Positions 1 to 64,000 of a stretch of 64,000 bases of DNA are shown one piece after another. The DNA is from Pseudonocardiales bacterium (lineage in GTDB: Bacteria > Actinomycetota > Actinomycetes > Mycobacteriales > Pseudonocardiaceae): positions 41,872-105,871 of the forward strand of contig JAHEXI010000007.1 in the NCBI GenBank assembly GCA_023252195.1. Reading direction: 5' to 3'. Numbering within the stretch: the stretch's first letter is position 1; each line of letters starts with the position of its first letter. The notes under the pieces are model-generated. The model did not search any database and had not been told where the DNA came from. It worked only from the letters and a program-made list of their open reading frames with translations. Made by a program: the position numbers and the translations under genes.

Positions 1-130
1 GTGCCGGGTGGCCGTGCCGGGTGGCCGTGCCGGGTGGCCGTGCCGGGTGGCCGTGCCGGGTGGCCGTGCCGGGTGGCCGTGCCGGGTGGCCGTGCCGGGT
101 GGCCGTGCCGGGTGGCCGTGCCGGGTGGCC
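1..130. repeat. Tandem repeat, 10 exact copies of 13-bp unit GTGCCGGGTGGCC
   Basis: Read directly: 10 x 13 nt = positions 1-130, followed by gtgcgctgctgg. Confidence 0.97.
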
Positions 131-342
131 GTGCGCTGCTGGTCGTGGCGACCCTTGATCCCGCACACCGCGGTCACGTCAGCTTCCATCATTGCGGTCA
201 TCACCTGCAACCCGGTGCCCACCGCGAGGGCCAGCAGACCCTCACGAACCTCACCAACCAACTCAGTCAGCGCCACGCTCACCTGCTCCGGCACGACGGG
301 CTGGCTCGTGCCGAGCTTGTCGTTCTGATACTTCTTTCCCAC
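1..342 (-). pseudogene. IS256-family transposase, N-terminal part, running off the window start through the 13-bp repeat array
   Basis: Reverse-strand translation VGKKYQNDKLGTSQPVVPEQVSVALTELVGEVREGLLALAVGTGLQVMTAMMEADVTAVCGIKGRHDQQRTATRHG resembles the IS256/mutator N-terminus; the repeat array starts at the TATRHG motif. Confidence 0.75.
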
Positions 343-737
343 GGCGGTCCCCTTCCTCGGGTCGTTCTTGGTCGGACACCCGAGTACCTACCGCACGGCA
401 GGTCTCAGGCGGGGGACCGCCGCCTGAAAATCCACGAGCCCTGGGACAACCTCGCAAGAACGCCTGCCGCGACAGCGGCGGCCGGTACTCCCACCGCACA
501 CTCGCCGAGGGCAAAACAACATAAGGAGGCCATGCGCTGCCTGAAACGCCACATCACCGCGTGGGACGGGATCCACTCGCTCGCCGGCTACGCCCCGACG
601 CAGCAGGTTAGCCCGAGGCCACTCGCCGTCGAGACGTACTCTTGCCGATGACAGGACGCACCACAGCCTGTGTCGCTCACTTCGGTGGTTGCCAATAAGT
701 TGAGGTACCGGCGGCGCGCCTTGCGGGCGGCTCGCCT

Positions 738-1853
738 TCAACCGGAGTTCGTGTCCTCGAAATACTTGGAGTAGAGCTCGTCGTAGGTGCCGTCGGCTGT
801 GATGTCGAGCAACGTCTCGTTGATCTTTTTGCGCAGCGCCGAACCGGTCGGTAGCGCGATGCCGTAGTTCTCGCGCGTGAAGATGCCGCCGACCATGGTC
901 TCGTTGGTGTTGCGGGTGAGCTTGATGTGGTTTTGCAGGACTGGAGCATCGAAGACGATGGCATCGACCCCGCCGGAATCCAGCTGCCGGTAGGCGTCGT
1001 TGATGGTGGGGACGCCGGTGAACGTGATGGCGTGGGCTGTCAGGTACGCCGCCGCTGAACTGCCGGTGACGGTGACGACCTTCGCCCCGCCCAGGTCCTG
1101 CACCCCGGTGATCTTGCTTTGGATGTTCTGCACGGTCAGCTGGCTGGCGAGGGCTGCGGTGAACACCGAGACGAAGCTGACGCCCACGATGGTCCACATC
1201 ACTGCGGCGGCCCGGCCCAGCGGCCGTTTGGGGTCCGCGACGCCGTAGTCGCCGACCAGCCCGAGCCCAGCGGCCTTGTATATCCCCAGCCCGACGCCGG
1301 CGAGGTAGCCGAGCTGGGTATGACGCCGGGTGGCGAGCCAGACCAGGTGCCCTGCGATGATCAAGGCGGCCACCAGCGCCAGCAGGTAGCGCCCCAGCCC
1401 AGCGATGACGAAGCTGGCCAGCTCGGTGGTCCAGTTCGATGAGCTTCCACGAGGTGTGGTCATCACTTCCAGCCCGGCGCTGAACATGGGATAGCTGAAG
1501 TCGAGCATCTGCTCGCGGTCCTTGGTGATGGTGATCCCGGCGATGCCGACGTCGACGGTGGAGGTTTGCGCATCCGTCAGCAGTGAGGGGAGGGTGTCGT
1601 GCCAGACGTAGCTCGTCTGCCAGGAGTTGCGCCGCGCAATCTCGTTCCACAAGTCGATGCTGAAGCCGTGATACTGATCGCCGTTCCTCGTCACGAATGG
1701 GTCGAGCGGCTTGATCCCCACCTTGATGGTGCTGCCTGGAGCACCGTCGGCGTCGCGCCTCGTCGTATCCGCGGACGCCGCTGACGCTGCGGCCACGGTC
1801 AGTATCAGCCCTACCCCAACAATGGCCGCCCATCTGCGTGTTCGGATCATCAC
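738..1853 (-). CDS. Prokaryotic ionotropic-glutamate-receptor-like / periplasmic binding protein with TM-pore-TM insertion
   Basis: Signal peptide; S1 motif AGITITKDREQMLDFSYPMFS; TM segments; pore-like GLGLVGDYGVADPKRPLGR; TM SFVSVFTAALASQLTV; S2 lobe. Confidence 0.8.
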   Translation of the reverse strand: MMIRTRRWAAIVGVGLILTVAAASAASADTTRRDADGAPGSTIKVGIKPLDPFVTRNGDQYHGFSIDLWNEIARRNSWQTSYVWHDTLPSLLTDAQTSTVDVGIAGITITKDREQMLDFSYPMFSAGLEVMTTPRGSSSNWTTELASFVIAGLGRYLLALVAALIIAGHLVWLATRRHTQLGYLAGVGLGIYKAAGLGLVGDYGVADPKRPLGRAAAVMWTIVGVSFVSVFTAALASQLTVQNIQSKITGVQDLGGAKVVTVTGSSAAAYLTAHAITFTGVPTINDAYRQLDSGGVDAIVFDAPVLQNHIKLTRNTNETMVGGIFTRENYGIALPTGSALRKKINETLLDITADGTYDELYSKYFEDTNSG

Positions 1854-2004
1854 GACGTGACAGTATGCCCCCGGGGAATGGTGACGCCGCTTGTTGAGCG
1901 CGTGCTCGTTCCACGATCGGGACGGCGAGCAGTGCCAGCATGGCGCCCTCGGTCAGCACCCTGAGCAGGGCCTGGGCGGGCTGGAAGCCGCCCTCGCGCC
2001 CACC

Positions 2005-2826
2005 GGCGGTGTTGCGTTATGCGAAGCGGTGGCAGCCTGAAGTCGTTCCGGTGGTTTGATCAGATGGCCATGGTCAGTTCGGTGAAGGCGCCCATCACCT
2101 GCAGCGTCGTGGGTTCCTCGCTCCCGAGTTCGTAGTGTCCGCGGCCGGAGGTTCTGGACGAACGCGTGCCCTGCGGTGATCACTCGTGCACAGCGGAGCT
2201 GTTTGAGTCCGCGCATCGGCCGGAGCCGGGACTTCAATCGGCCGTGATCGGTTTCGATCCGGTTATTGGCGTATTGCTCGGTATGGTGCCAGGCGCCCGG
2301 GGCCAGCTCATCAAGGACCCGCGGGTATACCGCCGCTTTGTCGGTGATGACCTCGACCGGGATGACCGTGGTGGTGTTCAGCGCCTGGGTGAAGAATCGG
2401 CGGGTGGCCGCCTGGTCTCGCTTCTCCGCCACCAGAACATCGATGACCTGGCCGAACTGGTCGATCGCACGGTACAGGTAGACCCACCGACCGCTGACCT
2501 TGACGTAGGTTTCGTCGATAAACCAGCGATCCCCGGGCACGTGCCGGCAGGGCTGGGCCGCGTCGATCAGCAGCGGAGTGAACCGCTGCACCCAGCGATA
2601 GACGATGACGTGGTCGACCGGCACTCCGCGCTCAGCCAGCAGCTCTTCAACATCGCGATACGACAGTCCATAACGGAGATACCAGCGCACTGCCAGCACG
2701 ATCACCTCCCGCGGGAACCGGAAGCCGGTGAACGCCGACGGTGGCGGGAGGACCGGACGAACACGGCAGATGCGGCGCATGAGCTTGAGCATGCCGAACG
2801 ACGTCTTCCCTCTGTGCAACAGTCCC
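2005..2826 (-). mobile_element. IS6-family insertion sequence with candidate imperfect terminal inverted repeats
   Basis: GGCGGTGTTGC (2005-2015) against GCAACAGTCCC (2816-2826) flank an IS6 transposase; no obvious 8-bp target duplication. Confidence 0.55.
2060..2819 (-). pseudogene. IS6-family transposase with C-terminal frameshift
   Basis: FRFPREVIVLAVRWYLRYGLSYRDVEELLAERGV, DRWFIDETYVKVSGRWVYLYRAID, ETDHGRLKSRLRPMRGLK. After VQNLR the expected RGHYELGSEEPTTLQVMGAFTELTMAI* is in another frame. Confidence 0.85.
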
Positions 2827-3170
2827 GGTCAGGGTGGGTGCCCGTAGCAGGCTCACGGGGGTCGTTAGCGTGCGTTCCGGTTCGTTCGCAGCTCGCGTGC
2901 GATCTTGCTCTAGGGCGGACATCGCCTGGTCGGGTAGCACGCAACGACCGTGATCTTGGCGTCCGGAAGTCCTCAGTAACGAACAAGATCAAGTCGGACT
3001 GTTCGGAGATTGATTCGGTGTCTCCGGCGCCAGTTGGCGCGATTCTAACGGCGCTGCTCACAGTGCCGTAAGCCGATCGACCAACGGCTTCACAAGTTTC
3101 GGTTGACGAGACGTGCGTGGTCGCGTGCGCGCCGCCCGAGGAGGCGGATGCAACTGATAGGAATTCCAAC

Positions 3171-3685
3171 ATGATCCTCCCGAAGGTCCGAGACCCTCGC
3201 TTCTGACAATCCGTCGCGGTGGGAGCCTGGCCGACTCGGATCACCATCTCCTCGCTCTGTGGGCGGCTTCGTGCGCAGAGCACGTTCTTGACCTTTTCGA
3301 GTCGGCTCAGCCACAGGACCCACGACCGCGTCAGGCGATCGAGCATGCCCGCGCTTGGGTGCGTGGCGAGGTCACAATGACCCAAGCTCGCGCGGCGGGC
3401 GGCCATGCAATGGGCGCGGCCAGAAACCTGCGTGGAGCAGCACGGCATGCCGCCTACGCTGCGGGCCAAGCCGGGGCCGTCGCACACGTCGCCGCGCACG
3501 AGCTTGGCGCTGCCGCCTACGCGATCAAGGCCGCACGTGCTGCCGTGCCGGGAGGCGAGAGCGAGGCTGCAGGCCGACTCGAGTGCCGGTGGCAGCGTGA
3601 CCAGCTTCCGGAGGCGATTCGCGAGCTCGTACTTGACGACCAGCGGTTGCGAAACGAAATCTGCTGGTCAGTGTTTGACAGCTGA
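3171..3685 (+). pseudogene. Putative immunity protein family (Imm-5-like) with 1-nt frameshift near 3201
   Basis: ATG 3171 reads MILPKVRDPRF then TGA; the +1-shifted frame continues LTIRRGGSLADSDHHLLALWAASCAEHVLDLFESAQPQDPRPRQAIEHARAWVRGEV...ECRWQRDQLPEAIRELVLDDQRLRNEICWSVFDS*. Confidence 0.65.
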
Positions 3686-3867
3686 GCGCGTCGCGACGCC
3701 AGGACCGCCCCCAAGCCCACCAAGCAGACGCCGTGAACTTACCCGTCCGGCTCAATCTGGGCGACCGGAACGCCTGTCCAGTAGCCGAACGTCTTGCGGA
3801 TCCCTGACCGATGCCCACATCGCCGACATCTTCTTCGAGTGGACCGCTCCGGCCGCCCGCCAGGTGT

Positions 3868-4371
3868 CTAGCTGCTGGGCGTCCAGGCCCGGGACGTCGG
3901 TGCGGCAAGCTCGGCCAGGTGGTGCAGCGAGTTGGTGAGATGCTCAGGGCGGAACGGCGGGAACTGGATGCCTCGCTCCCGGATGAACTGCGGCACCGCC
4001 GACCAGCCGTAGGTGAGCGTGACCTCAGTCTCGGACGGACCGAGCGGCGCCACGTCGTAACGCCAGATCCAGCCGCCGAACTCCAGGTGACCGTCGTCCT
4101 TCTCCTGCCCCGTCAGCCAGGCAATGGCGCGCGGCGGGTCAAGCACCTGGACCTTGTTGACCACCTGGTAGTCACCGTTTGGATGGTTAGCGTGATACAT
4201 GTCCATCCGGAAAATCTGCCCCACCTCGGTCAGCGGCGCCCGGTCGACAGCTTCCTGAACCCAGCCGGTGCCATCGATCGCAGAATGGGTCGTCGGGTCC
4301 GCCAGCACCGCGAACACCCTCGCGGCGGGCACGGCGACAGTCAGGGTGGCGCTCACATTCTCCTGGTCCAC
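3868..4371 (-). CDS. SRPBCC-family (polyketide cyclase/START-like) protein
   Basis: 167 aa; MDQENVSATLTVAVPAARVFAVLADPTTHSAIDGTGWVQ... typical SRPBCC pattern. Confidence 0.8.
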   Translation of the reverse strand: MDQENVSATLTVAVPAARVFAVLADPTTHSAIDGTGWVQEAVDRAPLTEVGQIFRMDMYHANHPNGDYQVVNKVQVLDPPRAIAWLTGQEKDDGHLEFGGWIWRYDVAPLGPSETEVTLTYGWSAVPQFIRERGIQFPPFRPEHLTNSLHHLAELAAPTSRAWTPSS

Positions 4372-4748
4372 GCGGTATGCACGCTCCTTGTCATCTCATC
4401 TCGGGCCTCCCGCAGGCGCGGAAGGGGGACATTCCAACATGTAGACGACGCGGCGAGGCGGAACTCATCGGTCGTGTGGGCGGAACCCGCACCCGTGCCG
4501 CCGCTACCCCGACGCGATCCCGCTGCGCACTAATTGAGCCAACTCGGGATCGAGCGGCCGCTGTGAGCTGACTTGTCCGGCTCGACGAACCCGCTACGGG
4601 AGCGCCGCAGGTCAGGAGGGGTGTGGCCGCAGGGGTCTGTCGTAAGGGTGGTTCGGTGAAGAATTCCGCAGGGGTGCCTTAACCGGCACATGCCTTATCT
4701 GTCTGTGCCTCCAACAGTTCGCGCCCGACGCTGGCGCAGAACTGGGGG

Positions 4749-4935
4749 ATGGCTGGTCTTACGGTGTGGGCTGTGCCGGTGGAGTTTCTCAGTGATCAGG
4801 AAGCGGCGGCGTTCGGTCGTTATGGCGGCTCGGTGTCGCGGGCCGATTTGGAGCGGTTCTTTTTCTGGATGACCGCGACCGGAAGCTGGTGGGCGGGCTG
4901 CGGGGGGCATCGTCAACTTGGTGAGTTGCCTGGTG
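4749..4935 (+). pseudogene. Tn3-family transposase DUF4158 N-terminal remnant
   Basis: PVEFLSDQEAAAFGRYGGSVSRADLERFFFWM then frameshifted GGLRGA/GHRQLGELPGGW; no full-length ORF. Confidence 0.6.
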
Positions 4936-5005
4936 GCTGGGATGATCGGCGGGTTGATCTCGGCAGGGAGGGGCTGGGTTCGTGGCCGCCGTTGTGCCGT
5001 CTTAC

Positions 5006-5071
5006 AGGGGGTTCCGGTATCCGGCGGCGATCATCAGCCACTGCGTGTGGCTCTACCACCGGTTCCCGCTC
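5006..5071 (+). pseudogene. IS6-like transposase N-terminal fragment abutting a tRNA remnant
   Basis: RGFRYPAAIISHCVWLYHRFPL in frame +4982, ending where tRNA sequence begins. Confidence 0.55.
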
Positions 5072-5111
5072 ATAATCCGTCAGGTCGTGGGTTCGATCCC
5101 CACTCGCCCCA
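5068..5111 (+). tRNA. 3' half of tRNA-Met (CAT), att-site-like remnant; no 5' half
   Basis: gctCATaatccgtcaggtcgtgggttcgatccccactcgccccacc: CAT anticodon loop, T-arm and acceptor 3' strand without pairing 5' sequence. Confidence 0.65.
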
Positions 5112-5159
5112 CCGGTCTACCAGCGGAAACAGTCCAATCTCGCTCCTGTCAGATGATCC

Positions 5160-5669
5160 ATGGGCATGGGTTTGGCCATGAGCTGCGCTGTGGGCATGGC
5201 CACAGCACGTGCCAGGCATGGCGGCGAGCGACTCCAAGGCAACATCGAAGCTCGCGGCGACACGCTGCGCGTCCGCGTCTACGCGGGGCCCAACCCGACG
5301 ACCGGCAGGACCGTGTCCGTGCGCGGTACCGACGACGCGGCCCGTCGCATCGCGCGGCAGACCCTCAACCGCCTGGTTGCCGAAGCGGACAAGGGCCGCC
5401 GGCAGCCCTCGGTGATCTCCCTGGGTCACGTCAGCGACGAGTGGCTGCGGGTCGCCGAGCATGAGGACAGCACCCGCGAGGCCTACATCGAGCGCACGAT
5501 CAAACCGGCTCCCGGTTCAATGTCGATTGCGAAGCTCCACACCAAGCTCGTGGACCGCGTCGGCCGCATCAACCCGAACCTCCCGGTCCATGAGGCGGCC
5601 AGAACGACGAGGAAGGGAGGCCCACGGGTAGCCATTAGCCATGCCCGAAGGCGTGACCGACGGACCTGA
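5160..5669 (+). pseudogene. Tyrosine-recombinase (phage/AICE-type integrase) N-terminal remnant
   Basis: LQGNIEARGDTLRVRVYAGPNPTTGRTVSVRGTDDAARRIARQTLNRLVAEADKGRR...VSDEWLRVAEHEDSTREAYIERTIKPAPGSMSIAKLHTKLVDRV; no catalytic domain. Confidence 0.6.
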
Positions 5670-5698
5670 CGAGTTCTCGAGGAACTCGACGCGACGGC

Positions 5699-6007
5699 GT
5701 GAAGTTCGAGCGGACAGACAGCTTCAAATCGGACTGGCGGCGGCTGTCCGAGGCCGAACGTGAGCTATTCTGATCTGCGCTCAAACATTTTCACATTGCT
5801 GCAGAGTGCGTCGTCGCGGACCCGCGGGTACGTTGGCCGGGGAGTCTGCGAATCAAGCGAGTTGTTAGTGCGCCCCGAATGTGGGAGATGACTTGGTCGT
5901 TTTCCGGGCCCGACGGTCGTGTCACGTTCGAGTGGGTCGAGATTGACGGCGCATCCGCCATCAGGTGGCGTCGGATTGGTACTCATGAGATCTTCCGCGA
6001 ACCGTAA
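5699..6007 (+). pseudogene. RelE/ParE-like type II toxin-family protein interrupted by one in-frame TGA (5771-5773)
   Basis: VKFERTDSFKSDWRRLSEAERELF*SALKHFHIAAECVVADPRVRWPGSLRIKRVVSAPRMWEMTWSFSGPDGRVTFEWVEIDGASAIRWRRIGTHEIFREP*, one frame throughout. Confidence 0.6.
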
Positions 6008-6239
6008 GGACCGCTGGGCGCACCGGCCGGACGTCGCGGACCTTGAATCCCAGTCCGGGCGAAACCTGTCCATGGATTTGTCCATGAACTTCGGTGCCAA
6101 GGATGCCTCTGTAGCACGCTGAGCGCGGTGGGTACACCGCCTACAGGTTCTATGGTGCCGGTTTTGGCCGGCTGGTTACCTGCGCCCCCGGCTCTGACCC
6201 CTCATAGTCCGGACTGTGGTTGGGTGGTAGGGCAGCTGA

Positions 6240-7685
6240 TCATGGGCTGGCCTCAGTGTGGAGGACACCGTGGGTGACGGCGGTTAGCAGGGAGTGGTAG
6301 TCGCGTTCGGTTTGCTCGGCGTAGCTGCGGGCGAATCGGCACATGGCCCGGTCGATTTTGTCGCTGTTGCCGAGGTAGCCGGCGATCATGGAGGCGCCGC
6401 TGGTGCGGGCGTGTCCTTTGGCCAGCAGCAGGCCGCAGATCGCGGCGTAGTCGGCCAGGGCGGGGGCGTCGATGCCGTCGATGGTGACGGCGCCTTTCAT
6501 GTCCCGGAATTGTCGGACGTAGTACTGGTGGTCTCCGACGGTGGTCCATCCCAGCAGCGGATCGCTGACGGTCTGCAGCGCCTGCTGGTAGTCCACCACT
6601 CGCTGGCCCTGGTGGGTGTGCCAGGCCGAATCGCCATGCACGAACTGCGCGACGACGGACCGGCGGGCCTGCTTGAGCTGGAGGAACACGACATCGTCGG
6701 GGCTGCTGCCCTGGCACAGCGCGATGTAGGAACGCAGACCCACCGAGCCCACTCCGACGACCTTGTGAGCGATGTCGATGATGCTGTACCCGGCCAGGAT
6801 GCGCGCCCAGTGGGGAGGCAGCGTCCGCAGGTAGGAGTCCAGTGCTTCGGCGATCCGGTCGGCCTGGCCGGTGTCCAGGCGGGTGATGAGCGGGGGCTCC
6901 TCGACGATGTGGCGGATGCCGTCGCGTTGTTCGGTGAAACGTGGCAGGGCGCGGTCGCTGGTCCGTCGGCGCGCCCGTTGTGCTGCCCGCTTCATCTCCT
7001 TGCGCAGCGTGTCGCGGGTCGCGGTCGTCTGTAGCCGGTCGAGGTCGAGCCGCTCATAGGAGCGGGCCAACAGCGGCTGCTCTGCAAGGTAAGCCATATG
7101 CTCGCGGTAGGCAGCAACACAGCGCGCAACAGCCTCCTGGCACGCGTGCTCCGGGGAACCGTTCTGCCGACCGGCGACCCACACGCTGGTCACCAGCCGG
7201 CGCAGATCCCACTCCCAGGCCCCCGGGTGCGCCTCATCGAAGTCGTTGAGGTCAAAGACGAGATCGCGCTCGGGTGAGGCGTAGAAGCCGAAGTTGCCCA
7301 GGTGCGCATCACCGCAGATAACCGGGGTAATACCGGTGGATGGCAGGTGAGCGAAGTCCTCGGCCATGATCGCGGCAGCGCCACGGAGGAAGGCGTAGGG
7401 GGAGGCGATCATTCGACCAATCCGGACCGGGATCAGCCGGTCCAGCCGACCTTGGTGGGTTGTAATGATCTGTTGCACCGGGTCGACGCGGCTTTCGGGC
7501 ACACTCCAGTCGCCCAGCGCTGATCGGGGCACCCGCTTGCGCAGCGATCGCCCGATGGCGTACCGCTGCGGTCGGGGAGTCGCCGGCTGACGCAGCGAAA
7601 CAAACCCCCGGCTATCGGCCGAGGACAGAACAACATGCCGATCGCGGTCTCGTCCGCCGTCGTTGGCCCCACGCCCGGACATCAT
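6240..7685 (-). CDS. DUF2252 domain-containing protein
   Basis: 481 aa; PYAFLRGAAAIMAEDFAHLPSTGITPVICGDAHLGNFGFYASPERDLVFDLNDFDEAHPGAWEWDLRRLVTS. Confidence 0.9.
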   Translation of the reverse strand: MMSGRGANDGGRDRDRHVVLSSADSRGFVSLRQPATPRPQRYAIGRSLRKRVPRSALGDWSVPESRVDPVQQIITTHQGRLDRLIPVRIGRMIASPYAFLRGAAAIMAEDFAHLPSTGITPVICGDAHLGNFGFYASPERDLVFDLNDFDEAHPGAWEWDLRRLVTSVWVAGRQNGSPEHACQEAVARCVAAYREHMAYLAEQPLLARSYERLDLDRLQTTATRDTLRKEMKRAAQRARRRTSDRALPRFTEQRDGIRHIVEEPPLITRLDTGQADRIAEALDSYLRTLPPHWARILAGYSIIDIAHKVVGVGSVGLRSYIALCQGSSPDDVVFLQLKQARRSVVAQFVHGDSAWHTHQGQRVVDYQQALQTVSDPLLGWTTVGDHQYYVRQFRDMKGAVTIDGIDAPALADYAAICGLLLAKGHARTSGASMIAGYLGNSDKIDRAMCRFARSYAEQTERDYHSLLTAVTHGVLHTEASP

Positions 7686-7754
7686 CCAGCAACTCCACGA
7701 TCCGGAACGTCCATACCACCTCGCAGCATGCGGTAACTACTCGTCTGACGGTGT

Positions 7755-8237
7755 TCAGTGGACCACCGGCTGGGCTGGATCGACCCAGGGCACGTGTTCG
7801 GGCTCGGCCACCCCGTCGATGTCGAGGTTGACCACGATCGGTTCCTGTCCGCTGCGGGTCACCACGCATTCCAGCGGCTCGTCGTCGAGGGCATTGATCT
7901 CTTGGTGCGGCACGAACGGCGGCACAAAGATGAACCCGCCCGGGCCGGCTTCGGCGGTGAATTCGAGGTTGGCGCCCCACCGCATCTGGGCTCGGCCGCG
8001 GATCACGTAAATCACGCTTTCCAGCTCGCCGTGATGGTGCGCCCCGGTCTTCGCGCCGGGGTGGATGGTGGCGATCCCGGCCCACAGCTTTTCCGAGCCC
8101 GCCCGGTCGTGGGTGACCGCCGCGGCGCGGGTCATCCCCGGTGTCTGCGGGGTGTTGGTGTCCAGCGCGGCGCTGGGGATGACCCGCACGCCCTCGGTGC
8201 GCCAGTTCGGTGTTGCGCCCGGTTTGATCGTGCCCAT
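7755..8237 (-). CDS. Cupin-domain protein
   Basis: GAKTGAHHHGELESVIYVIRGRAQMRWG cupin motif. Confidence 0.85.
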   Translation of the reverse strand: MGTIKPGATPNWRTEGVRVIPSAALDTNTPQTPGMTRAAAVTHDRAGSEKLWAGIATIHPGAKTGAHHHGELESVIYVIRGRAQMRWGANLEFTAEAGPGGFIFVPPFVPHQEINALDDEPLECVVTRSGQEPIVVNLDIDGVAEPEHVPWVDPAQPVVH

Positions 8238-8296
8238 GCATTGAGGCTAGTCCGCGGAGAGAGAGCCACTGCCCATGGATGATCCGATGCGATCCG

Positions 8297-8840
8297 ACCG
8301 GTCTGATGAGACGATGCGTCGTCGCCTTCGCAGCGTTTCGGTTCCTGCCGGATGCGATCATGGTGACGGGGGTGTGCTGGTATCTGCAGTATGGGCTCTC
8401 GTCCGTACCGAGCCGGGGAAGAGCTGCTGTGCTCAACGGGGCATCGCGGTCGACCGCGTGACGATCTACCGGTGGGCGCAGAGGTTTACCCCGCTGCTGA
8501 TCGATGCGCCACGTCCCTGCCGGCACACATCCCGGGAGATCGCTGGTGCCTAGACGAGACGTCCGTGAAGGTTGCGGGGCAGTGGTGTATCTGTATCGGG
8601 CGATCGACCAGTACGGCCAGGTCATCGACGTACTGGTCTCCCCGGGATCTGGCGGCCACCCGGCGGTTTTTCATCCGCGTTCTCGAGCACGGCCCACGGC
8701 CCGCTGAGGTAACCACCGACCGGGCACCGGTCTACCCGCGAGTGATCGAGGAGCTGATACCCGCCGCGTGCCCCGTCACCGAGCAGCACGCGAGTACCCC
8801 CGTCGAAGCCGATCACGGGCGCCTGAAGGCCGCTTATCCG
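8297..8840 (+). pseudogene. IS6-family transposase, multiply frameshifted
   Basis: Fragments across frames: RWAQRFTPLLIDAPRPCRH, IPGDRWCLDETSVKVAGQW, VYLYRAIDQYGQVIDVLV, DLAATRRFFIRVLEHG, VEADHGRLKAAYPV. Confidence 0.75.
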
Positions 8841-8943
8841 GTTGGGTTTCATCATCAATATCGTAATTCTCGCCAGATGGCTGCCCGTCTCTCGGAGACC
8901 GAGAAGGCGCTACGCTCGTTAACGCGCATCTCATAGGGGAGTG

Positions 8944-9477
8944 ATGATGACTACCGAGATCTTGTGGCGCATGCCCGGGAAGATGACACAGTTAGAACAA
9001 CGCAGCCTTGAGTCACTCGTCGAAGAAGTGGCAGACGAATTCGTTCCACCGCTAACTACTCGAAGCAGCACAACCCAGGCGGTGCTAGCGAGTGCCAGTG
9101 GCAGCGCATCGAGTAGCTACTTTGATGAATTGCTCATGCAACATTGCCTACTGCTAATCGAGTGCGACCAGCTGCAAGGGTTTCTTTCGTTCCGAACCTT
9201 TCACCGCGACAACCGCTTGCCGCAGATAGGAATCTGCATCTACGTGAGTACCATTTCTGTTCGTCCCGCGGCGCGAGGACGCGGACTTGCTCGCCTGCTA
9301 TACCAGAAGCTTTTAGGGCTTCCCGAGGCATTGCCTACATGGATTCTTCTACGCACACGGTCCACCAGCACTCATCACCTACAACTGTTAGATACCCTCG
9401 GATTCAAGCATCTCCTTACCGTTCCTAATGACCGGGATCCTAGGGCCGACAGTATCTACCTGGGGCGCAAGCGCTAG
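8944..9477 (+). CDS. GNAT-family N-acetyltransferase
   Basis: ISVRPAARGRGLARLLYQKLLG acetyl-CoA loop and TLGFKHLLTVPND. Confidence 0.7.
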   Translation: MMTTEILWRMPGKMTQLEQRSLESLVEEVADEFVPPLTTRSSTTQAVLASASGSASSSYFDELLMQHCLLLIECDQLQGFLSFRTFHRDNRLPQIGICIYVSTISVRPAARGRGLARLLYQKLLGLPEALPTWILLRTRSTSTHHLQLLDTLGFKHLLTVPNDRDPRADSIYLGRKR

Positions 9478-9572
9478 CAGCATCCCGCTCAACTTCGCGG
9501 AGCGATAACCCTCATATCTATGGACAAGGGCAAGTCGAGCCGACCAGCCAAGCCGAGTGTGGTATCCGCTCG

Positions 9573-9690
9573 GTGGACCGGTCGTCAGTCCTGCTCGACC
9601 TGGCGAAGATCCTGCATGTTGATGTCGAGTCGCTGATCGGCCGGCCAGGCAGCTCGCCCCGAACGGTGGAGCGGTTACCCAGGCCTGGAC
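9573..9690 (+). pseudogene. XRE-family HTH regulator N-terminal fragment
   Basis: VDRSSVLLDLAKILHVDVESLIGRP, then loss of similarity. Confidence 0.4.
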
Positions 9691-9874
9691 TCCGTCCGGC
9701 AGGTCATGACCCACAAGAGGAGCCCGGACGCCGGCCATCCCGGTCTGGGCGGAACCTGTCCATGGATCTGTCCCATGGACTCGCCGCCCCGGTGCCACTG
9801 CAGCACGATGTGCGATCGAGCTGGATACCGTAGTCGCTCGTCGTCTACTGGCGCCGGTTGAATTCGGTGACTCA

Positions 9875-9904
9875 AATCCGTCAGGTCGTGGGTTCGATCC
9901 TCAC
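9875..9904 (+). repeat. Second tRNA-3'-end-like direct repeat (att-like)
   Basis: aatccgtcaggtcgtgggttcgatcctcac; 26 nt identical to 5074-5099. Confidence 0.65.
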
Positions 9905-10153
9905 CGCTGACTTGGCTGGATAACCCGGCTGGACCATCGCGCGGTGCGCGCCGAACCGTTCGGCTAGCCCTAGCAGGTAGGCCGTACCAGCGCCCCCGGG
10001 GACGGGCGCTTTGGCGCTAGTACGGCGGTCGCGGCTGTGACCTGGCAAAGGCAGCACGCCACCAATTGTCGGTCGTACCGTGCGTGCTGGGTTACACACC
10101 GGCTTCCCCGACTACCGTGGCTGAGATCAGCTCGTCACCGATCCGGTTGGAGT

Positions 10154-12013
10154 GTGCCCGTGCCGGCCCCATTTCCGAACCTGCGTTCCCGCGTCACTAC
10201 CCACGGTCGCAACGCGGCGGGAGCGCGGTCGCTCTGGCGCGCCACTGGGATGACCGACGACGACTTCGGCAAGCCGATCGTCGCGATCGCTAACTCTTAC
10301 ACTCAGTTCGTGCCCGGCCACGTGCACCTCAAGGACCTCGGCGACCTGGTGGCGTCGGCGATCAGCGAGGCCGGCGGCGTGCCGAAGGAGTTCCACACCA
10401 TCGCCGTCGATGACGGGATCGCCATGGGTCACGGCGGCATGCTGTACTCGCTGCCCTCGCGTGAGGTGATCGCCGACGCCGTCGAGTACATGGTCAACGG
10501 CCACGCCGCGGACGCGCTGGTGTGCATTTCGAACTGCGACAAGATCACCCCGGGGATGCTCAACGCCGCGATGCGGCTCAACATCCCGACCGTCTTCGTC
10601 TCCGGCGGCCCGATGGAGGCCGGAGGGGCCGTCGTCGTGGGCGATACCGTGCACCCGTCCAGCGACCTGATTACCACGATCGCGGCGTCGGCGTCCCCGG
10701 CGATCGACGATGACGCGCTCGAGCTCGTCGAGCGCTCGGCGTGCCCGACCTGCGGGTCGTGCTCGGGCATGTTCACTGCGAACTCGATGAACTGCCTCAC
10801 CGAGGCGCTCGGGCTGGCGCTGCCCGGCAACGGCTCGACCCTGGCCACGCACGCGGCTCGCCGGGAGCTGTTCCTACAGGCCGGGCGCACAGTGATGGAC
10901 CTGGCCACGCGCTTCTACGGTGAGCGTGACGAGTCGGTGCTGCCGCGCTCGATCGCCACCCGGGAGGCGTTCGAGAACGCGATCGCGCTCGACGTCGCGA
11001 TGGGCGGCTCGACCAACACCGTGCTGCACATCCTCGCCGCCGCGCAGGAGGGCGAGATCGACTTCGACCTGGCCGCGATCGACGCGATCTCCCGCCGGGT
11101 GCCGTGCCTGTCGAAGGTCGCGCCGAACTCCGACTATCACATGGAGAACGTGCACCGGGCCGGTGGCATCCCCGCGATCCTCGGCGAGCTGTGGCGCGCC
11201 GGGCTGCTCAACACCGGCGTGCACACCGTGCACTCCCCATCGCTGGAGGCGTGGCTCGTGCAGTGGGACATCCGCGCAGCGAGCCCGTCCGACACCGCCG
11301 TCGAGCTGTACCACGCCGCGCCCGGCGGAGTACGGACCACGCAGGCGTTCTCCACGGAGAACCGCTGGTCCTCACTCGACACCGACGCCGCGGGTGGCTG
11401 CATTCGCGACGTCGAGCACGCGTATACCAAGGACGGCGGGCTCGCGGTGTTGCGCGGCAACATCGCCCCCGACGGCGCGGTGATCAAGACCGCGGGCATC
11501 CCCGAGGAGCTGTGGCACTTTTCCGGCCCGGCACTTGTCGTCGAGAGCCAGGAGGAGGCCGTCTCCGTCGTCCTGACCAAGAAGGTCAAGTCCGGCGACG
11601 TCATCGTCGTGCGCTACGAGGGGCCGGCCGGCGGACCGGGGATGCAGGAGATGCTGCACCCCACCGCGTTCCTCAAGGGCGCCGGGCTGGGCAAGGTCTG
11701 CGCGCTGATCACCGATGGCAGGTTCTCCGGCGGGTCGAGCGGCATCTCGGTCGGGCACATTTCCCCTGAAGCCGCCGCGGGCGGGGTGATCGGACTCATC
11801 GAGGACGGTGACACCGTCGTCCTCGACGTCGCGAGCCGCACGCTGGAGCTCCAGGTCGCCGACGAGGTGCTGGCCGAGCGCCGCGCCAAGATGGAGGCCA
11901 ACGAACGCCCATGGCAGCCGCGGAACCGTGACCGGCCGGTGACGAAGGCCCTGCGCGCTTACGCGGCGCTGACTACGAGCGCCGACAGGGGCGCGGTCCG
12001 CCGCATCTCCTGA
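10154..12013 (+). CDS. ilvD: Dihydroxy-acid dehydratase
   Basis: [49 protein letters not shown] start chosen by N-terminal similarity. Confidence 0.95.
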
Positions 12014-12300
12014 GGCTTCAGCGCGATCCCACCCAAGTTCTGGGGGACCGGTCGTCTTCTCCCGCATACGCCCCTGACCCACTGTACTGGGGCACTGTTC
12101 GACGGCGAACCGGATCAGCTAGGTGCGCGCAGCGCGGCGACAGCGCTTATTACTCGACGTCATTCCCGGTACGCAACAGTCTCCCATAGAGTCGTCGATG
12201 TGCCGTCTTATCACGAGACGAGGAATTGCCTAGTTGCATCATCACGACGCGCCGCGTATCCGATACGCCATGCATTAATTCACCATGATATGATGCGCTC

Positions 12301-13827
12301 ATGCCCCGATATCTAGGACGCTGCTTCACTGTTGTGGCAGCATTTGTTACCGTTCTTGCGGCGACGGCGTGCTCGACACCACAAGGCGTCGCGCCGCAGG
12401 CGGTCGGGCCGCTCGCTCATCCGCTTGCGGACCCGATTTCTTCCGGCTTGGGGCTGACTCTTCAGGAGTTCGCGACGATACCGCCGTCGAAGCCGGACCC
12501 GTTGCCGCCGCCCGGTGACAACCTTGACCGTTGGGCTCGGATCAACTATTTGGGTGAGATCCCGGACGGTTCGGGACGCCTATTCGTACCCGACCTCAAC
12601 GGTAAGATGTACCTCATTAAAGATGGTAAGCCACAAGTGTACCTTGACGTCGGCGCGGAGTTCGCCCCGAACTTCTTGAATACCAAGAGTCTCTCAAACG
12701 GGTTAGTCTTCGCAGCTTTCGACCCGGAGTTCAGTAAAACTGGTAAATTTTACACCGCCCACACCGAGGCTGGCCCTGCGCTCAATCCGAAGGTCCCGCA
12801 AACCAAGATACCCGACCTGCCCTACCCGCAGGAGATGCCTGCTCAAGCTGTGGTGACCGAGTGGAAGGCAGCTGATCCAGCCGCGAGCACATTTAAGGGA
12901 ACGCGAAGGGAAGTGCTCCGGTTCGGATTCGCCGATACCATACATGGACTACAGCAGATCGGTTTCAACCCGACCGCACATCCCGGCGACAAGGACTACG
13001 GACTGCTTTATATTGCTGTCGGTGACGGTGGCGTGGTCGGTGAAGAGAGCCCGGGTATGGTGACCACGGTGCCCCAAGATCTGAGAGTTCCGCAAGGAAA
13101 AATCCTGCGAATCGATCCGCGGGGCACTAACGGTACCAACGGAAACTACGGAATTCCGCCGGACAATCCCTTTGTAGGCAAACCGGGCGTCGCCCTCAGG
13201 GAAATCTACGCCTCCGGTCTGCGTGATCCCGTCCGCTTCAGTTGGGATTCTGGTAACGGCCACCGGATGTTCCTAGCCAACATCGGCGAGCAGCAGATCG
13301 AATCGATCTATGAGGTGCACTCCGGGGACAACTTCGGCTGGAGCCAGCGGGAGGGCCCGTTTGTGTTCAAGGCCGGTGATCCCTCTTGTGGTGTCTTTAC
13401 TCCGCCTGCTGATGACAGCAAATACGGTTACACCTACCCTGTGGTGGCTTTCGCTCATAACCCACCGCCGGGTCAGCCGCCGTGCGAGACCAGTGGCCAC
13501 GCGGTGGTCGGTGGTTTCGTCTACCAAGGTAGCAGTGCGCCCGAGCTGCGCGGCAAGTATCTGTTCTCCGACTTCGTGCCGGGACGCGTGTTCTACGCCG
13601 ACACCCGACAGATGCACTCGGGCGGTAAATTAGCCACAATTTATGAGCTCGCGCTCTTTACGGACGGAGCGCAGCCGGTCACCATGCAGCAGCTTGCGGG
13701 GAACTCGCGAGTCGATTTGCGGTTCGGCGCCGATAGCCATGGCGAGCTCTATCTGCTATCTAAGGCAAACGGCAAGATCTGGAAAATCATCGGTACCCAC
13801 CGGACGTCGTCGCCGCCACCACGGTGA
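12301..13827 (+). CDS. PQQ-dependent sugar (glucose/sorbosone) dehydrogenase-like lipoprotein
   Basis: Lipobox ATACS; RIDPRGTNG, YASGLRDPVRFSWD, ADIGE-like ANIGEQQIESI, DNFGWSQREG. Confidence 0.75.
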   Translation: MPRYLGRCFTVVAAFVTVLAATACSTPQGVAPQAVGPLAHPLADPISSGLGLTLQEFATIPPSKPDPLPPPGDNLDRWARINYLGEIPDGSGRLFVPDLNGKMYLIKDGKPQVYLDVGAEFAPNFLNTKSLSNGLVFAAFDPEFSKTGKFYTAHTEAGPALNPKVPQTKIPDLPYPQEMPAQAVVTEWKAADPAASTFKGTRREVLRFGFADTIHGLQQIGFNPTAHPGDKDYGLLYIAVGDGGVVGEESPGMVTTVPQDLRVPQGKILRIDPRGTNGTNGNYGIPPDNPFVGKPGVALREIYASGLRDPVRFSWDSGNGHRMFLANIGEQQIESIYEVHSGDNFGWSQREGPFVFKAGDPSCGVFTPPADDSKYGYTYPVVAFAHNPPPGQPPCETSGHAVVGGFVYQGSSAPELRGKYLFSDFVPGRVFYADTRQMHSGGKLATIYELALFTDGAQPVTMQQLAGNSRVDLRFGADSHGELYLLSKANGKIWKIIGTHRTSSPPPR

Positions 13828-13956
13828 TCAAGTGGGGTTGCCGCAGCTGCCGGATGTGGCGCGAGTTCTCCCGCCGATGGGCCGGCACGGCTAGCGTTGC
13901 CATTACGGCCAGACTCGTGGTAGGCGGACGGCGATACACACCTGGAGGAGGGAGGG

Positions 13957-14385
13957 GTGGTGACTGATCACACTAGAACAATCTTGGAGGAGTCCGCGAC
14001 CATCGCGGTCGTGGGGCTGAGTACCAACGAGGCAAAGGCGGCTCACGCGGTGCCGGCGTTTCTACAGGCGATCGGATATCGGGTGATTCCGGTGCATCCC
14101 AGTGCCGTCGACATCCTGGGCGAGCGCGCGTACCGCAGCGTGACCGACATCGGTGAACCGGTCGATGTGGTCAACGTATTCCGCCCGGCGCAGGAAGCTC
14201 CTGAACTGGCCCGGCAGGCGGTGGCGATCGGCGCGAAGGCGTTGTGGTTGCAGCAGGGCATCCGCTCGGCCGAGGCGCGGCAGATTGCCGAAGACGGCGG
14301 CCTGCAGTACGTGGAGGCACGGTGCATGGGCAAGCTGGCGGCGTTCTACGGGATCACCAAGGCCCGGCAGGTAGCTCCGACATGA
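13957..14385 (+). CDS. CoA-binding domain protein (YccU-like)
   Basis: IAVVGLSTNEAKAAHAVPAFLQAIGYRVIPVHP...KALWLQQGIRS...CMGKL. Confidence 0.85.
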   Translation: MVTDHTRTILEESATIAVVGLSTNEAKAAHAVPAFLQAIGYRVIPVHPSAVDILGERAYRSVTDIGEPVDVVNVFRPAQEAPELARQAVAIGAKALWLQQGIRSAEARQIAEDGGLQYVEARCMGKLAAFYGITKARQVAPT

Positions 14386-16040
14386 TCAAGCCGGTGCTGC
14401 TCACGGTTGACGACGACCCCGGAGTATCCCGTGCAGTGGCTCGTGACCTGCGCCGTCGCTACGGCGAGAACTACCGCGTAGTGCGGGCCGACTCGGCCGC
14501 CCAGGCGCTGGAGGCGCTGCGGGAGCTGAAACTGCGCGGCGAGCCGGTCGCGGCGATGCTCGCCGACTACCGGATGCCACAGATGAATGGCATCGAGTTC
14601 CTCGAAGAGGCCATGGACATCTTTCCGCTGGCGCGCCGGGCGTTGCTCACCGCTTACGCCGACACCGACGCCGCAATACAGGCGATCAACGTGGTGGACG
14701 TGGACCACTACCTGCTCAAGCCCTGGGAGCCGCCGGAGGAGAAGCTGTACCCCGTCGTCGATGCGCTCATCGAGATGTGGCGTGCGCTGGGTGACCGGCC
14801 AGTGGAGGAGACGAAGCTGGTCGGGCATCGCTGGTCCAGCGAATCCTACCGGGCGCGGGATTTCCTGGCCCGCAATTCCGTTCCCTATCGGTGGTACAGC
14901 GTCGACGAATCGGAGGGGCGGCGGCTGTTGGATGCCGCGGACGCGGCCGTCGAGGACGTTCCAGTACTTATCACCGCGGAAGGTGCGGTGCTGCGGAACC
15001 CGTCGGACGCCGAAATCGCTGCCGCGGTCGGATTGTCGACCGAACCGGCCGCCGACTTCTACGATCTGATCGTCGTGGGAGCCGGTCCGGCGGGGCTCGG
15101 TGCGGCGGTCTACGGCGCTTCGGAGGGCCTGCGCACCGTGCTGGTCGAACGGCAGGCCACCGGTGGGCAAGCCGGACAGAGTTCACGGATCGAGAACTAC
15201 CTCGGCTTCCCCGACGGTGTGTCCGGTGCCCAGCTGACCGACCGCGCCCGTCGGCAGGCACAGAAGTTCGGCGCGGAGGTGCTGTCGACCCGCGAGGTCG
15301 TCGCGCTGCAAGCCAGAGGTTCCGCCCGCGTCGTGCGCTTCGGCGACGGCACCGAACTCGCGGCGCACGCGATCATTCTCGCGACCGGGGTGTCGTACCG
15401 GACGCTGGATGCACCGGGTATCGCCGAGCTCACCGGTCGCGGCGTGTACTACGGGTCTGCGATGACCCAGGGACCGTCGTGTGCAGGCGAAGACGTCTAC
15501 ATCGTCGGAGGCGCGAACTCGGCCGGGCAGGCCGCGGTGTTCTTCTCGCGCTACGCGCGTACGGTCACGGTGCTGGTGCGTGGTGCGTCCCTGCACGACT
15601 CGATGTCGCACTATCTGATCAAGCAGCTGGACGGGATCGATAACATCATCGTGCGTACCAGCACTCTGGTCGGGGCCGCGCACGGGACCGAACACCTCGA
15701 GAAGCTGACGCTGCTTGACCGCAATAGCGGTCAAGCAGACACGGTGTCCTCCGGGTCGCTGTTCATCTTCATCGGTGCCGCACCTCGCACCGAGTGGCTC
15801 GGCGAGGCCGTACGCCGGGATTCCCGGGGTTTCGTACTGACCGGTCCTGATCTGCTCATCGACGGACGCCGGCCCCCCGGGTGGCCGGTCGAGCGCGACC
15901 CCTACTACCTGGAGTCCAGCCTGCCCGGGGTGTTGGTGGCAGGAGACGCTCGGGCGGAGTCGGTGAAGCGGGTCGCCTCCGCGGTGGGGGAGGGCGCGAT
16001 GGCCGTCACCCTGGTGCATCGCTACCTGGAGGACCGGTGA
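14382..16040 (+). CDS. Response-regulator receiver fused to thioredoxin-reductase-like FAD oxidoreductase
   Basis: Receiver LLTVDDDPG...LADYRMPQMNG...LKPWEPP; FAD motifs IVVGAGPAGLGAAVYGASEGL and VYIVGGANSAGQAAVF; ATGA overlap with upstream gene. Confidence 0.85.
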   Translation: MIKPVLLTVDDDPGVSRAVARDLRRRYGENYRVVRADSAAQALEALRELKLRGEPVAAMLADYRMPQMNGIEFLEEAMDIFPLARRALLTAYADTDAAIQAINVVDVDHYLLKPWEPPEEKLYPVVDALIEMWRALGDRPVEETKLVGHRWSSESYRARDFLARNSVPYRWYSVDESEGRRLLDAADAAVEDVPVLITAEGAVLRNPSDAEIAAAVGLSTEPAADFYDLIVVGAGPAGLGAAVYGASEGLRTVLVERQATGGQAGQSSRIENYLGFPDGVSGAQLTDRARRQAQKFGAEVLSTREVVALQARGSARVVRFGDGTELAAHAIILATGVSYRTLDAPGIAELTGRGVYYGSAMTQGPSCAGEDVYIVGGANSAGQAAVFFSRYARTVTVLVRGASLHDSMSHYLIKQLDGIDNIIVRTSTLVGAAHGTEHLEKLTLLDRNSGQADTVSSGSLFIFIGAAPRTEWLGEAVRRDSRGFVLTGPDLLIDGRRPPGWPVERDPYYLESSLPGVLVAGDARAESVKRVASAVGEGAMAVTLVHRYLEDR

Positions 16041-17485
16041 GCACACCAGAGCGCGTCAGCCCAGCTACGTTGCGCACCCTGTTCCTGTTCGAAGATCTCG
16101 AGGACGAGCAGCTGCAGTGGCTGGTCGAGCACGGTCATGTGGAGAGTTACGGCGCAGGCACGGAGATCGCCACCGAGGGGCAGCCCGCGGAGTGGTTCTA
16201 CATCCTGCTGTCCGGCGCAATCACGCTCTCCCAGCTGGTCCGCGGCGATGACGTCGAGATCACCCGCGGTGATCAGCCTGGCGTGTATGCCGGAGCCACC
16301 CAGTTCTATCTGGGCAATCAGGTCTCACAGGTCTACACCATCTCAGTACGCACTACCGCGGACAGCGCTGTGCTGGCCCTGCCGGCAGCTGACTTCGCCG
16401 TGGTGTTTCGTCAGTGGTACCCCATGGCGACCCACCTGTTGCAGGGGATGTTCGTCGGGTTGCGTAACGCCGACGAGCTGGTCGGTCAGCGTGAGAGGCT
16501 GCTGTCACTGGGCAAACTGACTGCGGGCTTGACCCACGAACTGAACAACCCGGCGGCGGCTGCGGGTCGGGCGACCGTGGCGCTGCGGGAACGAGTTGCC
16601 GGGATGCGACACAAACTCGCTGTGCTCGCCGGGTCCGAGCTGCGAGCCGACGAGCTCAAGCAGCTCACGGCCATCCAGGAAGAGATCGTCGAGCGGATGT
16701 CCACTGTGCCGGAGTTGTCGCCGCTGCAGACCAGTGACCTGGAAGACGAGCTGACTGACTGGCTCGACGACAACCGTGCCACCTCCGGATGGGAGATCGC
16801 GCCGACCTTCGTCGCCGGCGGGGTCGGCGTCGACGATTTGCAGCGTGTTGCGGATGCGTTGGGCGCCCGTTATCTCGACGGTGCCCTCCGGTGGCTGGCT
16901 TACACGGTAGAGACCGAGACGCTGCTGGGCGAGATCGAGAACGCCACCGGTCGCATCTCCGCGTTGGTGGGCGCCGCCAAGCAGTACTCCCAGATGGATC
17001 GCTCGTCGCACCAATCCGTTGACGTTCATGACGGCCTCAATTCGACTTTGATCATGTTGAGCCGAAAGATCGGTGACCAGGTCAGGGTTGTCAAGGACTA
17101 CGACTGCGGCCTGCCGAAGGTCCCCGCCTACGCCGCCGAGCTGAACCAGGTGTGGACAAACCTCATCGACAACGCCGTCGACGCCATGCGCCGCTCAGGA
17201 ACCCTCACCCTGCACACGGCGCGCGACGGGGACCAACTGCTCGTCGAGATCCGTGATACCGGCCCCGGAGTTCCTGACGACATGCACCAGCAAATCTTCG
17301 AACCCTTCTTCACCACCAAACCAGTCGGCGAAGGCACTGGTCTCGGGCTGGACGTGTCCTGGCGCATCGTGGTCAACCGGCACGGCGGCAGTATGCGAGT
17401 GATCTCCGAACCGGGCGACACCCGGTTCCAGGTACGCCTTCCTCTTTCTGAGTCAACACATCGTCGACAACCAGCCGCCTCGTGA
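16037..17485 (+). CDS. cNMP-binding-domain sensor histidine kinase
   Basis: Crp/cNMP N-domain; H-box LGKLTAGLTHELNNPAAAAGRA; N-box WTNLIDNAVDAM; EGTGLGLDVSWRIV; GTGA overlap with upstream gene. Confidence 0.88.
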   Translation: MSTPERVSPATLRTLFLFEDLEDEQLQWLVEHGHVESYGAGTEIATEGQPAEWFYILLSGAITLSQLVRGDDVEITRGDQPGVYAGATQFYLGNQVSQVYTISVRTTADSAVLALPAADFAVVFRQWYPMATHLLQGMFVGLRNADELVGQRERLLSLGKLTAGLTHELNNPAAAAGRATVALRERVAGMRHKLAVLAGSELRADELKQLTAIQEEIVERMSTVPELSPLQTSDLEDELTDWLDDNRATSGWEIAPTFVAGGVGVDDLQRVADALGARYLDGALRWLAYTVETETLLGEIENATGRISALVGAAKQYSQMDRSSHQSVDVHDGLNSTLIMLSRKIGDQVRVVKDYDCGLPKVPAYAAELNQVWTNLIDNAVDAMRRSGTLTLHTARDGDQLLVEIRDTGPGVPDDMHQQIFEPFFTTKPVGEGTGLGLDVSWRIVVNRHGGSMRVISEPGDTRFQVRLPLSESTHRRQPAAS

Positions 17486-17587
17486 TCTCAGCGCCTCGAC
17501 GCCGGTTGGCTGTTTTCGCCGGACTCGTCACGCTGAGTGGTTGAGCAATACGGCGTGACGCGGAGTCCGGGAGTTCGTTAACGCGCC

Positions 17588-18412
17588 GTGAGCGCTCAGC
17601 AGGCCGCACCTCTCAGGTCCGTGCCTTTGGCCCGGCGGTTACCGCGGCGGGTCCGAGCAGCGTTGCTCGTGGTTCACGTCGTGGCGTCGGCGGGATGGCT
17701 GGGGCTCGACGGGGCGCTGGTTGCGTTAGAGGTGACTGGCCTGCACTCCGGTGATCCCGCGGTGCGAGCCGGGATCGCCCTCGCGATGGCCGTCATCGCC
17801 GGCTGGGTGCTGATCCCCGCGGTGTTCGTCTCGCTTTGCAGCGGCCTGGTGCTGGCGCTGGGAACATCGTGGGGTCTGACGCGACACTGGTGGTTGGTGG
17901 CCAAATCAGTGATCGCTGTCGTGCTGACCGCCACCGGGGCGGCGCTGATGCTGCCCCGACTACCCGAGGTCGTAGCCGGCGACGGTGCGCCGGCCCAGGG
18001 GCTGACGCTGGCTGCGAGGTCAGTAGCGCTGGGACTGTTGTTTACCGCGACGGCCCTGTCCGTGGTGAAACCGTGGGGGAAGACTGGGCTGGCGCGGTCA
18101 CGCGGGACTCAGCCGACGGCTGCCGCTCAGGGCACTGGCCTTGCACCGGCTACCCTGTGGTCGGACCGTACCGACGCACTCGACGACATTGGCCAAGAGG
18201 GTCCACGGTCGGCGCAGCTTCACGCTCTGCGCGGCCTTCGTGCTTTCCCCGGCGCGCCCGGCGGGCGGGTGCTGGTTCGCGGATCCCGGACGTGGATCGA
18301 TACCACCGCCCTCACCGACGCTGCCTCGGTTGCTCGACCGCAAGGTCAGCCGGCAGCCAGGAGCCGTCGGCCGCCGCAGCGGGGCCGGTCGCTCTCCCGA
18401 GCGCGGTCGTGA
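17588..18412 (+). CDS. DUF2269-like small integral membrane protein (C-terminus uncertain)
   Basis: Four predicted TM segments: VVHVVASAGWLGLDGALVALEVTGL..., KSVIAVVLTATGAALMLPRL. Confidence 0.55.
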   Translation: MSAQQAAPLRSVPLARRLPRRVRAALLVVHVVASAGWLGLDGALVALEVTGLHSGDPAVRAGIALAMAVIAGWVLIPAVFVSLCSGLVLALGTSWGLTRHWWLVAKSVIAVVLTATGAALMLPRLPEVVAGDGAPAQGLTLAARSVALGLLFTATALSVVKPWGKTGLARSRGTQPTAAAQGTGLAPATLWSDRTDALDDIGQEGPRSAQLHALRGLRAFPGAPGGRVLVRGSRTWIDTTALTDAASVARPQGQPAARSRRPPQRGRSLSRARS

Positions 18413-18528
18413 CCGAGCCACCGCGCGGGTGCGTTGCCCATCGTCTGCACGCCATCCCCAGAAAGCAACATCTGTACACAGCGTGTTGATGCCTCTCCCG
18501 CAGATCAGCCCCCCTACGGTGTCGTTCC

Positions 18529-18762
18529 GTGAGCCAGACGCCGATCTACGACCAGCTCCGCCGCGAGCGAATCAACGCCGATGTCCCGGCAGCAGGGGCT
18601 AGCCAGCACCGAGTTGATCACACTGGGCAACACCGCCTTCCCGCTGCGACGCAGGGCGCGGTGGCAGCGTTCGACCGGCCAGCGGGGGGACCGCCCGCAG
18701 GCCGCCACAGCCCGACAGCGCGGGACACGGCGCAGTTCTCCTGGTTCGAACTCCCAGGCTAG
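18529..18762 (+). CDS. Small hypothetical protein
   Basis: GTG start; MSQTPIYDQLRRERINADVPAA..., resembles short actinobacterial hypotheticals from memory. Confidence 0.35.
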   Translation: MSQTPIYDQLRRERINADVPAAGASQHRVDHTGQHRLPAATQGAVAAFDRPAGGPPAGRHSPTARDTAQFSWFELPG

Positions 18763-18920
18763 CTCGCAAGAGCTGTCGAACCCCTTCACCAGGGTGGCTG
18801 CGTCGGCGTGCAAGGTCAGCAGTTCTGGGACGGTCCCCGCGATGATGACTGCTGACGCCAACGAGTGAGAGACTGGAGCGGACGTTCCGCTCCTACCGAT
18901 TGACACCGAGGAATACGCCT

Positions 18921-21900
18921 GTGCCCGAAACGCCGTCCCTGCGCCCTGACTCGACCGAAGCGCTGTCCGAGCTGCTTCGATCGCGTATCCTTGTGCTCGA
19001 CGGCGCGATAGGCACCATGATCCAGCGGCACGATTTCAGCGAAGAAGACTACCGGGGCGAGCGGTTCGCCGACTGGTCGAATGACCTTAAGGGCAACAAC
19101 GACCTGCTGACGCTCACCCAGCCGCACGCGATCAGCGGAATCCACCGCGCGTACCTGGAGGCCGGGTCGGACCTGATCGAGACCAACACCTTCAATGCCC
19201 AGCGGATCTCTCTCGCCGATTACGGCATGCAGGAACTCGCCTACGAACTCAACTTCGAGTCGGCGAGTTTAGCCCGAGCTGAGTGTGATATCGCGACCGC
19301 CGCGAATCCTGACAAGCCGCGGTTCGTCGTGGGCGCGTTGGGACCGACGACCCGCACCGGGTCGATCTCACCGGATGTCAACGACCCCGGCGCGCGCAAC
19401 GTCACCCATATGGAACTCGTCGAGGCGTATGCCGAGCAGGCGAACGGCCTGGTCGATGGTGGCGCCGACATCCTGATGATCGAGACGATCTTCGACACCC
19501 TCAACGCGAAGGCAGCGATCTTCGCCATCGAGACACTGTTCGAAGAGCGTGGCCGCCGTTGGCCGGTCATGATCTCCGGGACCATCACCGACGCCTCCGG
19601 CCGAACGCTGTCCGGCCAGGTCACCGAGGCGTTCTGGAACTCCGTGCGGCACGCTAAGCCGCTGCTCGTCGGGCTCAACTGTGCGCTCGGCGCGCAGGAG
19701 GTGCGTCCCTACCTGTCCGAGGTATCCCGCATCGCTGACTGCTTCGTGTCCTGCCACCCGAACGCCGGACTGCCCAACCACTTCGGCGAGTACGACGAGG
19801 CACCGGACCAGACCGCAACGATCATGCGCGAGTTCGCCGAGAGCGGCCTGGTGAACATTCTCGGTGGGTGCTGCGGCACGACGCCTGAGCACATCAGTGC
19901 GATAGCTACCGCCATTGACGGCCTCCCCCCGCGCGTGCCATCCGAGAGTGAGAGGGCATGCCGGCTCTCCGGTCTCGAGCCGCTGACCATTACGCGCGAG
20001 TCGCTGTTCGTCAACATCGGCGAGCGCACCAACATCACCGGCTCGGCGAAGTTCCGCAAACTCATTCGCGACGGTGACTACACCGCCGCATTGTCGGTGG
20101 CCCGCCAGCAGGTCGAGAACGGTGCGCAGATCATCGACATCAACATGGACGAGGGCATGATCGACGGCGTTGCCGCGATGGACCGCTTCGTCAAACTCAT
20201 CGCCAGCGAACCCGACATCAGCAGGGTTCCGCTCATGATTGACTCCTCGAAGTTCGAGGTCATCGAGACCGGGCTGCGCTGCGTGCAAGGCAAGCCGATC
20301 GTCAACTCGATCTCCATGAAGGAGGGCGAGGAGAGGTTCCGCGCCCAGGCCCGGCTGTGTCGCAAGTACGGCGCCGCGATCGTGGTGATGGCCTTCGACG
20401 AGGACGGCCAGGCCGACAACCTCGAACGCCGGAAAAGCATCTGCGAGCGTGCCTACCGCATCCTGGTGGACGAGCTCGGGTTCCCAGCCGAAGACATCAT
20501 CTTCGATCCCAATATCTTTGCGCTGGCCACTGGAATCGAGGAGCACGTCAACTACGGCGTGGACTTCATCGAGGCAACCCGCTGGATCAAGCAGAACCTG
20601 CCGGGCGCGATGGTCTCCGGTGGCGTCTCCAACGTGTCGTTCTCCTTCCGGGGCAACAACGCGGTGCGCGAGGCCATCCATGCGGTCTTCCTGTTCCACG
20701 CCATCTCCGCTGGCATGGACATGGGCATCGTCAACGCCGGGGCGCTCATCCCCTATGACCAAGTTGATCCGCGGCTGCGTGAGCGCATCGAGGACGTCGT
20801 CCTCAACCGGCGCCCCGACGCTGCCGAGCGCCTACTTGAGATCGCGACTGAGTTCGCCGGCGACGGCAAGAAGGCCGAAGCGATCAACGACGAGTGGCGT
20901 TCGCTTCCCGTTGGTGAGCGCATCACCCATGCACTTGTGAAGGGCATCGCCGACTACGCCGAAACCGACACCGAGGAACTGCGGGCGATTATCGAGGCCC
21001 GCGGCGGCCTCCCCATCGAGGTGATCGAAGGCCCGCTGATGGCCGGTATGAACGTGGTTGGTGACCTGTTCGGCGCCGGCAAGATGTTCCTGCCGCAGGT
21101 GGTGAAGTCGGCGCGCGTGATGAAGAAGGCCGTCGCCTACCTCATCCCGTTCATCGAGGCGGGCAAGTCGCCCGAGGACGCCGGCCGCAGCAACGGCACG
21201 GTGATCATGGCGACGGTCAAGGGCGATGTGCATGACATTGGCAAGAACATTGTCGGCGTCGTCCTGCAGTGCAATAACTACGATGTCATTGATCTCGGCG
21301 TGATGGTTCCTGCGCAGAAAATCCTCGATGCCGCGAAAGAGCACGACGCCGACGTCATCGGCCTGTCGGGCTTGATCACCCCGTCGTTGGACGAGATGGT
21401 CAACTTCGCGATGGAGATGGAGCGCCAGGGCTTCGAGATCCCGCTCCTGATCGGCGGTGCTACGACCTCGCGCGCGCACACCGCGGTCAAGGTCGATAAG
21501 AAATACCACGGTCCGGTCATCTGGGTGAAGGACGCGTCGCGCTCGGTGCCGGTCGTTGCCGCGCTGCTGTCCAATGAGCAGCGACCGGCCCTGCTGGCCG
21601 ACCTGCAGACGGATTACGACTCGCTGCGTGAGCGGTATGCAGCCCGCAACGACGCGAAAACCATTCTGCCGATTGCCGCAGCACGCGAAAATCGAACGCC
21701 GATCGATTGGACGGGCTACCGTCCGCCGCGCCCCCGGCTACTCGCGCAGCAGGCGCCGGACGTCCACCACGACGGCGAGCTGAAGCCTGCCTCGGCGAAG
21801 CAGTTCGTCAAGGCCTTCCGCGGCTACCCGCTCGCCGAATTGCGCGAGTACATCGACTGGCAGCCCTTCTTCAACTCCTGGGAGATGAAGGGCAAGTACC

Positions 21901-22715
21901 CCGATATTCTCAACAACCCCGCCTCGGGTGAGGCTGCGCGCAGACTCTGGGAAGACGGCCGGGCGATGCTCGACAAGCTGATCAGCGAGAACTGGATCAG
22001 TGCGTCCGGCGTGATCGGGCTGTTTCCGGCCAGCATGGTCAACGGCGACGACATCGAGGTCTACACGAACGAGGGCCGCACCAAGGTACTCGCGACGCTG
22101 CACGAGGTGCGTCAGCAGTCCGAGCACCGTCCGGGTGTCCCGCACCGCTCGCTCGCCGATTTCATTGCTCCCAAGGAGACCGGTCTACACGACTATGTCG
22201 GTGCCTTCGCAGTCACCGCCGGTCTCGGAATCACCGACAAAATCATGGAGTTTAAGGCCGCACTCGACGACTACAGCGCGATCCTGTTGGAGTCACTCGC
22301 TGACCGGCTGGCCGAGGCGTTCGCCGAGCGGTTGCATGAACGTGTCCGCACCGAGTTCTGGGCTTACCAGCCCGGCGAGAAGCTCGACAATGAGTCCCTG
22401 ATCAAGGAGCGGTACGTCGGTATCCGGCCGGCGCCGGGCTACCCGGCGTGCCCCGAGCACACCGAGAAGCAAACGATCTGGGAGCTGCTCGACGTCGAGG
22501 CCAACACCGGCATCGAATTGACCGAAAGCATGGCTATGTGGCCGGGCGCAGCCGTCAGCGGGCTCTACTTCTCGCACCCGCAGTCGCAGTACTTCGTCGT
22601 GGGTGCTATCGGTCGCGATCAGGTCGAGGACTACGCGAAGCGTAAGCGTTGGACGGTCGCCGAGGCCGAGCGTTGGCTCTCACCTAATCTCGGCTACCGG
22701 CCCGACAACGAGTAG
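18921..22715 (+). CDS. metH: Cobalamin-dependent methionine synthase
   Basis: [57 protein letters not shown], and C-terminal activation domain. Confidence 0.97.
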
Positions 22716-22758
22716 CGTGTCGGCGGATTACGTCAAGATCGGGCACGGCTCCGCTTGA

Positions 22759-22819
22759 CGGTGACGTCTGGCTGTTGTACAGGGTACGGTTCCTCCGCGG
22801 CGCACTTTTCGGTGGCCAG
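22759..22819 (-). pseudogene. Fragment of oligopeptide ABC ATPase C-terminus (paralogous scar)
   Basis: Reverse strand [22 protein letters not shown]; similar to the C-terminus of the 32843-34906 CDS with an internal deletion. Confidence 0.6.
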
Positions 22820-22958
22820 GGGAAGCGTCCGTCCTCGTGGCTGGGCGGCCGTGTCGGTCTGTGATCAGGGCGTTGCAACGCTGGCGCGGCAATGTGGGTT
22901 GGGCCGACTGTGCCTCCCGGCGCAAAGCGGGGGGCCCTGATCGGGCCAAGTTGGTGAC

Positions 22959-24185
22959 TCACCGAAGCTTGGCAGATGGGGCCCGGTACGAACCTGGGGT
23001 ATGTCGTCTGCCTCGAGTCACGACGAGCAGTAGTCGGCCCAGTGCGGTGAGGTCGGTCAGCGGGTCACCGTCGACGACGATGAGGTCGGCGCTGTAGCCG
23101 TGGCTGAGGGTGCCGATCTGATCGGCGAGGCCGAGACCGGCGGCTGATTCGCGGGTGAGGATGTCGAGGATTCGTGCGTTGGGGAACCCGGCGCGCTGGT
23201 ACGCCTCGAGGTAGCGGTGGTGGGAGTACAGGTCGAAGGGGCTGACTCCCGCGTCGGTTCCGTTCATGATGCGGATGCCGTGGTTGTCCTGCCATCGCAG
23301 TACGCGCGTCTGGTGTTCGACGAAGCCAGGCCGTCGTTGTTCGTTGAGTTGGTAGTTGGTGCCGATGGTGGGGGTGACGATGATGCCTTTTTCCGCGATG
23401 ACCGCGGCGGTGTCGTCGTTGAGGTCCGGGTCGTCGTAGGTGGCGCTGGTGAGCCACCTGCAGTGCTCGATGCTGGTGGCACCGGCGTGCGCGGCGGCCG
23501 CGGTCGCGGCGGTGGAGTGCGCGTGGGCAGCGACCGGGAGTCCGCGAGCGGTCGCCTCGGCGACCACGACCCGCAGTTGTTCGTCGCTGAACTGAGATTG
23601 CCATATCGGCGGCGAGTTCGGGGTGATGTTGCCGCCGGAGGCCATGACTTTGATCCAGTCGACACCGTGGCCGGCGTGGCGAGCGATGGTGTTGCGGATT
23701 TGGGATGGTTCCTCGACCTCGCCGCCGAGGAACCAGCAGTGCCCGCCGGGTGATGTCAGCGGCGCTCCCGAGGTGAGCACGCGTGGCCCGAGCCGCTCGC
23801 CGGAGGCGATGCTATCGCGTAGCGTGACGGCCAAATAGCCCCGGTCACCGAGGTCGCGCACGGTGGTGACCCCGGCGTCGAGCAGCTGGCGGGCATGCCC
23901 GGCCATAGTGAGAAGCAGGGCCGCGTCGTCGAGAGTGTTCAGTGCGGCGAGAGGATCCGGAGGACCGGCGAAGGCCAGATGGACGTGGGCGTCGATCAGA
24001 CCGGGCAGCACGGTCGCTCCGGGATAGTCCAGCCGTACGGCGTCGTGTCTGAGCAAGGTATTGAGCGAATCCGGGGAGCCGACCGCGTTGATGCTCTCAC
24101 CGTCGATCAGGACCGCTCCGGGGCTCAGCATGTGACCGGCCGCGCCGACAAGCACGCTTGAGGCGCTTATCACCAACTGCCGCAT
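22959..24185 (-). CDS. Amidohydrolase-family protein
   Basis: GATVLPGLIDAHVHLAF, HAHSTAATAAAAHAGATSIEHC, NGTDAGVSPFD. Confidence 0.9.
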   Translation of the reverse strand: MRQLVISASSVLVGAAGHMLSPGAVLIDGESINAVGSPDSLNTLLRHDAVRLDYPGATVLPGLIDAHVHLAFAGPPDPLAALNTLDDAALLLTMAGHARQLLDAGVTTVRDLGDRGYLAVTLRDSIASGERLGPRVLTSGAPLTSPGGHCWFLGGEVEEPSQIRNTIARHAGHGVDWIKVMASGGNITPNSPPIWQSQFSDEQLRVVVAEATARGLPVAAHAHSTAATAAAAHAGATSIEHCRWLTSATYDDPDLNDDTAAVIAEKGIIVTPTIGTNYQLNEQRRPGFVEHQTRVLRWQDNHGIRIMNGTDAGVSPFDLYSHHRYLEAYQRAGFPNARILDILTRESAAGLGLADQIGTLSHGYSADLIVVDGDPLTDLTALGRLLLVVTRGRRHTPGSYRAPSAKLR

Positions 24186-24244
24186 AATATGCCCCCTGGC
24201 AGGGGCAGACGCCTGTGTGGCGCCAGCCGCCCAGTGAATTCTGG

Positions 24245-24271
24245 ACTGTCCATCTGTACAGTGAGTATTAT
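24245..24271 (+). promoter_or_regulatory. Candidate promoter/operator of the HTH gene
   Basis: ACTGT-N8-ACAGT (24245-24262) next to TATTAT (24266-24271) in the divergent intergenic region. Confidence 0.3.
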
Positions 24272-24322
24272 ACCTCAGCTAGGGACATTACTCGGAGGTA
24301 GGCGGGGTGATGGAGATCAATC

Positions 24323-24802
24323 ATGGCTGACCAGGCACGGCCGCGCCCCACGACCGGGGCGAAAATCGACTATCTGTTTGAGCACCGCCGCCGCGCCGAT
24401 GGCAAGCGTTACACCTACTCGCAGGTTGAGGCCGTGATCGCTTCGTATGGGGGAGCGACGGTGGGCGGGTCGTATCTGTGTCGGCTGCGCAAACACCCGG
24501 ATCGGCACCTGGATCTGTCGCCGCCGAGGCGGGCCGCGGTGGCGCGGTTCTTCCGTGTTGACCCGGCCTACTTCGATTCGGACTGCCCAGTCGATGCGCC
24601 GCCGTGGCTGGAACTCGCCGCCGCTGCGGGCACTGCTGATGACGACGGCACGGCCGTGGCCCGCGACGAGCTCGGCTTGAAAATCTACGCCAGGGGCCTG
24701 GGTATGAGCCCGATGGAACAGACAGTGTGGCTGAAGATGGCCGAGGTGGCCAGACAGATCGTGGCGGAGTCTGGGCTCAGTGCTGACCGGCCGACGGAGT
24801 AG
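24323..24802 (+). CDS. XRE/EspR-like HTH transcriptional regulator
   Basis: KIDYLFEHRRRADGKRYTYSQVEAVIASYGGATVGGSYLCRLRKHPDRHLDLSPPRRAAVARFFRVDPAYF. Confidence 0.75.
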   Translation: MADQARPRPTTGAKIDYLFEHRRRADGKRYTYSQVEAVIASYGGATVGGSYLCRLRKHPDRHLDLSPPRRAAVARFFRVDPAYFDSDCPVDAPPWLELAAAAGTADDDGTAVARDELGLKIYARGLGMSPMEQTVWLKMAEVARQIVAESGLSADRPTE

Positions 24803-26081
24803 CCGACGTCGAGGCTGTCAGATCGAGCCCACACCGATTCACCCGAGTGACTGCCGCCGAGAGCGCTACCAGTCTGCGCGTGACCTGCCCCATCGTTCCA
24901 TGGCCGATCCTGTCTAGGTCGTGGTAGACGACCCCGGCCGTGTCGCGTCGGCTTCCCTCGGCGACCAACGCGTTGAACACGCAGAGCTCGTGAGTCTCGC
25001 TCCTCAGCCCTGCGGCCGCCGCCGCGGCGAGTCCTTCTACCTCGATGTGGGTGCGCACCGCGGCACAGAGAACTGCGGCCCGGAGGTGATTTTCGAATCC
25101 TGGGTCGATGTCGGTCAGTCCGGTCGCGCGCGGCGCTTCCTTTGCTCGCTGCGCCACGGTGCGGTCGTAGAAGGGCCGCAGCTGATCGAGCCCGTCCAGG
25201 ATTTCGATGAGGCATCGGTAGAAGCGCCAGTGCACGCGCATGGGTAACAGCCAGTCACGCCACACCGGTGGCACTGGATCGAGCGCATGTTCGGGGAACG
25301 CCTGGTAAACAAGCCGACGAAGCGGCTGCATGCGCAGGTGGTCGCGCCGGTGCGCCCGCCACACCGGTAACGCGACAACTAGGCTCACCGCCGCCGAGTA
25401 CCCCGCGCCTGCCAGCATCAGGGTGTCGCTTGGGGGGCGCAGGGTACGTACGCCGAGATAGATCCTGAGCAGGGCCGGCGACCAGTCACCCACGATGGCC
25501 GCGCCGATGACCGTGACGGTTTTCAGCCCCGTCATCAATACCTGCACCATCAGTCCCGCTGCCAAGACCGCGAACCCCCATCGGGACGCGCGCCCCGCGG
25601 CGCGCCGAGCATACAGCCCCGACAACCACCCCACCTGGGCCAGCGTGAGAGTCAGATACACTTCGATGGCCAGCGAGAACGTCACTGCTGCCGACCCATG
25701 TGGCCCTCCACCGCCCCCGAGGCCGCGCTGCACCTGGCCCGGGTCCGATATCCAGGCGGTGACCGCGACGCTGAGTGCGATGATCAACACCAGCAACTGC
25801 AGTGCGACCCGCCGCAGTGGGCGGTCATACAACGCACACAAAAACCACGCGGCCAAACAGAAGGTAGCAACGCCAGCCGTAAGGTTGGCCACCAGACGCG
25901 GCAGAGCAACCTGCGCGGCCGGGGTGGACAGGATCGTCGAGCTCACCCCGAACGCAAAAAGAAACCCGGCTGCCGGAATGAACGTGCGGCGATCCTCCAC
26001 CGCCCATCGAGCCTGCATTACCGCCCAGCCCGAGGCCAGAACCATCCCGATGCCGACGGCCAAACCCAGTGGCGACGTCAC
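24777..26081 (-). CDS. MAB_1171c-family (DUF6545-like) multi-TM putative transporter
   Basis: Multi-TM N-terminal half, soluble C-terminal half; GTGA overlap with upstream metallopeptidase gene. Confidence 0.7.
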   Translation of the reverse strand: MTSPLGLAVGIGMVLASGWAVMQARWAVEDRRTFIPAAGFLFAFGVSSTILSTPAAQVALPRLVANLTAGVATFCLAAWFLCALYDRPLRRVALQLLVLIIALSVAVTAWISDPGQVQRGLGGGGGPHGSAAVTFSLAIEVYLTLTLAQVGWLSGLYARRAAGRASRWGFAVLAAGLMVQVLMTGLKTVTVIGAAIVGDWSPALLRIYLGVRTLRPPSDTLMLAGAGYSAAVSLVVALPVWRAHRRDHLRMQPLRRLVYQAFPEHALDPVPPVWRDWLLPMRVHWRFYRCLIEILDGLDQLRPFYDRTVAQRAKEAPRATGLTDIDPGFENHLRAAVLCAAVRTHIEVEGLAAAAAAGLRSETHELCVFNALVAEGSRRDTAGVVYHDLDRIGHGTMGQVTRRLVALSAAVTRVNRCGLDLTASTSATPSAGQH

Positions 26082-26572
26082 AGCCACCCACGCCGATGCA
26101 AAGTGAAGGCTCGCTCGACCCGCCCGCCGTCGAATGACGGACGGCCGATCGCGGCCGACACAGCGGTGCAGACCATCGCCCACTCCAAGATGATCGAAGC
26201 GACCACCTCGGCCTCCCACTCCTCAACGCTGTCGAAGTTCGTGCGCCGGTACAGATGGATCCCGCGGATGAGCTCCGGGGGATGCCCGGCGACCAGATGC
26301 GCCAACTCATGGATCTTGCAGTGGGTCTGACGAATCTGACCCGCCGCAGCCGGATACAACACCACGTCAGCGTGTGGATCGACATGAGTCACCGCGGACG
26401 GACCCGGGACCGGGATGTCGTAGGCACCGAACAACACCGGCCGACCTCGGTACTCACCAAAGCGACGCCCGAACTCTTCAACATCTAGCGGAGCCCGCAC
26501 GTCGAGCGCGCGCAACAGTTCACGGCACTGTCGCCGCAGCGCCATCTCGTGACGACGACGATTCGTAGCCAT
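26078..26572 (-). CDS. ImmA/IrrE-like zinc metallopeptidase domain protein
   Basis: CKIHELAHLVAGHPPEL (HExxH-like HELAH) with downstream WEAEVVASIILEWAM. Confidence 0.7.
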   Translation of the reverse strand: MATNRRRHEMALRRQCRELLRALDVRAPLDVEEFGRRFGEYRGRPVLFGAYDIPVPGPSAVTHVDPHADVVLYPAAAGQIRQTHCKIHELAHLVAGHPPELIRGIHLYRRTNFDSVEEWEAEVVASIILEWAMVCTAVSAAIGRPSFDGGRVERAFTLHRRGWL

Positions 26573-27863
26573 GTGGCCCCTCACCACCCGCGCCCATGAA
26601 CCACCCGCCGCTTGAGTGTAGGCCCAGATGCCGGGCTGTCGACCGATTTTGGCCGAAGTTCCACGGAGCGAAAAGGTTTGACATCCCAACCCCGCTTGGA
26701 GTACACAAATAGGTGCACATCTTGCGCGAGTGAGGCGGGAGGGTCATCGCCGTGGCCGAGGCAGGCGAACCGGGATCCCAAGACGTGGCGCGGCGTGCGG
26801 GCGCCACTGAGCTGAGCGTCGTTTTCAAGCTGGTATCTACCAGTGAGGAAGGTGGCGGGGCCGCCTGTTCCTGCGAGTGGGTCTTGCTCCCGGTCGTGTT
26901 CACTTGCAGGCTCCAGAGTGAACAACCTAATTATCGACTTGGCAGGCGTTCTGGCGACGGTCTTCGGCGCGGTGGGGTCCTGGCGGGTGCCGCAACGGAT
27001 CGCGGTGTGGTTTAGGGGCTGGCTGCGTTGACCGGCATGGGTTGGTCCGAGGGTGCTCTATATGAGCTCGGCAGGGATCGAATGCAGGAAACCGAGCAAC
27101 GGCCCGGCGCCGTCGGGTGGCGTGCCAATTCCTCGCGTCGCGCCGGTGGGAACCCCTCGCGCGGTGCGCCGCCAAGCGAGCGATCGACACCAAGCGACGA
27201 CGAAGTCACACAGGGCAGCGTAAAGCTGCTTGTCGGTCCTCCAAGGTCGAGCATGTAGGGCGGTGGTCCGGTAGCGAGAAATCGACGAATGCCCGCTCAA
27301 AGGTGAAGAGCAAACAAGGCGGGTATCTTAAGACCTGGTGCCTGGCTTCTGGGCGAGCAGGTAGACCAGGCCGGGTGAGCCGATCACTTAAGGCAACTGT
27401 GCCGTAATTCGTGACCCGCCGTCGTAATCGTTCGTAATTGGATCTGTCACGCTGGCCCTCACAGTTACCGCGAACGTGACGATGTAGATCGACCATCCCA
27501 GACTTAATGTAGAATCATCGGATGCATATGACCCAACGGCCTATTCTGCCATCACCCATATGGCGGCTAGTCGCTCGCGTTTGAAGAAAATAGCATGTGT
27601 ATTACACCTTGAAGAGGGTGTTGGAAATTCAAAGAATGGGGGAGTCACAAAGTTCCTCGTGTAGGGACTCGTGGTGTCTTGAAGTCGTGGAGTTCTGTCC
27701 CTGCGCTCGTCGATCATATTTCTGTCTGATCGATCGAATTTACACTGGGCTTATTCCCTCAATTCACCTCTTCTAAATGTTCCGCCGCCTCAATCAGGGT
27801 GCGACGGCAGCGAACGGTTTGCCGTCCCACGGCTCGGTTCACGAGCACCCCATAAGGAGAAAT

Positions 27864-28286
27864 ATGGAAACCTCTCAAGCAAGAAAAGACGAGTTCATCG
27901 AACTCGTCGGCGAGTCGCTCAGCGATGTGGGCACGGGTAGCCGTGTGGAGGCACTGACGGAAGCGACGGCACGCCAGTTCTTCGGCAGCCTCTACGAGGA
28001 CGGGGACCATGTCGCCGCCAGTTGGACCAGCGCGGTGACGCCGCTGGTCGCCAAGCTCGGAAACAACGTTGTGTCCGGGGATCAGGCGCTCCAGAGCCTC
28101 ATGGTCAATTTCGTGTTGAAGAATGCGGAGAACATCGACCAGGTAAAAAGGATGTCAGCGGCACTCGCCGGCATCAAGCAGATAATCATCGGTGAAGTCA
28201 TCCAGGAGTTCCCGCACACCTCGATTGAGGAGCTTATCGCCGCGGCTAGAGAAGCCGGTTACGACGTTCAGGTTCTCACCGCCTGA
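27864..28286 (+). CDS. Hypothetical protein, 140 aa
   Basis: RBS-like aaggagaaat before ATG; METSQARKDEFIELVGESLSDVG...; no family recognised. Confidence 0.65.
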   Translation: METSQARKDEFIELVGESLSDVGTGSRVEALTEATARQFFGSLYEDGDHVAASWTSAVTPLVAKLGNNVVSGDQALQSLMVNFVLKNAENIDQVKRMSAALAGIKQIIIGEVIQEFPHTSIEELIAAAREAGYDVQVLTA

Positions 28287-28299
28287 CCGATGTCAGGTA

Positions 28300-28793
28300 T
28301 CTACTAGCGCGACGAGATGGTTGCCCGGGACGCTACCGCAGCGGGCCCTGGTCGGCGATGGTGCGATCCCGGGTAACCTCCCTATCTGTTCGAAGACAGT
28401 TCATTGCGGAGCATTAGTAGTAGCGGCCGGAAAGTTTTTTCCAGTCTTGAGGTGTGAGATGCCCTATTCGATGAGCGCACGAATTCCAAGGAGGTCTTTG
28501 TTGACCTGCTTTTCGTTGTCGGTCACTTCGCCGCCGGGTGGTGCTTGTGGCCGGTGCGCATTCCGGTCCCGGTAGGCAAGATTGGCGAGCAGCTTCGCGC
28601 GGTCAGCCACTGGGCACGGCTGGCGGCCCCGGCAGGCGTTGAGTGTTATGCCGCGCGTGGGTACTCGCCGCCCGATCGCGACGAGGTCCCCGTCCAGATG
28701 GTAGCTCGACGAGCCTACCCTGGGAACGTACTCACAGCCGCTGAGCCGCTGATACGTGTTATCGGTTCGATAAGCTGTCCAGGATTCAAGCAC
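28300..28793 (-). pseudogene. DDE-type transposase C-terminal remnant with internal stops
   Basis: KLLANLAYRDRNAHRPQAPPGGEVTDNEKQVNKDLLGIRALIE*GISHLKTGKNFPAATTNAPQ*. Confidence 0.5.
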
Positions 28794-28867
28794 ATGAATA
28801 TTCGACCTAACAGTTTGGCAAGTTTTTTAGGACCTCCCCGTCCGTTAGATAGAGCTAAGGAAGAGAA

Positions 28868-30160
28868 ATGCAACGGGATTTTATCATAGCAGGGCTTGAA
28901 TGGCGCAGTAATTGGAAAATAGCCAACGGGAAAGATTCATTTGTGGTTCCATTTCCGACTCTTCGGCCGGTGACGATCGTCTTTCACGGCGAAGACAAGT
29001 TCGACTACGGTCACTATGGGATTCACCTCGGACAGGCGGACGTGCTTACCTTCCTTGGACCGTCTGATCGCGAGATCACCGGCCTGTTCATCGACTGCAG
29101 GGCGGAGTCGCCCACTGCCCGAAAGCGTGAGGTGAGAACGTGGAAGCCGACGTCCGGTGAGGCCCTCTACATACCTCCGGGGGTCGCACACGCCTTCGAG
29201 GACCTGGAAGGAGTGCACACCCTCAACACCTACGAGTTGTTCCTCCCCGAGCCGGAGAAATGGGTCAACGACGACGTCGAATGGCGCATCGAGGCCGATG
29301 TGATCAACCTGCCGATGAACATCAAGGATGCGGATATCCCAATCTTCTCGCAGAATAGGCTGCGAGCTAGCGACGTCTGGTATCAACTCGTCGCCGAGCA
29401 GCAGCGCAAGGCCATCCCCGAGCTTGACCACGAGTACCCCGTCACCCAGGATGTGAGGCTCAACGACGGGGAAAAGGTTCGCGTTGAGCTACGCAAGAAG
29501 CGTGACATGATCACCACGAAGCAATGGGAACCAATTGAGGGAATCGAAGGCGTGGGCTGGGTGGCGAATGCAGTTCTGTGGAGCGGAGCCAACTCTGGCT
29601 TTGTGCCGCTGCTGGACCCGCGTCCGCTGTACTTCATCGACCATGGTGAACACGACTACACTCACGACGCCTCCGGTATTCATCTGGGCCAGGAGGACAG
29701 GCTGACGTTCGTTGGCCCCAGCGACCACGAGGTCACCCTGGTCCTACTGGACACCCGTCAGGGCTCGCCGACCCTACACAACGAAGTCCTGACGACGTTT
29801 ACACCGAGCGCGCTGCGCCATCTGAAGATTCCCAACGGTGTCGCACACCGTTTCGAGCACCTTGAGTGCGTGTTCACTTTCAACCGCCCTCACGTGTACC
29901 TGCCTGAACAGGGTGATTACGAGCCCGGCAACGACGTCATCGACTGGCCGATCGGTAAGCTTCCCCCGCCAGTACTAGAGGTCTACCGGCAGCCGGCCCC
30001 GCTGGAGTTCTACCAGCGCCAGGTGGCCGCGCAGCGTGAACTCATGCTGGAACCGGCCATGCATGCCACACCGACGGTCATCATGACTGAGTCAGCGGAC
30101 GGCGGGATTGTGCGCGTCGCCTTCCGGAAGCCGAGTGCAACCGCAGCCAGCACCGCGTGA
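28868..30160 (+). CDS. Tandem double-domain RmlC-like (dTDP-4-dehydrorhamnose 3,5-epimerase-family) cupin protein
   Basis: Two homologous halves: GIHLGQADVLTFLGPSDREITGLFIDCRAESPTA...IPPGVAHAFEDLE and GIHLGQEDRLTFVGPSDHEVTLVLLDTRQGSPTL...IPNGVAHRFEHLE. Confidence 0.75.
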   Translation: MQRDFIIAGLEWRSNWKIANGKDSFVVPFPTLRPVTIVFHGEDKFDYGHYGIHLGQADVLTFLGPSDREITGLFIDCRAESPTARKREVRTWKPTSGEALYIPPGVAHAFEDLEGVHTLNTYELFLPEPEKWVNDDVEWRIEADVINLPMNIKDADIPIFSQNRLRASDVWYQLVAEQQRKAIPELDHEYPVTQDVRLNDGEKVRVELRKKRDMITTKQWEPIEGIEGVGWVANAVLWSGANSGFVPLLDPRPLYFIDHGEHDYTHDASGIHLGQEDRLTFVGPSDHEVTLVLLDTRQGSPTLHNEVLTTFTPSALRHLKIPNGVAHRFEHLECVFTFNRPHVYLPEQGDYEPGNDVIDWPIGKLPPPVLEVYRQPAPLEFYQRQVAAQRELMLEPAMHATPTVIMTESADGGIVRVAFRKPSATAASTA

Positions 30161-30222
30161 ACCGGTCCGTCGCCGTTCGGGGCTCCATCGGACACTCGTT
30201 TCGGCGCAGAATCAGGGCGAAA

Positions 30223-30714
30223 CTATCCACCGCCCGGTTCCTGAGCGTATTCGAGAAGTGGTCGTTGGTATTCTTTGATCATTTCATTCGGACTGGATTC
30301 GACAAGCAGTCGAAGAACAATATTAAACGCAGCGCGGTGCTGGCCGCTATCGTGTAGCGCCAGCGCGAGGAAGGTGCGCACCGCATGGTCTTCCGGAAAT
30401 TCTTCGACTCCTCGTCGCAGAGTGCGAACGGATTCCTCATGGCGGCCGAGCGCCCGATACGTGCTGCCAAGGCCGAGGAGGGCTCCCTGCCGTTCATCCG
30501 GCGTCAACCCGTCTCCCCGCAATGCGCGGACGTAAAACTCGACCGCGTTGGCCTCCTCGCCGAGCTTGTCGTGCGCCCACGCGGTCTGGTAAGCAATTCG
30601 CTGATCATCGGGAAAATCTTCGGCCAACACGAGGAACGCGGAGCACGCCGACTTGTACTGGCCGGTTTCACGAAGCTGGATGGCCGCCGTGACTCGTTGT
30701 GATCTACTGGTCAT
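30223..30714 (-). CDS. Tetratricopeptide-repeat protein
   Basis: AIQLRETGQYKSACSAFLVLAEDFPDD...GLGSTYRALGRHEESVRTLRRGVEEFPED. Confidence 0.8.
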   Translation of the reverse strand: MTSRSQRVTAAIQLRETGQYKSACSAFLVLAEDFPDDQRIAYQTAWAHDKLGEEANAVEFYVRALRGDGLTPDERQGALLGLGSTYRALGRHEESVRTLRRGVEEFPEDHAVRTFLALALHDSGQHRAAFNIVLRLLVESSPNEMIKEYQRPLLEYAQEPGGG

Positions 30715-30774
30715 GATCGTGACCGTACCGCAGTCGAATGAGCGAGTCTAGTTCACGAAGGGGCACTATTCCTC

Positions 30775-32073
30775 ATGAATGAGTCGATAAAACCGGGGGC
30801 GCTGTGGCACAACCGGAGCTTTATGCTACTGTGGTCGGGTCAGTCGGCGAGCCAGTTCGGATCCGCGATCACGACCATCGTCCTGCCGCTGTTCGCTGTG
30901 CTGGCGCTGGGTGCATCGACTTTCGAGATCGGGTTACTAACGTCGGCCAGCACGATCGGGTTTCTGCTCTTCGGGCTGCCGGCGGGTGCGATCGTAGAGC
31001 GGCTGACGAAACGCCGGACCATGTTGTGGTGCGACGTTCTTCGCAGTGTCGCACTCAGCTCGATTCCGCTCGCGGTTCTGCTCGGAGGCCTGACGCTGGC
31101 CCACTTGTTTGTCGTGGCGCTGGTGATGGGGTTTCTCACCGTCTTCTTCGAGGTCGCCTACCAGAGCTATCTGCCGTCCCTGGTGTCTCGCGATCAGCTG
31201 ATTGACGGCAATGGGAAATTAGGGACGACGGAGTCGCTGGCCACTACAGTCGGCCCGGGAATTGCCGGCGTCCTGATCTCCATCGTGGGAGGGGCTTGGT
31301 CGATCGTCCTCGACGGCGTCACCTACATGCTCAGCTCGATCTCCCTCATGCTCATTCGAACGCCGGAGTACCGGGCCGATACAGGTTCAGCTTTCCGGAT
31401 TCGCGGAATGCGGAAGGAGATCGTCGAAGGACTGTCTTATACGCTATCCCACCCTATCCTACGTAGGCTATCCGCCTGTGTCGTCAGCGTCAATCTGTTT
31501 GGTGCTGTGTATAACTCGATCGAAATCCCATACCTCTTTCGCGTGCTGCATGCACCAGCTTTCATGATTGGTGTAGTGGTGGGGATCGGAGGAACGGGCG
31601 GCATCCTGGGCGGCATGGTGGCCGCGCCGTTCAGTCGACGCTTCGGTTCAGCGCGTATCGTCACCTACCCGCTGGTCGTGATTGGAAGCATCGGGCTACT
31701 TACTCCATTCGCGCAGCCCGGCTGGGGCGTGTTGTTGGTTTCCGTCGGCCTCGCGGGGAACATGGCCGCGTCGGTCGTTTTTATTATCGGCGCGGCCAGC
31801 TATCGCCAGGCTGTGTGCCCATCGAGTATGCTCAGTAGGGTTGCCGCCTCGCTGCGATGGGTTGCCTGGGGCACGCTGCCACTTGGCGGTCTGCTCGGAG
31901 GAACACTCGGAACCGCTCTGGGGATCCGCAGCACTGTTGCCGTCGCGGTTGTGGGATGCTGGGCCTCAGGATTCTTGGTCCTGCTATCCCCATTGCGCAA
32001 AGTCCGTGACTTCGTCACTCCCGATGAAACTGAGATCGAAGAGTCCATTGCAGGGATCAGTCGGGCTGGGTGA
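30775..32073 (+). CDS. MFS transporter (exporter-like)
   Basis: LLWSGQSASQFGSAITTIVLPLFAVLALGAS, GLPAGAIVERLTKRRTMLWCDVLR, about 12 TM segments. Confidence 0.88.
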   Translation: MNESIKPGALWHNRSFMLLWSGQSASQFGSAITTIVLPLFAVLALGASTFEIGLLTSASTIGFLLFGLPAGAIVERLTKRRTMLWCDVLRSVALSSIPLAVLLGGLTLAHLFVVALVMGFLTVFFEVAYQSYLPSLVSRDQLIDGNGKLGTTESLATTVGPGIAGVLISIVGGAWSIVLDGVTYMLSSISLMLIRTPEYRADTGSAFRIRGMRKEIVEGLSYTLSHPILRRLSACVVSVNLFGAVYNSIEIPYLFRVLHAPAFMIGVVVGIGGTGGILGGMVAAPFSRRFGSARIVTYPLVVIGSIGLLTPFAQPGWGVLLVSVGLAGNMAASVVFIIGAASYRQAVCPSSMLSRVAASLRWVAWGTLPLGGLLGGTLGTALGIRSTVAVAVVGCWASGFLVLLSPLRKVRDFVTPDETEIEESIAGISRAG

Positions 32074-32269
32074 CGGCGATCCTGCGCCAGAATGGAGGCG
32101 CCGTCTCTGTCAAGCTCGGCTGAGGCACCTGCCCCATAACGATCAGTGACCTGAGGGTGGGGATGGAGAGCTTCCCCGATATGACGATCAATGGCACCAA
32201 GGTGTTTCGAGCGACCGGGATCGGAGATCCTGGTCGGGTGTCTGGTGCTGGAACGCGACGTCCCGACCC

Positions 32270-32450
32270 TGAGGTTCCTGAGCGTGCCCGGCGGCGGACG
32301 TTCACCGCGAAGTGCAAGTTGGAGGTCCTGGCAGCGTACGACGCCGCGCCGGACGGCGAGAAGGGCGCGGTGTTGCGCCGCGAGGGCTTGTATTCCAGCC
32401 ACATTGTGGACTGGCGCCGGGGCCGGCGCGCTGGCCGCTCTCGCGACGCC
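32270..32450 (+). pseudogene. IS3-family OrfA (HTH) fragment
   Basis: EVPERARRRTFTAKCKLEVLAAYDAAPDGEKGAVLRREGLYSSHIVDWRR. Confidence 0.7.
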
Positions 32451-32483
32451 TCGCGGGCGCCACCGTCAAACCCGAGCTGGTCG

Positions 32484-32675
32484 CCGCACCCGCGGGTACG
32501 TTGGCCTGGGAGTCTGCGGGTCAAGACAGTTGTGGGTGCGCCCCGAATCTGTGAGATGACCTGGTCGGTCTCCGGGCCTGACGGTCGCGCAACATTCGAG
32601 TGGGTCGAGATCGACAGCACATCTGGAATCCGTTGGCGCAGGATAGGTAAACACGAAGTCTTTCGCGAACCGTAA
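32484..32675 (+). pseudogene. RelE/ParE-like C-terminal remnant, paralog of 5699-6007
   Basis: PHPRVRWPGSLRVKTVVGAPRICEMTWSVSGPDGRATFEWVEIDSTSGIRWRRIGKHEVFREP*. Confidence 0.6.
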
Positions 32676-32842
32676 GGACCGCTCAAACGCGCTACGAGCA
32701 CAGCGCGTGCCAGGCATGCCACTGAGACTTACATCGCCGAGCAGCTCGCGTTATCGTGCCCTGAACCACAACCCTCAGCTTGACCCGCGTGGGCACTCCG
32801 GCGGCTGCGGTGGTGGAGCGCCGGTCGGTCGCCCGAGCGCGG

Positions 32843-34906
32843 TCATGATTGTGGGGCAGCGCGACTGCCGGGGTTCGTTCTATTGGTGCTTTCGGTGACG
32901 TCTGGCTGTTGTAGGGGGTAGTGGCAGGCGGCTTGATGCCCCTGGTGGCTGAACTGGCGCATGGGCGGTTCTTCAGCGGCGCATTTTTCGGTGGCCAGTG
33001 GACAGCGAGTGCGGAATCGGCAACCGGACGGCGGGTTCATCGCCGACGGCAGCTCGCCGCGCACTCCGGCGTTGTCCTTGCGCTGTTCACGCTCGGGGTC
33101 GGCGAGCGGGATCGTGTCGATCAAGCCTTGGGTGTAGGGGTGCGCCGGGGACGTGTACACCTGCTCGGCGGGACCGATCTCGACGAGTTTGCCGAGGTAC
33201 ATCACGCCGATGGTGGTGGACAGATATCGCACCACGGACAGGTCGTGGGAGATGAATACGTAGGTCAGCTGATGTTCGCGCTGTAGGTCGCGCATCAGGT
33301 TCAGGATCTGCGCCTGCACCGAGACGTCCAGTGCCGACACTGGCTCGTCGGCCACGATCAGCTTCGGGCGCAGGGCGAGGGCACGCGCTAGGCCGATGCG
33401 TTGACGCTGCCCGCCGGAGAATTCGTGGGGGTACTTGTCCAGCGCTGCTCCGGGCAGTCCGACCTCGTCGAGGAGCTTGGCGATGGCCTTTTCCTGTTCG
33501 ACGGCGGATCCGCGATGTTGGATGGCCAATGGCTCGCGCAGGATTGAACGCACTCGCATGCGCGGGTCCAGCGATGCGTAAGGGTCCTGGAACATCAGCT
33601 GGAAGTCTCGCCGGCGCTTGCGTAGCTCGTGGTGGGACTTGCCGCTGATTTGGGTGCCATCGAACGTGACCGAACCCGATGTCGGCGTGTCCGCGGCCAC
33701 GAGCAGCCTGCCGATGGTGCTCTTGCCGCAGCCTGATTCGCCGACGAGACCGAAGGTTTCTCCGGTGTGGACGGTGAACGACACATCCGCCACCGCGCTG
33801 ACTGCACCGATTTTCCGTTGCAGCACACCATTGGAGGTGACTGGGAAGGTGCGTACCAGGTTGCGTACCACCAGCAGTGGTGCAGTTTCCTCGGCCACAG
33901 CGAGCGGGGTGTGCGGGTTCGGCGTGGCCTGTTCCTTCGCGCCGAGCGGGTGGAAGCAGGCGAACGGGTGCCCGTCCCCGGTGAGCTCCGGTTCCTGATC
34001 CCGACATTCTTCGGTGGCATAGGCACAGCGCGCGGCGAACCGGCAGCCCTGCGGAGGATTCGACAGGTCAGGTGGCAGGCCGGGAATGGCGTAAAGTCTG
34101 CGGTCGGCGTCCACATTCTCCGGTAGCGCACGAAACAGTGCCTCAGTGTAGGGATGCCGTGGGTTGGCGAACAGCTCTCGCGTCGAGCTGGTCTCCACGA
34201 TCTTTCCCGCGTACATCACCGCGACCCGGTCGGTGTATCCGGCGATGACGCCGAGGTCGTGGGTCACCAGGATCACCGCCATACCGAGGCGGCCGCGCAG
34301 ATCGTCGATAAGCTCGAGGATCTGTTTCTGGATGGTCGCATCGAGCGCCGTTGTCGGTTCGTCGGCGATCAGCAGCTCCGGTTCGCAAGCCAGTGCCATA
34401 GCGATCACCACGCGCTGGCGCATCCCACCAGACAGCAGATGCGGGTAGGAATCCAGCCGCTCCTTGGCACGCGGCAGCCCGACCAGGTCGAGCACCTCCG
34501 CGGCGCGCTCACGCGCTTGTGCCCGGGTCACGTCGCGGTGCAGCAGAACAGTTTCCGAGACCTGGTCGCCGATGGTCATGCACGGGTTCAGCGACGTCAT
34601 CGGATCCTGGAAGATCATGCCGATCCGGTTGCCCCGGATCTTGCGCATACCGGCTTCGTCGAGGGTGGCGAGGTCGGTGTCGCCAAGCGTGATCGAGCCA
34701 CGCGCGACGCGCCCGCCAGGTGGTAACAGTCGAATGACCGACAGCGCGGTCATGGTCTTACCGCAGCCGGATTCGCCGACAATGCCGAGACTTTCTCCTT
34801 TGCCGACGGTCAACGACACACCGCCTACCGGGTACACGGTGCCCTTGCGCAGCGCGATGTCCGTATGCAGATCGTCAAGTGTCACGACAGGACTCACCCT
34901 GCTCAC
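32843..34906 (-). CDS. Oligopeptide/dipeptide ABC transporter, fused twin ATPase
   Basis: Two Walker A ([16 protein letters not shown]) and two signature motifs ([17 protein letters not shown]). Confidence 0.95.
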
Positions 34907-35814
34907 CTCTTCTGCAACCGAACTTCGAACGAATCACGCAATGCGTCACCGATGAGGTTGAACGCGACGACCACGAGTACAATGGCGAGACCTGGTGGGT
35001 AGATCAACCACCAGTAGCCGTCGTAGGTGTAGTTGATGCCGTTAGAAAGCATATCGCCCCAGTTCGCGGCTGGCGGCGGTATGCCGAGGCCGAGGAAGCT
35101 CAGCGCGGCCACGATCAAGATTGCATCCGCCACCTGGAAAGTCGCGTTCACCACCACGGTGCCGATGGTGTTCGGCGCGATGTGCCGGAGGATCGCGCGC
35201 AACGGGCCGCCACCCATCAGCCGTACCGATGTCACGTAGTCCCTGGTGCGCAGCGTCAAGGCCTGACCACGTACCAACCGAGCCGGACCGAGCCACGAGA
35301 TGAACGCGATCACCAGGATCAGTAGCCCGATGGTGGGCCTGGCGATCGACGCGAGGAACAGCAACAGGAACAACGCGGGCACCGCGAGCAGTGCGTCGAC
35401 GATGCGCATCATCGCGGAGTCGATGAAGCCACCTGCGTACCCGGCGATGGCGCCCCACAACGTGCCGAAGACGGTGGCCAGCAGCGCGGCGGCGACACCC
35501 ACCTCGAGTGAGGACTGTCCGCCGACCATCAATCTGCCCAGCTGGTCGTAGCCGACCTCGTTGGTGCCCAAGGGATGTGCGCCTGACGGCGGTAGCGTGG
35601 CCTGCGACAGGTCGATGTGTACCTGGTCGGTGTGATAAACCAGGGGACCCACGTAACAGAACACAATAAACGCCACGACGATACCGAGACCGACCACCGC
35701 GAGTTTACTCTCCACAAAAGCCGACACCGTCCGCGCGACTGTGCCGCGGCCCTTGGGGCCGCGCACATGTGGCGAATCGGCCAGTGCCGCGTCATCGGCG
35801 GGAATGGCGGTCAT
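34903..35814 (-). CDS. Oligopeptide ABC transporter permease (DppC-like)
   Basis: PLGTNEVGYDQLGRLMVGGQSSLEVGVAAALLATVFGTLWGAIAGYAGGFID. Confidence 0.93.
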   Translation of the reverse strand: MTAIPADDAALADSPHVRGPKGRGTVARTVSAFVESKLAVVGLGIVVAFIVFCYVGPLVYHTDQVHIDLSQATLPPSGAHPLGTNEVGYDQLGRLMVGGQSSLEVGVAAALLATVFGTLWGAIAGYAGGFIDSAMMRIVDALLAVPALFLLLFLASIARPTIGLLILVIAFISWLGPARLVRGQALTLRTRDYVTSVRLMGGGPLRAILRHIAPNTIGTVVVNATFQVADAILIVAALSFLGLGIPPPAANWGDMLSNGINYTYDGYWWLIYPPGLAIVLVVVAFNLIGDALRDSFEVRLQKR

Positions 35815-36758
35815 GCGTACCTCACTCGGGGGTCGAGGACGGCGTAGGCGAGGTCGGCCAGCAGTGAACCGATCACAGTGGCAAGACCGACGAGCACGGT
35901 GATGCCGAGCATGATCGGGTAGTCCTGCGTTTGGGCGGCGGTCCAGAAAAGCTGGCCTATACCCGGGAAGTTGAACACCGCCTCGGTGATCAGTGCACCG
36001 GAGAAGATTGTCGGCAGCGACAACCCGAGCAGGGTGGCGACCGGGATCAGCGAATTGCGCAGCACGTGGCGGATCAACACAATGCGTTCGCCCGCACCTT
36101 TGGCGCGGGCGGTACGGACGTAGTCCTCGGCGAGGTTTTCGATCACCGAGGACCGCATGTACCTGGAGAACTGCGCGATGGTCACCAGGGCCAGAGTCAG
36201 CACCGGCAGGATCAGCCCAGCAGGCTGCGACAGGATCACCCCTAGCGAGGAACTCTGCGGCGCTTCCGCGGGCAGGATCGGCAGGTAGACCGAGAACACC
36301 ACGATGAGTACGACGCCGAGGAAAAACGGTGGCGTTGCGTAGAAAATAAAAGCCCAGCAGGTGATCGTGTAATCTGCGGCGTGGTTGCGTTTCACCGCTT
36401 GTATCATGCCGAGCGGGATGGCTACGACGAGTGCGAAGAGCGTGGACAGAACCGTGAGAACCAAGGTCTTGGGGAGCCGCTCACCGATCAGTGAAGAAAC
36501 CGACTGGTTGAACTTAACGGAGAAACCGAGGTTGCCCGTGACGAGATGTTTGAGCCAATCCCAGTACTGGACCGGGACTGGGCGATCGTAGCCCATCTGA
36601 TGGTTGAAGTTCGCGATCGCCGCAGGTGTGGCACGGGTCCCGAGCTGCGCGCGGGCTGGTCCGCCGGGCAGCAGGTGCAGCAGGATGAAAACGATCACTG
36701 TCACGAGCAGCACGACGACGATGGACTGCAGTAGTCGCCGGGTGATAAATCCGATCAT
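35811..36758 (-). CDS. Oligopeptide ABC transporter permease (DppB-like)
   Basis: FITRRLLQSIVVVLLVTVIVFILLHLLPGGPA...YVRTARAKGAGERIVLIRHVLRNSLIPV. Confidence 0.95.
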   Translation of the reverse strand: MIGFITRRLLQSIVVVLLVTVIVFILLHLLPGGPARAQLGTRATPAAIANFNHQMGYDRPVPVQYWDWLKHLVTGNLGFSVKFNQSVSSLIGERLPKTLVLTVLSTLFALVVAIPLGMIQAVKRNHAADYTITCWAFIFYATPPFFLGVVLIVVFSVYLPILPAEAPQSSSLGVILSQPAGLILPVLTLALVTIAQFSRYMRSSVIENLAEDYVRTARAKGAGERIVLIRHVLRNSLIPVATLLGLSLPTIFSGALITEAVFNFPGIGQLFWTAAQTQDYPIMLGITVLVGLATVIGSLLADLAYAVLDPRVRYA

Positions 36759-38599
36759 TTAACGTAGTACCAATCCTCCGGCGTGATGTTCAGGTACGGA
36801 TTCTGCGGAGTGACCCCCTTGAGGTTGTTCGCGACCTCTGTTTCCTGGTAGTCGACATTCGGCTGCCAGATGGCGGGCATGGTTTGCGAGCCGTACTGGG
36901 CGTAGGCCTGCAAGGCCTCTGGCGAGTCGCTGTGCTGGGTTGCTGCGATGAGCTGGTCCAGTCTCGGGTCCGAGAAGCTACCCACGTTGGATCCGGCACC
37001 TGTGCTGAAAATCTGCTCCCCGGTTGGATAGTAGTCCGGAGCGAACACCCAGCCGCCACCCCAGAAACCCATTTCCCAGTTGCAGTCGGGTTTGCCGGCA
37101 TCACAGGGGATGGCGGTGGCGATCACGGTATTGAAGGGCGCTCCCTGCAGGTCGATCTTGACGCCGACCTTGGTGGCCGACGATTGCAGCTGCTGCATCG
37201 ACAGAGTGATCCGTGGGCTACCGGAGCGGTACATCATCTGGAAGTGCAATGGGGCGCCGGCTGTCACCCCAGGGCCGCATTGGTTGGGGCCAGTGCCGGG
37301 CCGCTCGCAGCTACCCACTCCGTCGCGCGGAGTGCTCCAACCGTGATCGGCAAGTAGCTTCTTGGCGCGATCAGGATCGTAGGTGAACGGATTGGGCTCG
37401 GTCTTGTCGTTGGCGTACGGGTTCTCCGGTGTCGTGGGCACCGGGCCGTTGGTCGTCGCACCGTACCCGTGCACAGCAGCCTTGATGATCGACTTCTGAT
37501 CGACAAGGGATGTCAAGGCTTGCCGGAAGTATTGCTGCTGGAAGATCGAGCCTACCTTCGGGTTGTGGTTGTTGAGCGGGAAGTAGTTGACCCCGAAAAC
37601 GAACCACCGGTCGAGCGTGTAGTTGTCTTCCAGCGGGTTGTGTCCAACCTTCTGGTTATCCGGTTTGGCCGGCGCGTCCTCCGGCGGTAGGTAGCCGACC
37701 TGGATAGCGTTGTTGCCGGAGCGTAAAACGTTGTATTCGGCGGCGTTGTCGGAAAAAGGTGCTTCGTTGAACTGAGCAAGATGCGGCTTGTTGGGTCCCG
37801 AGTAAGATTTGTTGGGGATGAAACTGATGTTGCCGTCAGCGTTGAAGGATTTCAGCCGCCAGGGGCCGTCCACCACCTGCCACAGCGGGTTCGTGGCGTA
37901 GCTGTTGATGCTCTTCGCCTGGTCGGTGAGGTAGTCGTAGACCGCAGTGCAGTCGCTGATCTTGTGTTCGCAGTCGCTGGTGCCGGTCGCCGTCCGGTCC
38001 CATGCCTGCGGAAGCGGGGTGACCTGCGAAAGTTCGTTGTACACGAACCACTTCGCACTGTAGCTCTTGTTCAGATGGAAGGTCACCTGGTTCGGCGAGT
38101 CCGCGGTCACCGAGTCGATGTCATCCGGGATTCCACCCGGTACGTATACCGCCCAGTTCTTCTTCTCCGCCTTCATCATGTTGATCCAGAAGACGATGCC
38201 GTCGGATGTCACTTTCGTGTTGTCCGACCACGCGTAGTCCCGCAGCTTCACGATCACGGTGCGGTTGTCGTCGGAGAACGTTGGATAGTCGGCTAGACTC
38301 AGTTTGTCGTTCAGCACGGGCTGGCCGTTGTCGCCGAACCAGTACAGGGGTCGGTACATGAGGTATTGGAAGTCCGAAATCGCGGTAACACTGAAATAGA
38401 CTACCGACATGAACGGGAAGATGTAGTTCGGAGTGGTGTTCGCCGGTTCGGCGAAGGTGGCGATCCCGCCTTCCACAGGTCGGCCGGAGCTGGGTGTCGT
38501 TTGACCGGCACAGCCGGCCGCGATCAGTACGGTAATCGAGAAAAGAACCATCCAAATCGACCTTCGTGCGCGGGAAACGACGGGCCATCGTGGCAGCAT
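36755..38599 (-). CDS. Oligopeptide ABC transporter substrate-binding lipoprotein
   Basis: Lipobox VLIAAGCAG; SBP family 5 pattern; overlaps downstream permease. Confidence 0.92.
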   Translation of the reverse strand: MLPRWPVVSRARRSIWMVLFSITVLIAAGCAGQTTPSSGRPVEGGIATFAEPANTTPNYIFPFMSVVYFSVTAISDFQYLMYRPLYWFGDNGQPVLNDKLSLADYPTFSDDNRTVIVKLRDYAWSDNTKVTSDGIVFWINMMKAEKKNWAVYVPGGIPDDIDSVTADSPNQVTFHLNKSYSAKWFVYNELSQVTPLPQAWDRTATGTSDCEHKISDCTAVYDYLTDQAKSINSYATNPLWQVVDGPWRLKSFNADGNISFIPNKSYSGPNKPHLAQFNEAPFSDNAAEYNVLRSGNNAIQVGYLPPEDAPAKPDNQKVGHNPLEDNYTLDRWFVFGVNYFPLNNHNPKVGSIFQQQYFRQALTSLVDQKSIIKAAVHGYGATTNGPVPTTPENPYANDKTEPNPFTYDPDRAKKLLADHGWSTPRDGVGSCERPGTGPNQCGPGVTAGAPLHFQMMYRSGSPRITLSMQQLQSSATKVGVKIDLQGAPFNTVIATAIPCDAGKPDCNWEMGFWGGGWVFAPDYYPTGEQIFSTGAGSNVGSFSDPRLDQLIAATQHSDSPEALQAYAQYGSQTMPAIWQPNVDYQETEVANNLKGVTPQNPYLNITPEDWYYVK

Positions 38600-38979
38600 T
38601 GCACCCCTCCTCCTGGCCCGGCTACGCAGCCGATGCTCACACTCGGTGACAAGGTTCCGTATCCTGACACCGAAACGGGACGGGTTGATTACACCCGGCG
38701 TACCAGTGCCCACCCCCGTCGGGTCCGCCGCGTCACCGAGGACCTGCCCGGTGACACTGCCGACCGCGGCGCAGCGAGCCTTCCGGTACGCGCATTCACA
38801 CGATCGAACACTGCACCTCGATGGCTGGGGCAGGCGAGTACGACCGGCCCCGCAACTGGTCGAGCATGGCATCGCACTGCTGGCGACGCTCTCTGGGTCT
38901 GCAGGTCGACGAGATGACACTCTACGGTTACTTTGCCTGGAAGCTAGCTATTCGCCAACAGCGTCCTACCGGAGCTGTC

Positions 38980-40638
38980 ATGAGGCTGACCCGTACGTCC
39001 GACGTGTGGTGGAGGAACGCGGTCATCTACTGCCTCGACGTCGAGACCTACCAGGACAGCGACGGCGATGGACACGGCGACTTCCGTGGCCTGATCCAGC
39101 GTATCGACCACCTGCACCGGCTCGGCGTGACCTGCGTATGGCTGATGCCGTATTACCCGTCGCCGGACCGCGACGACGGCTACGACATCACCGACTTCTA
39201 TTGCGTCGACGCCAGGCTGGGCAGCCACGGCGACTTCGTCGAGTTCGTGCGCACCGCGCGCGACCGCGGCTTGCGGGTGATCGCCGACCTCGTGGTCAAT
39301 CACACCTCCGACCAGCACCCGTGGTTCCAAAGCGCCCGCAGCACTCCCGACTCGCCGTATCGCGACTGGTACGTCTGGGCCGACGAGCCACCCGCGGACG
39401 GCCCGCAGGGCATCGCGTTCCCGGACCAGGAGACCAGTGTCTGGACCTACGACGAGGTCGCCGGCCAGTACTACCTGCACCGGTTCTATAGGTTCCAGCC
39501 CGACCTCAACGTGGCCAACCCGCGGGTGCGCGACGAGATCGCGCGGACGATCGGCTTCTGGCTGCAGCTCGGACTGTCCGGGTTCCGGGTCGACGCCGTC
39601 CCGTTCCTGTTGGAGACCACCGGGCAGGACGACGCGGGGCAACTCCCGGACCCGCACGACTACCTCGCCGACCTACGGGCGTTTCTCGGCCGGCGCAGCG
39701 GTGAGGGCGTGCTGCTCGGCGAGGTCAACCTGACCTACCCGGAGACCATGACGTTCTTCGGCGCGGAGCGCGACGAGCTGACCATGTGCTTCGACTTCAT
39801 CGGCATGCAGCGGATGTACCTGTCGCTGGCCCGCGGCAACGCCGAACCACTGGCCGAGGCGCTGCGCGATCGTCCGGACCCGCCCAAGGACGCGCACTGG
39901 GCGACGTTCGTCCGCAACCACGACGAGCTGACCCTGGACAAGCTCACCGACACGCAGCGCCAGGAGATATTCGAGGCATTCGGGCCGGACCCGGACATGC
40001 AGCTCTACGGCCGCGGGCTGCGCCGGCGGCTGCCGACGATGCTCGGTGGCGACCGAGACCGCATCCGGATGGTGTACAGCCTGCTGTTCTCGCTGCCCGG
40101 CACACCGGTGCTGTTCTACGGCGAGGAGATCGGCATGGGGGAGGACCTTCGGGCGGACGGCCGGCTCGCGGTGCGCACGCCGATGCAATGGTCACCGGGA
40201 CCGGGCGGCGGGTTTTCCACCGCCGAGGAGTCCGAGCTGCCCGGTCCGATTCCGGAGGGCGAGTACGGGCCTGAGCACGTCAACGTCGCCGCCCAGGAGC
40301 GCGACCCGGAATCGATGCTGTCCTGGATGCGGTTGCTGATCGAGTCCTACCGAGCCTGCCCCGAGCTGGCCTGGGGGCGCTACCAGGTGCTCGACGCCGG
40401 CGAGGCCGCCGTGCTCGCGCACCGCTGCGACACCGAGGGCGGCACGGTCGTCGCGGTGCACAACTTTGGGGTGGACCCCACGAGCGCGGCCCTGAAGCTG
40501 ACCGGGCTGGACGATTCCTACGTGCTGAGGGACGTGCTGGTCAACGGATCGAAACGGATCACGAAGGACGGTTCGGTGACGCTGAAGCTCAAGCGGTACG
40601 GCTGCCGCTGGCTGCGTGTCGAGCGCGACCAACGGTAA
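38980..40638 (+). CDS. GH13 alpha-amylase family protein (trehalose-synthase-like)
   Basis: WWRNAVIYCLDVETYQDSDGDGHGDFRGL, ADLVVNHTSDQHPWFQ, GFRVDAVPFLLE. Confidence 0.88.
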   Translation: MRLTRTSDVWWRNAVIYCLDVETYQDSDGDGHGDFRGLIQRIDHLHRLGVTCVWLMPYYPSPDRDDGYDITDFYCVDARLGSHGDFVEFVRTARDRGLRVIADLVVNHTSDQHPWFQSARSTPDSPYRDWYVWADEPPADGPQGIAFPDQETSVWTYDEVAGQYYLHRFYRFQPDLNVANPRVRDEIARTIGFWLQLGLSGFRVDAVPFLLETTGQDDAGQLPDPHDYLADLRAFLGRRSGEGVLLGEVNLTYPETMTFFGAERDELTMCFDFIGMQRMYLSLARGNAEPLAEALRDRPDPPKDAHWATFVRNHDELTLDKLTDTQRQEIFEAFGPDPDMQLYGRGLRRRLPTMLGGDRDRIRMVYSLLFSLPGTPVLFYGEEIGMGEDLRADGRLAVRTPMQWSPGPGGGFSTAEESELPGPIPEGEYGPEHVNVAAQERDPESMLSWMRLLIESYRACPELAWGRYQVLDAGEAAVLAHRCDTEGGTVVAVHNFGVDPTSAALKLTGLDDSYVLRDVLVNGSKRITKDGSVTLKLKRYGCRWLRVERDQR

Positions 40639-40784
40639 CCGCAAGCTTTTCCCACCGGTAACAGCGTGGTAACGGGGCCACCCTGAATGCTTTCGCCGGG
40701 CCTTGGTCAGTGAGCTCTCGGTGGCGTTAAAACCTGTCGATGGCCAACCTACGTGCAGTCGAGCCGACCAGAGATGATGCACGC

Positions 40785-42074
40785 GTGAACCTGACTGAAC
40801 TGTCCACCAGCGAACTGGCCCGGCGCCGCGGCGACTTGCGTGGCGAATATGAGGCACTGCAGGCGCAGGGCCTGACGCTGGATCTGACCAGGGGCAAGCC
40901 GTCGGCCGAGCAGCTGGACCTGTCCGAGCCACTGCTGGAGCTGCCGGGCGCTGGCAAGCACGTGGCCAGCGATGGCGCTGACACCCGCAACTACGGAGGC
41001 CTGCATGGGCTGGTGGAGCTGCGGGAAATCTTCAGCGAACTGCTTGGAGTTCCCGTCGAGCAGCTACTCGCGTTCGGTAACTCCAGCCTGGAGCTGATGC
41101 ACGAGTGTCTGGTGCATGCCGTGCTGTTCGGCGTGCCCGGATCGGCGCAGCCGTGGGGGATAGGTACCGGGACGGCGTTGTTGTGCCCGGTGCCGGGCTA
41201 TGACCGGCACTTCTCGCTGTGCGAGAAACTGCGCATCGAGATGATCACGGTGCCGATGAACGCGGCCGGTCCGTACATGGACGAGGTCGAGCGGCTGGTC
41301 GAAGCGGACGCCAGGATCAAGGGAATCTGGTGCGTGCCCAAGTACAGCAACCCGTCAGGCATCCGGTATGCCGAGCAGACCGTTGGTCGGTTGGCTCGGA
41401 TGCGCACCGCCGCCCCCGATTTCCGGATTTTCTGGGACAACGCCTACGTCGTGCACCACCTGACCGAGGTCCGCCACGAGGTCGCTGACATCCTGCAACT
41501 CGCCAACGACGCTGGTCACGCTGATCGACCCTTCGTGTTCGGCTCCACATCGAAGATCACGCTGGCGGGCAGCGGAGTGGCCTTTTATGGTGCCTCCCCG
41601 GCCAACGTGGACTGGTTGACCGGGCACTTGGCCAAGCGCACCATCGGCCCCGACAAGGTCAACCAGCTACGGCACGCACTGTTTCTGGAAACCCCAGCCG
41701 GCGTGCATGCTCATATGGACCGCCATCGGGCGCTGCTCAAGCCGAAGTTCGATCTCGTCCAGCGCACACTAACGGGCCAACTGGGCGACAGTGGGGTCGC
41801 GACCTGGACGGAACCCGAGGGAGGTTACTTCGTCACGCTCGACGTGCTGGAAGGTTGCGCCAGCCGAGTTGTGGAGCTCGCCGCTGACGCCGGCATCGCG
41901 CTGACCACCGCCGGCGCGCCGTTCCCGTACAGCAAGGACCCCGACGACCGGGTCATCCGGCTGGCACCGACCTACCCGCCGCTGTCGGAGCTGGCTGAGG
42001 CGCTGGACGGGCTGGTTCTGTGCATCAAGCTGGCCGCGGTCGAGCGCCTGCTCGACGGATCGGTCAGGGTGTGA
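40785..42074 (+). CDS. PLP-dependent aminotransferase, Rv3722c-like aspartate aminotransferase family
   Basis: LTLDLTRGKPSAEQLDLSEPLLELPG, NYGGLHGL, FGSTSKITLAGSGVAF, IGPDKVNQLRHALF. Confidence 0.88.
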   Translation: MNLTELSTSELARRRGDLRGEYEALQAQGLTLDLTRGKPSAEQLDLSEPLLELPGAGKHVASDGADTRNYGGLHGLVELREIFSELLGVPVEQLLAFGNSSLELMHECLVHAVLFGVPGSAQPWGIGTGTALLCPVPGYDRHFSLCEKLRIEMITVPMNAAGPYMDEVERLVEADARIKGIWCVPKYSNPSGIRYAEQTVGRLARMRTAAPDFRIFWDNAYVVHHLTEVRHEVADILQLANDAGHADRPFVFGSTSKITLAGSGVAFYGASPANVDWLTGHLAKRTIGPDKVNQLRHALFLETPAGVHAHMDRHRALLKPKFDLVQRTLTGQLGDSGVATWTEPEGGYFVTLDVLEGCASRVVELAADAGIALTTAGAPFPYSKDPDDRVIRLAPTYPPLSELAEALDGLVLCIKLAAVERLLDGSVRV

Positions 42075-42378
42075 CTTCTGGGATCTCCGCGCCGCAGCGG
42101 GTGCACATGACGGGTGGGTCCAGATCGGCGAGCAGGCCGCATTCCGGGCAGACTCGAGGTAGCCAGCAGGCCGGGTCACCACCCTCGTCGGCTGGCGGTT
42201 CGGGTTTGGGTGCGGTCACGGGACTGCTCCAACACTTCGGCTGCGGACGGATTGGCGGCAATACGTGGCGGCGCAGTCGCTCGACACGCGACAGCCAGAC
42301 AGCAAGATAGTGGCGTCCAGCAGAGTGGTGTACGGCAGGCCCGGTGATGGGCGTGGTGTCGACGTGTAGGGCGGTCAT
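42064..42378 (-). CDS. Small hypothetical protein with C-terminal zinc ribbon
   Basis: CPECGLLADLDPPVMCTRCGAEIPEVTP. Confidence 0.5.
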   Translation of the reverse strand: MTALHVDTTPITGPAVHHSAGRHYLAVWLSRVERLRRHVLPPIRPQPKCWSSPVTAPKPEPPADEGGDPACWLPRVCPECGLLADLDPPVMCTRCGAEIPEVTP

Positions 42379-42430
42379 CGCGTGATCCTTCTGAAGACCT
42401 TCCACAGTGCTTCTCAAGGAGACCCTCGCG

Positions 42431-42586
42431 ATGACCGCACCGTCGAGTATCGACCCTGCCCGGTTTCTGCACGCGCAGCTGGCGTCCGCGTCGCCGGACT
42501 TGCTGCGTTCGATGCTGTCTACGTTTATCAACACGTTGATGTCGGCTGAGGCCGATGCGATCTGCGGCGCGCCCTACGGTGAGTCG
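42431..42586 (+). pseudogene. IS256-family (IS1081-like) transposase N-terminal remnant
   Basis: MTAPSSIDPARFLHAQLASASPDLLRSMLSTFINTLMSAEADAICGAPYGE then truncated. Confidence 0.75.
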
Positions 42587-42687
42587 AGCCTCGCCTGTGC
42601 TGGCTAATCTGTTCCTGCACTATGCTTTCGATTCGTGGATGGCCCGGGAATATCCGGCCGTTGCGTTCGAGCGTTACGTGGATGACG

Positions 42688-43110
42688 GTGTGCCAAGAAC
42701 GCTGAAGGAGGTTCCGATGTAGACGGAATGCTTTGGATGCGGTGCTGCACTGGTGATGGAGGTAGGCCCTCCGGGACCGCCCACGCAGGGGGAGGTCTCA
42801 AACCACCGCAAGCTGCGTCGGTGAATGAGCCGGGGTGGTGAGCGTTGCGGAAAAGGCGCACGTGATGCGTCAGGTGTGAGCCGAGAAGGCGAACGTTGCG
42901 CTGGGCCATGCGCAAATACAAACGGTTGCGCCGACGCGAGAAGCGGGCGGGCGAGTTGATGGCGGGAGCCTCCCGGCGATCCCCACGACTGTTCGCGCAC
43001 TGGCGCTTCGGCCTCAAACCTGGTGGCTGGACGATGGGAGCCGTGTAAGCCGAGAGGTTTAAGCACGGTTCTGAGAGCGCCGGGGGGTGGGATTCCCCCC
43101 GGCGACTCGC
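42688..43110 (+). mobile_element. Inner group II intron remnant inserted in the outer intron's RT ORF
   Basis: Splits YVDDG from VVHCVSE; contains maturase tail YKRLRRREKRAGELMAGASRRSPRLFAHWRFGLKPGGWTMGAV* and domain V at 43038-43072. Confidence 0.65.
43038..43072 (+). ncRNA. Group II intron domain V (inner)
   Basis: gagccgtgtaagccgagaggtttaagcacggttct; AGC triad, GAGA tetraloop, pairing arms. Confidence 0.75.
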
Positions 43111-43593
43111 TCGGTGGTGCACTGCGTCAGCGAGACAGGACGGGAAACGTCGCGGCTCATACGAGCACACGGCGTTCACCTTTCTTGGTTTCACGTTCCG
43201 GCAGCGCAGGGCGCGGGACAAGCAGGGAAGGAACTTCAGTAATTTCCTGCCCGCGATCAGTAAGGATGCCCTGAATAGAATCAGTGCGGAGGTGCGGTCC
43301 TGGCGGCTGCATCGCCGTACTGGCTGCACCTTCAACGACCTCGCACGGCGCATCAATCCGATCGTGGCCGGGTGGATGCACTATTACGGGGCGTTCTACC
43401 GCTCCGCATTGTATCCGCTCTTGTCGCGTATCAACGCCTACTTGGTGGGCTGGGTCCGCAAGAAGTACAAACGGCTGCGAAGCAAGAAGAAGCCCGCGAG
43501 TGCTGGCAGGGGATCACCGGCAGGTATCCCCGGATGTTCGCGCACTGGAGATGGGTCGCTTCGGTCCAGCGCGTCTGACGACCAGGGTGACAA

Positions 43594-43628
43594 GAGCCGT
43601 ATGAACCGAGAGGTTCACGTACGGATCT
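43594..43628 (+). ncRNA. Group II intron domain V (outer)
   Basis: gagccgtatgaaccgagaggttcacgtacggatct; AGC triad and paired arms. Confidence 0.8.
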
Positions 43629-43682
43629 GCGGGAGCCGGGAGGTGAAAGTCCTCCCGGCCACCCGACCCCCGGCGACTCACC

Positions 43683-43715
43683 TGCCTCCGGCGACACATA
43701 TTGTCGCCGGAGGCA
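43683..43715 (-). terminator. Hairpin downstream of argS
   Basis: tgcctccggcgaca - catat - tgtcgccggaggca: 14-bp perfect stem, 5-nt loop. Confidence 0.65.
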
Positions 43716-43735
43716 CACAAACCGTGATCAACGAC

Positions 43736-45502
43736 TTACATCCGTTCTGGTGCCGCGATACCGAGCAGGCTCAAACCCTGGCGCAACGTGCGGGCGGAGA
43801 GCTGGCACAGCGCGATGCGGTTGGTACGGACGCGTTCTGCCGCCGAGAGTACCGGGCAGGCTTCGTAGAAGTCGGTGAATGCCTTGGCCAGTTCGTAGAG
43901 ATGACCGCACAGTCGATGCGGTTCGAGAACCCGGCCGACTTCGGCGACGGTGTCGCCGAATGCATCCATAGCGAGTACGAGAGCCCGTTCCGCAGGGTGC
44001 AGTGGCAGCATGGGATCTACCTCGACGATCCTGTCGCCGGCCTTGCGGAGGATGGAGCAGATACGGGTGTGCGCGTATTGTAGATACACTCCGGTATTGC
44101 CGTTGAACGACACCATCCGCTCGACGTCGAAAACGTAGTCCTTGATACGCGACGTGGACAGATCAGCGTACTTGACCGCGCCGATACCAGCCTGCTCCGC
44201 GATCCGGGTCAGTTCCTCATCGGTGAGCTCGTGGACCTTGTCGGCGATGGCGGCGCGCGCCCGATCAACGGCGCCGTCCAGTAACTCCATGAGCTTGACG
44301 GTGTCGCCGGAGCGGGTTTTGAACGGCCGCCCGTCGGGCCCCAGCACAGCACCGAACGCGACGTGGGCGGCGTCGATGCCGTCGGTGAGCCAACCGGCGC
44401 GGCGTGCTGCCTCGAAGATGAGTCGGAAGTGCAGCGCCTGCCGAGAGTCGACCACGTAGAGGATGCGGTCGGCCTTCAGATCGCGGACCCGGTATCGGAT
44501 GGTGGCCAGATCGGTGGTGTCGTAGCCGTAGCCGCCGTCTTTCTTGCGCACCATCAGCGTGACCGGGTTGCCGTCGGGACCGACGACCTCGTCGGAGAAC
44601 ACGACGAGTGCGCCGTCGCTTTCCACCGCGATACCGGCGGTGGTCAGCTCGTCGACGACATCGGGCAGCAGGAAGTTGTAGAACGACTCGCCGTCGGAGT
44701 CCCCAGGTTCCAGAAGCACCCCGAGCCGGTGATAGATTTCGCGGAACGCGAATTCAGATTCGGCGACGATCTCCTTCCAGCGCGTGACGGTTTCCTCGTC
44801 GCCGGCCTGCAACGCCACCACGCGCGCTCTGGCCCGTTCGGCGAAGGCGGGGTCGGCATCGAACGCGGCGCGGGCGGCCCGGTAGAGGCTGTCGAGCGCG
44901 GAGACGGGGGAGGTGCCTTCGGTGAGCTCGTCGTGGTGCCAGGTGGCCTCGGGATGGTCATCGAGATACTGGATGAGCATCCCGAACTGGGTGCCCCAAT
45001 CGCCGAGGTGGTTCTGCCGGATCACCTCGGCGCCGAGGAAACCGAGGACTCGGACCAGGCAGTCACCGATGATGGTGGTGCGCAGATGACCGACGTGCAT
45101 CTCCTTGGCGACGTTCGGCCCGGAGTAGTCGACGACGGTCCGCCGGCCCTGTTCCGGACTGCCGACCCCCAGGCGCGGGCTGGCCAGCCGAGCGGCGACC
45201 TGTCGCCAGAGTGCGACATCCGTCAGGGTCAGATTAAGGAACCCCGGTCCGGACACGGTGATCTCAGCGACGGGTGTGCCGGTACCAGCGCGTAGCGCCT
45301 CCGACACGGCGCCGGCCACCTCTGCGGGCCTGGTGCGGGCGCGTTTGGCGAGCGCGAGTGCGGCGTTGGACTGGAAATCGGCGTGCTCGGAGCGCCGGAC
45401 AACCGGGTCGGCGCCGGCCAACTCCGGCAGCGCCAGATCGATCGCAGCGCGGACGGCGCCCTCGACCTGGCAGATCAGCGAGCGCACCTCGTGCTCAGTC
45501 AA
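43736..45502 (-). CDS. argS: Arginyl-tRNA synthetase
   Basis: VDYSGPNVAKEMHVGHLRTTIIGDCLVRVL (HIGH-like), FNGNTGVYLQYAHTRICSILRKA. Confidence 0.96.
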   Translation of the reverse strand: MTEHEVRSLICQVEGAVRAAIDLALPELAGADPVVRRSEHADFQSNAALALAKRARTRPAEVAGAVSEALRAGTGTPVAEITVSGPGFLNLTLTDVALWRQVAARLASPRLGVGSPEQGRRTVVDYSGPNVAKEMHVGHLRTTIIGDCLVRVLGFLGAEVIRQNHLGDWGTQFGMLIQYLDDHPEATWHHDELTEGTSPVSALDSLYRAARAAFDADPAFAERARARVVALQAGDEETVTRWKEIVAESEFAFREIYHRLGVLLEPGDSDGESFYNFLLPDVVDELTTAGIAVESDGALVVFSDEVVGPDGNPVTLMVRKKDGGYGYDTTDLATIRYRVRDLKADRILYVVDSRQALHFRLIFEAARRAGWLTDGIDAAHVAFGAVLGPDGRPFKTRSGDTVKLMELLDGAVDRARAAIADKVHELTDEELTRIAEQAGIGAVKYADLSTSRIKDYVFDVERMVSFNGNTGVYLQYAHTRICSILRKAGDRIVEVDPMLPLHPAERALVLAMDAFGDTVAEVGRVLEPHRLCGHLYELAKAFTDFYEACPVLSAAERVRTNRIALCQLSARTLRQGLSLLGIAAPERM

Positions 45503-45704
45503 CCGGGCGTCCTCCGTTCCTCTGATGACCCCTGTGGTGACCCTGTGATGAAAAACCCGTCACGGCCCATTATCCCAGGCCGTGCAGCGGGGCAACGTCG
45601 CCTGGTGCTGCTTTGCAGTGGCGACCGCCGCGCGCAGACGATACAAAGACACCGCCCGACGGCTTCGGTACGCCGGGAGAACAACGCGGACCTACGGAGG
45701 TTGT

Positions 45705-47822
45705 GTGGACATCTGGCCTGGCTCGCCCTACCCGTTGGGCGCAACCTATGACGGCGGGGGCACCAATTTCTCGATCTTCTCCGAGGCCGCGCACCGGATC
45801 GAGCTGTGCATGTTCAATGATGCGGGCAAGGAGACGCGGATCGCGCTGCCCGAACGCGACGCGCTGGTCTGGCATGGCTATGTACCGCGGGTCAGTCCCG
45901 GCCAGCGCTACGGCTACCGGGTGCATGGTCCCTACGATCCGTCGGCAGGCTTGCGGTGTAACCCGAACAAGCTTCTGCTCGACCCTTATGCCAAGGCGAT
46001 CGACGGCCGTATCGAGTGGAACGAGGCGCTGTTCGCCTACCGGTTCGGTGACCCGGACTCCTACAACGACGCCGACTCCGCGCCGTACGCGATGACCTCG
46101 GTCGTGGTCAACCCGTTTTTCGACTGGTCCGATGACCGGCCGCTACGGATTCCGTATCAGGAGACGGTGATCTACGAGGCGCACGTCAAGGGTATGACAA
46201 TGCGCCATCCCAAGATCCCCGACGACGTCCGCGGCACTTACTCCGGCCTGGCCCACCCAGTCATGATCAAGCACCTCCGTGACCTCGGAGTGACCGCGGT
46301 GGAGCTGATGCCGGTGCATCAGTTCGTGCACGACTCCACACTCGTCGAGCGCGGGCTGTCCAACTACTGGGGTTACAACACCATCGGCTTTTTCGCCCCG
46401 CACAACGACTACGCCTGCTTCGGCACCCGGGGCCAGCAGGTTCAGGAATTCAAGGCCATGGTCCGTGCGCTGCACCGGGCCGGCATCGAGGTCATCCTCG
46501 ATGTGGTCTACAACCACACCGCAGAGGGTAACCATCTCGGACCGACGCTGTCTTTTCGAGGTATCGACAACCCGGCCTACTATCGGCTGGTCGACGGTGA
46601 CCTGAAACACTACTACGACACCACAGGCACCGGGAACAGCCTCAATGTTCGGCATCACGAGTCGCTGCGGCTGATCATGGATTCGCTGCGGTACTGGGTG
46701 CTCGACATGCATGTCGATGGGTTCCGCTTCGACCTTGCGGCCACCCTGGCTCGGGAGTTCCATGAGGTGGACCGGCTGTCGGCGTTCTTCGACCTGGTGA
46801 ACCAGGACCCGGTGGTCAGCCAGGTCAAACTGATCGCTGAACCGTGGGACGTCGGCGAGGGCGGATATCAGGTCGGTGGCTTCCCGCCGTTGTGGACGGA
46901 ATGGAACGGTAAGTACCGCGATACTGTGCGCGATTTCTGGCGCGGCGAACCGGGGACGCTGGCCGAGTTCGCCTCCCGGTTCACCGGCTCATCGGATCTC
47001 TATGAAGCAGACGGCCGCCGCCCCATCGCCTCGATCAATTTTGTGACGGCGCACGACGGGTTCACGTTGAACGATCTGGTGTCCTACAACCACAAACACA
47101 ATGATGAGAATGGCGAAGGTAATCGGGACGGTGAGAGTCACAATCGTTCGTGGAACTGCGGCGTCGAGGGTCCCACCGATGTCGGCAGGATTATTGCCTT
47201 GCGGGAACGTCAGAAACGCAACTTTCTGACCACCCTGTTGCTGTCCCAAGGCGTTCCGATGCTCGCGCACGGCGACGAGCTGGGCCGTACCCAAGGAGGC
47301 AACAACAACGTCTACTGCCAGGACAGCAAGATCAGCTGGGTGGACTGGGACGAGGCGCGGCTGAACTCCGTCCTCACCGAGTTCACCGCCCAACTCGCCC
47401 GGCTGCGCGCTGATCACCCGGTGTTCCGTCGTCGCCGGTTCTTTCAGGGACGCTCGATCCGCGGCTCCAACATCGAGGACATCGCCTGGCTGCGCCCGAA
47501 CGGACAGCAGATGAGCGAGGAGGACTGGAACGTCCCGGCCCACAAGAGCGTCGCGATCTTCCTCAACGGTCGGGGCATCCCCGAAGTCGATGACCTCGGC
47601 GAGCGGATCATCGACGATTCGTTCCTGCTCCTCATCAATGCCCACCACCGGCAGGTCACCTTCACACTGCCCGACGCGGATTACGGTCGAAGCTGGGAGT
47701 TCGTGGTGGATACCACCGACCCGCTGCTGGCCAACGCCCGACGCAAGCAGCGTGACGCCGTACCTGGCGGCAAGTCACGGGTGCTGGCGCGGGCGATGAT
47801 CGTGCTCCGCTGCCGATACTGA
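45705..47822 (+). CDS. glgX: Glycogen debranching protein GlgX
   Basis: YPLGATYDGGGTNFSIFSEAA, DVVYNHTAEGNHLGPTLSFRG, LAHGDELGRTQGGNNNVYCQD. Confidence 0.93.
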   Translation: MDIWPGSPYPLGATYDGGGTNFSIFSEAAHRIELCMFNDAGKETRIALPERDALVWHGYVPRVSPGQRYGYRVHGPYDPSAGLRCNPNKLLLDPYAKAIDGRIEWNEALFAYRFGDPDSYNDADSAPYAMTSVVVNPFFDWSDDRPLRIPYQETVIYEAHVKGMTMRHPKIPDDVRGTYSGLAHPVMIKHLRDLGVTAVELMPVHQFVHDSTLVERGLSNYWGYNTIGFFAPHNDYACFGTRGQQVQEFKAMVRALHRAGIEVILDVVYNHTAEGNHLGPTLSFRGIDNPAYYRLVDGDLKHYYDTTGTGNSLNVRHHESLRLIMDSLRYWVLDMHVDGFRFDLAATLAREFHEVDRLSAFFDLVNQDPVVSQVKLIAEPWDVGEGGYQVGGFPPLWTEWNGKYRDTVRDFWRGEPGTLAEFASRFTGSSDLYEADGRRPIASINFVTAHDGFTLNDLVSYNHKHNDENGEGNRDGESHNRSWNCGVEGPTDVGRIIALRERQKRNFLTTLLLSQGVPMLAHGDELGRTQGGNNNVYCQDSKISWVDWDEARLNSVLTEFTAQLARLRADHPVFRRRRFFQGRSIRGSNIEDIAWLRPNGQQMSEEDWNVPAHKSVAIFLNGRGIPEVDDLGERIIDDSFLLLINAHHRQVTFTLPDADYGRSWEFVVDTTDPLLANARRKQRDAVPGGKSRVLARAMIVLRCRY

Positions 47823-47849
47823 GTGCTGCTGCTTTACCATTGACTCTGG

Positions 47850-48347
47850 TTATAGCCATTGGGCGACGCCACCATGGCCCGAACAGGTACCTTGCCGATG
47901 TTGACTGAAGCTGTATTCGCCGTCGGAGCACCGGGCGGTGGCACCGGCCGGTGCTCCGACGGCCTGCTGGGGTCGGTGGACGCAGTTGCCGTTGTTGTTG
48001 CGGTAATAGTCCGCGTCGCACGAAGCGCTTTGTTGCGCTGATCCGGCAGCCGGGGGAGCGACTGCTGCGATACGGGGCGCAGATATCTGAGGCGGCGGTG
48101 GCGGCAGCGCTGCTGGAGATGCCGCCGGTGTCGGGGCGGCCACAACAGCAGGTGCGGTCGTTAGCAGAGTCGGACCCGGCAACGGTGCTGCAGAACTGCT
48201 GCTCACCTGAGACTGCGGATCGGGAGATTGCGTCACCGTCCCGTTCTGGCATCCTGCAATCGAGGCGCTACCGATGAAAAGTACGCTGATTGTTACCAGG
48301 GAGGCGAGTACGCTCCGAGCGTCGAAGCGCGAACCGGTCGGCGACAT
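47850..48347 (-). CDS. DUF3761-domain lipoprotein
   Basis: Lipobox ASIAGCQ; C-terminal ARCSDGEYSFSQHRQGTCSGHGGVAQWL. Confidence 0.7.
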   Translation of the reverse strand: MSPTGSRFDARSVLASLVTISVLFIGSASIAGCQNGTVTQSPDPQSQVSSSSAAPLPGPTLLTTAPAVVAAPTPAASPAALPPPPPQISAPRIAAVAPPAAGSAQQSASCDADYYRNNNGNCVHRPQQAVGAPAGATARCSDGEYSFSQHRQGTCSGHGGVAQWL

Positions 48348-48610
48348 GTCATCTCTTTCGTAGGTCCCCGCGACGTCGGTGTGCGCGGTCTGCTCATTGT
48401 TCGCCGAACTAACTACCGGCGTTACAGATGTAACATTGAGTGCCACACCTACGATAGAATCCAGTGCGCCAGACTAGACGGAAAACCGTTTCAGGCGCAT
48501 CGGTGTCGATCGATTTTCAGGCCGCCAGTCGGAGCCCTCGCCGCTAGCGACGCCACGCCCGCCACGTTCCAGGCGTACCCGGTGCACGCGCAGAGTGGCC
48601 CGGCGGCAGA

Positions 48611-50944
48611 ATGGCGGACGTGTGCGCAAGATCGTTTGTAGAGCATCTGTCCGGTTTGAGCGAAGTGTCGTTGATCGCGTTGCTGCAAGCACGTCCGGAC
48701 GTCCTGGTGCAGCCGGTGCCGCGTGGTTTCAGTCAGCTCGCGCAGCGGCTGGGTGGTGCCGAGTCGCTCGCTGCCGCGATGCGGACGGCGAACCGGGACA
48801 TGGTGATGGTGGGGCAGGCCACCGTCGCCCTTGGCACCTCGGTCACAGTGCCGGCTCTCGCGCGGCTGCTGAATGCCCCAGAACAGGCAGTGCGCGCTGG
48901 CGTAGCCCAACTGTGCGGGCTGGGGCTGGCCTGGGACAGCTCTGGCATTCTATGCCTGCCGGAACGGCTGGAGGCGCACTGGTTGGCCGAGATCGGCGGC
49001 GGCCGGCCGGTGGAGAAGGTCGCGGGATCGGTCCTTGCGGAGAACCTGCGCGCGGCCCTCTGCGCGTTCGGTGCGGCGACCGATGGGCTGCGCAAGCCCG
49101 AGCTGACAGCGCGGCTGTCCGAGTTCATGACGGATTTTTCCTTGCTGAGCAAGGTGATCGCTGGTTTGCCGAAACCGGCCAAGGACCGGCTCAGCGAGTT
49201 CCGACGCGGCTATCACGACTACCACTCCGGATATGGCCGTTCCCAGCCGGGTGACCCGACCAAGCTGCTCCTCGCGGCCGGCCTGCTGCTGCCGGTCAAC
49301 TATGCGCTTGAGCTGCCCAGGGAGGTAGCGGTCGCCGCGTGGCTAGCCGAACGCGAACTCACGCTAACCGGACGGCCATCTTTTCCGTTGGCCGGTGCCG
49401 ACGATGTAGCGGTGCGCCGGGCTGCCCAGGCCGCGGCGCAGGAGGCACTTCGAGGCGTGACGACCCTGCTCGACGCGGCCCGCACGGCGCCGATCGCGGC
49501 GCTGAAGAAGGGCGGGGTCGGGCCTCGGGAACGGGCGAGGCTGGCCAAGCGGCTGTCGATCCCCGAGGACATCCTCGTGTTGTGGATAGATCTGACCTAC
49601 GCAGCCGGCCTCCTGGGTCGAGCTGACACCGGGTACGCGCCGACGCACCTTTATCCGGGATGGCGCGCTGCGGAACCAGGCCGGAGGTGGGCCGTGCTGG
49701 TCGACGCATGGTTCTCACTGGAGCACGCGCCGACCGGCCGGGAAATCCCGGGAGACCGCGAAGTCGCGCCCCCGTTGCCACTCGGGTCGGCCGCTGGGCT
49801 GCTGCGGCGCGCGATGCTGCCGGCCGCCCGTTCGGGTGTGTCGGTGCGAGCGGTGGGGGAGCAGATCGACTGGCTGTTCCCGTTGCACGGTTACGACGCT
49901 TGGCAGCGGGTGGCCAAGGTGGCTGCCGCCGTCCGGGAAGCTGAACTGCTCGGGGTGATCGCCAGTGACGTGGTGTCGGAACTCGGAGAGCAGCTGCTGG
50001 CGGTGACCGGGTCTGCGCCGGCGGACGTGGTGGACGAGCTGGCCCGGCGGTGCGCCGCGATGCTCCCTGAGACGCCGTGCAGCGTGATCTTGCAGTCGGA
50101 TCTCACCGCGGTCGTTTCCGGTCAGCCCAGCGCCGCCGTGTCGCGGCTGCTGACCGACTCCGCTGTCGCCGAGACCCGCGGGGGCGCCGGAACTTGGCGC
50201 TTCACCCCGGCCACTGTCCGGGCGGCGCTCGACACCGGGTGGACCGCACATGAGTTGCTCACCGAACTGGCTGCCATCTCGGCCCGTCCGGTTCCCCAGC
50301 CACTGGAGTATCTGATCACCGACGCGTCCCGCCGGCACGGCCAGATTCGGCTGCGGGGGATGCGCTGCTGCGTCAGTGCCGATGAGGCACTGATCACCGA
50401 GATACTGCACACTCGGTCGTTGACCAAGCTGCACTTAAGCCGGCTCGCCCCTACCGTCCTAGCCAGCCCATCGGGCCTCGACGAAGTGCTGACCCGGCTA
50501 CGCGAAGTCGGCTTGTCCCCCGTGACCGAAGATGCTCACGGCACGGTGATCGTCGAAGCCCGCCACGATCATGAGGCATCGACGCCCGATCGCCCGATCA
50601 TCACGAAATCGCGATCTGCGCTGTCCGCCCCCGAGCTGGCTCGGCTGCTGGCAGCCAATCCGTCGGGCCCGACCGCAGCGCCTAGCGTGGACTCGGACAC
50701 CTTCGACCTTCTTGCGGAGCTCAACAATCACCTCGACGACGCCGAACTCGAACTGCTGTCCGATGCCGTGGACCACCACAACGACGTGCTCATCGTCTAC
50801 CGCGACAAGAACGGCAGCTGCAGCAGCCGGGCAATCCGACCACAACAGCTCTACGGCAGGTGGCTCGACTCCTGGTGCCACCTCCGCAACGCCCAACGCG
50901 ATTTCACCATCGCCAACATCGAGGCCGTCGCACCGGCCCGTTGA
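48611..50944 (+). CDS. Helicase-associated (XPB/Ssl2-like N-terminal) domain protein
   Basis: 777 aa; LSGLSEVSLIALLQARPDVLVQPVPRGFSQLAQRL...; C-terminal DVLIVYRDKNGSCSSRAIRPQQLYGRWLDSWCHLRNAQRDF. Confidence 0.75.
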   Translation: MADVCARSFVEHLSGLSEVSLIALLQARPDVLVQPVPRGFSQLAQRLGGAESLAAAMRTANRDMVMVGQATVALGTSVTVPALARLLNAPEQAVRAGVAQLCGLGLAWDSSGILCLPERLEAHWLAEIGGGRPVEKVAGSVLAENLRAALCAFGAATDGLRKPELTARLSEFMTDFSLLSKVIAGLPKPAKDRLSEFRRGYHDYHSGYGRSQPGDPTKLLLAAGLLLPVNYALELPREVAVAAWLAERELTLTGRPSFPLAGADDVAVRRAAQAAAQEALRGVTTLLDAARTAPIAALKKGGVGPRERARLAKRLSIPEDILVLWIDLTYAAGLLGRADTGYAPTHLYPGWRAAEPGRRWAVLVDAWFSLEHAPTGREIPGDREVAPPLPLGSAAGLLRRAMLPAARSGVSVRAVGEQIDWLFPLHGYDAWQRVAKVAAAVREAELLGVIASDVVSELGEQLLAVTGSAPADVVDELARRCAAMLPETPCSVILQSDLTAVVSGQPSAAVSRLLTDSAVAETRGGAGTWRFTPATVRAALDTGWTAHELLTELAAISARPVPQPLEYLITDASRRHGQIRLRGMRCCVSADEALITEILHTRSLTKLHLSRLAPTVLASPSGLDEVLTRLREVGLSPVTEDAHGTVIVEARHDHEASTPDRPIITKSRSALSAPELARLLAANPSGPTAAPSVDSDTFDLLAELNNHLDDAELELLSDAVDHHNDVLIVYRDKNGSCSSRAIRPQQLYGRWLDSWCHLRNAQRDFTIANIEAVAPAR

Positions 50945-51062
50945 TCATGACGCACCATTGACACCTAGGATCTGCTACCGCAGATCCGTTAGTCTCCAGG
51001 CAACGCCGACGTCGTGGTGGGAACAGATTCGGCGGCGTAGCCGGGCCGCATGGAGGATCGCG

Positions 51063-51761
51063 ATGGCTGACGAGGGGGAAACGAGCGCGGCGGTACCTGG
51101 GCGACCGCCGCGGCTCACGCACGAGGAGCTGCGACGGGCCCAGGACCAGACTCTGGAGGCACCTCGGCGCCGGTACGGAATTGCTGCGCGGATCCTGTTC
51201 AGATCGCTTGACATGGTGTACGGCAAGCCGCTCACGCTGAGCAAGTTCAAGGTCCTCGAGTTGATCGCGCGCGTTCCGTACATGGCCTGGGAGCAGGTCG
51301 CCTTCATCGCTATCACCCACGTCCATGCAGACACAGATATGGCCCGGCGCATACACGAGCGTGTTGCTGAGTCCCGCGCGCAGCAAGACAACGAGATGTT
51401 CCACCTGCTCATCATCGAGGAGCTGATCGCCAGGTCCGGGCGGCGCCAGCCGCAGATCATGTTCTTCTGGTTACCGCAGGCGATCGCATTTGTCTATTAT
51501 CAGTTGTCATGGTTGCTCTTCGTGGCGCACCCGAGGTGGTCGTATCGTCTTAATGCGGACTTCGAAGACCACGCGGAGCACGAATATATGATCATGGTTG
51601 CCGAAAATCCCGACTGGGACAGTACACCATTCGAATCGTCGTTCGCCGATGATTTCGGCCACTTCGCCTCGCTCGCAGACGTGTTTCGGCAGATCGGTCA
51701 CGACGAGCGGGTGCACAAGCTCGAGAGTGAGGCCCAGATGAAGAAATCTCGGTTCCGCTGA
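51063..51761 (+). CDS. Alternative-oxidase-like di-iron protein
   Basis: AQQDNEMFHLLIIEELI (NERMHL-like), NADFEDHAEHEYMIMV (LEEEAxH-like), QIGHDERVHKLES (RADExxH-like). Confidence 0.65.
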   Translation: MADEGETSAAVPGRPPRLTHEELRRAQDQTLEAPRRRYGIAARILFRSLDMVYGKPLTLSKFKVLELIARVPYMAWEQVAFIAITHVHADTDMARRIHERVAESRAQQDNEMFHLLIIEELIARSGRRQPQIMFFWLPQAIAFVYYQLSWLLFVAHPRWSYRLNADFEDHAEHEYMIMVAENPDWDSTPFESSFADDFGHFASLADVFRQIGHDERVHKLESEAQMKKSRFR

Positions 51762-51872
51762 TTCCTCGGCGTGAACGCATTCGGGTGCCCCGTGCCTGCG
51801 TGACCTCGATCCGTTGGGGTGAACACAGCCTCGGGAATCCCTACGCCGAGCAAGCGAGAGAGGTGGGGCGTC

Positions 51873-52760
51873 GTGACAGCGGTGCGCTCTGAAGTGGTTG
51901 ACCTGGTGTTTCGCGGTCGCAGGCTGACCCGGGACCGGCCGCTGATCATGGCCATCATCAACCGGACGCCCGATTCGTTCTACGACCACGGCGTCACCTT
52001 CGATGAGGAGGTCGCGCGCGCGGCCATCCGCCAGGCGGTGCTCGACGGTGCCGACGTCATCGATATCGGCGGGGTGCCGGCCAGCCCTGGCCCCGAGGTG
52101 AGCGTCGATGAGGAGATCCGCCGGGTTGCGCCGACCGTCGAATGGGCGCGACAGACCTATCCCGACTTGGTGATCAGCGTTGACACGTATCGCCACGAGG
52201 TCGCCGAGCGGATGTGCCAGGCTGGGGCGGACCTCCTCAACGACAACTGGGCGGCCGCCGACCCCGCCATCCTCGACGTCGCGGCCGAGTACGGCGCAGG
52301 TTACGTGTGCGCGCACACGGACGGTCTGGCGCCGCGCACCGACCCCATCCGCCCGCAGTACGACGATGTAGTGGCCGCAGTCGTCGAGGCCACTACGCAA
52401 CTGGCCGAGCAAGCGGTGGCCAACGGCGTTCCCCGCGAGGGCATCCTCATCGATCCCGCGATCGACTTCTCCAAGAACACCTTCCACAGCTTGACCGTGC
52501 TACGTCACGTACGCACCCTCGTCGAGACCGGGTGGCCCGTGCTCATGGCCATGTCCAACAAGGGAGTCGTCGGGGAAACCCTCGACGTGGCCCTCGACGA
52601 TCGTCTCACCGGCACGCTGGCCGCCACCGCGCTCGCGGCCCAGGCAGGAGCGGCGATGTTCCGCGCGCACCAGGTCCGCGAGACCCGGCACACGATCGAA
52701 ATGGTCGCCAGCATCGTCGGTACCCGACCGCCGGCGCGGGCGCAGCGCTGGCTCTCTTGA
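51873..52760 (+). CDS. Dihydropteroate-synthase-like protein (FolP family)
   Basis: LIMAIINRTPDSFYDHG, GADVIDIGGVPASPG, ISVDTYRHEVAERMCQAGADLLND. Confidence 0.85.
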   Translation: MTAVRSEVVDLVFRGRRLTRDRPLIMAIINRTPDSFYDHGVTFDEEVARAAIRQAVLDGADVIDIGGVPASPGPEVSVDEEIRRVAPTVEWARQTYPDLVISVDTYRHEVAERMCQAGADLLNDNWAAADPAILDVAAEYGAGYVCAHTDGLAPRTDPIRPQYDDVVAAVVEATTQLAEQAVANGVPREGILIDPAIDFSKNTFHSLTVLRHVRTLVETGWPVLMAMSNKGVVGETLDVALDDRLTGTLAATALAAQAGAAMFRAHQVRETRHTIEMVASIVGTRPPARAQRWLS

Positions 52761-53497
52761 TGCGCTACATCTGGCCCCGGCACACCCACGAGATCGACGA
52801 GCAGGAGCTCGAACGGCTCTACGGCTATCCCGCCGACCGCCGCTGGCTGGCCGTGAACTTCGTGGCCAGCGCCGACGGCGCGGTCGAGATCCACGGACGG
52901 TCAGCGGGACTGTCCAATCCGGCGGACCGGCGGGTGTACCGGTTGGGCAGTGACCTCGCCGACGTCGTGCTGCTCGGTGCAGGCACCGCGACGATCGAGG
53001 AATTCCGCGGCGTGCACCCCGACGAGCAGGCCGCGCAACGGCGGCGACGGTACGGGCTCAGTGACGTTCCACCGATCGCCGTGGTCACCTCCGGCCGGAC
53101 ACTGCCCGCGGACGCACCAGTGATCACCGAAGCACGCACCCCGACCATCGTGCTCACCTGCGCCACGGCGCCGTCGAAGCTGTGCGAGGCCTGGACCGCC
53201 GCGGGTGCCACGGTGCTGGTCGCCGGCGAGGACACCGTGGATGTCACCGCCGCGGTGGGCGCTCTGGCGAAGCGGGGCCTGACCCGGATAGATTGTGAAG
53301 GAGGCCCGCGGCTGTTCGACTCTCTGATCGGGGCGGGACTGGTCGATGAGCTGCGCCTGACCATCTCGCCGCTGTTGGTCTCGGGAATGGCCGACCGGAT
53401 TGCATACGGCCCGGGGGTCGTGCCGACGCGGCTTGAACTGGCGTCAGTGCTCGCCGAGGGCGACACCTTGCTGCTGCGTTATCTGGTGAAGCGCTGA
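52760..53497 (+). CDS. Pyrimidine reductase family protein (RibD C-terminal domain, Rv2671-like)
   Basis: WLAVNFVASADGAVEIHGRSAGLSNPADRRVYRLGSDLADVVLLGAGT, IDCEGGPRLFDSLIGAGLVDEL; ATG overlaps upstream stop. Confidence 0.88.
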   Translation: MRYIWPRHTHEIDEQELERLYGYPADRRWLAVNFVASADGAVEIHGRSAGLSNPADRRVYRLGSDLADVVLLGAGTATIEEFRGVHPDEQAAQRRRRYGLSDVPPIAVVTSGRTLPADAPVITEARTPTIVLTCATAPSKLCEAWTAAGATVLVAGEDTVDVTAAVGALAKRGLTRIDCEGGPRLFDSLIGAGLVDELRLTISPLLVSGMADRIAYGPGVVPTRLELASVLAEGDTLLLRYLVKR

Positions 53498-53536
53498 GGT
53501 GACCAACCTGACCATGAACGCGGAAGGGATTACCGC

Positions 53537-54568
53537 TTGACCAGGGATAAGGCCAGCTACCAAGGCGCACTCGGGCATTATCTGTCACCACGACGGCGTG
53601 ATCCGGTGAAGACTCTCATGGAAGAAGTGGTCTCGCACAAGATTTTCGCCAGCGCCGTGCGGCAGTTGCGACTCCCAGTCGGTCGGCCGCTTCGGGTGCT
53701 CGACATCGGTAGTGGTGTCGGCGACGGGTTCGCCCTGCTCACAGAGGCCCACGGGGATCTTGCGCCGGTGACCGCCGATCGCCGGCTCGACTACGTCGGC
53801 CTGGACGGCGATCCGGACATGATCGAGACCGCCACGGCGCTGCATCCAGTATCCGAGGCGACCTTCCGCGTCGGTGACATGCGTGATCGGCTGCCGGAGG
53901 GCGATTTCGACCTCTATCTGTCCTGCGGCGTTCCGTATTCCCACCTCACCACCAGCGAGATGACTGAGGTCATCGCTAACATCATGCGCCGTATCCTTGC
54001 CGCCGGGCGGCGCGCCGCGATCATCGTCGACGTGCTGGGGCGGTTTTCCATTGAGTGGATGCGCAACTGGCACTCCTCGCGGTGGAACTACGCGATGACT
54101 TTCTTCGAGGACACGACCGAGCGGCTAGAACAGCAGATGACGTTCTTCGACCGCACCTCACTTGGTGAAGCCATCGCGGCCGCGGCACGCAGTACCGGGG
54201 CGCAGCCAGCCGAGCTCGGTTTCACAGACCGGTCCATCCTGGTGGGCCGGCACACCGCCACCAGGGCGTTCAATCCCGCGATCCCGCCGTACCGGACGCT
54301 GGTCAACGATTTGGCGCGTGATCCGTCGAGCGTGTCGCTACCCGAGCTGTACTTCGAGCCGCCGACGGCGGGCGCGCCACCGGAGGTCCTGCACTTCTTC
54401 CGGGCCCTCGCCGGGAGCTGGAACGAGCTGCTCGATCAGGCTGCGACCGGTTCCGGAAAGCGGATTCGCGCCTTGGCGCCGGCGCTGTTGCGGTGTGAGA
54501 CGCGGGAGCAGCGCGGCCTTGGTGTCGGCCATTCGCTGACTGCGACCGTGATCATCGATGCGTCCTGA
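53537..54568 (+). CDS. SAM-dependent methyltransferase
   Basis: RVLDIGSGVGDGFAL motif I; LDYVGLDGDPDMIETA; FRVGDMRDRLPEGDFDLYLSCGV. Confidence 0.75.
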   Translation: MTRDKASYQGALGHYLSPRRRDPVKTLMEEVVSHKIFASAVRQLRLPVGRPLRVLDIGSGVGDGFALLTEAHGDLAPVTADRRLDYVGLDGDPDMIETATALHPVSEATFRVGDMRDRLPEGDFDLYLSCGVPYSHLTTSEMTEVIANIMRRILAAGRRAAIIVDVLGRFSIEWMRNWHSSRWNYAMTFFEDTTERLEQQMTFFDRTSLGEAIAAAARSTGAQPAELGFTDRSILVGRHTATRAFNPAIPPYRTLVNDLARDPSSVSLPELYFEPPTAGAPPEVLHFFRALAGSWNELLDQAATGSGKRIRALAPALLRCETREQRGLGVGHSLTATVIIDAS

Positions 54569-55199
54569 CGTCCGTTCCGAAGCCGAACGGGCGCTGCGGA
54601 TCCGGGCCGAGGCCGCGTTGTTCGACCTCGACGGTGTCCTGGTCGACTCGATGCCGATCATCCGCTCCATTTTCGAGGACTGGGCTCGGTCGTGCGGGCT
54701 CGACCCGGCGCACGTCGTGCAGACCGTGCACGGGCGTCCCACCAGCCAGGCTCTCGCCGACCTCGTCCCGGCCGCGGAGGTGGCCGCTCACCTCGCCTAC
54801 CTGACCGCCGAGGAGATCAGGCGTTCCACCGAGATGGTCTGCCTGCCAGGAGCCAAGGAACTGCTGACCGGGTTGCGCCCCGGTCGCTGGGCGGTGGTGA
54901 CCTCGGGAGCGCGTGCCGTTGCGCGGGCGCGCCTTGCGTCGACCGGCCTTCCGTGGCCCCAGGTGCTGGTGACCGCCGACGACGTCGAACGAGGCAAGCC
55001 CGCCCCCGACTGTTACCTGCTGGCGGCCACCCGCCTCGGCATCGGGCCCGCGGGATGTGTGGTGGTCGAGGATGCGCCGGCCGGCGTCCGTGCCGCGCTC
55101 GCAGCGGGAATGCGCTGCATCGGCGTTGGTAGCCGGCTCGCCGGTCTGCTGCCGGAAACGACGGTCAACTCGCCTGCCGATATCCAGCTTGAGCTGTGA
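54558..55199 (+). CDS. HAD-IA family phosphatase
   Basis: ALFDLDGVLVDSMP, VVTSGARAVARARL, GKPAPDCYLLAA, VVVEDAPAGVRAALAAGM. Confidence 0.9.
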   Translation: MRPDVRSEAERALRIRAEAALFDLDGVLVDSMPIIRSIFEDWARSCGLDPAHVVQTVHGRPTSQALADLVPAAEVAAHLAYLTAEEIRRSTEMVCLPGAKELLTGLRPGRWAVVTSGARAVARARLASTGLPWPQVLVTADDVERGKPAPDCYLLAATRLGIGPAGCVVVEDAPAGVRAALAAGMRCIGVGSRLAGLLPETTVNSPADIQLEL

Positions 55200-55449
55200 A
55201 CGGCCAGGTCGAACCGTGGCCGGAGGCTGTTGCCTCTTCGCCGTGCCCGCGTTCTTAAGATCGTCAATAGTGAGCGCTAACCGTGCGGGCACGGCCATCG
55301 GTCATTTTCGGCGATCATGACAGGGTTTGTTGGGGCGAACGCGGTGGTGTAATCCTGTTCGCGCTGCTGCTGCGGTGCAGCTCCCGCTCCTCGTCGGTCC
55401 CAGCTGGCAAGCTCAGGACCTGGATGGCGACCGTGCTGAAGGGATAGGC

Positions 55450-56910
55450 GTGAACCGAAGCTCGTACCAGTGGCACCCCATCACGGAACTCGACGATGCG
55501 CTGCTGGAGCGCCGGGCGCCGTCTCTCGAAGGCTTGGCTCAGGCATGGACGGAGGAACGGGAGTCCATGCAGCAGCTGCAAGTGGAGCGAGTGTTCCTCG
55601 AACGTTGGAAGAACAGGCTGGCCGTGGAGACCGGCGTCCTGGAGGGTTTGTACTCGATCGACAGGGGTGTCACTGAGACCTTGATTGAGCGAGGATTCGA
55701 TGCCGCGCTGATTCCCAATGACGCGACGGATCGGGATCCCACGGTTGTGGTGAATTTGCTTCAAGACCAGCGGAGTGCCGTTGATCTCGTGTTCGATGTG
55801 GTCCTGCAAAGGCGCGACCTGAGCCTGTCATTCATCAAAGAAGTTCACGCCCTGCTGACTCGGTCTCAGCCTACCACGACGGCCGTGGACCAGTTCGGGT
55901 GCACGAGAGAAGTCGAACTGCGCCGTGGGGATTGGAAAAAGCTGCCCAACAACCCCACGCGCGCGGACGGCATCGTTCACGAGTATTGCCCACCGGAACA
56001 GGTGCAGCCCGAGATGGAGCGACTCATCGCGTTGCAGCAGCGCTACTTTGAGCGGAGCGTTAGCCCGGACGTGCTCGCGGCGTGGGTTCACCACCGCTTT
56101 ATACAGATCCACCCCTTCCAGGACGGCAACGGTCGGGTAGCACGGCTGCTTGCCACCCTTGTCTTCATCCGCGCTGCATGGCTACCACTCGTGGTGCGGC
56201 GAGACGATCGGGTGCGTTACCTCGACGCCCTGCAGGAAGCAGATAACGGTGATCTTCTGCCATTGGTGAAGCTCTTCGACACCGTGCAACGAGTCGGTTT
56301 CATGCAGGCGCTGAGCATCGCGGTGCAGGTGGCACAGGAGCAGGACGACGAACTCGAGCTTGTCCTCGCAGTGATCCGCGATCGATTGGCTGCCCGAGAA
56401 GAAGTTCCCAACAGTGGACTCGAGAGGTTGGCCGTCGATCTCCGCGACGATGCACAGAACTTGATGACGACGGTTCGGGATGAGCTCCGATTGATGCTTG
56501 ACGTGCGCGGAATGCCGAAGCGAGTGTTCGTAGACGTCGATAACGCCGAGACGGCGAAGTGGTACCGAGTGGAGCGGATCGACCTCGCTCAAGAGTTCGA
56601 CTATTTCGCGGACTTCTCCCGATACAGCCATTGGGTCAGGCTGAAGATCGACCTGGACAGCCGGTTCGACGTGCTGCTCTCCATCACCGGAGTGGGTCGC
56701 AACACCGGGGCCCTTGCCGCCGTTGTCGGGGCGTGGGAGGTGTCTTCAGGCGGGGACGACGGTTCTGATCGGCGGCCGGTGCAGGTGGTGAGCCAAGAGC
56801 CTTTCACCGCGACCAGCCGAGAAGATTCCCACGACGTGCGGGAGCGTTTCGCTGGCTGGCTTCGGACCGACTTGGCCCGTGCGCTGGCGTCTTGGCAACG
56901 AGGCCTCTGA
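55450..56910 (+). CDS. Fic-domain protein (AMP-transferase family), class II with N-terminal inhibitory motif
   Basis: Fic motif HPFQDGNGRVAR; inhibitory (S/T)xxxE(G/N) as TGVLEG. Confidence 0.9.
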   Translation: MNRSSYQWHPITELDDALLERRAPSLEGLAQAWTEERESMQQLQVERVFLERWKNRLAVETGVLEGLYSIDRGVTETLIERGFDAALIPNDATDRDPTVVVNLLQDQRSAVDLVFDVVLQRRDLSLSFIKEVHALLTRSQPTTTAVDQFGCTREVELRRGDWKKLPNNPTRADGIVHEYCPPEQVQPEMERLIALQQRYFERSVSPDVLAAWVHHRFIQIHPFQDGNGRVARLLATLVFIRAAWLPLVVRRDDRVRYLDALQEADNGDLLPLVKLFDTVQRVGFMQALSIAVQVAQEQDDELELVLAVIRDRLAAREEVPNSGLERLAVDLRDDAQNLMTTVRDELRLMLDVRGMPKRVFVDVDNAETAKWYRVERIDLAQEFDYFADFSRYSHWVRLKIDLDSRFDVLLSITGVGRNTGALAAVVGAWEVSSGGDDGSDRRPVQVVSQEPFTATSREDSHDVRERFAGWLRTDLARALASWQRGL

Positions 56911-56942
56911 CCGGGATGGCTTGTGTCGCCGCTGTGAGTGGC

Positions 56943-57167
56943 TCAGCGCAACTCGCCAGCGCGCAGGGCGGTGGCGAAGGCGGTCCACGCCCGTGGGCAG
57001 ACGGTCAGCACGCTGCCGGTGGGGTGCTTGGAGTCGCGCACCGCAACGGCGCCAACGGTGACGGCGACCTCGACGCAGTTGGCCTGGTCGCTGCTGCGGC
57101 TGCTCTTTCGCCAGCGGGCACCGCTGAGGTCCAGCGCAGGCATCCCGGGCTCCTCTCCAGTACTCAT
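56943..57167 (-). CDS. DUF397-domain protein
   Basis: DLSGARWRKSSRSSDQANCVEVAVTVGAVAVRDSKHPTGSVLTV. Confidence 0.88.
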   Translation of the reverse strand: MSTGEEPGMPALDLSGARWRKSSRSSDQANCVEVAVTVGAVAVRDSKHPTGSVLTVCPRAWTAFATALRAGELR

Positions 57168-57190
57168 GTGGCCCTGCGCGGTCCGCCGGT

Positions 57191-57412
57191 TCAGCGGAGC
57201 TCGGTGGCGATCTGGGTGATCAGCTCGGTCGTTGCAGCGGGTGCAAGGGCTGCCTGCAGGATATTCCCCAGCGCCACCCGGTAGGAGGCCAGATCGGCCT
57301 CTTCCTCCAGAAACAGCACGGTGCTGTGATTCTCCAGGTAGACCAGCGCTGTTTCCTCGGCGAACTCCAGGATTACGAACGGCCCGCGTAGCCCGGCGTG
57401 TGCGCGGGGCGT
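57191..57412 (-). pseudogene. C-terminal remnant of XRE-DUF5753 regulator
   Basis: AHAGLRGPFVILEFAEETALVYLENHSTVLFLEEEADLASYRVALGNILQAALAP; no N-terminal HTH. Confidence 0.7.
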
Positions 57413-57419
57413 CCGGCTC

Positions 57420-58337
57420 AACCGAGTCCAGCGAGCTGCGGTCTGGAACGTGGTCGAGGCCTTCGAACGCAACGCACAGACGCAGGGCAAGACAACCTTC
57501 GAGCTGCTCGTGGCCCGAGCCGCGGAGATCGCGGAGGATCAGGTGTTGCGCGAGCAGATCCCCAGGTATGACCACATCGTCGTCGACGAAGGGCAGGACT
57601 TGCACGCAGGTCACTGGAGGGTGCTGCGCGGCGTCGTAGCACCGGGCCCGAACGACCTGTTCATCTGCGAGGACGGCCACCAGCGGATCTTCGGTGAACG
57701 GACCGTGCTGAGCCGGTTCGGTATCGAGACCCGTGGCCGCTCACGCAAACTGACGCTGAACTACCGCACGTCCCGGCAGAACCTGGCCTTCGCCTTGGGA
57801 GTGATCGGCGACCAGAAGGTCATAGCCCTCGACGGCGACGAGGACACCGTCGAGGGCTACCACTCCGCGTTCACCGGCCCCGCCCCCACCGTTCGCGGAT
57901 TCACCGGCGTGGCCGAGGAGATGCGCTTCCTGGTGGACACCGTGAGGGGTTGGCTGGACCAGGGAGTGGCCGCCTCGGCGATCGCGGTGCTGGCCCGTCG
58001 TAGCCCGGAACAGGACCGCGCGCGCCTTGCCCTGCAGGACGGTGGCGTCGCGGTGGAACTGCTACACAAGGAGGGCGCAGGGAACACCGCGGCGGTGAAG
58101 ATCGCCTCGATGCACCGCGCCAAGGGCACCGAGTTCTCCCGCGTCGTCGTCATCGGCGCCGAGGCGGGTGTGGTGCCCCTGGACTGGGCGTTCGAGAACC
58201 AGCCCGAGTCCGAGCCCGCGGCCGTCCGGGGGCGGGAGCGCTCGCTGTTCTACGTGGCGTGCAGCCGGGCCCGCGACAAGCTGATCATCACTTGGCCGGG
58301 CGCTCCGAGTCCATTCTTGCCTCTGCCAGCTGCCTGA
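57420..58337 (+). pseudogene. C-terminal part of UvrD/PcrA-like helicase (5' truncated)
   Basis: HIVVDEGQDLHAGHWR, LTLNYRTSRQN, SMHRAKGTEFSRVVVIG, LFYVACSRARDKLIIT; no Walker A domain upstream. Confidence 0.8.
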
Positions 58338-58385
58338 TGCCGCCAAGGGCCACGGCCACGGGCTCTTTGTCGGCTGTTCTGGTTC

Positions 58386-58727
58386 CTACCGGCCAGTGAG
58401 GCGGCGTAACCAGTCGTCGACGGCGGCGAGGGTGGGTTGCTCAGCAATGCCGAGGCGGCGTTGCAGCCGTCGTTGTGCGATTGACCGTACGTATTCGGGC
58501 ATGACGAACGAGGGCCGGTCGAATCCACCTCCGGCGACCGCGATGTGGTGGGCGAACCCGCGGTCGCGTGTGGTGATCGGTACGACGATGACCAGACCTA
58601 CCGGCCACGCGTTGAACGCGTCGGTCGAGACCACGAGAACCGGGCGAGTGCCGCCTTGGTCGCCTGGGCCGACCGGGTCCAGGACAGCGAGCCAGACCTC
58701 GCCGCGGTTAGGCGTCGAGGTGCTCAA
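58386..58727 (-). CDS. MazF/PemK-like type II toxin
   Basis: NRGEVWLAVLDPVGPGDQGGTRPVLVVSTDAFNAWPVGLVIVVPITTRDRG; likely TTG start overlapping antitoxin by 20 nt. Confidence 0.85.
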   Translation of the reverse strand: MSTSTPNRGEVWLAVLDPVGPGDQGGTRPVLVVSTDAFNAWPVGLVIVVPITTRDRGFAHHIAVAGGGFDRPSFVMPEYVRSIAQRRLQRRLGIAEQPTLAAVDDWLRRLTGR

Positions 58728-58959
58728 CCGTTCCTTCTTCCCAGCGGCGTCCTTCGGCGAGGTAGTCGTTCCAGGAGTCGGGGTCAACCTCGCGCAGTTG
58801 GAACATCTGCTGGGCGGCCTGCTGCATCAGGGCCGTGTCGGCCACTTGCCGGGATAGTTGATCGAGCAGTGCGCGCACGGTCACCCCGTGCACTTTGGCG
58901 GCGGCGGCGAAGCGGTCTCGTACCTCAGCGGGGACCTTCAGGGATGTCAGATCAGGCAT
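58708..58959 (-). CDS. MazE-like antitoxin
   Basis: MPDLTSLKVPAEVRDRFAAAAKVHGVTVRALLDQLSRQVADTALM...; directly upstream of toxin. Confidence 0.8.
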   Translation of the reverse strand: MPDLTSLKVPAEVRDRFAAAAKVHGVTVRALLDQLSRQVADTALMQQAAQQMFQLREVDPDSWNDYLAEGRRWEEGTVEHLDA

Positions 58960-59082
58960 TCTCAGAGGGTACCTTGTAAAGGGAGCTCCGACGACTTCCA
59001 GCGCTGATACCCCGGATTCAGAGGGGTGAGGGGCCGGTGCGGCAGACTGACCGGGCAGCACCGCCGTCGAGAGGAGCAACCC

Positions 59083-60099
59083 GTGACCCGTCCGCAGGTC
59101 GACGTGCTGGCCGTCGCTCGCGAACAGGTACTGCAACAGGGCACTGGGCTCTCGGAGCAGCAAGTCCTCGCGGTGCTGGAAATAGCCGACGACCGGTTGG
59201 CGGAGCTGCTCGCGCTCGCGCATGAGGTGCGGATGCGCTGGTGTGGCCCTGAGGTCGAGGTCGAGGGCATCGTCAGCGTCAAGACCGGCGGCTGCCCGGA
59301 GGACTGCCACTTCTGCTCACAGTCCGGCCAGTTCAGCTCACCGGTGCGGGCGGTGTGGTTGGACATCCCCGGTCTGGTCGAGGCGGCCAAACAGACCGCG
59401 GCCACCGGGGCTACCGAGTTCTGCATCGTTGCCGCAGTCCGCGGGCCGGACCGTCGGCTGATGTCGCAGGTGAAAGCGGGCATTGAGGCGATCCGCGCCG
59501 AACCGGAGATCGCAGAGATCAACGTCGCCTGTTCACTGGGGATGCTCACCCAGCAGCAGGTGGACGAGTTGGCTGCCATCGGCGTGCACCGTTACAACCA
59601 CAACCTGGAGACCGCGCGCTCGCACTTCACCAACGTCGTGACCACGCACACCTGGGAGGAGCGCTTCGAGACGCTGCGGATGGTGCGCGAAGCTGGGATG
59701 GAAGTCTGCTGCGGCGGCATCATCGGGTTGGGCGAGACGGTGGCGCAACGTGCCGAGTTCGCCGCGCAGCTCGCCATGCTGGATCCCGACGAGGTGCCGA
59801 TGAACTTTCTGATCCCGCAGCCTGGCACCCCGTATGAGAGCTATGACGTGGTGGCGGGCGTCGACGCGCTGCGGACCGTGGCCGCGTTCCGACTTGCCTT
59901 ACCCCGCGCAGTCCTGCGTTTCGCCGGCGGCCGCGAGCTCACCCTCGGGGATCTGGGTGCCGAGCGGGGCATGCTCGGCGGCATCAATGCGATCATCGTG
60001 GGCAACTACCTGACCAATCTCGGCCGGCCCGCGCAGGCGGACCTGGAGATGCTCACCGAGTTGCGGATGCCGATCAAAGCCCTCGGTCGGACGCTGTGA
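59083..60099 (+). CDS. bioB: Biotin synthase
   Basis: [13 protein letters not shown] radical-SAM motif; [18 protein letters not shown]. Confidence 0.96.
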
Positions 60100-60281
60100 A
60101 CTGCTGCGACGTCTGTGGCCGTCCGATGGACAGCGGCCAGCACGTCAGCTGTGCCCACCGCAGGCAGCTCGACCCGCCGCGATACTGCCCGCACTGCGGC
60201 CGTCGGATGGTGGTGCAAGTGACGCCGACCGGCTGGTCGGCCAGATGCAGCGCACACGGGCCGCATCCGGGGTCGGGATGA
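60096..60281 (+). CDS. bsaP: Biotin synthase auxiliary protein
   Basis: 61 aa, Cys-rich [10 protein letters not shown]...CPHCGRRM...ARCSAHG; GTGA overlap with bioB; Rv1590-like position. Confidence 0.8.
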
Positions 60282-60829
60282 CTGCGGCGCAGCCGGACGT
60301 CCAGCAGGCTCCCGAGCCCCGATTCGGTGTGGTGGTGCGCGCCGATCTGGTTCCAGCGCTGGGCGTGCTGTGTGCGGTGGCGGTGCTGGGCCTGCCGCTG
60401 GGCGCCCTGTGGTCCTGGCTGGCGCCGCCCGAGTTCGTCGCTCGCTCGGCGCTGGCGCCCACGCCGGGTGGCGTGCTGCCCTTCGTCGGGCAAAGCGAGC
60501 ACCGCTTCGACGATATGGCGACCTTCGTGCTGTTCGGGCTGGCCGCCGGCATGCTCGTCGGCGCGGTGTTGTGGCTGTTCCGGCGGTGGCGTGGCCCGTT
60601 GGTGCTGGTGGCCGCGGTGCTTGGCTCGCTGGTGGCGGCGTGGCTCGCGATGCGCGTCGGGCTGTGGCTGGCCGCTGCGCACTACCCCGATCGGGCGGGG
60701 ACCGGCGCGCCGTTTCCTCAGGCGCCAGTGCTCGAATCAGCTTGGGTGATCGTCACACAGCCGTTCGGCGTTGCGGTTACCTACTGCCTCGCGGCCGCCT
60801 GGAGCGGCGCGGAGGACCTGCGGTCGTGA
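60278..60829 (+). CDS. DUF2567-domain membrane protein
   Basis: [30 protein letters not shown]...; ATGA overlap; Rv1591-like position. Confidence 0.85.
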
Positions 60830-60870
60830 GTGCGAAACAGTGTTATAACACTGTTTCGCACTCACGACCG
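60821..60870. terminator. Perfect 50-bp palindrome between convergent genes (bidirectional terminator / REP-like)
   Basis: cggtcgtgagtgcgaaacagtgttataacactgtttcgcactcacgaccg is exactly self-complementary (25+25, no loop). Confidence 0.85.
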
Positions 60871-61539
60871 TCAGTTGAGGCTGGCTTGTTCTGCGAACTG
60901 GTTCAGCGGTACGGGTACCGCACGCAGCGTCCGCAGGAACGCCGCCTCCCGTATCAGCAGGGCGCGTACCATGCGTAGCCGATCAGCGGGGTCGCGGTCC
61001 TCAAGCAAGGCCTGCCGGTCTTCCAAGGTCAGCAAGCAGTCTGAAGCGAGCAGGTGAGCCAACGCTGCGACGTCGACGTCCTCCTTGGGTTCCTCCCAAT
61101 CACCGTGCTGCCACGCCGCGCAGCAGTACTGCCGGTGGGCTTCCCGAGCCGAGCGGGCCAGCATCGGCAGAAGCATCGACTGTTCTGCCGGTACGTCGTC
61201 ATCAGGCACCCACTCGACGCTGCCCACCAGATACGGCGCGGAGGTGTTGTCGATATCGAGCAGCCGGAACCTTTTCTTGCCGCGAGTGACGATGTCAAAG
61301 CGGCCATCGGGCAGTCTGCGGGCATCCTGGAGTAGCGCAGTGCATCCGATGTCGTGGACCTCCTCCGTCGATTCCAGACTCTGCTTGACCGCGATCACGC
61401 CGAAGCTGCGGCCAGGTACAGCGCCGGTCACCAGGTCGACGGTCAACTGACGGTAACGGGGCTCGAAGATGTGCAACGGAAGCGACGCACCCGGAAGCAG
61501 CACAGTGCCCAGCGGGAATAACGGGACGGTCTCGGCCAC
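60871..61539 (-). CDS. LON peptidase substrate-binding (N-terminal) domain protein
   Basis: VPLFPLGTVLLPGASLPLHIFEPRYRQL. Confidence 0.92.
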   Translation of the reverse strand: MAETVPLFPLGTVLLPGASLPLHIFEPRYRQLTVDLVTGAVPGRSFGVIAVKQSLESTEEVHDIGCTALLQDARRLPDGRFDIVTRGKKRFRLLDIDNTSAPYLVGSVEWVPDDDVPAEQSMLLPMLARSAREAHRQYCCAAWQHGDWEEPKEDVDVAALAHLLASDCLLTLEDRQALLEDRDPADRLRMVRALLIREAAFLRTLRAVPVPLNQFAEQASLN

Positions 61540-61548
61540 AGGTAAACG

Positions 61549-62301
61549 TTACGGCGCTGGGCGCGGATCCGCTAAGTGAACTGCCCCTTCCGGGGCATGG
61601 TGTGCCTCCGGTGGTCGCAACACAGCGAACGGGTCGGTAATCCGCATGCCGCGCTCCGCGAAGCGGTACAGCGCCGCGGGCCGGCCGCCGGAGGGTCCCG
61701 GCGCGGCGGTTCCGCCAGTGGGGACCAGCACCCCACGGCGGGCCAGCACTCGCTGTAAGTTGGTCGCCGAGACTCGGTGACCCAGCGCAGCAGCGTAGAG
61801 CTCCCGCAGACTGGAGACAGTGAACTCGGGCGGCGCCAGCGCGAAGCCGAGATTGGTGTAGGACAACTTGGCGCGCAACCGATCCCGGGCCCGACGCACG
61901 ATCAGGCCGTGATCGAAGGCGGTGCGCGGCGACCCTTGTAGGGCATCGGTCACCGGATGCCATGCCGTGTCGTCGGGCAGCGCGGGATCGGCCACGCAGG
62001 GCACCAGCCCGAGGAACGCGGTCACGACGGTCCGCCGGTGCGGCATCCGATCCGGCGCGCTGAAGACCTCGAGTTGTTCGACGTGCGCGACGTCGCGGAC
62101 GTCCACCTTCTCGGCGAGCTGGCGCAGTACCGAGGTCTGGACGTCCTCATTGTCGCCGAGCCGCCCGCCCGGCAACGCCCAGCGCCCAGCATCGGGTTCG
62201 ATGGCGCGTTGCCACAGCAGCACCTGCAGCTGCTGGTTGCGGACCTGCAGCACAGCGGCGAGGACTTCGTGCATCGCGAGGCCACCGCTGTTATCATTCA
62301 C
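61549..62301 (-). CDS. NUDIX hydrolase-like transcriptional regulator (NrtR-like)
   Basis: NUDIX region [25 protein letters not shown] plus NrtR-type C-terminal wHTH; divergent from nadAB. Confidence 0.8.
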
Positions 62302-62324
62302 GTTTTCGATTGTAAGGCGAAAAC
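62302..62324. promoter_or_regulatory. Candidate NrtR operator (inverted repeat)
   Basis: GTTTTCG-N9-CGAAAAC in the divergent intergenic region. Confidence 0.5.
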
Positions 62325-62364
62325 TCAGGCAGGGGCCAGCGTCAGGGCTGGCGAAGGAGGCGAC

Positions 62365-63381
62365 ATGGCCGCTACCGCCGCGACGGAGTGGACCCACGCC
62401 GGCCACCCAGGGTCGGAGGTTGAACGAGCTTGGCGTCAGGAGGTACGCGAACTCGCCCGGCAGCGCGACGCGGTGTTGCTCGCGCACAACTACCAGGTGC
62501 CCGAAATCCAGGACATCGCCGACCACGTCGGCGACTCTTTGGCGCTGTCGCGCATCGCCGCGGACTGTGCGGCAAGCACCATCGTCTTCTGCGGCGTGCA
62601 CTTCATGGCCGAGACGGCGAAGATCCTGGCACCGGGCAAGACGGTGCTCATCCCCGACGCGCGTGCGGGTTGCTCGCTGGCCGACTCCATCGACGCCAGC
62701 CAGCTGCGGGACTGGAAAGCCGAGCATCCCGGCGCGGTCGTCGTGTCGTATGTGAACACCACAGCTGAGGTCAAGGCCGAGACCGACATCTGCTGCACCT
62801 CATCCAACGCCGTCGAGGTGGTCGACTCGATCCCCGCGGACCGTGACGTGTTGTTCCTGCCCGACCAGTTCCTCGGCGCGCACGTGCAGCGCGTCACCGG
62901 GCGGCGCAACCTGCACATTTGGGCCGGAGAATGCCACGTCCACGCCGGGATCAACGGTTCCCAGTTGGCCGCGAAAGCCGCTGCCGCGCCCGACGCCGAG
63001 CTTTACATCCACCCGGAATGTGGCTGCGCGACCAGTGCCCTGTACCTGGCAGGTGCGGGTGCGGTGCCCGCCGAACGGGTGCGGATCCTGTCCACCGGCG
63101 GGATGCTCGCTGCTGCCCGGGCGACCGGCGCGCACGAAGTACTGGTGGCCACCGAAATCGGCATGCTGCACCAGCTGCGGCGCGCGGCCCCGGGGGTCGA
63201 CTTCCAAGCGGTCAACGACCGGGCCTCCTGCCGGTACATGAAGATGATCACTCCGGCGGCGTTGCTGCGCTCACTGCGCGACGGTGTCGACGAAGTGACC
63301 GTCCCCGCCGACATCGCAGCGCGCGCCGGTAGCGCGGTGCAGCGCATGATCGCTATCGGCCGGCCGGGCGGCGACGAGTGA
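62365..63381 (+). CDS. nadA: Quinolinate synthase
   Basis: [38 protein letters not shown]. Confidence 0.96.
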
Positions 63382-64000
63382 CGGCCTGGGAGGTCACCGT
63401 CGACCTCGCGGTGGTCGGTACTGGCGTCGCCGGGTTGACCGCCGCCCTGCGCGCCGCCGAGCTCGGCCTGCGGGTGGTGGCCGTGACCAAGACCACGGTC
63501 GAGGACGGCAACACCCAGTGGGCGCAGGGCGGTATCGCGGTGGTGCTGCCCGGTGATCAATCGTCACCGCCCGGAGACAGCGTGGACGCGCACGTAGCGG
63601 ACACGCTCGCGGCCGGCGCCGGGCTCTGCGACGAGGCCGCCGTCCGGACGATCCTGGCTGCCGGCCCCGCCGCGGTCAGCGAGCTGAGGACGCACGGTGC
63701 CGTCTTCGACGGTGGTTGGACAGATGTGCACCGCACCAGGGAGGGCGGACATCGGGCCTACCGAGTGATCCACGCCGGTGGTGACGCCACCGGCGCCGAG
63801 ATAGAGCGGGCGCTGGCCAGTTCCGCTCGCAGTCAGCAGCTGGCGTTGCTGGAAGGGCAGTCGGTCAGTGAGGTGCTGCGCGACGATACCGGTCGAGTCG
63901 CCGGTTTGGCCCTGCTCGACGAGCTTGGTGCGGGAGTGTTGCGCGCTCGGGCCGTCTTGCTTGCCACCGGAGGCCTCGGCCAGCTCTACGCCGCCAGCAC
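63378..64000 (+). CDS. nadB: L-aspartate oxidase (truncated by window end)
   Basis: [60 protein letters not shown] overlap with nadA. Confidence 0.94.

Follow-up and report, generated by a model that had tools for sequence, protein, structure and literature searches.

How did one group II intron come to lie within the reverse transcriptase (RT) gene of another, exactly at the codons of the RT active site? This question is raised by an element in the window, i.e., the analysed stretch of 64,000 nucleotides from a Pseudonocardiales bacterium. The element comprises the following features.

42310..42586, + strand: 5' end fragment of an IS256-type (Mutator family) transposase, reading frame from 42410, adjoining the outer remnant
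42590..42687, + strand: piece of the outer intron's RT, reaching one base beyond YVDD (similarity to uninterrupted relatives)
42688..43111, + strand: inner group II intron with an internal deletion, 424 nt (GTGTG 5' end, Rfam D1D4-2 and domains V/VI, empty site in L055)
42758..42875, + strand: inner D1D4-2 element, part of domain I (RF01999, 98.2 bits)
42896..43048, + strand: C-terminal remnant (maturase tail) of the inner intron-encoded protein (IEP), an open frame ending in FAHWRFGLKPGGWTMGAV and a stop codon, aligned to L102
43036..43111, + strand: inner domains V-VI (RF00029, 53.0 bits)
43112..43591, + strand: outer RT/maturase frame, resumed, with about 92-96 nt deleted at about 43134 (L055 alignment)
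43592..43667, + strand: outer domains V-VI (RF00029, 58.6 bits)

Nesting and decay of the window element

The outer intron occupies 42590-42687 and 43112-43667. Its RT frame, which runs up to SPVLANLFLHYAFDSWMAREYPAVAFERYVDD (...FERYVDD), is broken at 42688, one base into the next codon, by GTGTGCC, a sequence of the group II 5' end type, and picks up again as VVHCVSE 3' of the insert. The first-pass annotation had rightly placed the start of foreign sequence at 42688 and recognised the resumption of the frame, but put the latter at about 43113 while L055 gives 43112. The 5' exon of the inner intron ends with the outer piece at 42687, such that IBS2 is TACGT and IBS1 is GATGACG.

The empty site is provided by L055. 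In a local alignment, its positions 1464-1560 correspond to window 42591-42687 and its positions 1561-1582 to 43112-43133 (22/22), with nothing between; past 43133 the match continues by a jump to L055 position 1679. The same flanks are joined in L057 (one base unaligned), and both are also matched by the uninterrupted relatives L008, L009, L011 and L013. Identity of 42590-42687 to uninterrupted L008, L011, L013, L053 and L055 is 80-86%. Since the flanks are adjacent in L055, and since the 5' motif and the Rfam end of domain VI yield the same ends, the insert comprises 42688-43111. No target base is lost or duplicated across it; judged from the alignments, the junctions are as clean as expected of group II retrohoming. 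The inner sequence has the marks of a group II intron, i.e., domains V/VI, a GUGYG-type 5' end and an exact 3' end after domain VI.

An intact form is found in L102, an Actinomycetota contig with the window's outer RT type (FERYADD followed by AVVHCVTERQARY), where the site is occupied by an inner intron of full length. This inner intron has 1,987 nt and an open frame of 431 aa, and by its sequence L102 is the undeleted counterpart of the window twintron. The empty sites of L055 and L057 and the nested form of L102 thus bear out the earlier claim of one group II intron inside the RT ORF of another. The whole region 42309-43728 is missing from a genome of the same genus (G005, L033), which has 13 nt between the flanks at that place.

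The window copy itself is strongly reduced. Its inner intron is deleted from about 42895 to the maturase tail, which removed the remainder of D1 with EBS2 and EBS1, both D2 and D3, and almost the entire RT. Domains V-VI are kept, as is the C-terminal end of the IEP; a complete ribozyme (D1-D3) and an RT were not found in the inner intron. The outer intron lost its 5' half upstream of the RT position at 42590, where the IS256-type fragment now stands, as well as the ~92-96 nt after VVHCVSE at about 43134; its remaining piece still contains a GIIM maturase domain (E = 1.9e-17, within 43139-43567). A complete ribozyme can be formed by neither intron, which makes the window copy a relic. It no longer has what splicing and mobility require, so sequential splicing would not be expected of the deleted copy. 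Consequently, the label "twintron-like" of the first-pass annotation holds for the history of the element but not for its present capacities. Several of its other observations agree with ours: the insert carries its own maturase tail (ELMAGASRRSPRLFAHWRFGLKPGGWTMGAV before the stop), both domain V hairpins are matched by Rfam (43036-43111 and 43592-43667), and both ORFs are deleted, with losses wider than it had stated. The adjoining IS256 5' fragment is present as well, but its Transposase_mut match (E = 0.0011) is under the curated Pfam cut-off. A second partial copy of 42310-42356 is located at G000:C37:51428-51474. Next to argS, just 3' of the outer intron, we note a palindromic repeat (43683-43734) with many copies in the window's genome and in genomes of the same genus.

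Recurrence of the insertion site

What the first-pass annotation missed is that the insertion site coincides with the active-site motif YADD, at which the lineage of the inner intron is aimed. The window insertion fits TAY GYN GAY GAY plus 1 nt on the sense strand (TACGTGGATGACG followed by GTGTGCC). Using the junction as a query against 394 genomes of the window's family, two further genomes were found with relatives of the inner intron after TACGCCGACGAC plus 1 nt, where the interrupted frames read LTRYADD (L059) and LIRYADD (L058).

A scan of ~85,000 genomes for YADD codons joined to an intron 5' end (pattern TAYGYNGAYGAYNGTGYGNCNMGARCG) returned 38 loci compared to 1.0-1.6 expected by chance (264 Gb, both strands). 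They span about nine phyla-level labels (Actinobacteria, Acidobacteria, Planctomycetes, Proteobacteria, Desulfuromonadales, Nitrospira, Methylomirabilota, Chloroflexi, Bacillota). Of the 38 loci, 34 have Rfam's D1D4-2 3' of the junction. In three others, the sequence at that point is masked or of insufficient length, and the last (L109), being without intron homology, was rejected as a member of the lineage and counts as the match that chance would be expected to give. Upstream of the junction, RVT_1 is detected in 20/31 scanned stretches, and several shorter stretches end in recognisable RT sequence, e.g., GNWRLIRYADD. The host introns match Rfam D1D4-3, -4, -6 and -7 as well as D1D4-2. When the insert is removed, the RT frame is restored, for shift 0 only, in all nine RT loci with both junctions (L078, L081, L082, L086, L095, L099, L102, L105, L108). 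For instance, L095 then reads RYADD directly joined to LVLGFQNRADAERFLEEF, and L081, L095, L105 and L108 show open frames of 479-561 aa. L105 is from Rhodovibrio sodomensis DSM 9895.

Six copies were found without selecting on the site, and all six sit at the YADD motif of an RT. These are L113 and L123, found in genomes by the EBS pattern (the genome of L123 was already known to carry a lineage copy), L134 on a viral contig, whose target reads RHADD, and L135, L143 and L145, found on plasmids by similarity, with L145 residing on pSymA of Sinorhizobium meliloti ml59. Three further copies interrupt non-RT genes at codons that spell YADD, namely genes for Peptidase_S15 (L077), zf-UBP (L088) and a MutS_V-like protein (L111, weak match). 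Recognition is thus one of nucleotides, and most victims are RT genes since this spelling is common in them.

The lineage is sparse, given that the EBS pattern occurs in only 2 of 398 genomes drawn from the phylum, and almost no members were found in phage and viral collections. Introns related to it are present on many rhizobial plasmids. The 5' part of the window's inner intron (up to about 42895) shows ~94% identity to L110, with 97% over 132 nt, and this latter identity suggests a recent transfer between actinomycetes. L110 (399-608, aligned to window 42688-42894) is a copy of Actinocrinis puniceicyclus in the YADD codons of a different RT class.

Some observations were made alongside. In L143 (Candidatus Megaera plasmid pPCS201), the gene annotated as 'reverse transcriptase, interruption-C' is the host RT resumed after an intron of the YADD lineage. 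A Wolbachia phage record contains a partial match to the lineage. At the contig end of L083 (2050-2175), the 5' end of a second D1D4-2 intron directly follows the 3' end of the first, which may be a tandem copy or the assembly of an intron circle. Related introns of E. coli (65-73% identity) were found, and two were examined: one lies beside a CbtA-type toxin-antitoxin locus, the other in an ISAs1 transposase.

Guide pairing, possible self-avoidance and lineage history

Aligned 5' regions of the lineage share a conserved GTCGAAAGCGTA and a hairpin (AAACCG...AGTYGTT...CGGG) whose loop carries AGTYGTT or TGTCGTT. The guides of the lineage are accordingly EBS2 = GCGTA and EBS1 = AGTYGTT, rarely TGTCGTT. 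GCGTA pairs with TAYGC and AGTCGTT with GAYGAYT, i.e., the paired target consists of the Tyr-Ala-Asp-Asp codons and the base that follows them. EBS2 is GCGTA in 22/22 resolved cases. Over the 12 pairing positions, each case has 8-11 Watson-Crick pairs, 1-4 G-U pairs and 0-1 mismatch; EBS1 was fixed by a regular expression for this count and was free in the alignments of the 5' regions. The targets of the 22 cases use TAC (15), TAT (6) and CAC (1), all four Ala codons, and both GAT and GAC in either Asp codon. A G of the EBS stands opposite every synonymous C/T of the Tyr and Asp codons, and neither pairing includes position 3 of the Ala codon, so that every synonymous spelling of YADD is predicted to be bindable.

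The intact relatives L058, L059 and L102 carry GCGTA and AGTYGTT in the region that is deleted in the window copy. Since its own EBS sites are lost, the window copy is assigned to the lineage by sequence similarity and by its site. Counting against guided homing at this locus, the window target is YVDD, whose IBS2 (TACGT) can match GCGTA only if a G-U pair is allowed at the end.

Introns that are related but sit elsewhere carry different guides. We initially expected the same-genus relatives to sit at YADD as well, which was rejected: L002, L004, L014, L015, L017, L018 and L019 are located elsewhere. Among these, the ones with a readable EBS differ in it from the lineage and were used as controls. 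Eight relatives at other sites show different EBS sequences, and for 7/8 the EBS fits the last 6 nt of its own exon better than the average of other loops; the exception is L015, where the fit to the own exon is not clearly better. Within the window's genome, L004 (G000:C46:72556-72765, minus strand) is a second nested case, i.e., a D1D4-2 intron in the ribozyme part of another intron (CCTGGCGGGAGCCCGCTTACTGGCCAGGTGG before and GTGTGTCACG after the junction). Its EBS1 fits this exon.

For each member with readable IEP, we compared the pairing of its own EBS with its own RT motif and with its target. The own motif forms fewer Watson-Crick pairs in 13/13 members, a part of which is expected as targets are ascertained by having been hit, and has more mismatches in 12/13. 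In 7 of the 13, the own motif is FADD or YCDD. These variants are found in 7/16 lineage IEPs versus 3/25 other D1D4-2 IEPs (Fisher p = 0.03, relatedness ignored). From this we infer that weak pairing of the own motif may guard against self-insertion.

A tree of IEPs (49 rows) shows strong clustering of the lineage (5 changes versus 13.6 in shuffles) but no single clade, and the starred branches force at least 4 changes. YADD specificity may thus be ancestral, with losses or retargeting, or may have been gained repeatedly. Two scanned IEPs have RVT_1 and GIIM and no endonuclease.

Competing explanations and known systems

Taken together, we consider it highly probable that the window element is a decayed twintron that arose by site-specific retrohoming of one group II intron into the YxDD codons that encode the RT active site of a second. 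Here, a D1D4-2-type lineage with EBS2 GCGTA and EBS1 AGTYGTT would aim at the YADD codons of RT genes and insert by reverse splicing of its RNP, possibly at the replication fork as RmInt1 does. Intact members presumably splice in vivo, and once the inner intron is spliced out, the RT of the host intron would be restored. In the window copy, later deletions would have destroyed both partners.

Viewed in isolation, the window demands nothing more than a single chance landing in the ORF of another intron without any preference for RT motifs, followed by decay of both, and several same-genus relatives of the inner intron do sit at other sites, including L004 in a ribozyme part. Such an accident is contradicted by the recurrence of the site, i.e., by 38 same-site loci where 1.0-1.6 are expected, by the near-identical inner 5' part of L110 at the YADD of a different RT class, and by the complementarity of the EBS to YADD codons; we regard it as very unlikely. 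Site choice could also depend on the RT genes themselves rather than on EBS pairing, given that nearly all insertions are in RT genes and that both inner and outer intron carry one. Yet the insertions in the Peptidase_S15, zf-UBP and MutS_V-like genes have only YADD codons in common, the outer RTs belong to very different classes, and the EBS changes with the exon in relatives, which leaves this explanation extremely unlikely.

Finally, two independent adjacent introns or a fusion by deletion might mimic nesting. Deletions in both introns and the adjoining IS fragment show that rearrangement did happen here. Nevertheless, the outer RT runs across the insert without a base lost or duplicated, as in L055, L102 is an intact nested form, and where two adjacent introns could have been seen, the uninterrupted relatives show directly joined flanks. 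The empty sites rule out the adjacent-intron or recombination model, and we give it practically no credence. Retrohoming into the active-site codons remains our reading of the locus.

Twintrons are known in Euglena. Nested introns are also described for Trichodesmium, with sequential splicing shown (PMC4649490), and for Porphyridium (PMC4476101); the portions of these accounts considered here cover few loci and report no recurring RT-motif target. Closer to our case are the introns of Methanosarcina acetivorans that home repeatedly and site-specifically into other group II introns (Dai & Zimmerly 2003, summarised in PMC4424553 and PMC2882425). Compared by summaries, they form arrays of up to five introns in one archaeon; for the YADD lineage, we show where it inserts, how this site is recognised and that it is spread across phyla. 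The M. acetivorans genome contains D1D4-2 introns. In Thermosynechococcus elongatus, the ORF-less TeI3 lies in TeI4 between two start codons (ATGs) of the outer ORF, as summarised in PMC2882425. There too, one intron family evolved insertion at a conserved site of another, but for one outer family in one organism, in contrast to the active-site codons of many RT classes found here. Group IIC introns specific for attC sites or terminators likewise have a lineage-wide target motif in many hosts (summary in PMC4424553), but this motif is a DNA hairpin, whereas the YADD lineage reads the coding sequence of its rivals by EBS pairing.

With an IEP of about 430 aa that has RT and maturase and no endonuclease, the YADD lineage resembles, by description, the endonuclease-less RmInt1-like (class D) introns, and we presume that it belongs to class D. 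RmInt1 is described to reverse splice at the replication fork (PMC8914252).

Neither a YADD-directed lineage nor a codon-tolerant guide is described in the literature searched, a search that the original 2003 Methanosarcina account falls outside of. That is, nested homing is already known, while the YADD target and the codon-tolerant guide appear to be new, with Methanosarcina as the main risk to novelty.

On balance, we favour, with some reserve, the wider picture of an old cross-phylum lineage that preys on group II introns via their YADD codons, with a guide that reads the motif in any spelling and an own RT motif (FADD, YCDD or weakly pairing codons) that would confer self-immunity. If true, the catalytic signature of competitors serves as a universal landing site, which would be a clear instance of parasite-on-parasite targeting in bacteria. 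It would also provide a natural design rule, i.e., G at wobble positions aims a group II intron at a protein motif instead of a single DNA sequence, and it may account for recurring twintrons and for host-intron RT genes whose break falls exactly at YADD.
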